A stretch of 37,938 nt of DNA. It comes from Candidatus Sulfopaludibacter sp. SbA3. Lineage in GTDB: Bacteria; Acidobacteriota; Terriglobia; 20CM-2-55-15. The notes under the pieces were generated by a model. The model ran no database searches. It was given only the letters and a program-made list of their open reading frames with translations, and was not told where the DNA came from. Where the stretch lies: positions 1 to 37,938 of the forward strand of contig CAMBFR010000028.1 of assembly GCA_945865815.1 (NCBI GenBank), given 5' to 3'. Positions 1-37,938 of this stretch are shown here, in pieces (the stretch's first letter is position 1; each line of letters starts with the position of its first letter). Made by a program: the position numbers and the translations under genes.

Positions 1-1
1 G

Positions 2-493
2 CGCGGCCAGGCTGTCGTCGAACTGGCATTCCAGATTCCCCTCATGCTGGTGCTCCTGTTTGGCGCATTCCAGGTCGCGCGCGTGTTCTACGTCTACCAC
101 TCGTTGCAGAAAGCTCTGCGCGGAGGCGCGGGCCTGATCGCGCGGGCCGTTAACGTCAACTATTGCGATATCGAAGATACAACGGTCACGGATGCGCGCA
201 ACGTTGTCGTGTTTGGAAACCTGCAGGGCGTGGGTCCGCCGGTGGTGCAGGGACTCACTTCGGATATGATCGAGATTCTTCCGGAGCGCCGTACGGCGGG
301 AGCCACGGAAGTAACGGATTGCCCCTGCACGGAGGAGCTGGAGAGCTGCAACATCGCATCCGGCGGGAGCGCGCCGGACTTCGTGGTCGTCCGGCTCACG
401 AACGGTCTTCCGCTATCGGTGCCGTTTCCATTTGTGAACCTTGGGACAATCAACCTGCGAGCCTCGGTGCGAATGCCGATGACGGGAAGCTGA
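2..493 (+). CDS. TadE-like minor pseudopilin, 5' end outside window
   Basis: The reading frame is open from base 2, so the gene begins before the window. It encodes RGQAVVELAFQIPLML, the TadE signature: a charged N-terminus, a conserved Glu in the pseudopilin-like processing region, then a hydrophobic helix. An ATG at base 44 lies inside the hydrophobic segment and would lose this motif, so it is not the true start. The remaining ~145 residues are a soluble domain with several cysteines (CPCTEELESC). TadE-family proteins are inner-membrane minor pseudopilins of Tad/Flp type IVc pili. The stop is one base before the ATG of the next tadE-like gene, which implies translational coupling. The family is well supported by the motif and by the tad genes that follow. 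Confidence 0.82.
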   Translation, partial: RGQAVVELAFQIPLMLVLLFGAFQVARVFYVYHSLQKALRGGAGLIARAVNVNYCDIEDTTVTDARNVVVFGNLQGVGPPVVQGLTSDMIEILPERRTAGATEVTDCPCTEELESCNIASGGSAPDFVVVRLTNGLPLSVPFPFVNLGTINLRASVRMPMTGS

Positions 494-494
494 G

Positions 495-1088
495 ATGAAT
501 TTCGATACGAACCACCCCGTCTGCGCCGCTTCGGTGGCTTCGCGGCATTCTCCTGATGGCGCAGCCACCCCTCCTAACTCAGGAGGGGAGTTGCGGACGC
601 GAGGCCAGGCGACCGTGGAGATGGCTCTTGCGCTGGTCGCGGGCCTCGTTCCCCTGACGCTTGGATTGATCGCGTTCGCTGAAATCGGCTGGACGTATCA
701 CGCCCTTACCACGATCACGCGGCAGGCCGCCCGCTATGCCGGCACGCACTGCTGGCAGGACGAATCGGGTTCCAATGTCTCTAATTGGATACAGGCCAAC
801 GCGCCATTGTTTCCCGATCGCTCGCAACTGACGACCGGCGAGATACAGATCCAGGTGAGCTACTGGATGCATGATCCGGTTACGCGCGAGAGCGTGCCAT
901 TCACGTGTGCCGGCAGTTGCAGCGCCCAATGTATTCCCGACTCGGTGACGGTCAGCATCAGCGGATACGAGTTTAATCACTTCCTGCAGTTGCTCGGTCT
1001 GCCGCCACTGCAGGTTCCACCGTTTTCCACGACCGTAGAGATCGAGAGCGCGGGAGCAAACCCGGAGACGGGTATTTCGGCTCCCTGA
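495..1088 (+). CDS. TadE-like protein with a palindromic repeat unit in its 5' coding region
   Basis: From the ATG at 495 this is 197 residues. The TadE motif (RGQATVEMALALVAG) appears only at about residue 37. Residues ~6-32 are encoded by a repeat unit (511-592) found elsewhere in the window in intergenic DNA, so this extension looks acquired. The repeat is bridged without a stop. A TTG at 591 would give a normal-length TadE start directly before the motif, and the repeat's AGGAGGGGAG (581-590) would serve as its ribosome-binding site, though spacing is short. The ATG at 495 lies one base after the upstream stop and is probably the ancestral start. The C-terminal domain contains several Cys residues, as in its neighbour. 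The likely role is a minor pseudopilin of the Tad pilus. Confidence 0.8.
   Translation: MNFDTNHPVCAASVASRHSPDGAATPPNSGGELRTRGQATVEMALALVAGLVPLTLGLIAFAEIGWTYHALTTITRQAARYAGTHCWQDESGSNVSNWIQANAPLFPDRSQLTTGEIQIQVSYWMHDPVTRESVPFTCAGSCSAQCIPDSVTVSISGYEFNHFLQLLGLPPLQVPPFSTTVEIESAGANPETGISAP
511..592 (+). repeat. Single palindromic repeat unit (REP-like singlet) inside tadE-like gene
   Basis: The unit starts ACCACCCCGTCTGCGCC and ends GCAGCCACCCCTCCT, a 5-base loop and AGGAGGGGAGTT. These ends match the right-hand unit of the paired elements at 3644-3878 and, inverted, the left-hand unit at 34422-34641. The 8-bp terminal stem is at 568-575 and 581-588. Only one unit is present here, and it lies wholly within coding sequence. 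Confidence 0.85.
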
Positions 1089-1095
1089 GGACCTT

Positions 1096-2265
1096 ATGCC
1101 GATCCAGCTTATTGTAGCGAGCCCGGAACCGCGCTTTCATGACTTCGTCCGTGAGCAAATGGCGCTCACGCCCAACGCGGAAGTCGTGGGCGAGCACGAA
1201 GATATGGGGCCCAATCTATCCGTGCGCATTCTGCAGGATTTGAATCTCAATCCCCAATCTGCGGTCTTGCTCGACATTTCCTCGGATGCGGAACAGGGAT
1301 TGCGCGCGCTGGAACAGATGAAGCAGGCATCACCCAAGCTATTTGTGATCCTTTCGGGCGCGCAGTGCAGCGAAGAATTTCTGCTGCGCTCCATGCGCCT
1401 GGGCGGCGCCGACTTCCTGCAGCAGCCACTGAAGCGCGCGGAGTTCGGCGATGCGATTGCCCGCGTGGAGCAATACGGAGAGCGCCTTCATCGGCAGAGC
1501 CGGCAGCTCGGACGGATGTACACGTTCGTGGGAGTGAAAGGCGGGATGGGAACCACAACAGCCGCGGTAAATTTTGCGGCGCTCTGCGCCCGACAGGGCA
1601 AGTCTACAGTGCTCGTGGACCTCGATATGGATTCCGGTGACGCCGCCTGTTACCTCGGGTTGCGGCATCAATACTCGCTGGCGGACGTGGCCGAGAATCT
1701 GGATCAGCTGGATCAGGCGATGCTGGAAGGCATCATGGTGCGTGATCCACTCGGGTTCTGGGTATTGTGCGCGCCCGAGGAGGTCGAAAGATCGCGGCTG
1801 ATCGGGGAACAACATTTGCGCGAGATCGGCAGCTTTCTCATCGAGCGCTTCGATGCCGTCATAATCGACGGTTCGCGCGCACTGGACGACCTGTTGCTGA
1901 GCTGCCTGGAACTTTCCGAATCTATTTTTGTCGTGCTGACCCAGGAATTCCCGGCCGTACGGAACGCGCAACACTATCTTGGAGCGCTGGCGCGCGCCGG
2001 CTATGGCATGGAAGCCGTGAAGCTGGTCTTGAACCGGGTCGACAAGAAGGGTTCGCTTAGCGTGAACCTGGAGCAGTTGAAGCAAACGCTGGGTGCGGCC
2101 CCTTTCTGGGGGTTGCCGAACCGGTATGAAGAAGCGATGCAGGCCGTGCACGAAGCCCGTCCCGTGGTGACGCGGGGGAACACCGAACTGGGGCGCTCTT
2201 ATCGAGACTTCGCCAAAAAGCTGGGCATGGACGGTCAGCCGGCTGCCGCACTTCAGAAGAAGTAG
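1096..2265 (+). CDS. cpaE: CpaE/TadZ-type pilus-assembly ATPase
   Basis: The 389-residue protein has two domains. Residues ~1-130 look like a receiver-type domain with Asp60 in the phosphoacceptor region (LLDIS). Residues ~140-370 are a MinD/ParA-like ATPase. The deviant P-loop is KGGMGTTT (148-155): the signature lysine (K148) is present, but the usual second lysine of GKT is replaced by threonine. A Walker A' segment VLVDLDMDSGDAA and the motif AVIIDGSRALDD follow. CpaE/TadZ proteins place the Tad secretion complex in the cell, and many family members have a degenerate P-loop. A GAGGA at 1087-1091, overlapping the upstream stop, supports the ATG at 1096. It lies in order between tadE and cpaF. 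Confidence 0.88.
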   Translation: MPIQLIVASPEPRFHDFVREQMALTPNAEVVGEHEDMGPNLSVRILQDLNLNPQSAVLLDISSDAEQGLRALEQMKQASPKLFVILSGAQCSEEFLLRSMRLGGADFLQQPLKRAEFGDAIARVEQYGERLHRQSRQLGRMYTFVGVKGGMGTTTAAVNFAALCARQGKSTVLVDLDMDSGDAACYLGLRHQYSLADVAENLDQLDQAMLEGIMVRDPLGFWVLCAPEEVERSRLIGEQHLREIGSFLIERFDAVIIDGSRALDDLLLSCLELSESIFVVLTQEFPAVRNAQHYLGALARAGYGMEAVKLVLNRVDKKGSLSVNLEQLKQTLGAAPFWGLPNRYEEAMQAVHEARPVVTRGNTELGRSYRDFAKKLGMDGQPAAALQKK

Positions 2266-2292
2266 CGGGACCCGCGGGACAAGAAAAACATT

Positions 2293-3642
2293 ATGGCTTT
2301 TCCTCCATCATCTCGCGGCCGCGATGGCGTGATCCGTTCCCTGGGCCGCCAGGACCCCGCGGTTTCCGTGGAGCGGCATTCCGATCTGAAGTCGAAGGTT
2401 CACCGGAAGCTGCTTCAGGCGCTCAACAGCGATACGCTGCGGCTTATCAGCAAGGAGCGCCTGCGGGGCGAAATCGGCCAGGCCGTCGAGAAACTCCTGC
2501 TTCAGGAGAATATTCCGATGACGCTTCCCGAGCGGGACCGCGTCATCGAGGAGATCCTGGACGAGGTTTTCGGCTTCGGCCCCCTGGAGCCGCTGATGAA
2601 GGATCCTTCCATTACCGACATTCTCGTCAACAGCTTCCGCAGTGTCTTTGTCGAGCGCCGCGGCGTGCTGCAGCCCGCCCCGATTCAATTCAAGGACAAC
2701 AAGCACCTGCTTCACATCATCGAAAAAATGGTGACGGCCGTGGGAAGGCGAATTGACGAGGCGAATCCCATTGTCTCCGCCCGCCTGGTGGACGGCTCCC
2801 GCGTGACTGCCGCGATTCCTCCGGTGACTCTCGACGGCCCGGCTCTCTCCATTCGCCGCTTCGGCGGACGAGTCCTCACCAATGATGAACTGCTGGCGAA
2901 CAACACGCTGACTGCGCCGATTCTTCAACTGCTCGATGGCTGCGTCCGGGCCCGGCTGAACATGGTGATCTCCGGCGGCAGCGGCAGCGGCAAGACCACG
3001 CTGCTCAATGCTCTCTCCCGCTTTATTCCTGAAACCGAAAGGATCGTCACGATCGAAGACATCGCGGAGTTAATGCTCCAGCAGCGGCACGTGGTGCGGC
3101 TCGAGACTCGCGAAGCCAGCATCGAAGGGCAGGGCGCCGTGACACCACGCGACCTGATGATCAATGCTCTTCGCATGCGGCCGGACCGGATCATCGTGGG
3201 AGAGGCGCGCGGTCCCGAGGCGCTCGACATGCTCCAGGCCATGAACACGGGCCACGACGGCTCCATGACGACCATGCATGCCAACTCTCCCCGGGATTGC
3301 TTCCATCGGATCCAGACAATGGTGCTGATGGCGAACGTGGGGCTTACCGAGCCCGTCATTCGGCAGCAGTCCGCTTCAGCCATTGAAGTGGTCGTGCAGA
3401 TGGCGCGATTCCGAGATGGCTCCAGGAAAGTAACCAGCGTGGCCGAAGTCACCGGGTACAACGAGGAAGGCGTTACGCTCGAAGAAATCATCCGCTATGA
3501 GCGCAGCGGTGTGGATGAGGCGGGGCGCGTCGTGGGGCAATTCGCCTCCACCGGTTACCGGCCCCAGTTCCTGAACCGGCTGACCGCCCGCGGCATCGAG
3601 ATACCCGTGGAGCTTTTTTCGACTGCGGGCGCGGGGCTTTAG
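2293..3642 (+). CDS. cpaF: CpaF/TadA secretion ATPase of the Tad pilus
   Basis: This 449-residue member of the type II/IV secretion ATPase family powers Tad pilus assembly at the cytoplasmic face of the inner membrane. Motifs in order: Walker [10 protein letters not shown] (about 228-236), the acidic region [10 protein letters not shown] (251-260), Walker [10 protein letters not shown] (299-307) and the His box SMTTMHANS (324-332). The N-terminal ~190 residues match the usual CpaF N-domain ([15 protein letters not shown]). It follows cpaE by 27 bp. The TAG stop at 3640-3642 is immediately followed by a 235-bp palindromic repeat that separates it from tadB. Assignment is secure. Confidence 0.95.
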
Positions 3643-3643
3643 A

Positions 3644-3878
3644 AACTCCCCTCCTGGATTAGGAGGGGTGCCGTTCGCGTTTTTCAGCGAACGGCGGGGT
3701 GGTGTATACGGCGCGAAGCCACCCTATGGATATTCGCGCAGCGCACCGATTTGAATGAGCGCTACGCGAGCATCCATACGGTGGCTTCGCGTCATTGCGT
3801 ACCACCCCGTCTGCGCCAATAAGGAACGGGACCATTCCCTGGTGGTGCAGCCACCCCTCCTAAGACAGGAGGGGAGTT
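3644..3878. repeat. Paired palindromic repeat (REPIN-like) between cpaF and tadB
   Basis: The element begins AACTCCCCTCCT and ends AGGAGGGGAGTT, and each end folds into a small hairpin with a 5-7 base loop. Inside are nested inverted segments: CGGGGTGGT pairs with ACCACCCCG, and a segment reading GCGAAGCCACC pairs with GGTGGCTTCGC. A separate hairpin is formed by CCGTTCGC and GCGAACGG. The 50 bases at 3729-3778 recur exactly, inverted, at 34498-34547. It starts one base after the cpaF stop codon and fills nearly all of the 272-bp gap before tadB. Confidence 0.9.
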
Positions 3879-3914
3879 CGGACTCACGCTTCAGTAGAGG
3901 TTGAGGGATACGGT

Positions 3915-4865
3915 ATGACCACTCTTGTAACGCTGTTGATTTTCACGGGCGCCTTCGCCGCCGCCGCCGAATACGCCTTCTGGGGACCGCAACGGCGCGT
4001 TCGCCTGGAAATCGAGCAACGGTTGCGCGGCCTGCGCGTCGAGGGCGGCCGCACGCCCGGCGCGCTATTGCGCCAGCAGCCGTTGAGTGGAGTGTCCTTC
4101 CTGTCGCGGTTGGAAATCATGAAGTGGCTGCAGTCCATGATTGACCAGGCACGGCTGCCCTATCGCGCGGGAAATGTAATGACGTTCAGCGTGCTGCTGC
4201 TGGCGGGCAGCTACCTCGCAGCCGAAGGGCTTCAGCTCTTTCCTTTCCTCGTCCTGAAGCTTCTATTCGCGTTCGGCTGCAGCATCGTGCCTTTTTTCTA
4301 CATTAGGATCAGGCGCGAGCGCCGCATGAGGCAGATTGAAGAAATGCTTCCCGACGCCATTGACTTGTTCACCCGCGCGATGCGCGCCGGCCACAACATT
4401 CATAGTGGTGTGCAGGTGCTGGCCGAGGAAACACCCGAGCCCCTGGGCGGGGAATTCAAAAAACTGGTCGAGGATCTGGCTCTCGGGTCGACGGTCGGGG
4501 AAGCCCTGCACAGTCTCGGCAACCGCGTGCCGGTCCTGGACCTCCGGTTCTTTTCAACGGGCGTCATCCTGCAGCGCGAGACCGGCGCAAACATCGTTAC
4601 CGTCATGGAGAACCTGTCGGCCGTCATTCGGGAGCGGCTCCAGTTGCGGGCGCGCCTGCGGGCGCATACCGCGCAACAGCGCTTTTCGGCATCCTTGCTG
4701 TGCGGACTGCCGGTTGTGACCGGCGCGGCGTTCTACTTCCTGCGCTACGAATATATTTCGGTGCTGTGGCTGACGCCGGTGGGTTCCCAGTTCCTTATTT
4801 ATGGCGTCATTTCGGAAATTCTCGGAATCCTGCTCGTGCGCAAAGTCGCGTCGGTGAGGCTCTGA
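3915..4865 (+). CDS. tadB: TadB, inner-membrane platform protein of the Tad pilus
   Basis: This 316-residue protein carries a type II secretion system F (T2SSF) domain. It has an N-terminal membrane helix (~1-18), two hydrophobic segments around residues 85-132, and the cytoplasmic helical domain from about 145 to 260 (MLPDAIDLFTRAMRAGHN, then GSTVGEALHSLGNRVPVLDL). Hydrophobic segments close the C-terminus. TadB and TadC form the inner-membrane core on which CpaF acts. The region just upstream is a repeat element, so the native leader has been displaced; GAGG at 3897-3900 and GAGGG nearby are only weak ribosome-binding sites. Its stop overlaps the tadC ATG by one base. Confidence 0.92.
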   Translation: MTTLVTLLIFTGAFAAAAEYAFWGPQRRVRLEIEQRLRGLRVEGGRTPGALLRQQPLSGVSFLSRLEIMKWLQSMIDQARLPYRAGNVMTFSVLLLAGSYLAAEGLQLFPFLVLKLLFAFGCSIVPFFYIRIRRERRMRQIEEMLPDAIDLFTRAMRAGHNIHSGVQVLAEETPEPLGGEFKKLVEDLALGSTVGEALHSLGNRVPVLDLRFFSTGVILQRETGANIVTVMENLSAVIRERLQLRARLRAHTAQQRFSASLLCGLPVVTGAAFYFLRYEYISVLWLTPVGSQFLIYGVISEILGILLVRKVASVRL

Positions 4866-5788
4866 TGCCGCAAGGACTTCAATCGCTGTTTCTGTTGAGC
4901 ACGCTGGCGTGCGCCACACTGATGGTCGCGGGACTGAGCTATTACTTTCGCACCCGGCAGGACGCGCTGAGCCGGCGCATTCAGGAACTTCAGGAGCAGT
5001 CGGCCCAGGGAGGCTCCATCCCGCTGCTGGGCGGCGACGTCTGGGATTTGATGCTGCGATCCACCTATGGAGCGATCTTTGGAAAAGGCTGGTTCCGCCA
5101 GAAGGAACTGGAGTTGATGCGTGCGGGATTTCGCGGTCCAAAGGTTGTCAAGGTGTACGGGATCGCTTCGCTGGCTTTTACAGCCGTCCTGGTTGTGGTT
5201 GCGCTGGTAACGCTTCGTGAAATGGATCTCACGACGAGGCTTGTCGGACTGGCCGGCGCTTTTGTCCTCGGCTACTTCATTCCCGAGCAGGTCCTGGTCT
5301 CGTTACGGAACCGGCACCGGCTCAGCCTGATGGCCGCGCTTCCGGACACCACCGATATGTTGAGCATCGTTTTGGGCGCCGGTCTCTCGCTGGACCAGGC
5401 CATTGCCCGCGTCGGCGAGGAGATCCGTTTTGTGTACCCGGAACTGGCGGACGAGTTCTACTGGATGACGCTCGAGGTACAGGCCGGCCAGCAGCGCGCC
5501 GTGGCTTTTCAGCATATGGCCCAGCGCACCGGACTGCTGGACATTCGCTCGCTTGCCAGCATGATCGTCCAGGCCGAGCGATCCGGTACAGGCCTGTCGC
5601 AGGCCCTGCGCATTTACGCGGATTCGGTGCGCACCAAGCGCCGTCTTGAGATTGAATCCACTATTAACAAAGCGGCCGTAAAGATGGTTTTTCCGATTGT
5701 GCTGTTCATTCTGCCTGCGCTGTTTGTGGTGATCCTCGCGCCGGGTATAATCTCCATTCTTCGCGATCTGGAACTGTTGGGACAATAG
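4865..5788 (+). CDS. tadC: TadC, second inner-membrane platform protein of the Tad pilus
   Basis: The chosen ATG at 4865 overlaps the tadB stop (TGATG) and gives 307 residues beginning MPQGLQSLFLL. A longer in-frame reading exists from 4700 but would sit inside tadB. A hydrophobic N-terminal helix is followed by a pair of hydrophobic segments around residues 97-140. The T2SSF domain follows (ALPDTTDMLSIVLGAGLSLDQAI, then RSLASMIVQAERSGTGLSQAL), with a C-terminal membrane helix (VLFILPALFVVILAPGI). This is the usual partner of TadB. Translational coupling to tadB is likely. Confidence 0.92.
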   Translation: MPQGLQSLFLLSTLACATLMVAGLSYYFRTRQDALSRRIQELQEQSAQGGSIPLLGGDVWDLMLRSTYGAIFGKGWFRQKELELMRAGFRGPKVVKVYGIASLAFTAVLVVVALVTLREMDLTTRLVGLAGAFVLGYFIPEQVLVSLRNRHRLSLMAALPDTTDMLSIVLGAGLSLDQAIARVGEEIRFVYPELADEFYWMTLEVQAGQQRAVAFQHMAQRTGLLDIRSLASMIVQAERSGTGLSQALRIYADSVRTKRRLEIESTINKAAVKMVFPIVLFILPALFVVILAPGIISILRDLELLGQ

Positions 5789-5798
5789 GAGGTCCTTT

Positions 5799-5954
5799 AT
5801 GTCTTTCGCTCTCTGGCTGCTTCAGGTAACACCGGAAGGCGGCGCCGATAACACCACGACGATTCGCCTTGTAGCAGGCGTGCTGGCGTTGGTATGCGTG
5901 GTTGTAATTATCGTGAGACGGAAGCGGAAGGCATCGAAGGATGATTGGTCCTAG
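5799..5954 (+). CDS. 51-residue single-pass membrane protein at the end of the tad operon
   Basis: The ATG at 5799 is preceded by AGGAGGT (5787-5793), one of the strongest ribosome-binding sites in the window; it overlaps the tadC stop. The product starts MSFALWLLQVTPEGG, has one hydrophobic helix at about residues 22-39 (RLVAGVLALVCVVVIIV), and ends in a basic cluster RRKRKASKDD. The positive-inside rule suggests a short periplasmic N-terminus and a cytoplasmic tail. I do not recognise a family. The operon position and strong initiation site argue that it is expressed with the Tad platform, perhaps as an accessory membrane peptide. That role is inference. Confidence 0.72.
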   Translation: MSFALWLLQVTPEGGADNTTTIRLVAGVLALVCVVVIIVRRKRKASKDDWS

Positions 5955-5975
5955 CGTCAGCCGATAGGCCAGCCT

Positions 5976-7094
5976 TTAGACCAGCGTCGATAAGAATTTA
6001 AGGGATGGCGCCACCCGGATTCCTTCGGGTGTCACGTAGTCCTTTTTCCCGGCCGCGTAGATCTGCCAGGCATCGGCTTCGGGATAACGAGCTTTGAGAT
6101 AACGCAAACTCGGGTCCACGGCGGTGTCGGACCACTTGCTTTCGACAAGGAGGATTGGTTTCCTGCCGTCGATCACCACGAAGTCGACTTCGCGTCCATC
6201 GATATCACGGAAGTAGCGAAGCTCCAGGTCGCGGCCGTGGACGTCCTGTTGGTAATGGATCCACTTCAGGATGTGGGACGCCACGAGGTTTTCGAAACGC
6301 TGAGGCGGCTCGGGAACGACCGACCAGTCCAGATGGTAGTGTTTCTGGGCCTTTTTCACGGCGCGAATGAGCGGCGTTCCCAAAGGCGAGACGCGAAAGA
6401 TCGCATACAGCCGCTCCAGTATCTGCAGCCACGTTGCGACTGTCTTGTGGCTGACCTGCAGGTCCTCTCGCACGGCGTTCAGCGAGAGCGGGGATCCCAC
6501 CAGTTCGGGGAGCCGGAGCATCAGCAGTTCCAGTTGTCCCAGATCCTGAACTCGCTCCAGACTGACGACCTCTTCGCGAACCAGCAGATTCCGGTACTCC
6601 CGAGACCACCGGCGTGCTTCAGTCTCCGATCCGCTGAGGTAAGGTTCGGGAAAGCCGCCAAGAGTCAGAAGGTCGTTGAATCCGGCTTCCGTTCGAATCC
6701 CCAATTCCGCGACTGAAAACGGATGAAGGCGGAGCATGTGGTAACGGCCCTGCAGCGAGTCCCCACCGAAGCGGTAGAAGTCCAGCCGTGCGCTCCCCGT
6801 GACGAGAATGCGCTGCGTCTTTGGTTTGGTGTCGTAGAGTCCCTTGAGGTAGTTGCGCCATTTTCGGTACTTATGGATCTCGTCGAAGACCCAGAGGGCG
6901 GAAGACGGTAACTCGCGCTTCAGGATGCGCTCGCGATGTGCGGGGTCGTCCCAGTTGAGATATCCTTGACGGCCGCCGGCGAGGCTTCGCGATAGAGTCG
7001 TCTTGCCGACCTGGCGAGGGCCCGCCAGAAAGACCATCTTGCGGGGCAGGTCCTTCTTTACCTGGGCGATAAGATAGCGTTCGCGATCAGCCAT
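5976..7094 (-). CDS. AAA_14/DUF4143 family ATPase
   Basis: This 372-residue protein has an N-terminal P-loop ATPase domain: Walker A GPRQVGKTT (25-33), Walker B ALWVFDEIHK (~66-75) and a sensor segment ILVTGSARLD (~96-105). After a winged-helix-like middle section, the C-terminal DUF4143 region contains GREVDFVVIDGR and LLVESKWS. Asp304, Glu318 and Lys320 match a PD-(D/E)XK nuclease-like core. The family is widespread, of variable function, and often near toxin or restriction genes. Here it is a lone minus-strand gene next to a GNAT gene and vapBC. No substrate can be inferred. The ATG at 7094 gives the family's usual length. Confidence 0.88.
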   Translation of the reverse strand: MADRERYLIAQVKKDLPRKMVFLAGPRQVGKTTLSRSLAGGRQGYLNWDDPAHRERILKRELPSSALWVFDEIHKYRKWRNYLKGLYDTKPKTQRILVTGSARLDFYRFGGDSLQGRYHMLRLHPFSVAELGIRTEAGFNDLLTLGGFPEPYLSGSETEARRWSREYRNLLVREEVVSLERVQDLGQLELLMLRLPELVGSPLSLNAVREDLQVSHKTVATWLQILERLYAIFRVSPLGTPLIRAVKKAQKHYHLDWSVVPEPPQRFENLVASHILKWIHYQQDVHGRDLELRYFRDIDGREVDFVVIDGRKPILLVESKWSDTAVDPSLRYLKARYPEADAWQIYAAGKKDYVTPEGIRVAPSLKFLSTLV

Positions 7095-7196
7095 GAAGGT
7101 AGAGTGTATCCGGGGAATTTAGACTATAGTAGAAAAATCGTGCGCTAATTTTCGACCGTGGGTGAAAACGACCGGAGACGGCGCGCAAGCCCGAAG

Positions 7197-7673
7197 ATGA
7201 AAAACGTTGAGCTTATCCACGTCAGGCGAGGACCGCGAATTGACGAGATCCGTGCGCTGTTTCTGGAATACGCGAAGTCGCTGGATTTCAATTTGTGCTT
7301 CCAGAGTTTCGACAGGGAGCTGCTGGAATTGCCGGGCGAATATGCGCCGCCTGACGGACGGCTGATCTTGTGCACCTTCGATGGGAAGGCCGCCGGGTGC
7401 ATTGCGTTGAAACGGCTTGAACCGCGGATATGTGAGATGAAGCGGCTTTATGTGCGGCCGGAATTCCGCGGCCATCAGTTGGGTGCAAAGCTCGCGAACT
7501 ACCTCATCGAGGAAGCACTGCATGCGGGCTATACGTCCATGCGCCTCGATACGATTGCCGGCAAGATGGATCCCGCGATTGCGTTGTACCGCTCGCTTGG
7601 CTTCAGAGAGATTCCTCCCTACTACGACAACCCCATCCCTGACGCGCTCTACATGGAACTATCCCTGGCATGA
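7197..7673 (+). CDS. GNAT family N-acetyltransferase
   Basis: From the ATG at 7197 the protein is 158 residues. An in-frame GTG at 7158 would add 13 basic residues unlike the family N-terminus. The acetyl-CoA-binding motif is MKRLYVRPEFRGHQLGAKL, with the conserved Arg-Gly-x-x-x-Gly pattern. It is preceded by the beta-strand CIALKRL and followed by the typical DTIAGKMDPAIALYRSLGF motif B segment. GNAT enzymes transfer an acetyl group from acetyl-CoA to an amine; the substrate cannot be read from the sequence. It lies divergent from the DUF4143 ATPase and 57 bp upstream of the vapB-like gene. Confidence 0.85.
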   Translation: MKNVELIHVRRGPRIDEIRALFLEYAKSLDFNLCFQSFDRELLELPGEYAPPDGRLILCTFDGKAAGCIALKRLEPRICEMKRLYVRPEFRGHQLGAKLANYLIEEALHAGYTSMRLDTIAGKMDPAIALYRSLGFREIPPYYDNPIPDALYMELSLA

Positions 7674-7688
7674 CTTACCGCCTCCGGG

Positions 7689-7734
7689 TTGGGCCCTTCG
7701 CAGCAGCAGGTATGGTAGTATGGCGGCAGTATGG
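7689..7734 (+). promoter_or_regulatory. Possible promoter and operator of the vapBC pair
   Basis: TTGGGC (7689-7694), 16 bases, then TATGGT (7711-7716) is a plausible but weak sigma-70 promoter. GTATGG occurs three times, at 7710, 7718 and 7729, the last overlapping the vapB start codon. Ribbon-helix-helix antitoxins often bind short repeated half-sites over their own promoter, so these may be VapB sites. This is inference from repetition and position only. Confidence 0.3.
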
Positions 7735-8012
7735 TAAAGATGACATTCACCTTCGATGAGAGGACTGTCGAGACTCTGCGCCGGGCCGCCTCACGCTTGA
7801 AGAAACCCCAGAGTGTTATTGTGCGTGAAGCCATTCAGGACTACGCAAGCCGGGCCGACCGTCTAAGCGATGACGAGAGCAGGGACATGCTCAAGGTGCT
7901 CGATCGCATGATGGCTCGCCGATCAAAGCGCACCCAGGCTGAGGTCAATGCCGAGATCGCGGAGATTCGCGCGGTCCGCAGAGCCGGGGGGCGGCGCACG
8001 CGATCGGAATGA
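7731..8012 (+). CDS. vapB: Ribbon-helix-helix antitoxin, VapB-like
   Basis: This 93-residue protein begins MVKMTFTFDERTVETLRRAASRL, a CopG/Arc-type ribbon-helix-helix start: one beta-strand, then two helices (KKPQSVIVREAIQDYA). Such antitoxins bind their own promoter through the strand and neutralise the toxin with the C-terminal tail, which here is highly charged (RSKRTQAEVNAEIAEI). The stop overlaps the start of the PIN-domain gene by four bases (ATGA), the standard coupling for toxin-antitoxin pairs. The family call rests on the fold pattern and on the partner gene. Confidence 0.82.
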   Translation: MVKMTFTFDERTVETLRRAASRLKKPQSVIVREAIQDYASRADRLSDDESRDMLKVLDRMMARRSKRTQAEVNAEIAEIRAVRRAGGRRTRSE

Positions 8013-8389
8013 TTCACCTCGACACTTCTGTATTGATCAATGCGCTAACGGGCCCGAAGCTCTCCGAGCCCACACTCCGTCAGTTGATAAAAATGGGCGA
8101 AAGGATGCTCGTCAGCTCTATCGTCGTTTTCGAATGGCGGCGTGGGCCGCGGACGCCGGACGAGATTGCGGATCAGGAGGCTTTGTTTCCGGCGGAGGCG
8201 AGCCTTCCATTCACATCGGTTGAAGCCCTGGTCGCGGCAGACACGTACCGGCAAATCAAGCGTGCGCGGGGCCGCGAGATCGACATCGCCATCGCGGCCT
8301 GCGCCATCGTCCACGGCGCGCAACTCTGGACCCTCAACCCCGCTGACTTCAAGGACATCCCGAACTTGAAGCTCTTGTCCTCCACATGA
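8009..8389 (+). CDS. vapC: PIN-domain ribonuclease toxin, VapC-like
   Basis: The 126-residue PIN domain starts MIHLDTSVLINALTG with catalytic Asp5. Other expected acidic residues are the Glu in VVFEWRRG, Asp in REIDIAIAACAI and Asp in LNPADFKDI, giving a complete metal-binding set. VapC toxins cut tRNA or rRNA and are held inactive by VapB. The start overlaps the antitoxin stop. The last 41 bases overlap, in antisense, the 3' end of the convergent ABC-2/CPBP gene, so the two transcripts would be complementary at their ends. Confidence 0.87.
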   Translation: MIHLDTSVLINALTGPKLSEPTLRQLIKMGERMLVSSIVVFEWRRGPRTPDEIADQEALFPAEASLPFTSVEALVAADTYRQIKRARGREIDIAIAACAIVHGAQLWTLNPADFKDIPNLKLLSST

Positions 8390-10316
8390 TCCACATCGCG
8401 AGCGCGAAGATCAGCGCCGCAGCGCCGTAGTCGGACCAGCGAAGGCTCTGGAGGGCCAGGCCGGAGTCCGCCGCCCAGACGGCGAATGCATTGTTTCCCA
8501 TGTGAATCAGGATGCCGGGAAAGATGGAGCCGGTCATTACTGCAACTGCTGTAAGAATCACGCCCATAAATGCCGTGGGTACGATCCTGAAAAGCGTGAT
8601 GTGAAACATTCCGAAGATCAGGCCCACCGCCAGCGCCAATTCCACCGGTTTCAGCTTCCGGCGCAGGCCGTATAGCAGTACGCCACGAAACCCGATCTCT
8701 TCGCAGATCGCAGGCAGCACGGCGAGAAAGAAATACAGCTCCCACGCCGGCATGTCTTTCGGGATGAAATCGCGCGAAAACTGTTCGAGCAGTTGCTGGG
8801 GCGCCGGAATGACCGTGTTCACAAGCCGGAATACGGCGAAGCTCATCACGTGTCCCGCCGGGATGGCAATCAGCGCCGCGAGCCAAACGGCCGGCCTCAC
8901 CGAGCGCAGGGAAAGCGCCTCTCGAATGTTCAGCCGGTAGACCTTGATCATCAGGAGGCTCGCTCCGGCGAAGACCACCACTTCGTTGAACAGAAGCTGG
9001 GCGCGGAAAGTGGAGAGCTGCGGTATGTTTGCCGCGACCGCGAAGATTACCGCCCACATGAGGGCAAACCATCGAAGCACGCGTTTCCGGAAAAGGCCGG
9101 GTCCGCCAAGGAGCGTCTCCGCTTCAAAGTGACCCGGCGCAATGATGTCCTCCCGCGTCAGCATCCGCGCGGAAGTCCGCATGAGCCAGATCCCGGTGAC
9201 TGCCATGACTCCGAAGGTGACGAAAATCATCGGTTGGTCCGGCCTGCCCATCAGGATCTCGCGAACAGCCACGCTCACGTTGGCTATCGGAACCAGCGCA
9301 ATAGCCGACCGCGATCGAATGCCGGGCAAAACCGCGGCAAGTGCCGGGACCAAGCCCAGCAGGTACACCGGAAAGAAATAGAGCTGCGCTTCCTTGTACG
9401 TCTTTGCGTAGGCCGACAGCATCAGCAGGACTGCTGCGATCGCCGCGGCAAGCGGAAGAAACAGCAGCAGCAGGTTCAGTATCGAGACAAGAGGAAGCTC
9501 GATCGCGAATCCCGCCGGCAGTTCAATCAACCGGAACCGGATATAGATCAGAAAGTTCAGAGCCTGTATGAGCGCTATGAAAATGCCGACCGACGTAATG
9601 GCAAGCTGCTTCGCGGTAACGATCTCAGCGCGGCCGGCAGCCGTTGTAAGCAATGTTTCCAGCGTGCCGCGCTCTTTCTCGCCGGCGATGATGTCCATTG
9701 CCACGATCGATCCACCGGTAAACATCAACATGACCAGAATCACGGTGAGAAAGCGGCCGACGTCCGAGCCGGTCACCTGCGCGGCGGACGCAATGCTTTC
9801 CGGCTCGACAGGGAATACCTGATTCGGGCCTGCCGGAAACCCTCGCGCCGCGAGCAACACGTCCGCCTGATTTCGTCTTGCCCGCCGCAGGAGATCGCTC
9901 ATTCGCTCGCTTCCATTGCGCGACACATCGCGATCGCCGCGAAACACGATCTGAACGACAGGCACGGCGTCAGCGGGGTTTCTGGAAGTCTGGATGTAGA
10001 AATGAATCAGGCCGTTTTCCAGGCTGCGGGCCGGGTCGGCGGCGGAAGTCTCTTCGGGCAGGAATTGCGGCAGAGTGCCGTCAACATTGTCGCGGATGAG
10101 ACCACGCACACGGCCGGCCTCCGGACCGGTGACAACGTATCTATAGGTGGTTTCAGCCAGCGCGCGCGCGCGGCGGTCCGTTGAATACTTCGAGCCCACC
10201 AGGACGATGGGCATGATCAGCGCGGGGACAACAATCGACATCACCACAGTCCGGCGGGCGCGAAGCAGCATCTTCAATTCATGGATGTAGAGAAGGCGCA
10301 GGGTGCCCCAGTTCAT
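8349..10316 (-). CDS. ABC-2/NatB-like permease fused to a CPBP (CAAX-like) intramembrane protease
   Basis: The ATG at 10316 gives 655 residues starting MNWGTLRLLYIHELKML; it overlaps the ATPase stop (ATGA). Residues ~1-400 are a NatB-type permease: an N-terminal helix (~20-40), a large extracytoplasmic section, then several helices with the cytoplasmic motif AGEKERGTLETLLTTAAGR. After ~400 comes a second multi-pass region ending in an ABI/CPBP domain. All three CPBP motifs are present: EEIGFR, FGMFH (FxxxH) and HMGNN (HxxxN), so the protease site looks intact. CPBP proteins include prenyl-protein proteases and bacteriocin immunity or maturation factors. The exported substrate is unknown. The last 41 bases overlap vapC in antisense. 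Confidence 0.9.
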   Translation of the reverse strand: MNWGTLRLLYIHELKMLLRARRTVVMSIVVPALIMPIVLVGSKYSTDRRARALAETTYRYVVTGPEAGRVRGLIRDNVDGTLPQFLPEETSAADPARSLENGLIHFYIQTSRNPADAVPVVQIVFRGDRDVSRNGSERMSDLLRRARRNQADVLLAARGFPAGPNQVFPVEPESIASAAQVTGSDVGRFLTVILVMLMFTGGSIVAMDIIAGEKERGTLETLLTTAAGRAEIVTAKQLAITSVGIFIALIQALNFLIYIRFRLIELPAGFAIELPLVSILNLLLLFLPLAAAIAAVLLMLSAYAKTYKEAQLYFFPVYLLGLVPALAAVLPGIRSRSAIALVPIANVSVAVREILMGRPDQPMIFVTFGVMAVTGIWLMRTSARMLTREDIIAPGHFEAETLLGGPGLFRKRVLRWFALMWAVIFAVAANIPQLSTFRAQLLFNEVVVFAGASLLMIKVYRLNIREALSLRSVRPAVWLAALIAIPAGHVMSFAVFRLVNTVIPAPQQLLEQFSRDFIPKDMPAWELYFFLAVLPAICEEIGFRGVLLYGLRRKLKPVELALAVGLIFGMFHITLFRIVPTAFMGVILTAVAVMTGSIFPGILIHMGNNAFAVWAADSGLALQSLRWSDYGAAALIFALAMWIMWRTRASSSGCP

Positions 10317-11062
10317 TCGGCCGGCCTTCCCGCGTACTGGACGAAAATATCCTCCAGATAGTGCTTGCCGGTCTTCTCGCGAAGTCCGGCAAGCGTATCG
10401 CAGTCGAGAATACGTCCGCCGTGAATGATCGCGATGCGGTCGCAAAGACGCTCGGCTTCGCTCATGATGTGCGTCGAAAAGATGATCGTTTTGCCTTCGT
10501 CCCGCAGTTCCTTGATCGTTTGCTGCGCTTCGAGAGCATTGAGAACGTCGAGGCCGACGGTGGGCTCATCGAAAATGATTATCGGGGGATCGTGGGCGAC
10601 CGTTCGAGCGAGCGAGACTTTCTGCTTCATGCCGGTTGAAAGCTTTTCAACGCGGACGTCCGCGTATTTCGAAATGCCGAAGCGATCGACCAGATACCGG
10701 ACTCGTTCCGGCACCCGGCTGGAGGGATACTGATTTATGCGGGCGAAGAATTCGATCGTCTCCCGCGCCGTGAGCCGCGGATACAGCGCGGTGCCGGCCG
10801 AGTAGAAGCCTAGATGTTTCCTGACGCCCTCCGGGTCCCTCACCACATCGTGGTTGAGGATGGCGGCGCTTCCCGACGTGGGCGTAAGAATGGTGGAAAG
10901 CATCCTTAGTGTGGTGGTCTTGCCGGCTCCGTTTGCGCCGAGCAGGCCGAATATTTCTCCTTCTCCACACTCAAAATCGATTCCGTCGACCGCGCGGATT
11001 TCGCCTCGGGATTCGTCATAGAACGTTTTTGTCAGCCCGCGGACAAGGACGGGATAACTCAT
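10313..11062 (-). CDS. ABC transporter ATPase, NatA-like
   Basis: From the ATG at 11062 the protein is 249 residues, overlapping the upstream permease stop by four bases. Walker A is LGANGAGKTT (~41-50), the signature is LSTGMKQ (141-147), and Walker B is IIIFDEPTVGLD (161-172). Length and motifs match the NatA/CcmA/DrrA group that works with ABC-2 permeases. A longer open frame extends upstream but lies inside the preceding permease gene. Two NatB-like permeases flank it, so the exporter is probably a heterodimeric permease with this ATPase. Confidence 0.93.
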   Translation of the reverse strand: MSYPVLVRGLTKTFYDESRGEIRAVDGIDFECGEGEIFGLLGANGAGKTTTLRMLSTILTPTSGSAAILNHDVVRDPEGVRKHLGFYSAGTALYPRLTARETIEFFARINQYPSSRVPERVRYLVDRFGISKYADVRVEKLSTGMKQKVSLARTVAHDPPIIIFDEPTVGLDVLNALEAQQTIKELRDEGKTIIFSTHIMSEAERLCDRIAIIHGGRILDCDTLAGLREKTGKHYLEDIFVQYAGRPAE

Positions 11063-12312
11063 GGTTTCCTGCCGAGCAGGCGCTCTCTTGCAAACCTTCC
11101 AAAGCTGCCGGAATAGGTTCCCATGACGAAGTCTTCGTGCCGCAAGACCATCGTTGCCACTCTTAGTGCGCCCAGGATGCAGAGCAGTTCGACTGCAAGA
11201 GTGATTCCGATCAGCGGCCACCGGTAAACACCCTGGATGGCTTCGCGGATCATCACGACAACGTTGAGTACCGGAATCATCGCCAGCCCCGGAGTGAACT
11301 GGATTCCCGGCCCTTGAAGGAACAAGACCGGGAGCATCAGCGCGATGTGGAAGGGGGCAATCATCGACTGTCCCTCTTTGTATGTCCGTGCGAAGGACGC
11401 CAGAATCATCATGCCTGCGGCTATGAACAGCGACAGGAACGCTGCTCCCGCGACAATAACCGGAACCGACTCCATGGGAATGCGGAAAGTGAAATTCGGC
11501 ATGCCGGGACGCGTCAGCGGCCCGAGCAGAGAACTCATAGAGAAAATCATTGCGACGAGATTGAGAAGACCGGCAACGAACGACATTGTGGCGACGTACA
11601 GATACTTTGCCATCATGACGTTCGACCGCGATGTGGCCGTACTCATGATGGTCTCCCATGTCGAGTTCTCACGCTCGCCGGCAGTAGAGTCGATGGCCGG
11701 ATAGAAACCGCCCACCGACAACATCACGATCAGCAGTATCGGAATGAGCAGTCCAAGAACGAACTGACCCATCTGCCGGCCGCTGGAGACGTTTTCGCTT
11801 TCGAGAAGGAAACCCTGGAGTTCGGCGCCCGATACTCCGAATCGCAGAGCCTGCCTCTCGATGAAGTCCTGGCGATACTTCGACACGCTTTCGATGAGCC
11901 GGCCTCGCGCCTGGTCGCTCCGATCACGCGACTCGTCATACGTGATCCTGGCCCGGAAATTATTCTCCAGCGTTGAGGCGCCGTCGTTCACCGGAACAAA
12001 TTCAATGAGCGCGTCGAGCGAACCGGTCCGGATATCCGCGGCGGGATCGGCGGCCGCCACAATGACGATGGAGCCCTCCGACTGAATTGTGCTCCGAAGA
12101 GCGTCATGAAACGCGGGAAGGTTCTTCAGCATCACTCGCGATGTCAACTCTTCGTTCTGCCCCGACACGAAACTGAACCCGGTGTACATCAGCCAGATCA
12201 GCAGCGGATAGAGAAGCAGGGGAATAAGAATGCTGTTGGTTACGATCGTGCGTTCGCGCATCGCCGAAACGACTTCCCGAACGTAAAGCACTCGAATGTC
12301 TTTCCAGTTCAT
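11059..12312 (-). CDS. ABC-2 type permease, NatB-like
   Basis: This 417-residue protein starts MNWKDIRVLYVREVVSAMRER, paralogous to the start of the downstream permease fusion. A membrane helix (~25-48) is followed by a large extracytoplasmic section (~50-180) and about five C-terminal helices. The cytoplasmic motif AGERENSTWETIMSTATSR is the counterpart of the one in the CPBP fusion. There is no protease domain here. It is the first permease of the NatA/NatB-type exporter and begins 3 bp after the EamA gene stop. Confidence 0.9.
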   Translation of the reverse strand: MNWKDIRVLYVREVVSAMRERTIVTNSILIPLLLYPLLIWLMYTGFSFVSGQNEELTSRVMLKNLPAFHDALRSTIQSEGSIVIVAAADPAADIRTGSLDALIEFVPVNDGASTLENNFRARITYDESRDRSDQARGRLIESVSKYRQDFIERQALRFGVSGAELQGFLLESENVSSGRQMGQFVLGLLIPILLIVMLSVGGFYPAIDSTAGERENSTWETIMSTATSRSNVMMAKYLYVATMSFVAGLLNLVAMIFSMSSLLGPLTRPGMPNFTFRIPMESVPVIVAGAAFLSLFIAAGMMILASFARTYKEGQSMIAPFHIALMLPVLFLQGPGIQFTPGLAMIPVLNVVVMIREAIQGVYRWPLIGITLAVELLCILGALRVATMVLRHEDFVMGTYSGSFGRFARERLLGRKP

Positions 12313-12315
12313 TAC

Positions 12316-13227
12316 CTATTCTTCCGGTATCGGAAGCGGTTTCAGCGCCCTGACGATGAATACTCCGGTCAGCACCAGCACGACTCCCGCAGCCTGAGGC
12401 ATGCTTAGTTGTTCGGCCAGGACCATCCATCCCGCCAGGAGTGCGATTATCGGAGTAATGTTGGCGAAGATTGCGGTGTGGGCCACTCCGACCCTTCCAA
12501 GGGCATAGGCCCAGATGAAGTAGCAATAAACTATTCCACCGAAAGTGGCGAAGAGAAAGCCAAGCCACACGGGGAGCGAGACGGAAAGCCAGTCCTGACT
12601 CACGATCCATGGCGCCGAAACCGGGACGATTATTGCCGTTCCGGCAACCGTCGTCAGAACCGTCAGGCGAACCGCCCCGTATTTGCTTGCCAGACGCGAT
12701 GCGCCTCCGCTGTATGCGCCCCAGCAGACCGCTGCCGCAATCATCAGCAGGTCTCCCACCCATGTGCCGGCAAAAGACACTTCGGCCGATCCGAACAGCA
12801 CGATGACCGAGACGCCAATGAGTGACAGGAAAATTCCCGCCATCACGGACGGGCTGAAGCGCTCCCTCCTGCCGGCAACGCCGACAAGGTAAGCGAATAT
12901 CGGCGTGAGAGCCATAAACAGGCCGGCATTGCCCGCCTTTGTTCTCTCCAGACCCAGCATGAAAAAAATCTGATAGATGGAATGGCCAATCAGGCCGAGA
13001 GCGAGGAACGCCGGCCTGTCTTCCGGATCCACGCGGAAACTGATCCCGCGCCATTTCATGAGCAGGATCATCGCGATGCTGGCGACCGTGAATCGGAGCG
13101 CGTTGAACGCAAGGGGATTGATGTCGCGATAGACGAACTTGATGATGGAGAAATTGAATCCCCAGACCGTGACTACGCTGAGGAGGAGCCCGTCAACAAT
13201 CCACTGTTTGGGGTCACGCACGACCAC
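12316..13227 (-). CDS. EamA/DMT superfamily transporter
   Basis: The 303-residue protein has about ten predicted membrane helices in two EamA repeats (~10-145 and ~155-290). Each has small-residue-rich helices, for example NFSIIKFVYRDINPLAFN at the start and LGRVGVAHTAIFANITPIIA in the second half. Members export amino acids or other metabolites, but the substrate cannot be assigned. The start is a GTG (13227). It appears to lead the minus-strand operon with the ABC exporter downstream. A repeat element lies just upstream at 13248-13438. Confidence 0.9.
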   Translation of the reverse strand: MVVRDPKQWIVDGLLLSVVTVWGFNFSIIKFVYRDINPLAFNALRFTVASIAMILLMKWRGISFRVDPEDRPAFLALGLIGHSIYQIFFMLGLERTKAGNAGLFMALTPIFAYLVGVAGRRERFSPSVMAGIFLSLIGVSVIVLFGSAEVSFAGTWVGDLLMIAAAVCWGAYSGGASRLASKYGAVRLTVLTTVAGTAIIVPVSAPWIVSQDWLSVSLPVWLGFLFATFGGIVYCYFIWAYALGRVGVAHTAIFANITPIIALLAGWMVLAEQLSMPQAAGVVLVLTGVFIVRALKPLPIPEE

Positions 13228-13247
13228 ACGTTACCACGCCAGACAAA

Positions 13248-13438
13248 AACTCCCCTCCTCAGATGAGGAGGGGTGGCTGCGCAAAAAGAAAACGGCGCGA
13301 AGCCACCGAAGCGGCGCAGACGGGGTGGTGTTGATCAAGCAATCTCTTGAACCAACCACCCCGTCCGCTCCTTTTAAAGGTAGCTTCGCTGCATTTCTTG
13401 AGGTCGCGTCCACCCCTCCTTATCCAAGGAGGGGAGTT
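13248..13438. repeat. Paired palindromic repeat (REPIN-like), shorter variant
   Basis: Starts AACTCCCCTCCT and ends AAGGAGGGGAGTT, with terminal hairpins at both ends. The inner GACGGGGTGGT and ACCACCCCGTC pair with each other. The central stretch differs from the copies at 3644 and 34422, and part of the right unit is diverged (GCGTCCACCCC instead of GCAGCCACCCC). It sits between the 3' end of icd and the 5' end of the EamA gene. Confidence 0.88.
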
Positions 13439-13450
13439 TTACACAATCCG

Positions 13451-15694
<2,244 letters not shown>

Positions 15695-15747
15695 TCATCC
15701 GTTCGTATAGTTGGTTGCCTGCATGGGGCGCAAACCAAATAGTATAG

Positions 15748-15773
15748 CCGGGAAAAACGGTTTTTCCTCCCGG
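15748..15773. repeat. Imperfect palindrome in the icd/esterase divergent region
   Basis: CCGGGAAAAAC (15748-15758) pairs with GTTTTTCCTCCCGG (15760-15773) with a 3-base bulge. It abuts the -35 of the plus-strand esterase promoter and precedes the icd promoter region on the other strand, so it could be an operator or a small hairpin. Nothing else supports a role. Confidence 0.35.
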
Positions 15774-15802
15774 TTGACTTGGTTATTTACGGGTTGTCTA
15801 AT
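15774..15802 (+). promoter_or_regulatory. Strong sigma-70-like promoter of the esterase/aldo-keto reductase operon
   Basis: TTGACT (15774-15779), exactly 17 bases, then TCTAAT (15797-15802). Both hexamers match consensus at five of six positions. Transcription would start about six bases downstream, at or next to the ATG at 15809, so the message may be leaderless. Confidence 0.5.
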
Positions 15803-15808
15803 GCAGCA

Positions 15809-16840
15809 ATGACGTTGGTTCGAAATCTGGCGGCCGCCGCTGTCATCGTCGTTGGATCGGCCGGTGCTCTGTTCTGTCAAGGCGGCGTGGTGGAGCGCAT
15901 CAAAGTGCACGGGAGTTCGCTCGAAAAAAATCTCTCGGGCGATACACCGGACCGCGAAGTTTCGATCTACCTGCCGCCGGGCTACGCCACCGATCGAGAT
16001 CGCCGCTATCCGGTGGTCTATCTTCTGCACGGCTATGCCGACAGTGACGAAACGTGGTTTGGCGCGGCGTCCTTATACCGTGCAGATGCGGCGATGAATA
16101 AAGCGTTCGCAGCCGGAGCCGTCCGCGGGATCATTCTCGTCATGCCGAATGCGTTTACCGTCTTTCAGGGCAGCTTCTATTCCGATTCCGTGGTGACAGG
16201 AAATTGGGAGGGGTTTATCGCCCGGGACCTGGTTGCCTACGTCGACCGGAACTATCGCACGATCCCTGAACCCCGAAGCCGGGGTCTCGCAGGCCACTCC
16301 ATGGGCGGCTATGGCGCGTTTCGAATCGGGATGAAACATCCGGATGTGTTTTCCGGAATCTACATTATGAGCGGTTGCTGCATGGTGCCCGGCCGTCCTT
16401 CGCCAGCCTTGATGAGACGCGCCGCCGGCATCCGCACCATGGAGGATGTTACCGAAACCGATTACCCCACCAGAACGGTGCTGGCAACGGCCGCCGCCTG
16501 GTCTCCCAACCCGGCCAGTCCACCGCTCTTTTTCGATCTTCCAATGAAGAACGGGCAGCTTGAACCCTCCGTGGTGGCAAAATGGGCTGCGAACGCCCCG
16601 GTTACGGCACTCACTGAGTACCTGCCGAATCTTCGAAGGCTCCGCGCGATTGCAATGGATGCGGGAAACAAAGACGATGAGGCCGTCCCGGGCACGAATG
16701 CCCTGGACCAGGCCCTCACCCGGCACGGTATTTCGCACACCTTCGAAATCTATGACGGCGACCACACCAGCCGGATCGCCGAGCGCTTCGAGACGAAAGT
16801 CCTGCCGTTCTTCAACGCCAACCTCTCTTTTCTGAACTGA
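15809..16840 (+). CDS. Exported esterase of the EstA/FrmB-like alpha/beta-hydrolase family
   Basis: From the ATG at 15809 the protein is 343 residues with a signal peptide (MTLVRNLAAAAVIVVG, cleavage near residue 24). The alpha/beta-hydrolase core has YLLHGY (oxyanion region, ~71-76), the nucleophile elbow GHSMGG (Ser164) and a C-terminal YDGDH carrying the probable catalytic His319. The family (putative esterase, PF00756 type) includes S-formylglutathione hydrolase, enterochelin esterase and acetylxylan esterase; the substrate is not determinable. A TTG start at 15779 is possible but would place the start inside the promoter. The stop overlaps the next gene's ATG by one base. Confidence 0.85.
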   Translation: MTLVRNLAAAAVIVVGSAGALFCQGGVVERIKVHGSSLEKNLSGDTPDREVSIYLPPGYATDRDRRYPVVYLLHGYADSDETWFGAASLYRADAAMNKAFAAGAVRGIILVMPNAFTVFQGSFYSDSVVTGNWEGFIARDLVAYVDRNYRTIPEPRSRGLAGHSMGGYGAFRIGMKHPDVFSGIYIMSGCCMVPGRPSPALMRRAAGIRTMEDVTETDYPTRTVLATAAAWSPNPASPPLFFDLPMKNGQLEPSVVAKWAANAPVTALTEYLPNLRRLRAIAMDAGNKDDEAVPGTNALDQALTRHGISHTFEIYDGDHTSRIAERFETKVLPFFNANLSFLN

Positions 16841-17670
16841 TGCGAACTCGGGAGTTTGGATCGACAGGCGCAAAAGTGTCCATCGTCGGACAGGGTACCT
16901 GGAATATGCCGAAGCATGGCGCCGCCGAAATGCGCATCGGAATCGACCTGGGCCTGACGCACATCGATACCGCGGAAATGTACGGCAAGGCGGAAGACTA
17001 CGTGGGCGAGGCGATAAGCGGCCGGCGCGAAGAAGTATTTCTCGTGAGCAAGGTCATGCCTTCGAACGCTTCCTACAAAAAAACGCTGCAGGCGTGCGAC
17101 ACCAGTTTGAAACGCCTGAAGACCGATTACCTCGACGTCTACCTGCTGCACTGGTGGAACGGCGCCCACCCGATTGGCGAAACCATGCGCGCCATGGAAG
17201 ACCTGGTGGATGCCGGAAAGATCCGGTTCATTGGCGTGAGCAACTTCGATGTCCGGCAGCTTCGCCAGACCGAACAGGTGTTGACCCGCAACAAGATCGC
17301 CTGCAACCAGGTTCTGTACCATTTGAGGTCGCGCGGCATCGAGCACAGTTTGCTTCCGTATTGCGAATCGCAAAACATCGCACTGGTCGGATACTCGCCG
17401 TTTGGGCAGGGAAATTTTCCATCAGCCGAGAGCAAGCAGGGCAAAGCGTTGGCCGGGATCGGGGAGAAACACCGGAAGACGGCGCGGCAGGTTGCCCTGC
17501 GATTTCTTACCGGAAGAAAAGGTCTGTTCACGATACCCAAGGCGAGTGATCCGGATCACATTTGCGAAAACGCAGGCGGAGTTGGCTGGCGTCTGGATGA
17601 TGAGGACCTCAAGCTAATCGACAGCGTCTTTCCGCCGCCCCTCAAGAATGAGCCCCTCGATATGATCTAG
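16840..17670 (+). CDS. Aldo/keto reductase
   Basis: This 276-residue TIM-barrel oxidoreductase has the complete catalytic tetrad: Asp43 and Tyr48 in HIDTAEMYG, Lys71 in LVSKVMP and His104 in YLLHWW. The C-terminal NADPH-binding segment is present (GLFTIPKASDPDHICENAGG). It reduces carbonyls with NADPH; the natural substrate is unknown. The start overlaps the esterase stop (TGATG), so the two are co-transcribed. The last 57 bases overlap the sirtuin gene on the opposite strand. Confidence 0.93.
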   Translation: MRTREFGSTGAKVSIVGQGTWNMPKHGAAEMRIGIDLGLTHIDTAEMYGKAEDYVGEAISGRREEVFLVSKVMPSNASYKKTLQACDTSLKRLKTDYLDVYLLHWWNGAHPIGETMRAMEDLVDAGKIRFIGVSNFDVRQLRQTEQVLTRNKIACNQVLYHLRSRGIEHSLLPYCESQNIALVGYSPFGQGNFPSAESKQGKALAGIGEKHRKTARQVALRFLTGRKGLFTIPKASDPDHICENAGGVGWRLDDEDLKLIDSVFPPPLKNEPLDMI

Positions 17671-18396
17671 AACCTCCTCGGCCGGTCCCTGCAAAGGCAG
17701 ATCCAGCGTGGCGGATGCAGGCGTCGGCTCAATGTTGATTTCCACGGTAAACGCGCCCGCGGCTTTCGCCTCGTGTATGAGGCTTGCGGCGGGATAAACC
17801 ACGGCCGAGGTGCCTATGGTAAGGAAGATGTCGCAGTTGACGGCGTCCATCGATCGCCGCATTACGGTGGGATCGATTCCTTCCCCAAACCACACCACGC
17901 CCGGCCTGACGATGCCTCCGCAATGCGGACAGCGGGGAGGTATTTCCGTAAACGGAACGGTCTCATCGCGCCAGCGTGGAGGCGATTGCCGGCATCGTTC
18001 CCAGCACAGGACCTCCCAGATCGAGCCGTGAAAACGCAGCACGTTCTCGGTGCCCGCTCGCTCGTGCAAGCCATCGACGTTTTGGGTTATCAGGGAAAAG
18101 CCCGGATACCGCCGGCTCCACTGCGCCAGTACTTCATGCGCGCGGTTCGGCTGTTTCGTTGCGATGACCTCGCGCCGCCAGTTGTACCACTCCCACACGA
18201 ACTGAGGATCGCGTCCGAATGCTTCGGGTGTGCCGATCTGTTCGACGCGGCGGTTCTTGTAGAGCCCACCGGGGCCGCGGAAAGTCGGAACCCCGCTGGC
18301 GGCCGATACGCCCGCGCCGGTGAGCACGGTAATCCTGGTGTCGGGCCGAAACCGCGATGCAAGCTCTGCTAGAATTTCGCTCACGGAGGTAATCAT
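17614..18396 (-). CDS. cobB: Sir2-family NAD-dependent protein deacylase
   Basis: The protein is ~260 residues. Motifs are GAGVSAASGVPTFRG (NAD binding), TQNVDGLHERAG, catalytic His in LRFHGSIWEV, and four Cys for the structural zinc (LCWERC and CPHC). Tyr and Arg in WEWYNWRR correspond to the acyl-pocket pair of SIRT5/CobB-like sirtuins, which favours activity on succinyl or malonyl lysine as well as acetyl lysine. The first Cys pair is spaced by three residues instead of the usual two. The start is taken as ATG at 18396; a GTG at 18399 is an alternative. The 3' end overlaps the aldo/keto reductase by 57 bp and the 5' end abuts the divergent pterin dehydratase gene. Confidence 0.92.
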   Translation of the reverse strand: MITSVSEILAELASRFRPDTRITVLTGAGVSAASGVPTFRGPGGLYKNRRVEQIGTPEAFGRDPQFVWEWYNWRREVIATKQPNRAHEVLAQWSRRYPGFSLITQNVDGLHERAGTENVLRFHGSIWEVLCWERCRQSPPRWRDETVPFTEIPPRCPHCGGIVRPGVVWFGEGIDPTVMRRSMDAVNCDIFLTIGTSAVVYPAASLIHEAKAAGAFTVEINIEPTPASATLDLPLQGPAEEVLDHIEGLILEGRRKDAVD

Positions 18397-18399
18397 CAC

Positions 18400-18723
18400 A
18401 TGTCGGGACTTGCGGAGAAAACCTGTATTCCGTGCCGAGGCGGCGTGCCGCCGCTAACGGCCGCCGAGATTCAGCCGTTGGCCGCGGAGGTCAAGGAATG
18501 GTCGGTCGTGGACGCGCATCACCTGGAAAGAACCGTAAAGTTTCCGGACTTCAAGACGGCCCTGGATTTTACGAACAAGGTCGGCGCGCTTGCCGAACAA
18601 CAGGGCCACCACCCCGATATCTATCTTGCCTGGGGAAAGGTTGGAATCAAGATCTGGACCCACAAGATCAACGGCCTGACCGAAAGCGACTTTGTTCTGG
18701 CCGCGAAAATCGACCGTCTCTGA
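18400..18723 (+). CDS. phhB: Pterin-4a-carbinolamine dehydratase
   Basis: This 107-residue protein has the family signature EQQGHHPDIYLAWGKVGIKIW with catalytic His70, His71 and His88 (WTHKINGLTESDF), and the common N-terminal CxxC segment CIPCRGGVPPLT. The enzyme dehydrates 4a-hydroxytetrahydrobiopterin to regenerate the pterin cofactor; in some bacteria it serves phenylalanine hydroxylase. No hydroxylase gene is in the window. GGAGGT (18385-18390) is a strong ribosome-binding site, and it lies inside the first codons of the divergent sirtuin gene. Confidence 0.94.
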   Translation: MSGLAEKTCIPCRGGVPPLTAAEIQPLAAEVKEWSVVDAHHLERTVKFPDFKTALDFTNKVGALAEQQGHHPDIYLAWGKVGIKIWTHKINGLTESDFVLAAKIDRL

Positions 18724-18729
18724 AGGCCA

Positions 18730-19350
18730 TCATCCGCTCCTGAGGGAGTGGGACATCACGGTGGCTTCAAACAGGAACTCGAAAATCTCAATGTGGCGCC
18801 TCGCCTCGGCCAGATCTTTTCCCCACGTGTATAGCCCATGCCGATGAATGAGGAATCCGTGCAGTTCCGGGTTCCGCAGCAGAAGATCTTCGGCCTGCCC
18901 GGACAACTTCTGGAGGTCCTGGCTGTTTTCGAGAATCGGAATCCATTCACGATGCTCGTGCGTGGTAATGCCGCTGAGACCTTTCAACATTTCGTAGCCT
19001 TCGATGAAAAACCTGCCGTCCTTTCCGTAGATGTCCGAAAGCGTCGTGCTGTACAGCGAATGCGTATGCAGCACGGCGCCGGCCTCGCGCGTTCGAATCA
19101 CGGCCAGGTGAATGAGGGTTTCGGCCGAGGGTTTGCCGGTGCCATGCAATAGCCGGCCATCGCCTCCCACCTGCACAATCTGGTCCGCGGTAATGAGTCC
19201 TTTATCGACGGAGCTTGCGGTTATAGCAACGGCGGCCGGATGGTGGTCCAGCACGATACTGAGGTTTCCGCTTGTGCCTGAAACCCAGCCCCGGCGGTAA
19301 AACTCGCGCGACGTTTCGACCAGTTGTTCGGCGGCCCCGGAAAATGTCAT
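18730..19350 (-). CDS. mtnB: MtnB-like methylthioribulose-1-phosphate dehydratase (class II aldolase family)
   Basis: From the ATG at 19350 the protein is 206 residues, normal for MtnB. Class II aldolase/adducin features are GWVSGTSGNLSI near the N-terminus, the zinc ligands His95 and His97 (VLHTHSLYST), and a third His in LIHRHGLYTWGKDL. TGKPSAETLIHLAVIR fits MtnB better than fuculose-phosphate aldolase. MtnB dehydrates methylthioribulose-1-phosphate in methionine salvage, but no other salvage gene is nearby. The open frame extends about 95 codons further upstream, into the divergent radical SAM gene; that part lacks family features. It converges on phhB with a 6-bp gap. Confidence 0.85.
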   Translation of the reverse strand: MTFSGAAEQLVETSREFYRRGWVSGTSGNLSIVLDHHPAAVAITASSVDKGLITADQIVQVGGDGRLLHGTGKPSAETLIHLAVIRTREAGAVLHTHSLYSTTLSDIYGKDGRFFIEGYEMLKGLSGITTHEHREWIPILENSQDLQKLSGQAEDLLLRNPELHGFLIHRHGLYTWGKDLAEARRHIEIFEFLFEATVMSHSLRSG

Positions 19351-19392
19351 GCGGACGGGAATTATATACGGGAAGGCAGTATCATCGGGTTC

Positions 19393-20436
19393 GTGAAAGA
19401 GAGCAAAGGCCGGGGCGCCGCCGGCAATCCCGCCAATCGATTCGAAAAGACCTCGTATGAAGTGTCCGACTGGGACGAGCCCGATGATCCTTCGCCGCAC
19501 ACGCTCTTCCTGAAAGACACTTCCAAATCCATCATCAACTACAACGACAGCCCGGATGTTGGATTTACCACGAGCATCAATCCTTATAGAGGATGCGAGC
19601 ACGGTTGCATTTACTGCTTTGCGCGCCCAAACCATGAGTATCTCGGATTTTCCGCGGGCCTGGATTTTGAGACGAAGATTCTTGTCAAAGAAAGCGCCCC
19701 GGACCTGTTGCGGCGCGAATTATCTTCATCGCGATGGGAGCCGCAGGTGATTGCGATCAGCGGTGTCACCGATGCGTATCAGCCGGTGGAGCGGCGGTTG
19801 AAGCTGACGCGGCGGTGCCTGGAGGTGCTGGCCGAGTTTCGAAATCCCGTCGTCATCATTACCAAGAATGAACTCGTAACCCGCGACATCGATCTGCTCA
19901 GCGAGCTGGCGCGCGACGATGCGGCAATGGTGTTCGTTTCCGTCACCACGCTCGATGGCGATCTCGCAAGGGATCTGGAACCTCGAGCTTCGCAGCCCGC
20001 GCGGCGCCTGGCCGCCATCGAAGCATTGGCCGGGGCGGGAGTTCCCGTCGGGGCCCTCATTGCGCCGGTTATCCCGGGTCTTACGGATCATGAAATGCCG
20101 GCGATCATTTCGGCGGTTGCCAAGGCAGGGGCGAAGGCAGCGGGGTACGTGACCCTCCGGCTTCCTTATGGAGTGGCTCCGCTGTTTGAGGAGTGGCTGG
20201 AGGCGCGTCGCCCCGGTGAGAAGCAAAAGATCCTGAACCGGATTCGATCCCTGCGCGGCGGACGGATGAACGATCCGAGTTTTGGTTCGCGCATGCGCGG
20301 CGAGGGACCGATCGCCGACCAGATCACCGCGCTCTTTGAGATTTCCTGCAGGAAGGCGGGAATCAACAGGGCACGGCCAAAACTATCTGTCGATGCGTTT
20401 CGCAGACCGGAAAGTCCCCAGATGAAACTGTTTTAA
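19393..20436 (+). CDS. PA0069/Rv2578c-family radical SAM protein
   Basis: From the GTG at 19393 the protein is 347 residues starting VKESKGRGAAGNPANRFE, the usual family N-terminus (GRGAxxNPxxRFE). The radical SAM cluster motif is CEHGCIYC (Cys68, Cys72, Cys75) in the spore-photoproduct-lyase-like context TTSINPYRGCEHGCIYCFARP. GSRMRGEGPIADQI near the C-terminus is also typical. The protein should bind a 4Fe-4S cluster and SAM; the reaction is not established, though the family is related to SplB DNA-repair lyases. No good ribosome-binding site precedes the GTG, and no in-frame ATG fits. It is divergent from mtnB with 42 bp between starts. Confidence 0.87.
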   Translation: MKESKGRGAAGNPANRFEKTSYEVSDWDEPDDPSPHTLFLKDTSKSIINYNDSPDVGFTTSINPYRGCEHGCIYCFARPNHEYLGFSAGLDFETKILVKESAPDLLRRELSSSRWEPQVIAISGVTDAYQPVERRLKLTRRCLEVLAEFRNPVVIITKNELVTRDIDLLSELARDDAAMVFVSVTTLDGDLARDLEPRASQPARRLAAIEALAGAGVPVGALIAPVIPGLTDHEMPAIISAVAKAGAKAAGYVTLRLPYGVAPLFEEWLEARRPGEKQKILNRIRSLRGGRMNDPSFGSRMRGEGPIADQITALFEISCRKAGINRARPKLSVDAFRRPESPQMKLF

Positions 20437-20560
20437 CGCGCCGCACGCTTTTTCTTTTTCGCTTTGGCTCTTTTCCAGCTGCTCTTTCACTCTGAGCTTC
20501 ACGACTTTTCGGATCAAGGCGTAGGGAATTGGTTTATCGAGTGTCTTTAGGTGCCTTGCG
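20433..20560 (-). pseudogene. Remnant of a DUF1801 (YdhG-like) gene, C-terminal part only
   Basis: In one minus-strand frame the DNA reads RHLKTLDKPIPYALIRKVVKL then RVKEQLEK, which resembles the C-terminal end of DUF1801 proteins (a PIPY-LI-KIV-RVKE pattern). After that the frame must shift by one base to reach a lysine-rich tail (AKAKKKKRAAR) ending at TAA at 20433-20435. No N-terminal domain is found upstream before the SMP-30 gene. The fragment is therefore truncated and frameshifted. The family call comes from the short pattern and is moderate. Confidence 0.45.
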
Positions 20561-20598
20561 CGTCCTGATTCTCCTGTAATTCGGGGGCAGACCACTCT

Positions 20599-21684
20599 CT
20601 ACGCGATGTGCGCACCGGTTGTTTCGACGTAGACGGAATACAGCGATTGACTGGCCGTCATGAAGAGGCGATTTCGTTTCGCGCCACCGAAGCAGACGTT
20701 GGCACAGGTCTCGGGAAGGCGAATCATGCCGATGCGGTCTCCGTTTGGTGCGATCACCTGAACTCCTGGACGCGCTCCTGCCCAGATGTTTCCGTCCACG
20801 TCGCAGCGAATGCCGTCGGCGCCAGAAGGCGCTGCCGTGCCGGGAATATCGAGCTGTACGAAACGTTTGCCATTACGGGCAGCTCTGCCGTCGACGTCGA
20901 ACACTTTGATCTCGCGTGGCATTCCTGTGTCGGCCACATACAGCTTCTTGTAATCGGGTGAGAAGCAAATCCCATTCGGCCCGCCAAACTCGTCGCTGAC
21001 CTTCTCGATCTGCCCGGTCATTGCATCCGCGCGATAGACGGCCACGGGTAGCTCCGAGTCCGCCTTGAATCCCTCGTAGTTTCCGCGGATCCCGTAGATG
21101 GGGTCTGTGAACCAGATGCCTCCATCCGGATGAACGACGACGTCGTTGGGAGAGTTCAGCCGTTTTCCCTGAAATCTCTCCGCAATGACGGTGACAGCGC
21201 CGCTCGGCTCATAGCGAACGACTCGGCGGCCCCCATGCTCGCAGGAGAGTTGCCGCCCCTCGTAGTCGAACGTGTTTCCATTGCTGTAGCCCGACGGATT
21301 GCGGAAGGTCGTCACCCGCGCGTCGTCTTCAATCCAGCGCATTTGGACATTGTTGGGGATGTCACTCCATACAAGGTAGCGTCCGACGCCGTTCCAGGCT
21401 GGACCTTCCGCCCAGAGGGTGCCGAAATGAAGGCGCCTGATGACCGTATTGCGAACGATGTACCGGTTAAACCGATCATCGAGGGCAACGATGTCCGGAT
21501 CCGGGTACTGAATTGGATCCTGACGAGTCCAGTCACGCGGCGTGGGCGCCGGCGACACGGGTTGCTGCTTTGCCGCGGCCTGCAATGCGCTCGACGCTGC
21601 AGCCACTCCGCCCAGCGTCACCGCCAGAAACGAGCGCCGGTCCAACGCGATCGGTAGTTTCCTGCTTTCAATGGAATTGTTCAT
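20599..21684 (-). CDS. Tat-exported SMP-30/gluconolactonase family protein
   Basis: This 361-residue protein has a twin-arginine signal: LDRRSFLAVTLGG (Arg16-Arg17), a hydrophobic stretch and an Ala-rich cleavage region. The mature part is a six-bladed beta-propeller of the SMP-30/LRE type, with LWAEGPAWN, NSPNDVVVHPDGGIWFTDPIYG (metal-binding Asn and Asp), GGPNGICFSPD and GADGIRCDVDGNIWAG as successive blades. Such proteins hydrolyse sugar lactones in the periplasm; the exact lactone is unknown. It is monocistronic and lies between two decayed genes, but shows no damage itself. Confidence 0.92.
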   Translation of the reverse strand: MNNSIESRKLPIALDRRSFLAVTLGGVAAASSALQAAAKQQPVSPAPTPRDWTRQDPIQYPDPDIVALDDRFNRYIVRNTVIRRLHFGTLWAEGPAWNGVGRYLVWSDIPNNVQMRWIEDDARVTTFRNPSGYSNGNTFDYEGRQLSCEHGGRRVVRYEPSGAVTVIAERFQGKRLNSPNDVVVHPDGGIWFTDPIYGIRGNYEGFKADSELPVAVYRADAMTGQIEKVSDEFGGPNGICFSPDYKKLYVADTGMPREIKVFDVDGRAARNGKRFVQLDIPGTAAPSGADGIRCDVDGNIWAGARPGVQVIAPNGDRIGMIRLPETCANVCFGGAKRNRLFMTASQSLYSVYVETTGAHIA

Positions 21685-21703
21685 TCGTTTGCGCCTCGAA
21701 TTG

Positions 21704-21895
21704 TCAAAGCCGCTCGTTTGCCTGGGGCATCATGATCTTTTCGTAGGATTCCTGACCGGCAGTTTCGATGAGCGGCAAAGCCATGTTCACTCCGATGATG
21801 GGGACATGACCCTTCTCCAAAAGTGCATTTGCCGATTCATTCAACCTGCGAACATTTGCGGCCCGCGTCAAGCGTTTCTGCCCAACGGGCGGGCG
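21704..21895 (-). pseudogene. Orphan fragment, possibly from a nucleoside deoxyribosyltransferase-like or DUF4406-like gene
   Basis: A minus-strand frame of 63 codons is open after a TAG at 21896-21898 but has no plausible start codon and no ribosome-binding site at its head. It reads RAANVRRLNESANALLEKGH, then VPIIGVNMALPLIETAGQES, then YEKIMMPQANERL and a TGA. The pattern of an Asn-containing helix followed by a Gly-His-x-Pro turn resembles nucleoside 2-deoxyribosyltransferase-like proteins. Both ends appear lost. Whether it is still translated is unknown, and the family call is tentative. Confidence 0.35.
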
Positions 21896-21912
21896 CTAGC
21901 GAGCCTTTCGGT

Positions 21913-22101
21913 TCAGCCGATTTCCGGTATCGATAGACCACGGCAAATCTTGCGGACAAGCTGGTTGGAAATCTCTGCATGTCTCAGAACCGCTTCGACT
22001 TCGCCAGTCACTGGGTTGCACCACAGCGAATGCGAACGTCCTTACCTTTTGAGATAGCAGCCGTGCCTTCGCAAATGCTGAAGCAGAGAGCTTCTCTTCA
22101 C
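21913..22101 (-). pseudogene. hicA: HicA-like toxin gene interrupted by one nonsense codon
   Basis: The frame starts with GTG (22099-22101), overlapping the hicB stop as GTGA, and reads VKRSSLLQHLRRHGCYLKR, then TAA (22042-22044), then GRSHSLWCNPVTGEVEAVLR, HAEISNQLVRKICRGLSIPE and IG before TGA at 21913-21915. The total of 62 codons equals normal HicA length. HicA has a conserved KREG(G)-x-H turn with catalytic His, so the ancestral codon was probably GAA (Glu); one G-to-T change explains the TAA. Everything else is intact, which points to a recent inactivation. The truncated 19-residue product lacks the catalytic His. Confidence 0.8.
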
Positions 22102-22313
22102 TTGATGCTAACGGTTTCACGAACAGCATCTGGTGGAAGGCCCCGAAGACCGTCTTCACGTCGGTCTTCAAGGATCAGCTTGATTGCCTCAGCCAAGCTG
22201 TCCCGCGCTTCTTCCTTGGTCTTGCCTTGCCCATTCGCTCCCGGAATCTCCGGACTGTAGGCAATAAACCACGGTCCGTCTTGCTCGATGATTGCTGTGA
22301 ACTCGTTTGTCAT
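22098..22313 (-). CDS. hicB: HicB-like antitoxin
   Basis: From the ATG at 22313 the protein is 71 residues: MTNEFTAIIEQDGPWFIAYS, then PEIPGANGQGKTKEEARDSL with an amphipathic helix AEAIKLILEDRRE. This is the partial RNase H-like fold of HicB, where the PEIPGANGQGKT turn and the following helix are diagnostic. No DNA-binding C-terminal domain is present, as in many short HicB proteins. It precedes hicA, the reverse of the commonest order, and overlaps it by GTGA. Its cognate toxin gene carries a nonsense codon, so the antitoxin may now be orphaned. Confidence 0.87.
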   Translation of the reverse strand: MTNEFTAIIEQDGPWFIAYSPEIPGANGQGKTKEEARDSLAEAIKLILEDRREDGLRGLPPDAVRETVSIK

Positions 22314-22398
22314 AGTCGGTCTTGATCCTGATGGCAGCTTACCGCAGGGCGGGGGAAAATACACGCGGCGCGTGTCTCGCTGACAAGTAGCCGACCTA

Positions 22399-22443
22399 AG
22401 CGGCCTTTCCACTCTGGAAATAGGCCGCTACGGCCTATTTCCA
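22399..22443. repeat. Hairpin with a competing alternative arm
   Basis: TGGAAATAGGCCG (22415-22427) and CGGCCTATTTCCA (22431-22443) form a perfect 13-bp stem with a 3-base loop. An upstream segment AGCGGCCTTTCCA (22399-22411) can also pair with the same middle arm, with a 2-base bulge, so two hairpins are mutually exclusive. The rest of the gap 22314-22658 shows no gene that I can recognise. The element is ~100 bp upstream of hicB and ~215 bp upstream of the peptidoglycan-binding gene. Confidence 0.55.
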
Positions 22444-22658
22444 GTATCGATGGCCGTCTGGCTGCCAAGGGATTACGCCGGTGCATGATACGGCGGACCG
22501 GTGGAAAGACCCAAACAAGATCAGGCCGCGAAAACGGCGGGCGGGTTCCATCCGGGCTTAGGCTCGATCTGTGTGCTTCTGCAGAAGGAGCCGGAAGCCC
22601 GTTTCGACGTGGTAGGATACCGGCGAATCCAGCGCTCACTTGCCGGTGGTTGTCTGAT

Positions 22659-23669
22659 ATGGCCAAATGCGGAATTGCACGAATCGATAACATACTCGAC
22701 GGCTCAGAAGTCCTGCCGATCACCAGAAACGACGGGAGTGGCGAGGCCGTCGGCCTGGTTCAGGAACTCTTGTCCGGGCATGGGTTCCGTCAGTTGCCCG
22801 GAATTCGCGATTCTCTATACGGGCGGTTTGGTCCAAGGACCGAGGAATGCCTGCGCGGCTTCCAGCAACGCAATGGTTTGAACCTTTCCGGTACAGTGGA
22901 TCGTCCGACGCTTGAGGCGCTGGTGCGGACTCCCGCCGTGGACCCGCTGGCCTCCCGCGGATATCTGACGCTGGCGCTCGACCTGGTTTTTTGGGGAACC
23001 CTGAAGCTGATGAGCGTCACAACTCAGTTCGAGGGCGCGGGCCGTTTCGGCGCGATCAATCGCAATACAGACAAGGCCGGCCTGTCCTTCGGGTTGATCC
23101 AGTGGGCGCAAAAGCCGCTGCGGCTCCACGAGTTGCTCGAAGCGTTCGATCGCCGCGAGCACGCCGGCTTCGTGAAGTTATTCGGCGATGGTGACGAGAG
23201 TGTGGCGCGCGGCCTCGTGAAACACGTTTCGCTGCAAAGAGGCGGAACTGATCCGCAGGGCGGGACGCTCGACGCGCGGTTCGACTTGATTCGAGAGCCA
23301 TGGCTCAGCCGGTTCCGCGATTCGGCGCGGCAACTGGCGTTTCAGAAAATTCAGGTGGATCTGGCGCTCGACGCTTTTCGAAAGTCGTTCCAAATGGCCG
23401 CTGCGACCGCGCCTGAGCTGAAGTCGGAACGTGCCATCGCCTTCATGCTCGATCTTGCCAATCAGCACGGCGACGCCGGCGCGGAAAGCATCTACAAAAA
23501 AGTGAAAGTCCCGAACGCCGCTGAGGCCCAGGCGCTGGCCGCCATGGAGGACGAGTCCGTTCGCCGGGTTCGAGCCCAGCACGGTGACGAAATCGCGGAT
23601 GCCACGAAAGCGCGGCGTGAAGCGTTCCGCACAAGCGCACTCCTTTCAGACACCTCTTTTGTTCCTTAG
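22659..23669 (+). CDS. Peptidoglycan-binding protein with a lysozyme/chitosanase-like domain
   Basis: The chosen ATG at 22659 gives 336 residues (MAKCGIARIDNILDG). Residues ~28-92 form a PG_binding_1 domain (VGLVQELLSGHGF, YGRFGPRTEECLRGFQQRNG, LSGTVDRPTLEALV). The remainder resembles the GH46 chitosanase/lysozyme-like fold in pattern: TTQFEGAGRFGAI, with Glu125 as candidate acid, followed by DKAGLSFGLIQWAQ. This second assignment is inferred from a short pattern. No signal peptide is visible, so release would need lysis or another route. A longer in-frame reading from 22485 lacks family features. The 3' end overlaps the convergent ligase gene by 24 bp. Confidence 0.8.
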   Translation: MAKCGIARIDNILDGSEVLPITRNDGSGEAVGLVQELLSGHGFRQLPGIRDSLYGRFGPRTEECLRGFQQRNGLNLSGTVDRPTLEALVRTPAVDPLASRGYLTLALDLVFWGTLKLMSVTTQFEGAGRFGAINRNTDKAGLSFGLIQWAQKPLRLHELLEAFDRREHAGFVKLFGDGDESVARGLVKHVSLQRGGTDPQGGTLDARFDLIREPWLSRFRDSARQLAFQKIQVDLALDAFRKSFQMAAATAPELKSERAIAFMLDLANQHGDAGAESIYKKVKVPNAAEAQALAAMEDESVRRVRAQHGDEIADATKARREAFRTSALLSDTSFVP

Positions 23670-26054
23670 TCCTGCCACTGCCTCCTGCAGCGCGGCGGCG
23701 ATCTGTTCGTAGCTCGCGCCGGCGGGGAACTCCATGGCATGGCCGATCGTGATGCGCACCGGACCGCGCCTTGGCCAACTATCGTGAACCGAGTACACCT
23801 TAAAGAGTCCCTCGATATGGATGGGTACGACCGGCACTCCCAACTGGGCGGCCATCATTCCAATTCCCGGGCGGAAGGGAAGCAGTCTTCCATCCGGCGT
23901 GCGCCGGCCTTCCGGAAACACCAAAGGACAATAGCCGCGACTCACCAACTCTCCTGTGTACCTGAGAGCTCGCCGGGAGCCGGCCATCATCTGCGGAAGC
24001 GGGTATGCATTAAAGACGATGCACGCCGCGATATACGACAGACGCGACTTCCAGACTTCCACCCACGAGAACTGGTCCGGCTCGAAGTGAGGCTTGAAGT
24101 GTTCTTTCAACATTGCAGGAGCAATGCGTTTTCTCCACGCTCCCGGGAGCGCCGCGAAAACGCTGACCGTGTCGAGGTGGCTCGTGTGGTTCGCGGCGAA
24201 TATGACGGGTCCTTCAAGCGTTTCCAGATTTTCCAGCCCGGCAACGGTGAGCGGAAGGTAATGGCGAAAGAGTGGAAGGATGAGGGCGCGCTGGCAGGCG
24301 GCGCCAAGCCAGCGGATGGGACGAGACCGCGCCCATTCCGCCACCGGAAAAGCTTTCTCCGGGCTGGACTGTCTTTCCTGAGCCGGCAGTTCAAGCCAGC
24401 GGTTGAGCTCCTCCGTGGTCTTCAATTTGGAGAACTTGTCTTCATCGAGGCTTGCGTGCAGGCGATCTTCGAGATCCGATAAGAGCTCCACGCGCTCGAG
24501 CGATGACATCGCGCTCAAATCCAGCCTGGCACGGGGCTGAAGCCCCGAGCCCACAGTCTTCCCCAGCAGGCGGGCCACTTCATTGCGCCGGACCTTCAGC
24601 GTGGATGGCGTACGCGGAAAGTCGGTCTCCGGCCAGATCGACCACTCCTTGATTCGCTGGTGCGCTTCAAGCCGGTCGTTGGCGTGCCGGATCAGCATTT
24701 CAGGATCGGCCAGCGGCTCCTTCAGGATCAGTACGGCATGAACGACGTCGTGTCCATTCCTGGTGACGCCGACCACGGCGCTGTCGCGAATTTCAGGAAT
24801 CTGATGCAGGACGTTCTCAACGTCGTCGGGAGAAACGTTGAGTCCTTCGGCCGTGACAATTAGATCTTTTTTCCGGCCGCGATAGTAAAACCGTCCGTCC
24901 GCATCGATTTCGCCGAGGTCGCCCGTGTGGAGCCATTCGCCCTCGGCCGTGATGACACTGGGTCCGCGAACCAGGATTTCGCCGTCCGGCGCGATCATCA
25001 CATCCTGACCGGCCACCACTTTGCCAAGCGAGCCGGGCCGCGTATGAAACGGATGATTGACGGCGACCACAGGACTCGCCTCCGTCAGGCCGTATCCCTG
25101 CACGACGAGGAATCCGAGCCTCCGCCAGTACTCCTCCAAATCCGGATCGACGCGCGCGCCACCCACCACAAACGCCCAGAACTTGAGGCCGAAACGCCGA
25201 TGCACCTTTCTGTAGCGCCACCACCGCCGGGCGATGCCGATCTTTTCACCTGGTTGTAAACGCACGTTGAACTGACGTGTGACCTCGTTTCGAAGGTTTT
25301 CCAGAATGCGGGGAACCGAGACAATCACCGAAACACGATGGTCGCGAACGACCCGGATAATTTTTCCAGGATGTATTTCAGACGTGAACGTGGCGGAGCC
25401 TTCAAAGAGCGCCGGAATGAAGATGCCCAGAAGCTGTCCGAACATATGACTCAGCGGCAGCAAATCCAGGATGCGAATCGGCTGAAATGGCCTCGCCCAA
25501 TGCCGGTATTTGTCGATCTCTGCCGCGAACGGCGTGAGATTGGCGCAGATATTCCGGTGCCGGTGGACGACGCCTTTGGGCTCGCCGGTAGTTCCCGACG
25601 TGTAGACGATTTCGACAACGTCGTCTGGCGAAACCTCGATGGGTGTGAACCGGGAGACTTTCGGTAATCGGGAAATCTCATCGCAGGAAACCCGGGGCAG
25701 TTGGAATTCACGGGCGTCAACGGCATTTCCGAAAACCATCAATTTGGGCCGCGCTTCGGTCTCAATTCGCCGGACCAGGTCCGCCGAAAACCGAAAGTCG
25801 ACAGGCACGATCTGAATGCCGCGCGCCATGCAGGCCCAGAAGACGGCAACCCATTCGGGGCGGTTCTCGCTCCAGATGAGGAGCCTGTCGCCTTTCTGTA
25901 TGCCTTTTTCGTCGAGGAATCCGGCTATCGAACGGACCAGGGAGTGAAGATCCGCGTAGCTGGTGACGCGGGTCCGTAATCCGTTGTTCCAGCGCACGGC
26001 TTCACGGTTGCCAGGCTTTGAGAGCCGTGGCAGGAGCTCAAGAAGAGTCAGCAT
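23646..26054 (-). CDS. Acyl-CoA/acyl-ACP ligase - carrier-like domain - PlsC acyltransferase fusion
   Basis: This 802-residue protein has three parts. Residues ~10-495 are an AMP-binding acyl ligase: P-loop YTSGTTGEPKG (151-161), YGLTEASP (321-328), HTGDLG (376-381), YRGRKKDLIV (391-400) and the C-terminal Lys487 in STLKV. Residues ~508-556 resemble an acyl-carrier domain (LSAMSSLERVELLSDLE); Ser517 takes the place of the phosphopantetheine serine, but the usual preceding Asp is Ser. Residues ~600-800 are a PlsC domain with NHTSHLD (622-628, HX4D) and FPEGRR (713-718). The gene could activate a fatty acid, hold it and transfer it to a lysophospholipid, as E. coli Aas does with its domains in the opposite order. 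It appears to be a lone gene. Confidence 0.9.
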   Translation of the reverse strand: MLTLLELLPRLSKPGNREAVRWNNGLRTRVTSYADLHSLVRSIAGFLDEKGIQKGDRLLIWSENRPEWVAVFWACMARGIQIVPVDFRFSADLVRRIETEARPKLMVFGNAVDAREFQLPRVSCDEISRLPKVSRFTPIEVSPDDVVEIVYTSGTTGEPKGVVHRHRNICANLTPFAAEIDKYRHWARPFQPIRILDLLPLSHMFGQLLGIFIPALFEGSATFTSEIHPGKIIRVVRDHRVSVIVSVPRILENLRNEVTRQFNVRLQPGEKIGIARRWWRYRKVHRRFGLKFWAFVVGGARVDPDLEEYWRRLGFLVVQGYGLTEASPVVAVNHPFHTRPGSLGKVVAGQDVMIAPDGEILVRGPSVITAEGEWLHTGDLGEIDADGRFYYRGRKKDLIVTAEGLNVSPDDVENVLHQIPEIRDSAVVGVTRNGHDVVHAVLILKEPLADPEMLIRHANDRLEAHQRIKEWSIWPETDFPRTPSTLKVRRNEVARLLGKTVGSGLQPRARLDLSAMSSLERVELLSDLEDRLHASLDEDKFSKLKTTEELNRWLELPAQERQSSPEKAFPVAEWARSRPIRWLGAACQRALILPLFRHYLPLTVAGLENLETLEGPVIFAANHTSHLDTVSVFAALPGAWRKRIAPAMLKEHFKPHFEPDQFSWVEVWKSRLSYIAACIVFNAYPLPQMMAGSRRALRYTGELVSRGYCPLVFPEGRRTPDGRLLPFRPGIGMMAAQLGVPVVPIHIEGLFKVYSVHDSWPRRGPVRITIGHAMEFPAGASYEQIAAALQEAVAGLRNKRGV

Positions 26055-26079
26055 GTGATCGAGTCGAATCGCCTTCCGG

Positions 26080-26230
26080 AAATTGTGAAATTGGACGAAT
26101 CCTGCATCCTAAGTCCCGAAATCCCGAAATCTTGAATTGGACTGTTCCTCGAAACCACGGCGCATGGCTCATGCGGCCCAATCTGATATTTCGGGATTTA
26201 AGATGTAGGATTCGTCCAATTTCAAAATTT
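26080..26230. repeat. 151-bp inverted repeat, MITE-like
   Basis: Arms of 43 bases at 26080-26122 and 26188-26230 are inverted complements with about five differences; both contain ATTGGACGAATCCT. The left arm carries a tandem ATCCCGAA duplication (26113-26128). The middle 65 bases include a second, weaker inverted pair. It occupies most of the 198-bp gap between the ligase gene start and the stop of the ABC permease. No open frame or transposase is inside. It could be a small non-autonomous element or a long RNA hairpin. Confidence 0.75.
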
Positions 26231-26252
26231 CCCCTCTGTTCCCACGCGGAGT

Positions 26253-27047
26253 CTAGTCGGCGCTGTAGGTGATTTCGGTGCGGCGGAGCACCAGGCCCGC
26301 CAGCACGAGCAGCGCCGCCGTGACAAGCATGAGCCCAGGTATTCCCACTAAAGGCGAGGGCGGCTCGGTCAGGATGACGAATGGCCCGCGCGGCAAGATG
26401 ACCGGCAGGAGGGGCCTCAGATAGTGGACGATGCTCACTCTCTGGAGCTCGGCGGGCAGAACGTAGTTCAGCGACTCCCACGTCAGCACAAACATCGACG
26501 GCAGCATCGGATTCTTGAAAAGGAGGCCCAGCAACAGAAACAGCGCGCCGTAGGCTGCGCACGCGATGATGACCACCGCGACGTAACGCGCCAGTTCCGG
26601 AATGCCCGCGCTGCCGGCGAGAAAATCGCGTCCGCGCGCAGACCGTCCCCAATACAGCAAATACGACGAAATCGTAGTCAACGAAAACAGCATTGCGGTT
26701 CCGCTGAAGGCCGCCAGGTACTTTCCAAGCACGACGATTTCGCGGCGGACAGGAACCAGCAGGTAGTAGTGCAACGTCTTTTGGAGAATTTCGCCGCGGA
26801 AGAACTGGCTGAATATCGACGCGCAGCCGAAGAAAATGACCAGCCGCAGCCAGAACATCTCAAAGAACACCGCGTACGCCGTCGAAAGCATTCCGGCCCG
26901 TCCGGGCCTTATCAGGAGCGGCAGCATCAGGAAGTTGGGCGCAAGAGCAATGATATAAATTCCAATCGCGCGGCGGCTCAGCCAGAACCGTTTGAACTCG
27001 ACCCACGCCACCGCATCGACTTGTCTGGACCACAATTGCCAGTTCAC
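26253..27047 (-). CDS. ABC-2 type permease, last gene of a four-gene exporter operon
   Basis: This 264-residue protein starts with GTG (27047), overlapping the ATPase stop by four bases. About six membrane helices are visible: [33 protein letters not shown], a cytoplasmic turn [17 protein letters not shown] typical of ABC-2 permeases, then four more, ending [18 protein letters not shown]. It pairs with the preceding ATPase (27044-28003). Substrate unknown. Confidence 0.85.
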
Positions 27048-28003
27048 GTAATCGGGCCTCCATTACTGCCGCCAATCAAATATTCGTATACGGAGTGCAC
27101 ATTCTCGTCGGCCGGTTCGATGCCTTCGATCGAGAGTTGATTATCGAGAACAATCCGGTTCAACAGACGATAGAACTGGTCCGGATTGCGGGTGCTGACG
27201 AGGAGCCCCTGCCCGTCCTTGTGAATTCTCGCTTCAACGACCGAGTCCTGTTGAAACACCAGTGACGCCACAAGCGCGGGCCGATCGCACCGGATCAGGA
27301 TCTGCATCGGGTGGTCTTCCATTTCACTGCGAACGCCCTGTATGTCTCCTTCAGCCACGACATAGCCGTTACTCATCATGACGATCCGATCGGAGATGAT
27401 GTCGACTTCGTGAAGGATATGGCTGGAGATGATGACGTGCATTCCCGCCCTGCCGAGATCGCAGAAGAGTTCGATGACTTCGGAGCGCGCCATGGGATCG
27501 AGGCCGTTCAACGGCTCGTCCAGAACAAGCACCCGCGGCTCGTGCGCGATGGCGAGCGCAAGCTTGATTCTCTGGCGCATGCCCTTGCTGTAGCCGGCCA
27601 CCTTGCGGTCCGCTGCATCGCTCATGCCGACTCTGTCAATCACCCGATGCGTCATGCTGCCGGCTTCGGAACGGCCGTATCCATGCATCCGGAGCAATGA
27701 ATAAATGAGGTCGTGGCCGGTTACGCCCTTCGGGAAGTAGTCGAACTGCGTGCAATAGCCCACGCGCCGAAACATGTTCTCGCTGTCCGACGGTCGAAAG
27801 CCGAGAACCTGGACCTGTCCGCGTGTGGGACGCAGCAGGCCGGTCATCAGGTTCATCAGCGTCGTCTTGCCGGCGCCGTTCGGGCCGACAAGACTGGTGA
27901 TCCCCGGTTCGAACGAAAGGCTGACGCGATTGACGCCCAGCGTTTCGCCGTAGAACTTGGACACGTTGTCGAAAGTAACAATCCGGTCTTCGGGAAGCGC
28001 CAT
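27044..28003 (-). CDS. ABC transporter ATPase with C-terminal extension
   Basis: From the ATG at 28003 the protein is 319 residues. Walker A is [11 protein letters not shown] (38-48), the signature is YSKGMRQR (138-145, deviating from LSGGQ as usual in this exporter family), and Walker B is [12 protein letters not shown] (158-169). An ~85-residue C-terminal domain follows, as in BcrA/CcmA-type ATPases. It overlaps the permeases on both sides by four bases. A longer open frame to 28816 is spurious because it lies inside the permease gene. Confidence 0.93.
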
Positions 28004-28872
28004 CAGCGAATCACCTCGCAGGCCCGGATTTTTCTGTACAGCACGAAGACCGATGCGGCCGAAAGCGCGCCCATCGCAGCCAGGGCGGCCCATGAGGGAA
28101 CATTTCCGCGCTCGGTCACTCCTTCGGAAAACCAGTCGAAAATCATCGCGATCACGGTACTCATGTTGAGCAGGATGCCCCACTCGCGATCGGACTGCAT
28201 CATGTCGTTCATCACGCTGCCGAATCCCGCTGCAATGAAGAACAAGCCGAGCATGGATGCCGCGGCAACGGGCCGCCACTTGAACCACGCCGAAACGGCA
28301 AGCGAGACGAGCGACACCGTCATGATCCAGATCCATGAACCCAGAAAAAACCCAGTGGCAATTCCGTCGTGGCCGCTCAGCCATTGGGGACCGGCCAGGT
28401 CGGCTTGAATGCCGATCAGGCCGAGGCCCGGCATCCAGGTGATCAGCGAGGTCATTCCAATGAGGACCGCCAGCTTGCCGGCAACGTATTCCTTTCGCGA
28501 CAAGGGCTTGCTCAGATACAGCGGCAGCGCGTTGTTTGCCACGTCGGGCGTTATGAGTCCGGGACCGATAAAAGTGACCAGCAGGAAGGCAAGAAACGTC
28601 TGTATTCGAAACAGGGCCCCGAAAAACACCGAGTCGATCTCGACAACAGCGAGTGCGCGGATCCGCAGTGAGGCCAGCGCCTCCGCGCTGTATTGCAGGT
28701 AGATAAGGCTGGCGGCGATGACGAGCGGCACAAAGCAGAGGACGTAGAAGGCCACCAGCGGCCGCGACTCGAAGATGGATTGAAAGGCATACCGCGGCAG
28801 AATCATGAATCGCCATCGGGGACTCGTGATGGCGCCCTGGTAAGGTTTATAGTTCTGCCTGTAGACGGCCAT
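28003..28872 (-). CDS. ABC-2 type permease
   Basis: This 289-residue protein starts [20 protein letters not shown]. About six helices: [35 protein letters not shown], a cytoplasmic loop [20 protein letters not shown] with the basic ABC-2 turn, then further helices to the C-terminal [19 protein letters not shown]. It overlaps the first ATPase of the operon by 26 bp and the second by three. It is not closely similar to the permease at 26253-27047, so the operon holds two distinct permeases. Confidence 0.87.
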
Positions 28873-29794
28873 CCTGCATCGCTTTCAAAAAAATATCCTG
28901 CAGCGAATCGCGTTTGTAGTCCAGACGCCGGATCTGGACCTCATGCGTTTCGGCAAGTTCATACAAGTTACGGATCTCGACTGTTTCCGGCATGACGATC
29001 TTGATCCGATGGCTCTTGCCATCCATTGCAACCTCGCAGCCGATCCGCCCGATCGCTTCCAGGAACGGCCCATTCTCCCCGCGGGTCTCCACGCGGAGAA
29101 ACTTGCGGTTTGCCCGGCGCTGCTCATCGAGGTTGCAGTAGGTGGCCAGTTCGCCGTCCTTCAATATCATGACGTCGTCGCAACACTCCTCGATGTCGCG
29201 CAGCAGGTGAGAGGACATGATGATGTGGATTTCCCGCGTGTCCCGGATGTCCTGGACCAGCCGCAGCAGCCGCTGGCGGCCCGGCGGATCCAGTCCGTTT
29301 GTAGGTTCGTCCATGATGACCACGCGCGGCCCATGAGCCAGGGCAACCGCCAGTTTGGCCAGCTGCTTCATGCCGAGCGAGTACGCGCCGAGCTTCCGAT
29401 ACCGTGCTTCACCGAGGCCTACATAGAAGAGGGTTTCGTGCGCGCGTTCGAGCGCGGCAGCCCGCGGCAGCCCGGACAGTTCAGCCATCAGCCGGACGAA
29501 GCGAATCGCCGTCATGCCCGCGACAAACGCGTCGCTTTCCGGCATGTATCCGATCTGCTGCCTGATTTCAGTAGTGTCGGTCCGGACGTTGAGACCGAAG
29601 ATTCGGGCGGTGCCTTGAGTGGGAACATGAAATCCGAGCAGCGTCCGGAGCAGCGTGGTTTTGCCGGATCCGTTCGGGCCCAGAAGGCCGATCGCACGTC
29701 CTCGAAAACTGCCGTTCAGATTTTTCAGGACCGGCCGGCCGGCCAAGTCGACGCTGAGTCCCTCGAATTCAATGAAGCTCTCGCGATTCGCCAT
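28847..29794 (-). CDS. ABC transporter ATPase, first gene of the operon
   Basis: This 315-residue protein has Walker [13 protein letters not shown] (36-47), signature YSLGMKQ (138-144) and Walker [14 protein letters not shown] (158-170). A C-terminal extension follows, as in its paralogue downstream. With the next three genes it forms an ATPase-permease-ATPase-permease operon in which every junction overlaps. The upstream 118 bp includes a near-perfect hairpin (29819-29887) shared with the divergent DUF5916 gene's leader. Confidence 0.93.
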
Positions 29795-29818
29795 TACCGC
29801 TGGCGATCATACGCCACG

Positions 29819-29887
29819 GAGATCCGGGGACGCACCCAGAATTGAAATTCGGACCGGGAATTTCAATTGGGTGCGTCCCCGGATCTC
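29819..29887. repeat. Near-perfect 30-bp stem hairpin in a divergent promoter region
   Basis: The left arm (29819-29850) and right arm (29858-29887) are inverted complements apart from two extra bases in the left arm. Each arm contains GGGGACGCACCC or its complement next to AATTGAAATT. The loop is 7 bases. It lies between two divergent genes, so it is not a simple terminator. The arms look like part of a dispersed repeat rather than an operator, but only one copy is in the window. Confidence 0.75.
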
Positions 29888-29912
29888 CCGGCCGTGTGGT
29901 ATTCTGCCAGTT

Positions 29913-32156
29913 ATGGCGAGGATAGAAATGCGTTCATTCATAGTATCGGTCGTGTTGATCGGGACCTTTGTTATCGCGGCTTTTGGCCAGGAACACGAGC
30001 ACAAAGCGACGGAAGCGGAGGCTGCCGGACCGCGATCCGGAGAAGCGTCCCGGAGCCGGGAGTTGTACGTCATTGAGGCGAAGAGGGCTGAAAAGGCTCC
30101 CCGTATTGACGGGTCGCTCGACGACGAAGCATGGGGGCTTGCGAAACCGGCTGATCGCTTTTTCCAGCAGGAGCCCCGGGAAGGCGAGCCCGCCACGGAA
30201 CGCACCGAGGTGCGTGTGCTTTATGACCCGGGGCACATCTACATCGCCGTCCATGCTTTTGATTCAGAACCCGCGGGCGTCGTCGCAACCGAGATGCGCC
30301 GGGATGCGCAGCGTCTGCTGGATGAAGACAACTTTCAGGTCATCATTGATTCTTTCAACGACTCGCGCAGCGGATACATGTTTGTGACGAGTCCATTGGG
30401 CGCGAAGCTGGAGCAGCAGATCTCCGAAGAGGGCGAAGGAAACACCAGAGGCAACAACTCGAACGTCAACCGCAATTGGGACGGGGTATGGGATGCGGCC
30501 GCTCAGAGGACGAGCGACGGTTGGACCGCGGAGATTTCGATTCCCACGACAACGCTTCGATTCAACGAGCGGGAACTGCGGGGATGGGGCATCAATTTCA
30601 TGCGCAACATCCGCCGCAAGAATGAACAGGTGTTCTGGGCGCCGATCCCGAAAGCATACGCGTTGACGCGTGTGAGCATGGCGGGCACGCTGATCGGGCT
30701 CAGCGGACTGAGCCAGGGAATGGACCTCCGGATCAAGCCGTTCTTCACCACGGGACTGCGCGACCGTAGAGTCCGGGGTGTTGAGAACGCGGATTTCTTG
30801 CGCGATGCAGGGCTCGACATGAGGTACGGACTGACGTCGGGCGTGAACCTGGATCTCACGTTCAATACGGATTTCGCGCAGGTCGAGGTGGACGAGCAGC
30901 AGGTCAATCTCACTCGATTCGGACTGTTCTTTCCTGAAAAGCGCGAATTCTTTCTCGAAAATGCCGGCCTTTTCAACGTCGGAACACAGCGCCAGGAAGC
31001 CGATCTCTTTTTCAGCCGCCGCATCGGCCTTTCCGCGAGCGGCCAGCCCGTGCCTATCATCGGAGGAGCGCGTATTACCGGCAAGATCGGGCGCAACAAT
31101 CTTGCGCTGATGGATATTCAGACCGATAGCGCTTACGGAAAGTCCGGCGAGAATTTCCTGATCACACGCTACAGCCTCGATGTCCTCTCGCGGTCCCGGA
31201 TAGGCGCTCTCTTCATTAATAAGGATGAGCGAACCGGCTCCCACTTCAACAGGACCATAGCCACGGACGGTACGTTCGCGCTGGGGAACAGCTGGCTGCT
31301 CAATGGCTACGCGGCCAAGACGGCGACGTCGGGATTGAGCGGTTCGGATATGTCCTACTCCGGCAGAGTGGGGTATCGCAACCAGGACTGGAACATCTAC
31401 GGCCAGTACATCGACATTCAGGACAACTTCAATGCGGAAGTCGGATTCGTACCACGCAAGGGGATTCGGACCACCGTGCTGCACTTCAATCCTACTCCGC
31501 GGCCGGCCAGGGTCGGCATCCGCTTGATGGATCCGATGATCAATCTGACGTACACCACCGATCAGAACAATCGTTTGCTCAGCCGCCGCGTTCACCACAT
31601 GGTTGCGTTTAACCTGGACGACGGCACCTATATCAACTTCATCTACAACCGGCATTTTGAGCATCTGGATGTGCCGTTTGCAATCCGGCGTGGCGTGGTC
31701 ATTCCGGCAGGCGCCTATCGATTCGGTGAGGCGGTCTTCCAGTTCAACACCAATCCGGCGGGCCGCGTTTACGAGCGTTTTCAATACTCACCCCAGACTT
31801 TCTACGGCGGGTTCCGAAAGGATCTCGACGTGGCGGTGGGTTTTCGAGCGACCAGCAAACTGTCCACGGAAGCGCAGTATCGCCGGAACGATGTCCGGTT
31901 GAAGCAGGGTGAGTTCGAAGTCAATCTGGGAACGTTGCGGGTCGATTATGCCATGTCGCCACGGATGACTGTGCGCAGCCTGGTCCAGTACAACTCGTCG
32001 ACAAGCGAGTTCAATACCAGCGTTCGCTTCAACTATATATATCGTCCGGGCAGCGATCTCTACGTGGTATACAACGACGTCCGGCTGCCCAACCAGGCCG
32101 AGATACCCCGCGACCGACAATTGCTCATAAAACTAAGCTACCTGCTCGCGCGATAA
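29913..32156 (+). CDS. DUF5916 family outer-membrane protein with N-terminal CBM9-like domain
   Basis: From the ATG at 29913 (747 residues; an ATG at 29928 is equally possible) there is a signal peptide (MRSFIVSVVLIGTFVIAAFG). A CBM9-like beta-sandwich follows (APRIDGSLDDEAW, then YDPGHIYIAVHAFDSEP, DEDNFQVIIDSF, GWTAEISIP), then the DUF5916 part predicted to form a beta-barrel (GVNLDLTFNTDFAQVEVDEQ, NLTRFGLFFPEKREFFLENA). The C-terminus is strand-like (LLIKLSYLLAR). The family is common in Acidobacteriota and Bacteroidota; its role is not established, though surface carbohydrate binding or transport is plausible. The reading could extend in-frame upstream, but that is repeat and antisense DNA. 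Confidence 0.85.
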   Translation: MARIEMRSFIVSVVLIGTFVIAAFGQEHEHKATEAEAAGPRSGEASRSRELYVIEAKRAEKAPRIDGSLDDEAWGLAKPADRFFQQEPREGEPATERTEVRVLYDPGHIYIAVHAFDSEPAGVVATEMRRDAQRLLDEDNFQVIIDSFNDSRSGYMFVTSPLGAKLEQQISEEGEGNTRGNNSNVNRNWDGVWDAAAQRTSDGWTAEISIPTTTLRFNERELRGWGINFMRNIRRKNEQVFWAPIPKAYALTRVSMAGTLIGLSGLSQGMDLRIKPFFTTGLRDRRVRGVENADFLRDAGLDMRYGLTSGVNLDLTFNTDFAQVEVDEQQVNLTRFGLFFPEKREFFLENAGLFNVGTQRQEADLFFSRRIGLSASGQPVPIIGGARITGKIGRNNLALMDIQTDSAYGKSGENFLITRYSLDVLSRSRIGALFINKDERTGSHFNRTIATDGTFALGNSWLLNGYAAKTATSGLSGSDMSYSGRVGYRNQDWNIYGQYIDIQDNFNAEVGFVPRKGIRTTVLHFNPTPRPARVGIRLMDPMINLTYTTDQNNRLLSRRVHHMVAFNLDDGTYINFIYNRHFEHLDVPFAIRRGVVIPAGAYRFGEAVFQFNTNPAGRVYERFQYSPQTFYGGFRKDLDVAVGFRATSKLSTEAQYRRNDVRLKQGEFEVNLGTLRVDYAMSPRMTVRSLVQYNSSTSEFNTSVRFNYIYRPGSDLYVVYNDVRLPNQAEIPRDRQLLIKLSYLLAR

Positions 32157-32279
32157 ATCCTTACTATTCGGGCTTCGCGAAACTGAGGAGCATCGGGCGT
32201 TCACAAGCTAACTTCGTTGATCTTTCCTTCGGGCTGCCGTAGGCTGCTTTCAAAATCAGCGTTCGACCGGGAGGTCCCC

Positions 32280-33854
32280 ATGTTTGCGATTATCTTGGCA
32301 GTGTTGGTGTTGAGTTTATCCGCATGTTCTTCCGCTCCCCCCACGGGTCCGGAAGCCGGGCAGGCATTGATCGAGGAGTCAGCCGCTTCGATTGGCGGCT
32401 GGGCTGCGATGGACGCCATCAAGGGTCAGGAAATGCTCACCGGTGGAAGCGACTGGGAGCCGATGCAGTCCGTTACATATGAGGGCGAAGCGCGGCAGGT
32501 GACCGCCTTCGGCCAAACGGTTCTCACGGATTTCGAAAACAAGAAAACGCGAATCACCGTCGATGCCGTCCGAACGTTCCCGGCGCCAGGGCCCGTGAAG
32601 TTCGTCGAAGTAATAGACGGAGACACCGCGATGGTCCAGACAACCGACGCGCAGGGCAAGGTCCTCAGCGAACGGCTTCATCCGAGCCGCCTCGCGGCCC
32701 GGCTTCGCGACCTGAACCGCCTGCCGCTCCGGCTTCTTTACGTGGCCAAGGCCGCAGCCGATCTCACTCGCGCGGAAGACCGCCTCATCGATAACAAGAA
32801 CTTCCACGTCCTGACCTATAAGGACGGAGGCTTATCGGTTGAAGTCCAGATCGAGGCCTTCAACAAGCTTCCCGCGCGCGTGGTTTATCTTGAAGACGAT
32901 CCGGTCTTTGGCGACACCCTGAACGAGGTGGTGTATTCCGACTGGAGAGATGCCGGCAGCGGCTTGCGGTTGCCCTACACCTATGAGCTCTACCTCAACG
33001 GCAGGAAGATGCGCGAGGAGCGCATCCGCACTCTTATCCACAATCCTCGATACGAGGAGAACAGTTTTGCCATTCCCGACGATGTGCGCGCCCAGGCCGA
33101 AAATGGCGAGCGTATTGTTTCGCAGTGGACCTTGCGGCGGGCCAACATGGGCCTGGGTCACCCGGACTATGGACGAGAACAGCGGGTGGTGCTCACAGAG
33201 GTCACACCGGGCGTCCACCACATTACCGGCAGTACCCATAACAGCATGGTGGTGGAGATGAACGATCATCTGGTCGTGGTTGAGGCGCCGCTTTATGAGG
33301 AGCGTTCCGTTGCCGTGATCAAGGCTATCGAAGAAAAGTTTCCGGGGAAGCCGATCCGCTACCTCGTCAACACTCACTACCACATGGATCATTCGGGCGG
33401 CATCCGCGCCTATGCCGCCAAGGGCGCGACCGTTGTGACGCACGAATCCAACGCCGCCTTCGTGAATGAAATGCTCGGCCGGCCCAAGACCGTCAGGCCC
33501 GATGAACTGGCGAAGGCCGGCGGGAACAAAGCGGCGGTCGAATCCGTAACAGACGTTAAGATGCTGACGGACGGGCAAAGGACCATTGAATTGCGGCAGG
33601 TGCCTAACGCCCACGCAGAGGCCATGCTGGTAGCCTATTTACCAAACGAAAGGCTGTTGTTTGTGAGCGACCTCTATTCTCCCGCTCCGCCGCCGGCGCC
33701 GATCGACGCGTCGAATCCGAACCTGCGCGCGTTGGTCGCCGCCATCAACGCGGCGAATCTGACCATTGACCGTGTTGTGGGCGGACATGGCGTAGTTGGC
33801 ACGTACCGGGATGTCGCAAGGGCCATGGAGACGCCCCTGCGGAACGGATCCTGA
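32280..33854 (+). CDS. Lipoprotein metallo-beta-lactamase-fold hydrolase with an N-terminal extra domain
   Basis: The ATG at 32280 has GGGAGGT (32269-32275) upstream and gives 524 residues. A type II signal peptide ends at the lipobox LSAC (Cys16), so the protein is a lipoprotein. Residues ~30-290 form an extra domain, perhaps LolA-like beta-sheet (for example SVTYEGEARQVTAFGQT). The C-terminal MBL domain has HYHMDH (His366, His368, Asp370, His371), a downstream His in NAHAEAM and Asp in LFVSDLYSP, and GGHG near the end. It probably hydrolyses an ester or amide in the periplasm; the substrate is unknown. It is followed after 3 bp by the DinB-like gene, likely in one operon. Confidence 0.87.
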   Translation: MFAIILAVLVLSLSACSSAPPTGPEAGQALIEESAASIGGWAAMDAIKGQEMLTGGSDWEPMQSVTYEGEARQVTAFGQTVLTDFENKKTRITVDAVRTFPAPGPVKFVEVIDGDTAMVQTTDAQGKVLSERLHPSRLAARLRDLNRLPLRLLYVAKAAADLTRAEDRLIDNKNFHVLTYKDGGLSVEVQIEAFNKLPARVVYLEDDPVFGDTLNEVVYSDWRDAGSGLRLPYTYELYLNGRKMREERIRTLIHNPRYEENSFAIPDDVRAQAENGERIVSQWTLRRANMGLGHPDYGREQRVVLTEVTPGVHHITGSTHNSMVVEMNDHLVVVEAPLYEERSVAVIKAIEEKFPGKPIRYLVNTHYHMDHSGGIRAYAAKGATVVTHESNAAFVNEMLGRPKTVRPDELAKAGGNKAAVESVTDVKMLTDGQRTIELRQVPNAHAEAMLVAYLPNERLLFVSDLYSPAPPPAPIDASNPNLRALVAAINAANLTIDRVVGGHGVVGTYRDVARAMETPLRNGS

Positions 33855-33857
33855 ACG

Positions 33858-34367
33858 ATGGAATTTCTTACGGCGGCTGTCGACGAACTTCGCAAACTCC
33901 GGGGCCTTGCGGATAGAGCCATCGAGCAGGTCCCGGACAGGGACCTGCACTGGCAAGCCGATCAGGAATCCAACAGCATCGCGATGATCATGAAGCACCT
34001 CAGCGGCAACATGATGTCGCGCTGGACCGATTTCCTGACCACGGATGGGGAAAAACCAAGCCGGGACCGTGATGCCGAGTTCGAAAACGACAATGCATCA
34101 CGCGGGCAGCTTCTAGCTCAATGGGAAAGCGGATGGGCCCGCCTGTTTCAGACGCTCGGCGGGCTTACTGAAAATGACCTTTCCAGGACCATCACCATTC
34201 GCGGCCAGGGGCAGTCGGTGGTTGAGGCCATCACCCGGCAGATCGGACATTACGGATACCATATCGGCCAGATCGTTTACGTGGCGAAGCATCTTCGCTC
34301 CGAAGAATGGAAGAATCTTTCCATTCCTCGTGGAAAGTCCGCGGACTACTTGCGGCGCGGCCGCTAG
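33858..34367 (+). CDS. DUF1572/DinB-like metal-binding protein
   Basis: This 169-residue four-helix-bundle protein has a His triad typical of the DinB/YfiT superfamily: His47 (IMKHLSGN), His131 and His135 (IGHYGYHIGQIVYVAKH). Such proteins bind Ni or Zn; some are thiol transferases such as bacillithiol transferases, but most DUF1572 members have no known activity. It starts 3 bp after the MBL gene stop, so co-transcription is likely. The next 300 bp downstream are mostly a repeat element. Confidence 0.88.
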   Translation: MEFLTAAVDELRKLRGLADRAIEQVPDRDLHWQADQESNSIAMIMKHLSGNMMSRWTDFLTTDGEKPSRDRDAEFENDNASRGQLLAQWESGWARLFQTLGGLTENDLSRTITIRGQGQSVVEAITRQIGHYGYHIGQIVYVAKHLRSEEWKNLSIPRGKSADYLRRGR

Positions 34368-34421
34368 TCCGCCTCAAGAATTCACCCCTCCGGGAGAGGA
34401 CTCTGGAGTTTGGACATTGGC

Positions 34422-34641
34422 ACTCCCCTCCTGTCTTAGGAGGGGTGGCTGCGCCGCAGGCGCAGACGGGGTGGTACGGAATGACGCGAAGCCACCTTAT
34501 GGATGCTCGCGTAGCGCTCATTCAAATCGGTGCGCTGCGCGAATATCTATAGGGTGGCTTCGCAGCATCAATTGATTGGACACCACCCCGCCGTTCGCTG
34601 AAAAACGCGAACGGCTCCCCTCCTAATCCAGGAGGGGAGTT
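34422..34641. repeat. Paired palindromic repeat (REPIN-like), inverted relative to the copy at 3644
   Basis: Starts ACTCCCCTCCT and ends AGGAGGGGAGT. Its interior is the reverse complement of the 3644-3878 copy, with 50 identical bases at 34498-34547 and the CCGTTCGC/GCGAACGG hairpin now near the right end. TGCGCC and GGCGCA form an extra small hairpin near 34450. It fills most of the 305-bp gap between the DUF1572 gene and lemA. Confidence 0.9.
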
Positions 34642-34644
34642 TTT
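34617..34644 (+). terminator. Terminator-like hairpin formed by the repeat's right end
   Basis: CCCCTCCT (34617-34624), a 5-base loop, AGGAGGGG (34630-34637), two bases, then TTTTT (34640-34644). This has the form of an intrinsic terminator on the plus strand, separating the DUF1572 gene from lemA. The stem is the shared end of the repeat family; the T-run is local. Confidence 0.5.
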
Positions 34645-34672
34645 GTTAGAATAGATTCTGAAAGGCAGGGCA

Positions 34673-35284
34673 ATGTCGAAAAAGATCATTCTTGGGGTTG
34701 TTGGCGGCGTCATCCTTCTGGTCCTCATTTTCGGAGGGATGGTTACGGGCACATACAACTCGCTTGTTGGCCTGGATCAAGCGACCCAGGCGCAGTGGGC
34801 TCAGGTTCAGAACGTTTATCAGCGCCGGGCCGACCTGGTGCCCAATCTGGTCGAGACCGTTAAGGGTGCGGCCAATTTTGAACAGGGCACTTTGACGGCC
34901 GTTACCGAAGCCCGCGCGCGGGTAGGACAGATAAGTTCGGGCGCGATCGCAAACATCGCGAACGATCCGGCGGCGTTTCAGCGCTTTCAGCAGGCGCAGG
35001 ACGGTCTCTCTTCCGCGCTTTCGCGGTTAATGGTGGTATCCGAGGCGTACCCGGAACTTCGCGCCACGCAGAACTTCCGCGATTTGCAGGCGCAGCTTGA
35101 GGGTACGGAGAACCGCATCACCGTCGAGAGGATGCGCTTCAATGAGTCCGCCCAGGCATTCAACACCCGGCGCCAGACGTTTCCAACAGTGCTCATCGCC
35201 GGGTTCTTTGGCGATCAATTCAGAACCAAAGAGTACTTTCAGGCTGTGGCAGGAGCCGAACGCGCCCCTGAGGTAAAGTTCTGA
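34673..35284 (+). CDS. lemA: LemA family protein
   Basis: This 203-residue protein has an N-terminal membrane helix (ILGVVGGVILLVLIFGG, ~6-22) with a short cytoplasmic tail and a coiled-coil four-helix bundle outside: YNSLVGLDQATQAQWAQVQN, then RRADLVPNLVETVKGAANFE, and TENRITVERMRFNESAQAFN. LemA domains are widespread; function is not settled, but they often occur with TPM-domain genes, as here. The stop is followed after 2 bp by the first TPM gene. Confidence 0.95.
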   Translation: MSKKIILGVVGGVILLVLIFGGMVTGTYNSLVGLDQATQAQWAQVQNVYQRRADLVPNLVETVKGAANFEQGTLTAVTEARARVGQISSGAIANIANDPAAFQRFQQAQDGLSSALSRLMVVSEAYPELRATQNFRDLQAQLEGTENRITVERMRFNESAQAFNTRRQTFPTVLIAGFFGDQFRTKEYFQAVAGAERAPEVKF

Positions 35285-35286
35285 AC

Positions 35287-36021
35287 ATGCTAGCGATGTG
35301 GCTGATCGCAGCGTTTGCTGCGATCGCCGCACAAGCCATTCCGGCCGCGCCGACGCGCTGGGTCACCGATACCGTAAACTTCATTTCACCCGCTACCGTT
35401 ACTGCGCTCGATGCGCGCCTTCAGGCGTATCAACAGGCAACCGGGCATCAGCTTCTCGTTTACATCGCAGACAGCACAAACGGCGTGCCGATCGAAGACT
35501 TCGCAGTCCGGACCTTCGCATCCTGGCGCGTCGGCAGGCAGGGTGTAGACGACGGCCTTGTCCTCTTCATCATGGCCGGCGACCAGCGTTTGCGCATCGA
35601 GGTGGGCTATGGGCTTGAAGGGCAGGTGCCGGATGCGATTGCTTCGCGGATCATCAACGAAGTTATTGTGCCGCGAATCCAGGCCGGCGACCGGGATGGC
35701 GCCGTCGTCAACGGCATGGAAGCCGTTGTCTCTGTCATCAGCGGCCAGGGGCTCGGCGCGTTCGGAGGCGGGGCGCAAGGTGGAGGGCAAGAAGGGGCGC
35801 GGCCGGCCCGGCCGCTCACGCTGGCCCAACTCATCATTTATGGGATCATTGGAATCATCTTCCTGATTATCCTTGCGACCAATCCCTCGCTCGCCATTTA
35901 CCTCCTGGCCAGCATGCTTTCGGGCGGCCGCGGCCGCCACGGCGGCGGCGGGTTTGGCGGTGGAGGCTTCAGCGGCGGGGGCGGCCGGTCCGGAGGAGGC
36001 GGGGCAAGCGGATCATGGTGA
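35287..36021 (+). CDS. TPM domain (YgcG-like) membrane protein with Gly-rich tail
   Basis: This 244-residue protein has a signal peptide (MLAMWLIAAFAAIAAQA), then a TPM domain (~22-155): WVTDTVNFISPATVTALDAR, LLVYIADSTNGVPIEDFAVR, GLVLFIMAGDQRLRIEVGYG. A membrane helix is near residues 180-210 (LIIYGIIGIIFLIILATNPS), and the C-terminal tail is built of Gly/Ser repeats ending GGGGASGSW. This is the classic YgcG layout. TPM proteins have been linked to photosystem assembly in plants and to phosphatase activity; the role in this operon is unknown. It overlaps the next gene by 7 bp. Confidence 0.92.
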   Translation: MLAMWLIAAFAAIAAQAIPAAPTRWVTDTVNFISPATVTALDARLQAYQQATGHQLLVYIADSTNGVPIEDFAVRTFASWRVGRQGVDDGLVLFIMAGDQRLRIEVGYGLEGQVPDAIASRIINEVIVPRIQAGDRDGAVVNGMEAVVSVISGQGLGAFGGGAQGGGQEGARPARPLTLAQLIIYGIIGIIFLIILATNPSLAIYLLASMLSGGRGRHGGGGFGGGGFSGGGGRSGGGGASGSW

Positions 36022-36461
36022 CCCGGAAGCAGCTCCTTCGCATTATCGATCAGGCGAAAATCAAAAACGCCATTCACCAGGCCGAGCTCCGGACTTCCGG
36101 AGAAATATGCGTATCGGTGGCGCCACTGTTCTGGGGCAATGTGCAGAAGGCGGCCGAAAAGGCGTTCGTCCGCATGGGAATGACGAAGACAAAAGACCGC
36201 AATTCCGTGTTGTTTTTCGTCGTGCCATCGCGGCGGAAATTCGCCGTCCTCGGAGACAGCGGCATCCATGAGAAAGTGGGCCAGGATTTCTGGGAACAGA
36301 TCGCAAAAGTGGTTTCCGAGCGATTTCGAGAGGGGAATTTCACGGATGGCCTCGTGGCCGGGATAGACGCGGTCGGCGAACAACTGGCCGCCCACTTCCC
36401 CTATGACGCCTCGCAGGATCGCGACGAGCTTTCAAATGAAATCGATTTCGGGGAAGTGTAG
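36015..36461 (+). CDS. Soluble TPM-domain protein
   Basis: This 148-residue protein has a TPM-like domain without a signal peptide or membrane helix: IHQAELRTSGEICVSVAP, then RNSVLFFVVPSRRKFAVLGD and SGIHEKVGQDFW. The start overlaps the preceding TPM gene by 7 bp. LemA, membrane TPM and a soluble TPM protein thus form one three-gene operon, a recurring arrangement. The two TPM proteins may act on opposite sides of the membrane; that is inference. Confidence 0.87.
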   Translation: MVTRKQLLRIIDQAKIKNAIHQAELRTSGEICVSVAPLFWGNVQKAAEKAFVRMGMTKTKDRNSVLFFVVPSRRKFAVLGDSGIHEKVGQDFWEQIAKVVSERFREGNFTDGLVAGIDAVGEQLAAHFPYDASQDRDELSNEIDFGEV

Positions 36462-36471
36462 ACTTTTCCGC

Positions 36472-37863
36472 ATGCGAACCCTGCTGCTTCTTGGCGCCGC
36501 CCTCTTGCTGTCGATCCCTGCCGGCTCGCAGGAGATCGGCACGAATCCCCACGACCAACTCGCGCGCGGCATTTTCGGGGAGTTGATCGAGATCAACACT
36601 ACCGGCACGCCTGCCGGCGACAACACAAAGGCAGCGGAGGCCATGGCTGTCCGTCTCCGGTCTGCCGGTTTTCCCGAATCCGATGTGCGAGTCCTTGGTC
36701 CGCACCCGAAGAAGGGCAATCTGGTGGCGCGCTATCGCGGAACCGGGCGCCGAAAGCCATTGCTGCTTCTTGCGCACCTGGACGTTGTCGACGCCCTGCC
36801 CGCGGATTGGTCGGTGGACCCTTTCAAGTTCCTGGAACGGGATGGCTACTTTTATGGACGGGGCAGCATCGACGACAAGTCGATGGCGGCGATCTGGGTG
36901 GCGACGTTCATTCGGATGAAGCAGGAAGGTTTTTCGCCGGATCGCGACCTCATACTGGCGCTGACCGCCGATGAAGAAGTGGTCAGCGAATACAACGGCG
37001 TTGAATGGCTGCTGATGAACCACAGGGAGTTGATCGAGGCCGAAGCGGCCCTGAACGAAGGCGGCGGCGGGCAAATGAAGGGCGGCCGGAATCTGCTGAA
37101 TACCGTCCAGGCCAGCGAAAAGATTTACCAGAGCTTCCGGCTCGAGGTAAAGAATCCCGGCGGGCATAGCTCCAGGCCGGAGCGCGACAACGCGATATAC
37201 GAACTTGCCGAAGGTTTGACGCGCATTGGCAGGTACGACTTTCCCATCAGCCTCAATGAAATCACACGCGCCTTTTTCGAAAGAATGGCGGCCCTGCAGA
37301 CCGGACAACTGGCCGCGGACTATCGAGCCATAACCCGGCGTTCACCCGACCGGGCGGCTGTGGCGCGTCTCTCCCAGGCGCCCTACGAGAATGCCTTGAT
37401 TCGTTCGACGTGCGTCGCGACTCAACTGGAAGGCGGCCATGCCGAAAACGCCCTGCCTCAAACCGCAAAGGCCGTTGTGAATTGCCGCATCATGCCGGGC
37501 GAGTCCCCGGCCGAAGTGCAATCCGCGCTGGTCCGTGTTTTGAACAACAGGAAAATTTCAGTTACGTCTATCGCGGTAGCTAGACCAAGTGCGCCGTCTC
37601 CGTTGAGTCCTGAAATCATGGGACCCATTGAGAAGATCACATCCGAGATGTGGCCCGGCGTGCCGGTTATTCCAGTCATGTCCACCGGAGCCACGGACGG
37701 TCTCTATCTGCGCAATGCGGGCATCCCGACCTATGGAGTGTCGGGCCTGTTCGGCGAAGTCGACGACAACCGGGCCCACGGCCAGGACGAACGCATCGGC
37801 GTCAAACAGTTTTACGAAGGGCGCGAGTTTCTCTACAGACTGGTGAAGGCGCTATCGTCGTGA
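36472..37863 (+). CDS. Exported M20-family metallopeptidase
   Basis: From the ATG at 36472 the protein is 463 residues with a signal peptide (MRTLLLLGAALLLSIPAGSQ). M20 features: LLLAHLDVVD (metal His102, catalytic Asp104), YGRGSIDDKSMAA (bridging Asp134), TADEEV (Glu168, Glu169), the dimerisation-domain segment NPGGHSSRPE and late motif STGATDGLYLRNAGIP. M20 enzymes cleave dipeptides or acylated amino acids using two zinc ions; the substrate is unknown. A longer frame to 36403 would overlap the TPM gene. The stop overlaps the ArfB-like GTG by three bases. Confidence 0.92.
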   Translation: MRTLLLLGAALLLSIPAGSQEIGTNPHDQLARGIFGELIEINTTGTPAGDNTKAAEAMAVRLRSAGFPESDVRVLGPHPKKGNLVARYRGTGRRKPLLLLAHLDVVDALPADWSVDPFKFLERDGYFYGRGSIDDKSMAAIWVATFIRMKQEGFSPDRDLILALTADEEVVSEYNGVEWLLMNHRELIEAEAALNEGGGGQMKGGRNLLNTVQASEKIYQSFRLEVKNPGGHSSRPERDNAIYELAEGLTRIGRYDFPISLNEITRAFFERMAALQTGQLAADYRAITRRSPDRAAVARLSQAPYENALIRSTCVATQLEGGHAENALPQTAKAVVNCRIMPGESPAEVQSALVRVLNNRKISVTSIAVARPSAPSPLSPEIMGPIEKITSEMWPGVPVIPVMSTGATDGLYLRNAGIPTYGVSGLFGEVDDNRAHGQDERIGVKQFYEGREFLYRLVKALSS

Positions 37864-37938
37864 AGGTTCGCGTCAACGACAACGTTGAGATTCCCGAAGA
37901 TGAGCTCACGTTCAAAGCTTCCCGCAGCGGCGGTCCCG
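37860..37938 (+). CDS. arfB: ArfB-like ribosome-rescue peptidyl-tRNA hydrolase, 3' end outside window
   Basis: The GTG at 37860 overlaps the M20 stop (GTGA). The 26 codons seen read VKVRVNDNVEIPEDELTFKA then SRSGGP, the start of an RF-1-type domain. In ArfB/ICT1 the conserved GGQ tripeptide lies immediately after this point, beyond the window edge. ArfB frees ribosomes stalled on truncated mRNA by hydrolysing peptidyl-tRNA. The call rests on this short N-terminal pattern. Confidence 0.72.
   Translation, partial: MKVRVNDNVEIPEDELTFKASRSGGP

Follow-up and report, generated by a model that had tools for sequence, protein, structure and literature searches.

Palindromic repeats inside bacterial genes have been described in several groups. 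Rickettsia palindromic elements (RPEs) lie in genes about half of the time, are found in many proteins and sit within the mature protein (PMC10969869). REP/REPIN and TIR repeats are known in bacteria, including acidobacterial ones, and REPs within genes have been reported (PMC3733652, PMC3116915). In Yersinia, an insertion of the YPAL/RU-2 repeat forms part of the signal peptide of YPO1552 (PMC2229807). Type 4 pilins begin with a hydrophilic leader, which varies in length and has Gly or Ala as its last residue; a hydrophobic segment comes next, in many cases with Glu at position five (PMC10191384). The leader is cytoplasmic and is removed by a prepilin peptidase that cuts on the cytoplasmic side; in Tad pili, TadE and TadF are minor pilins and TadV is the peptidase (PMC10191384). 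A search of titles and abstracts, with most subscription journals outside its reach, found no report of prepilin leaders with palindromic insertions.

Here, we describe a palindromic half-element inserted in the leader region of a TadE-like pseudopilin gene, tadE2. The window, by which we mean the whole stretch of DNA that was analysed, is the 37,938-nt contig 28 of a 4.34-Mb acidobacterial draft genome (G000) assembled into 193 contigs. The gene lies between tadE1, the 5' end of which is missing at the contig edge, and the tadZ/tadA genes, with tadZ-, tadA- and tadB/C-type genes downstream. A first-pass annotation of the sequence had proposed that the repeat either became protein-coding or re-founded the start of translation. 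The features needed to compare these readings are as follows (no strand is given for the double copies).

2–493, + strand: tadE1, TadE-like pseudopilin (Pfam TadE, 44.7 bits), stop TGA at 491–493
484–489, + strand: GGGAAG, probable tadE2 ribosome-binding site within the final tadE1 codons (anti-SD duplex -4.3 kcal/mol)
495–1088, + strand: tadE2, second TadE-like pseudopilin gene, 197 codons (ORF and Pfam)
495–605, + strand: predicted prepilin-type leader, 37 codons, ending in Gly37 and followed by QATVE with Glu at +5 (motif in 51 of 51 orthologues)
509–592, + strand: inserted palindromic half-element, 84 nt or 28 codons, in frame (genome matches and flank joining)
568–588, + strand: terminal hairpin of the element, CCCCTCCT-AACTC-AGGAGGGG, which buries AGGAGG
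591–593, + strand: in-frame TTG formed at the insert junction (sequence), candidate alternative start with a 5-residue leader
3643–3878: double (inverted pair) element copy between tadA and the next tad gene
13246–13440: double copy from a second subfamily, matched at up to 96% identity by sister-species copies
34422–34642: double element copy

Results

The repeat in the 5' coding region of tadE2 is a genuine member of a dispersed family, with 71 matches in G000, of which the best are 90–93% identical over 82–84 nt (E 1e-27 to 4e-26), and it lies in frame within the ORF at 495–1088, ahead of the TadE motif. The first-pass annotation had located it correctly, but the bounds it gave (511–592, about 27 residues) are better placed at 509–592. 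It was also right that AGGAGGGGAG at 581–590 is followed directly by an in-frame TTG, which is a junction codon with TT from the repeat and G from the host gene. Joining the flanks without the 84 nt gives ATG AAT TTC GAT AC/G CGG ACG CGA GGC CAG, or MNFDTRTRG/QATVEM, with the frame unchanged (slashes mark the join and the predicted cut, respectively), and removing the 138-nt insert of the sister species (G001) gives MIFDSRSRG/QATVEM. These empty-site leaders have nine residues each and align without gaps. Short leaders of similar appearance, with no apparent repeat, are found in other genera (MRGNSRGSRG, VFRRSSRG, MSFPGFRPMRG, and VRHRG in G003). Judged by its flanks, the element is within the tadE2 coding sequence, after codon 4, and no target-site duplication is apparent there.

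Downstream of the insert, tadE2 has the prepilin-type motif G/xxxxE and a hydrophobic segment (G/QATVEMALALVAGLVPLTLG). The Pfam TadE match at 37–80 covers the whole profile at 21.9 bits, against a cutoff of 22.9 (E 1.9e-4), and the mature part is conserved between the two species (dN/dS 0.083). Since tadE2 has G37/QATVE, the repeat-encoded residues fall in the leader, upstream of Gly37, the predicted prepilin-peptidase cut site; that cleavage occurs after this glycine is suggested by homology and by the motif. Two A24 peptidases are encoded in G000, and the one of 171 aa is probably TadV-like, as expected from its missing methylase domain and from the rcpC/cpaB gene that it adjoins.

The proposal that the repeat became coding is well supported. 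Orthologue start codons lie at the tadE1 stop or overlap it, and ATG495 occupies this same position; many orthologues have a G-rich, GGAGG-like sequence at the place of GGGAAG, a region (483–489) that is computed to be about 38% unpaired in G000. The reading frame runs unbroken through the repeat in all six repeat-bearing genes, namely those of the two species of the genus and four other orthologues, and in five of the six the repeat is followed by no ATG, GTG or TTG. An open frame alone is not unusual, given that two of the three sense frames of the tadE2 copy are free of stops and that the upstream frame would stay open through a randomly chosen family member with P ~0.18 in G000 and ~0.12 in G001.

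These chance values also bear on the other proposal, in which the repeat re-founded translation, its AGGAGG (581–586) driving TTG591 with a five-residue leader while the upstream frame is open by chance (P ~0.12–0.18 for a single copy). AGGAGG would pair strongly with the anti-SD of 16S rRNA (-10.8 kcal/mol), and a five-residue leader matches the length of the one in G003. However, the spacing to TTG591 is just 4 nt, TTG is a weak start, and AGGAGG is approximately 99% paired within the repeat's own CCCCTCCT/AGGAGGGG hairpin. In addition, an in-frame TTG after the repeat occurs in G000 only; the sister-species TTG is out of frame, leaving no ATG, GTG or TTG in frame between its repeat and the TadE motif, and the four other repeat-bearing orthologues likewise have no in-frame start there. 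Nor are copies of the element elsewhere clearly gene starts: among 201 element ends, 25 lie near a start codon with an ORF of at least 60 aa, mostly frames that look spurious by eye. We therefore regard re-founded translation as very unlikely at tadE2, and as a general property of the element, donation of a ribosome site was rejected, given that these 201 ends yielded no clear second case. Most likely, translation begins at ATG495 and includes the repeat, which is then lost when the leader is removed; TTG591 may serve as a minor start in G000. If the protein is cut after Gly37, the mature product is predicted to be identical from either start, so N-terminal sequencing of the mature protein cannot show which start is used.

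Two other loci have elements close to probable starts. At L073, a second GGAGG and an ATG (AGGAGGGGAGATGGGGAGGAATCATGGCT) come shortly after the end of an element, which may affect the start of that gene. At L003:1501–1583, a singlet precedes a miaB-like gene by about 40 nt; it can be read through in an open frame, and the probable start lies downstream of the element.

The family has 70 matches in the sister genome. Its commonest form is an inverted double of two halves, approximately 195–235 bp long, with terminal inverted repeats (AACTCCCCTCCT...AGGAGGGGAGTT) as in MITEs, whereas only one half is present in tadE2 and at two other places in the window. The exact core pattern was counted 36 times in G000, 22 times in G001 and 29 times in G009, a more distant family member, and was absent from 50 genomes tested outside the host's family. 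Most copies other than that in tadE2 are intergenic. In a screen of 58 element clusters, the tadE2 copies alone were inside a recognisable gene; the other long spanning frames that we scanned were upstream extensions or had no Pfam family and were rejected as intragenic cases. A known RNA family was also rejected. The sole Rfam match, to MIR1858 on the double element at 3670–3829 (E 2e-4, 39 bits against a gathering score of 137), was taken as a chance hit to a GC-rich palindrome. Separately, the window holds 45-nt inverted arms at 26078–26232, 91% complementary, 65 nt apart and unrelated to the tadE2 element, which may be another palindromic element or a terminator-like structure.

The tadE2 insertion points of G000 and G001 are no more than about one codon apart, as would fit a single ancient insertion in the ancestor of the genus. 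The two copies belong to different subfamilies, though, being 72% alike when each is 92% like other copies, and simple vertical descent of one copy is not supported by the copy tree. Later overwriting by gene conversion could reconcile these observations, and the G001 copy is indeed closest to one that lies in its own operon, at a distance of about 1.7 kb. Against this, a second intergenic gap (L019:1364–1584 and L047:1430–1583) has elements of different subfamilies, apparently at different points, in the two species. We give a single insertion followed by conversion, as opposed to separate insertions, slightly less than an even chance. Further elements in the tad operon lie in the tadA/tadC gap of G000 and the tadZ/tadA gap of G001.

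When 399 genomes of the class were searched at the protein level, with the TadE domain as the only basis of selection, 53 gave matches and 51 orthologues had a readable 5' end. An N-terminal extension common to all orthologues, the outcome that the first-pass annotation had named as speaking against a role of the repeat, was looked for in these 51 and not found. Leaders have 23 residues or fewer in 45 of the 51 (the search for repeat fragments did not extend to every short leader) and 35–55 residues in the remaining six: 37 in G000, 55 in G001, 35 in G019, 43 in G192, 47 in G362 and 50 in G325. Every one of the six long leaders contains a dispersed palindromic repeat and has an uninterrupted frame that begins with a start codon at the tadE1 stop, and the repeats belong to three unrelated families in three lineages. 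In G019, from another family (L039:1254–1355, contig JAPKYU010000368.1), the leader contains an unrelated GCGGATT palindrome repeat with 96 matches in that genome, and the only canonical in-frame start is a TTG at the repeat edge, seven bases past the GGAGG of tadE1. Three species of g82 (G192, L104; G362, L106; G325, L113) have a third repeat family, CCGCTCCCTCACGGTCGCGG / CCGCTCCCTCACGGTCGCGGCTCGG..., with 32–46 matches per genome, downstream of a start common to many members of family f4. From sequence comparison, these cases point to a minimum of three independent captures, perhaps four, with three mutually unrelated repeats involved. As a control, tadE1 showed no comparable forced long leader, although tadE1 starts are too ambiguous for a count.

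The g82 leaders differ in length by whole codons (4, 3 and 7). Their substitutions are spread evenly over the codon positions (5/5/6 over 32 codons), compared with 2/0/21 over 150 codons of the mature part. This pattern, with the frame kept and the sequence free, is as expected for a peptide that is translated but discarded.

The free divergence of the g82 leaders also bears on a regulatory role, in which a hairpin in the tadE1–tadE2 mRNA would slow ribosomes or alter mRNA stability and so set the TadE1/TadE2 ratio. Copies of the element do fold into a stable GC hairpin, the tad operons of the two species each contain elements repeatedly, and small mobile repeats with such roles have been reported in other bacteria (PMC2229807). 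However, the repeats of the three lineages are unrelated in sequence and most orthologues appear to have no repeat, which together with the g82 divergence makes a regulatory role rather unlikely.

Discussion

We consider it highly probable that a half-element was inserted in the tadE2 leader, is translated from ATG495 and is cut off after Gly37, with the mature pseudopilin unchanged. In the proposed sequence of events, a non-autonomous palindromic repeat, half of a MITE/REPIN-like inverted element, would have entered tadE2 after codon 4 and lengthened the pre-pseudopilin leader by exactly 28 codons. The native ATG495, which abuts the tadE1 stop, would still initiate, the ribosome reading through the repeat into the TadE domain, and a TadV-type prepilin peptidase would then remove the lengthened leader after Gly37, leaving the mature pseudopilin unaltered. 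An unchanged mature protein would account both for the tolerance of this insertion and for the capture of unrelated repeats at the equivalent site in other lineages; on this basis the insertion is presumably selectively neutral. Tolerance could also follow simply from the location at a cistron junction, and most other copies of the element are indeed intergenic.

Prepilin leaders may thus be a recurrent safe harbour for unrelated palindromic repeats, which we propose tentatively, as possible rather than probable; the G019 repeat even seems to supply the only usable start. Unrelated families would be able to enter here because the frame must stay but the residues are thrown away. The leader then seems to be a spot where a gene absorbs selfish DNA without change to the finished protein. 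The predicted removal of the peptide gives a concrete reason for selfish repeats inside a conserved reading frame, and the leaders show a frame constraint without a sequence constraint at a defined place. There is also a warning for annotation, in that the long N-termini predicted for such pseudopilins are likely to be captured repeats.

The in-frame presence of repeats in bacterial genes is already known; what appears new is their repeated capture by a prepilin leader that is predicted to be cleaved. Like RPEs, the element is a palindromic repeat of approximately 100 bp that has entered a conserved protein gene in frame, with translation predicted. The RPE sequence family is restricted to Rickettsia, whereas the present host is acidobacterial, judging by its sister genome and relatives, and frequent in-frame insertion into protein genes is not seen for the present element: tadE2 is the only clear intragenic case of the 58 clusters, and its insert belongs to a leader whose removal is predicted. 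Like REP/REPIN sequences, the copies are short GC-rich palindromes, mostly intergenic and often in inverted pairs, but no RAYT was found adjoining any copy in G000, and the sole Y1_Tnp of this 193-contig assembly is in a 3.3-kb locus free of the element. The Yersinia YPAL/RU-2 case is alike in that a mobile repeat supplies coding sequence to an N-terminal targeting region. There, the repeat is part of the signal itself, whereas here it merely lengthens a cytoplasmic leader before the predicted cleavage Gly.
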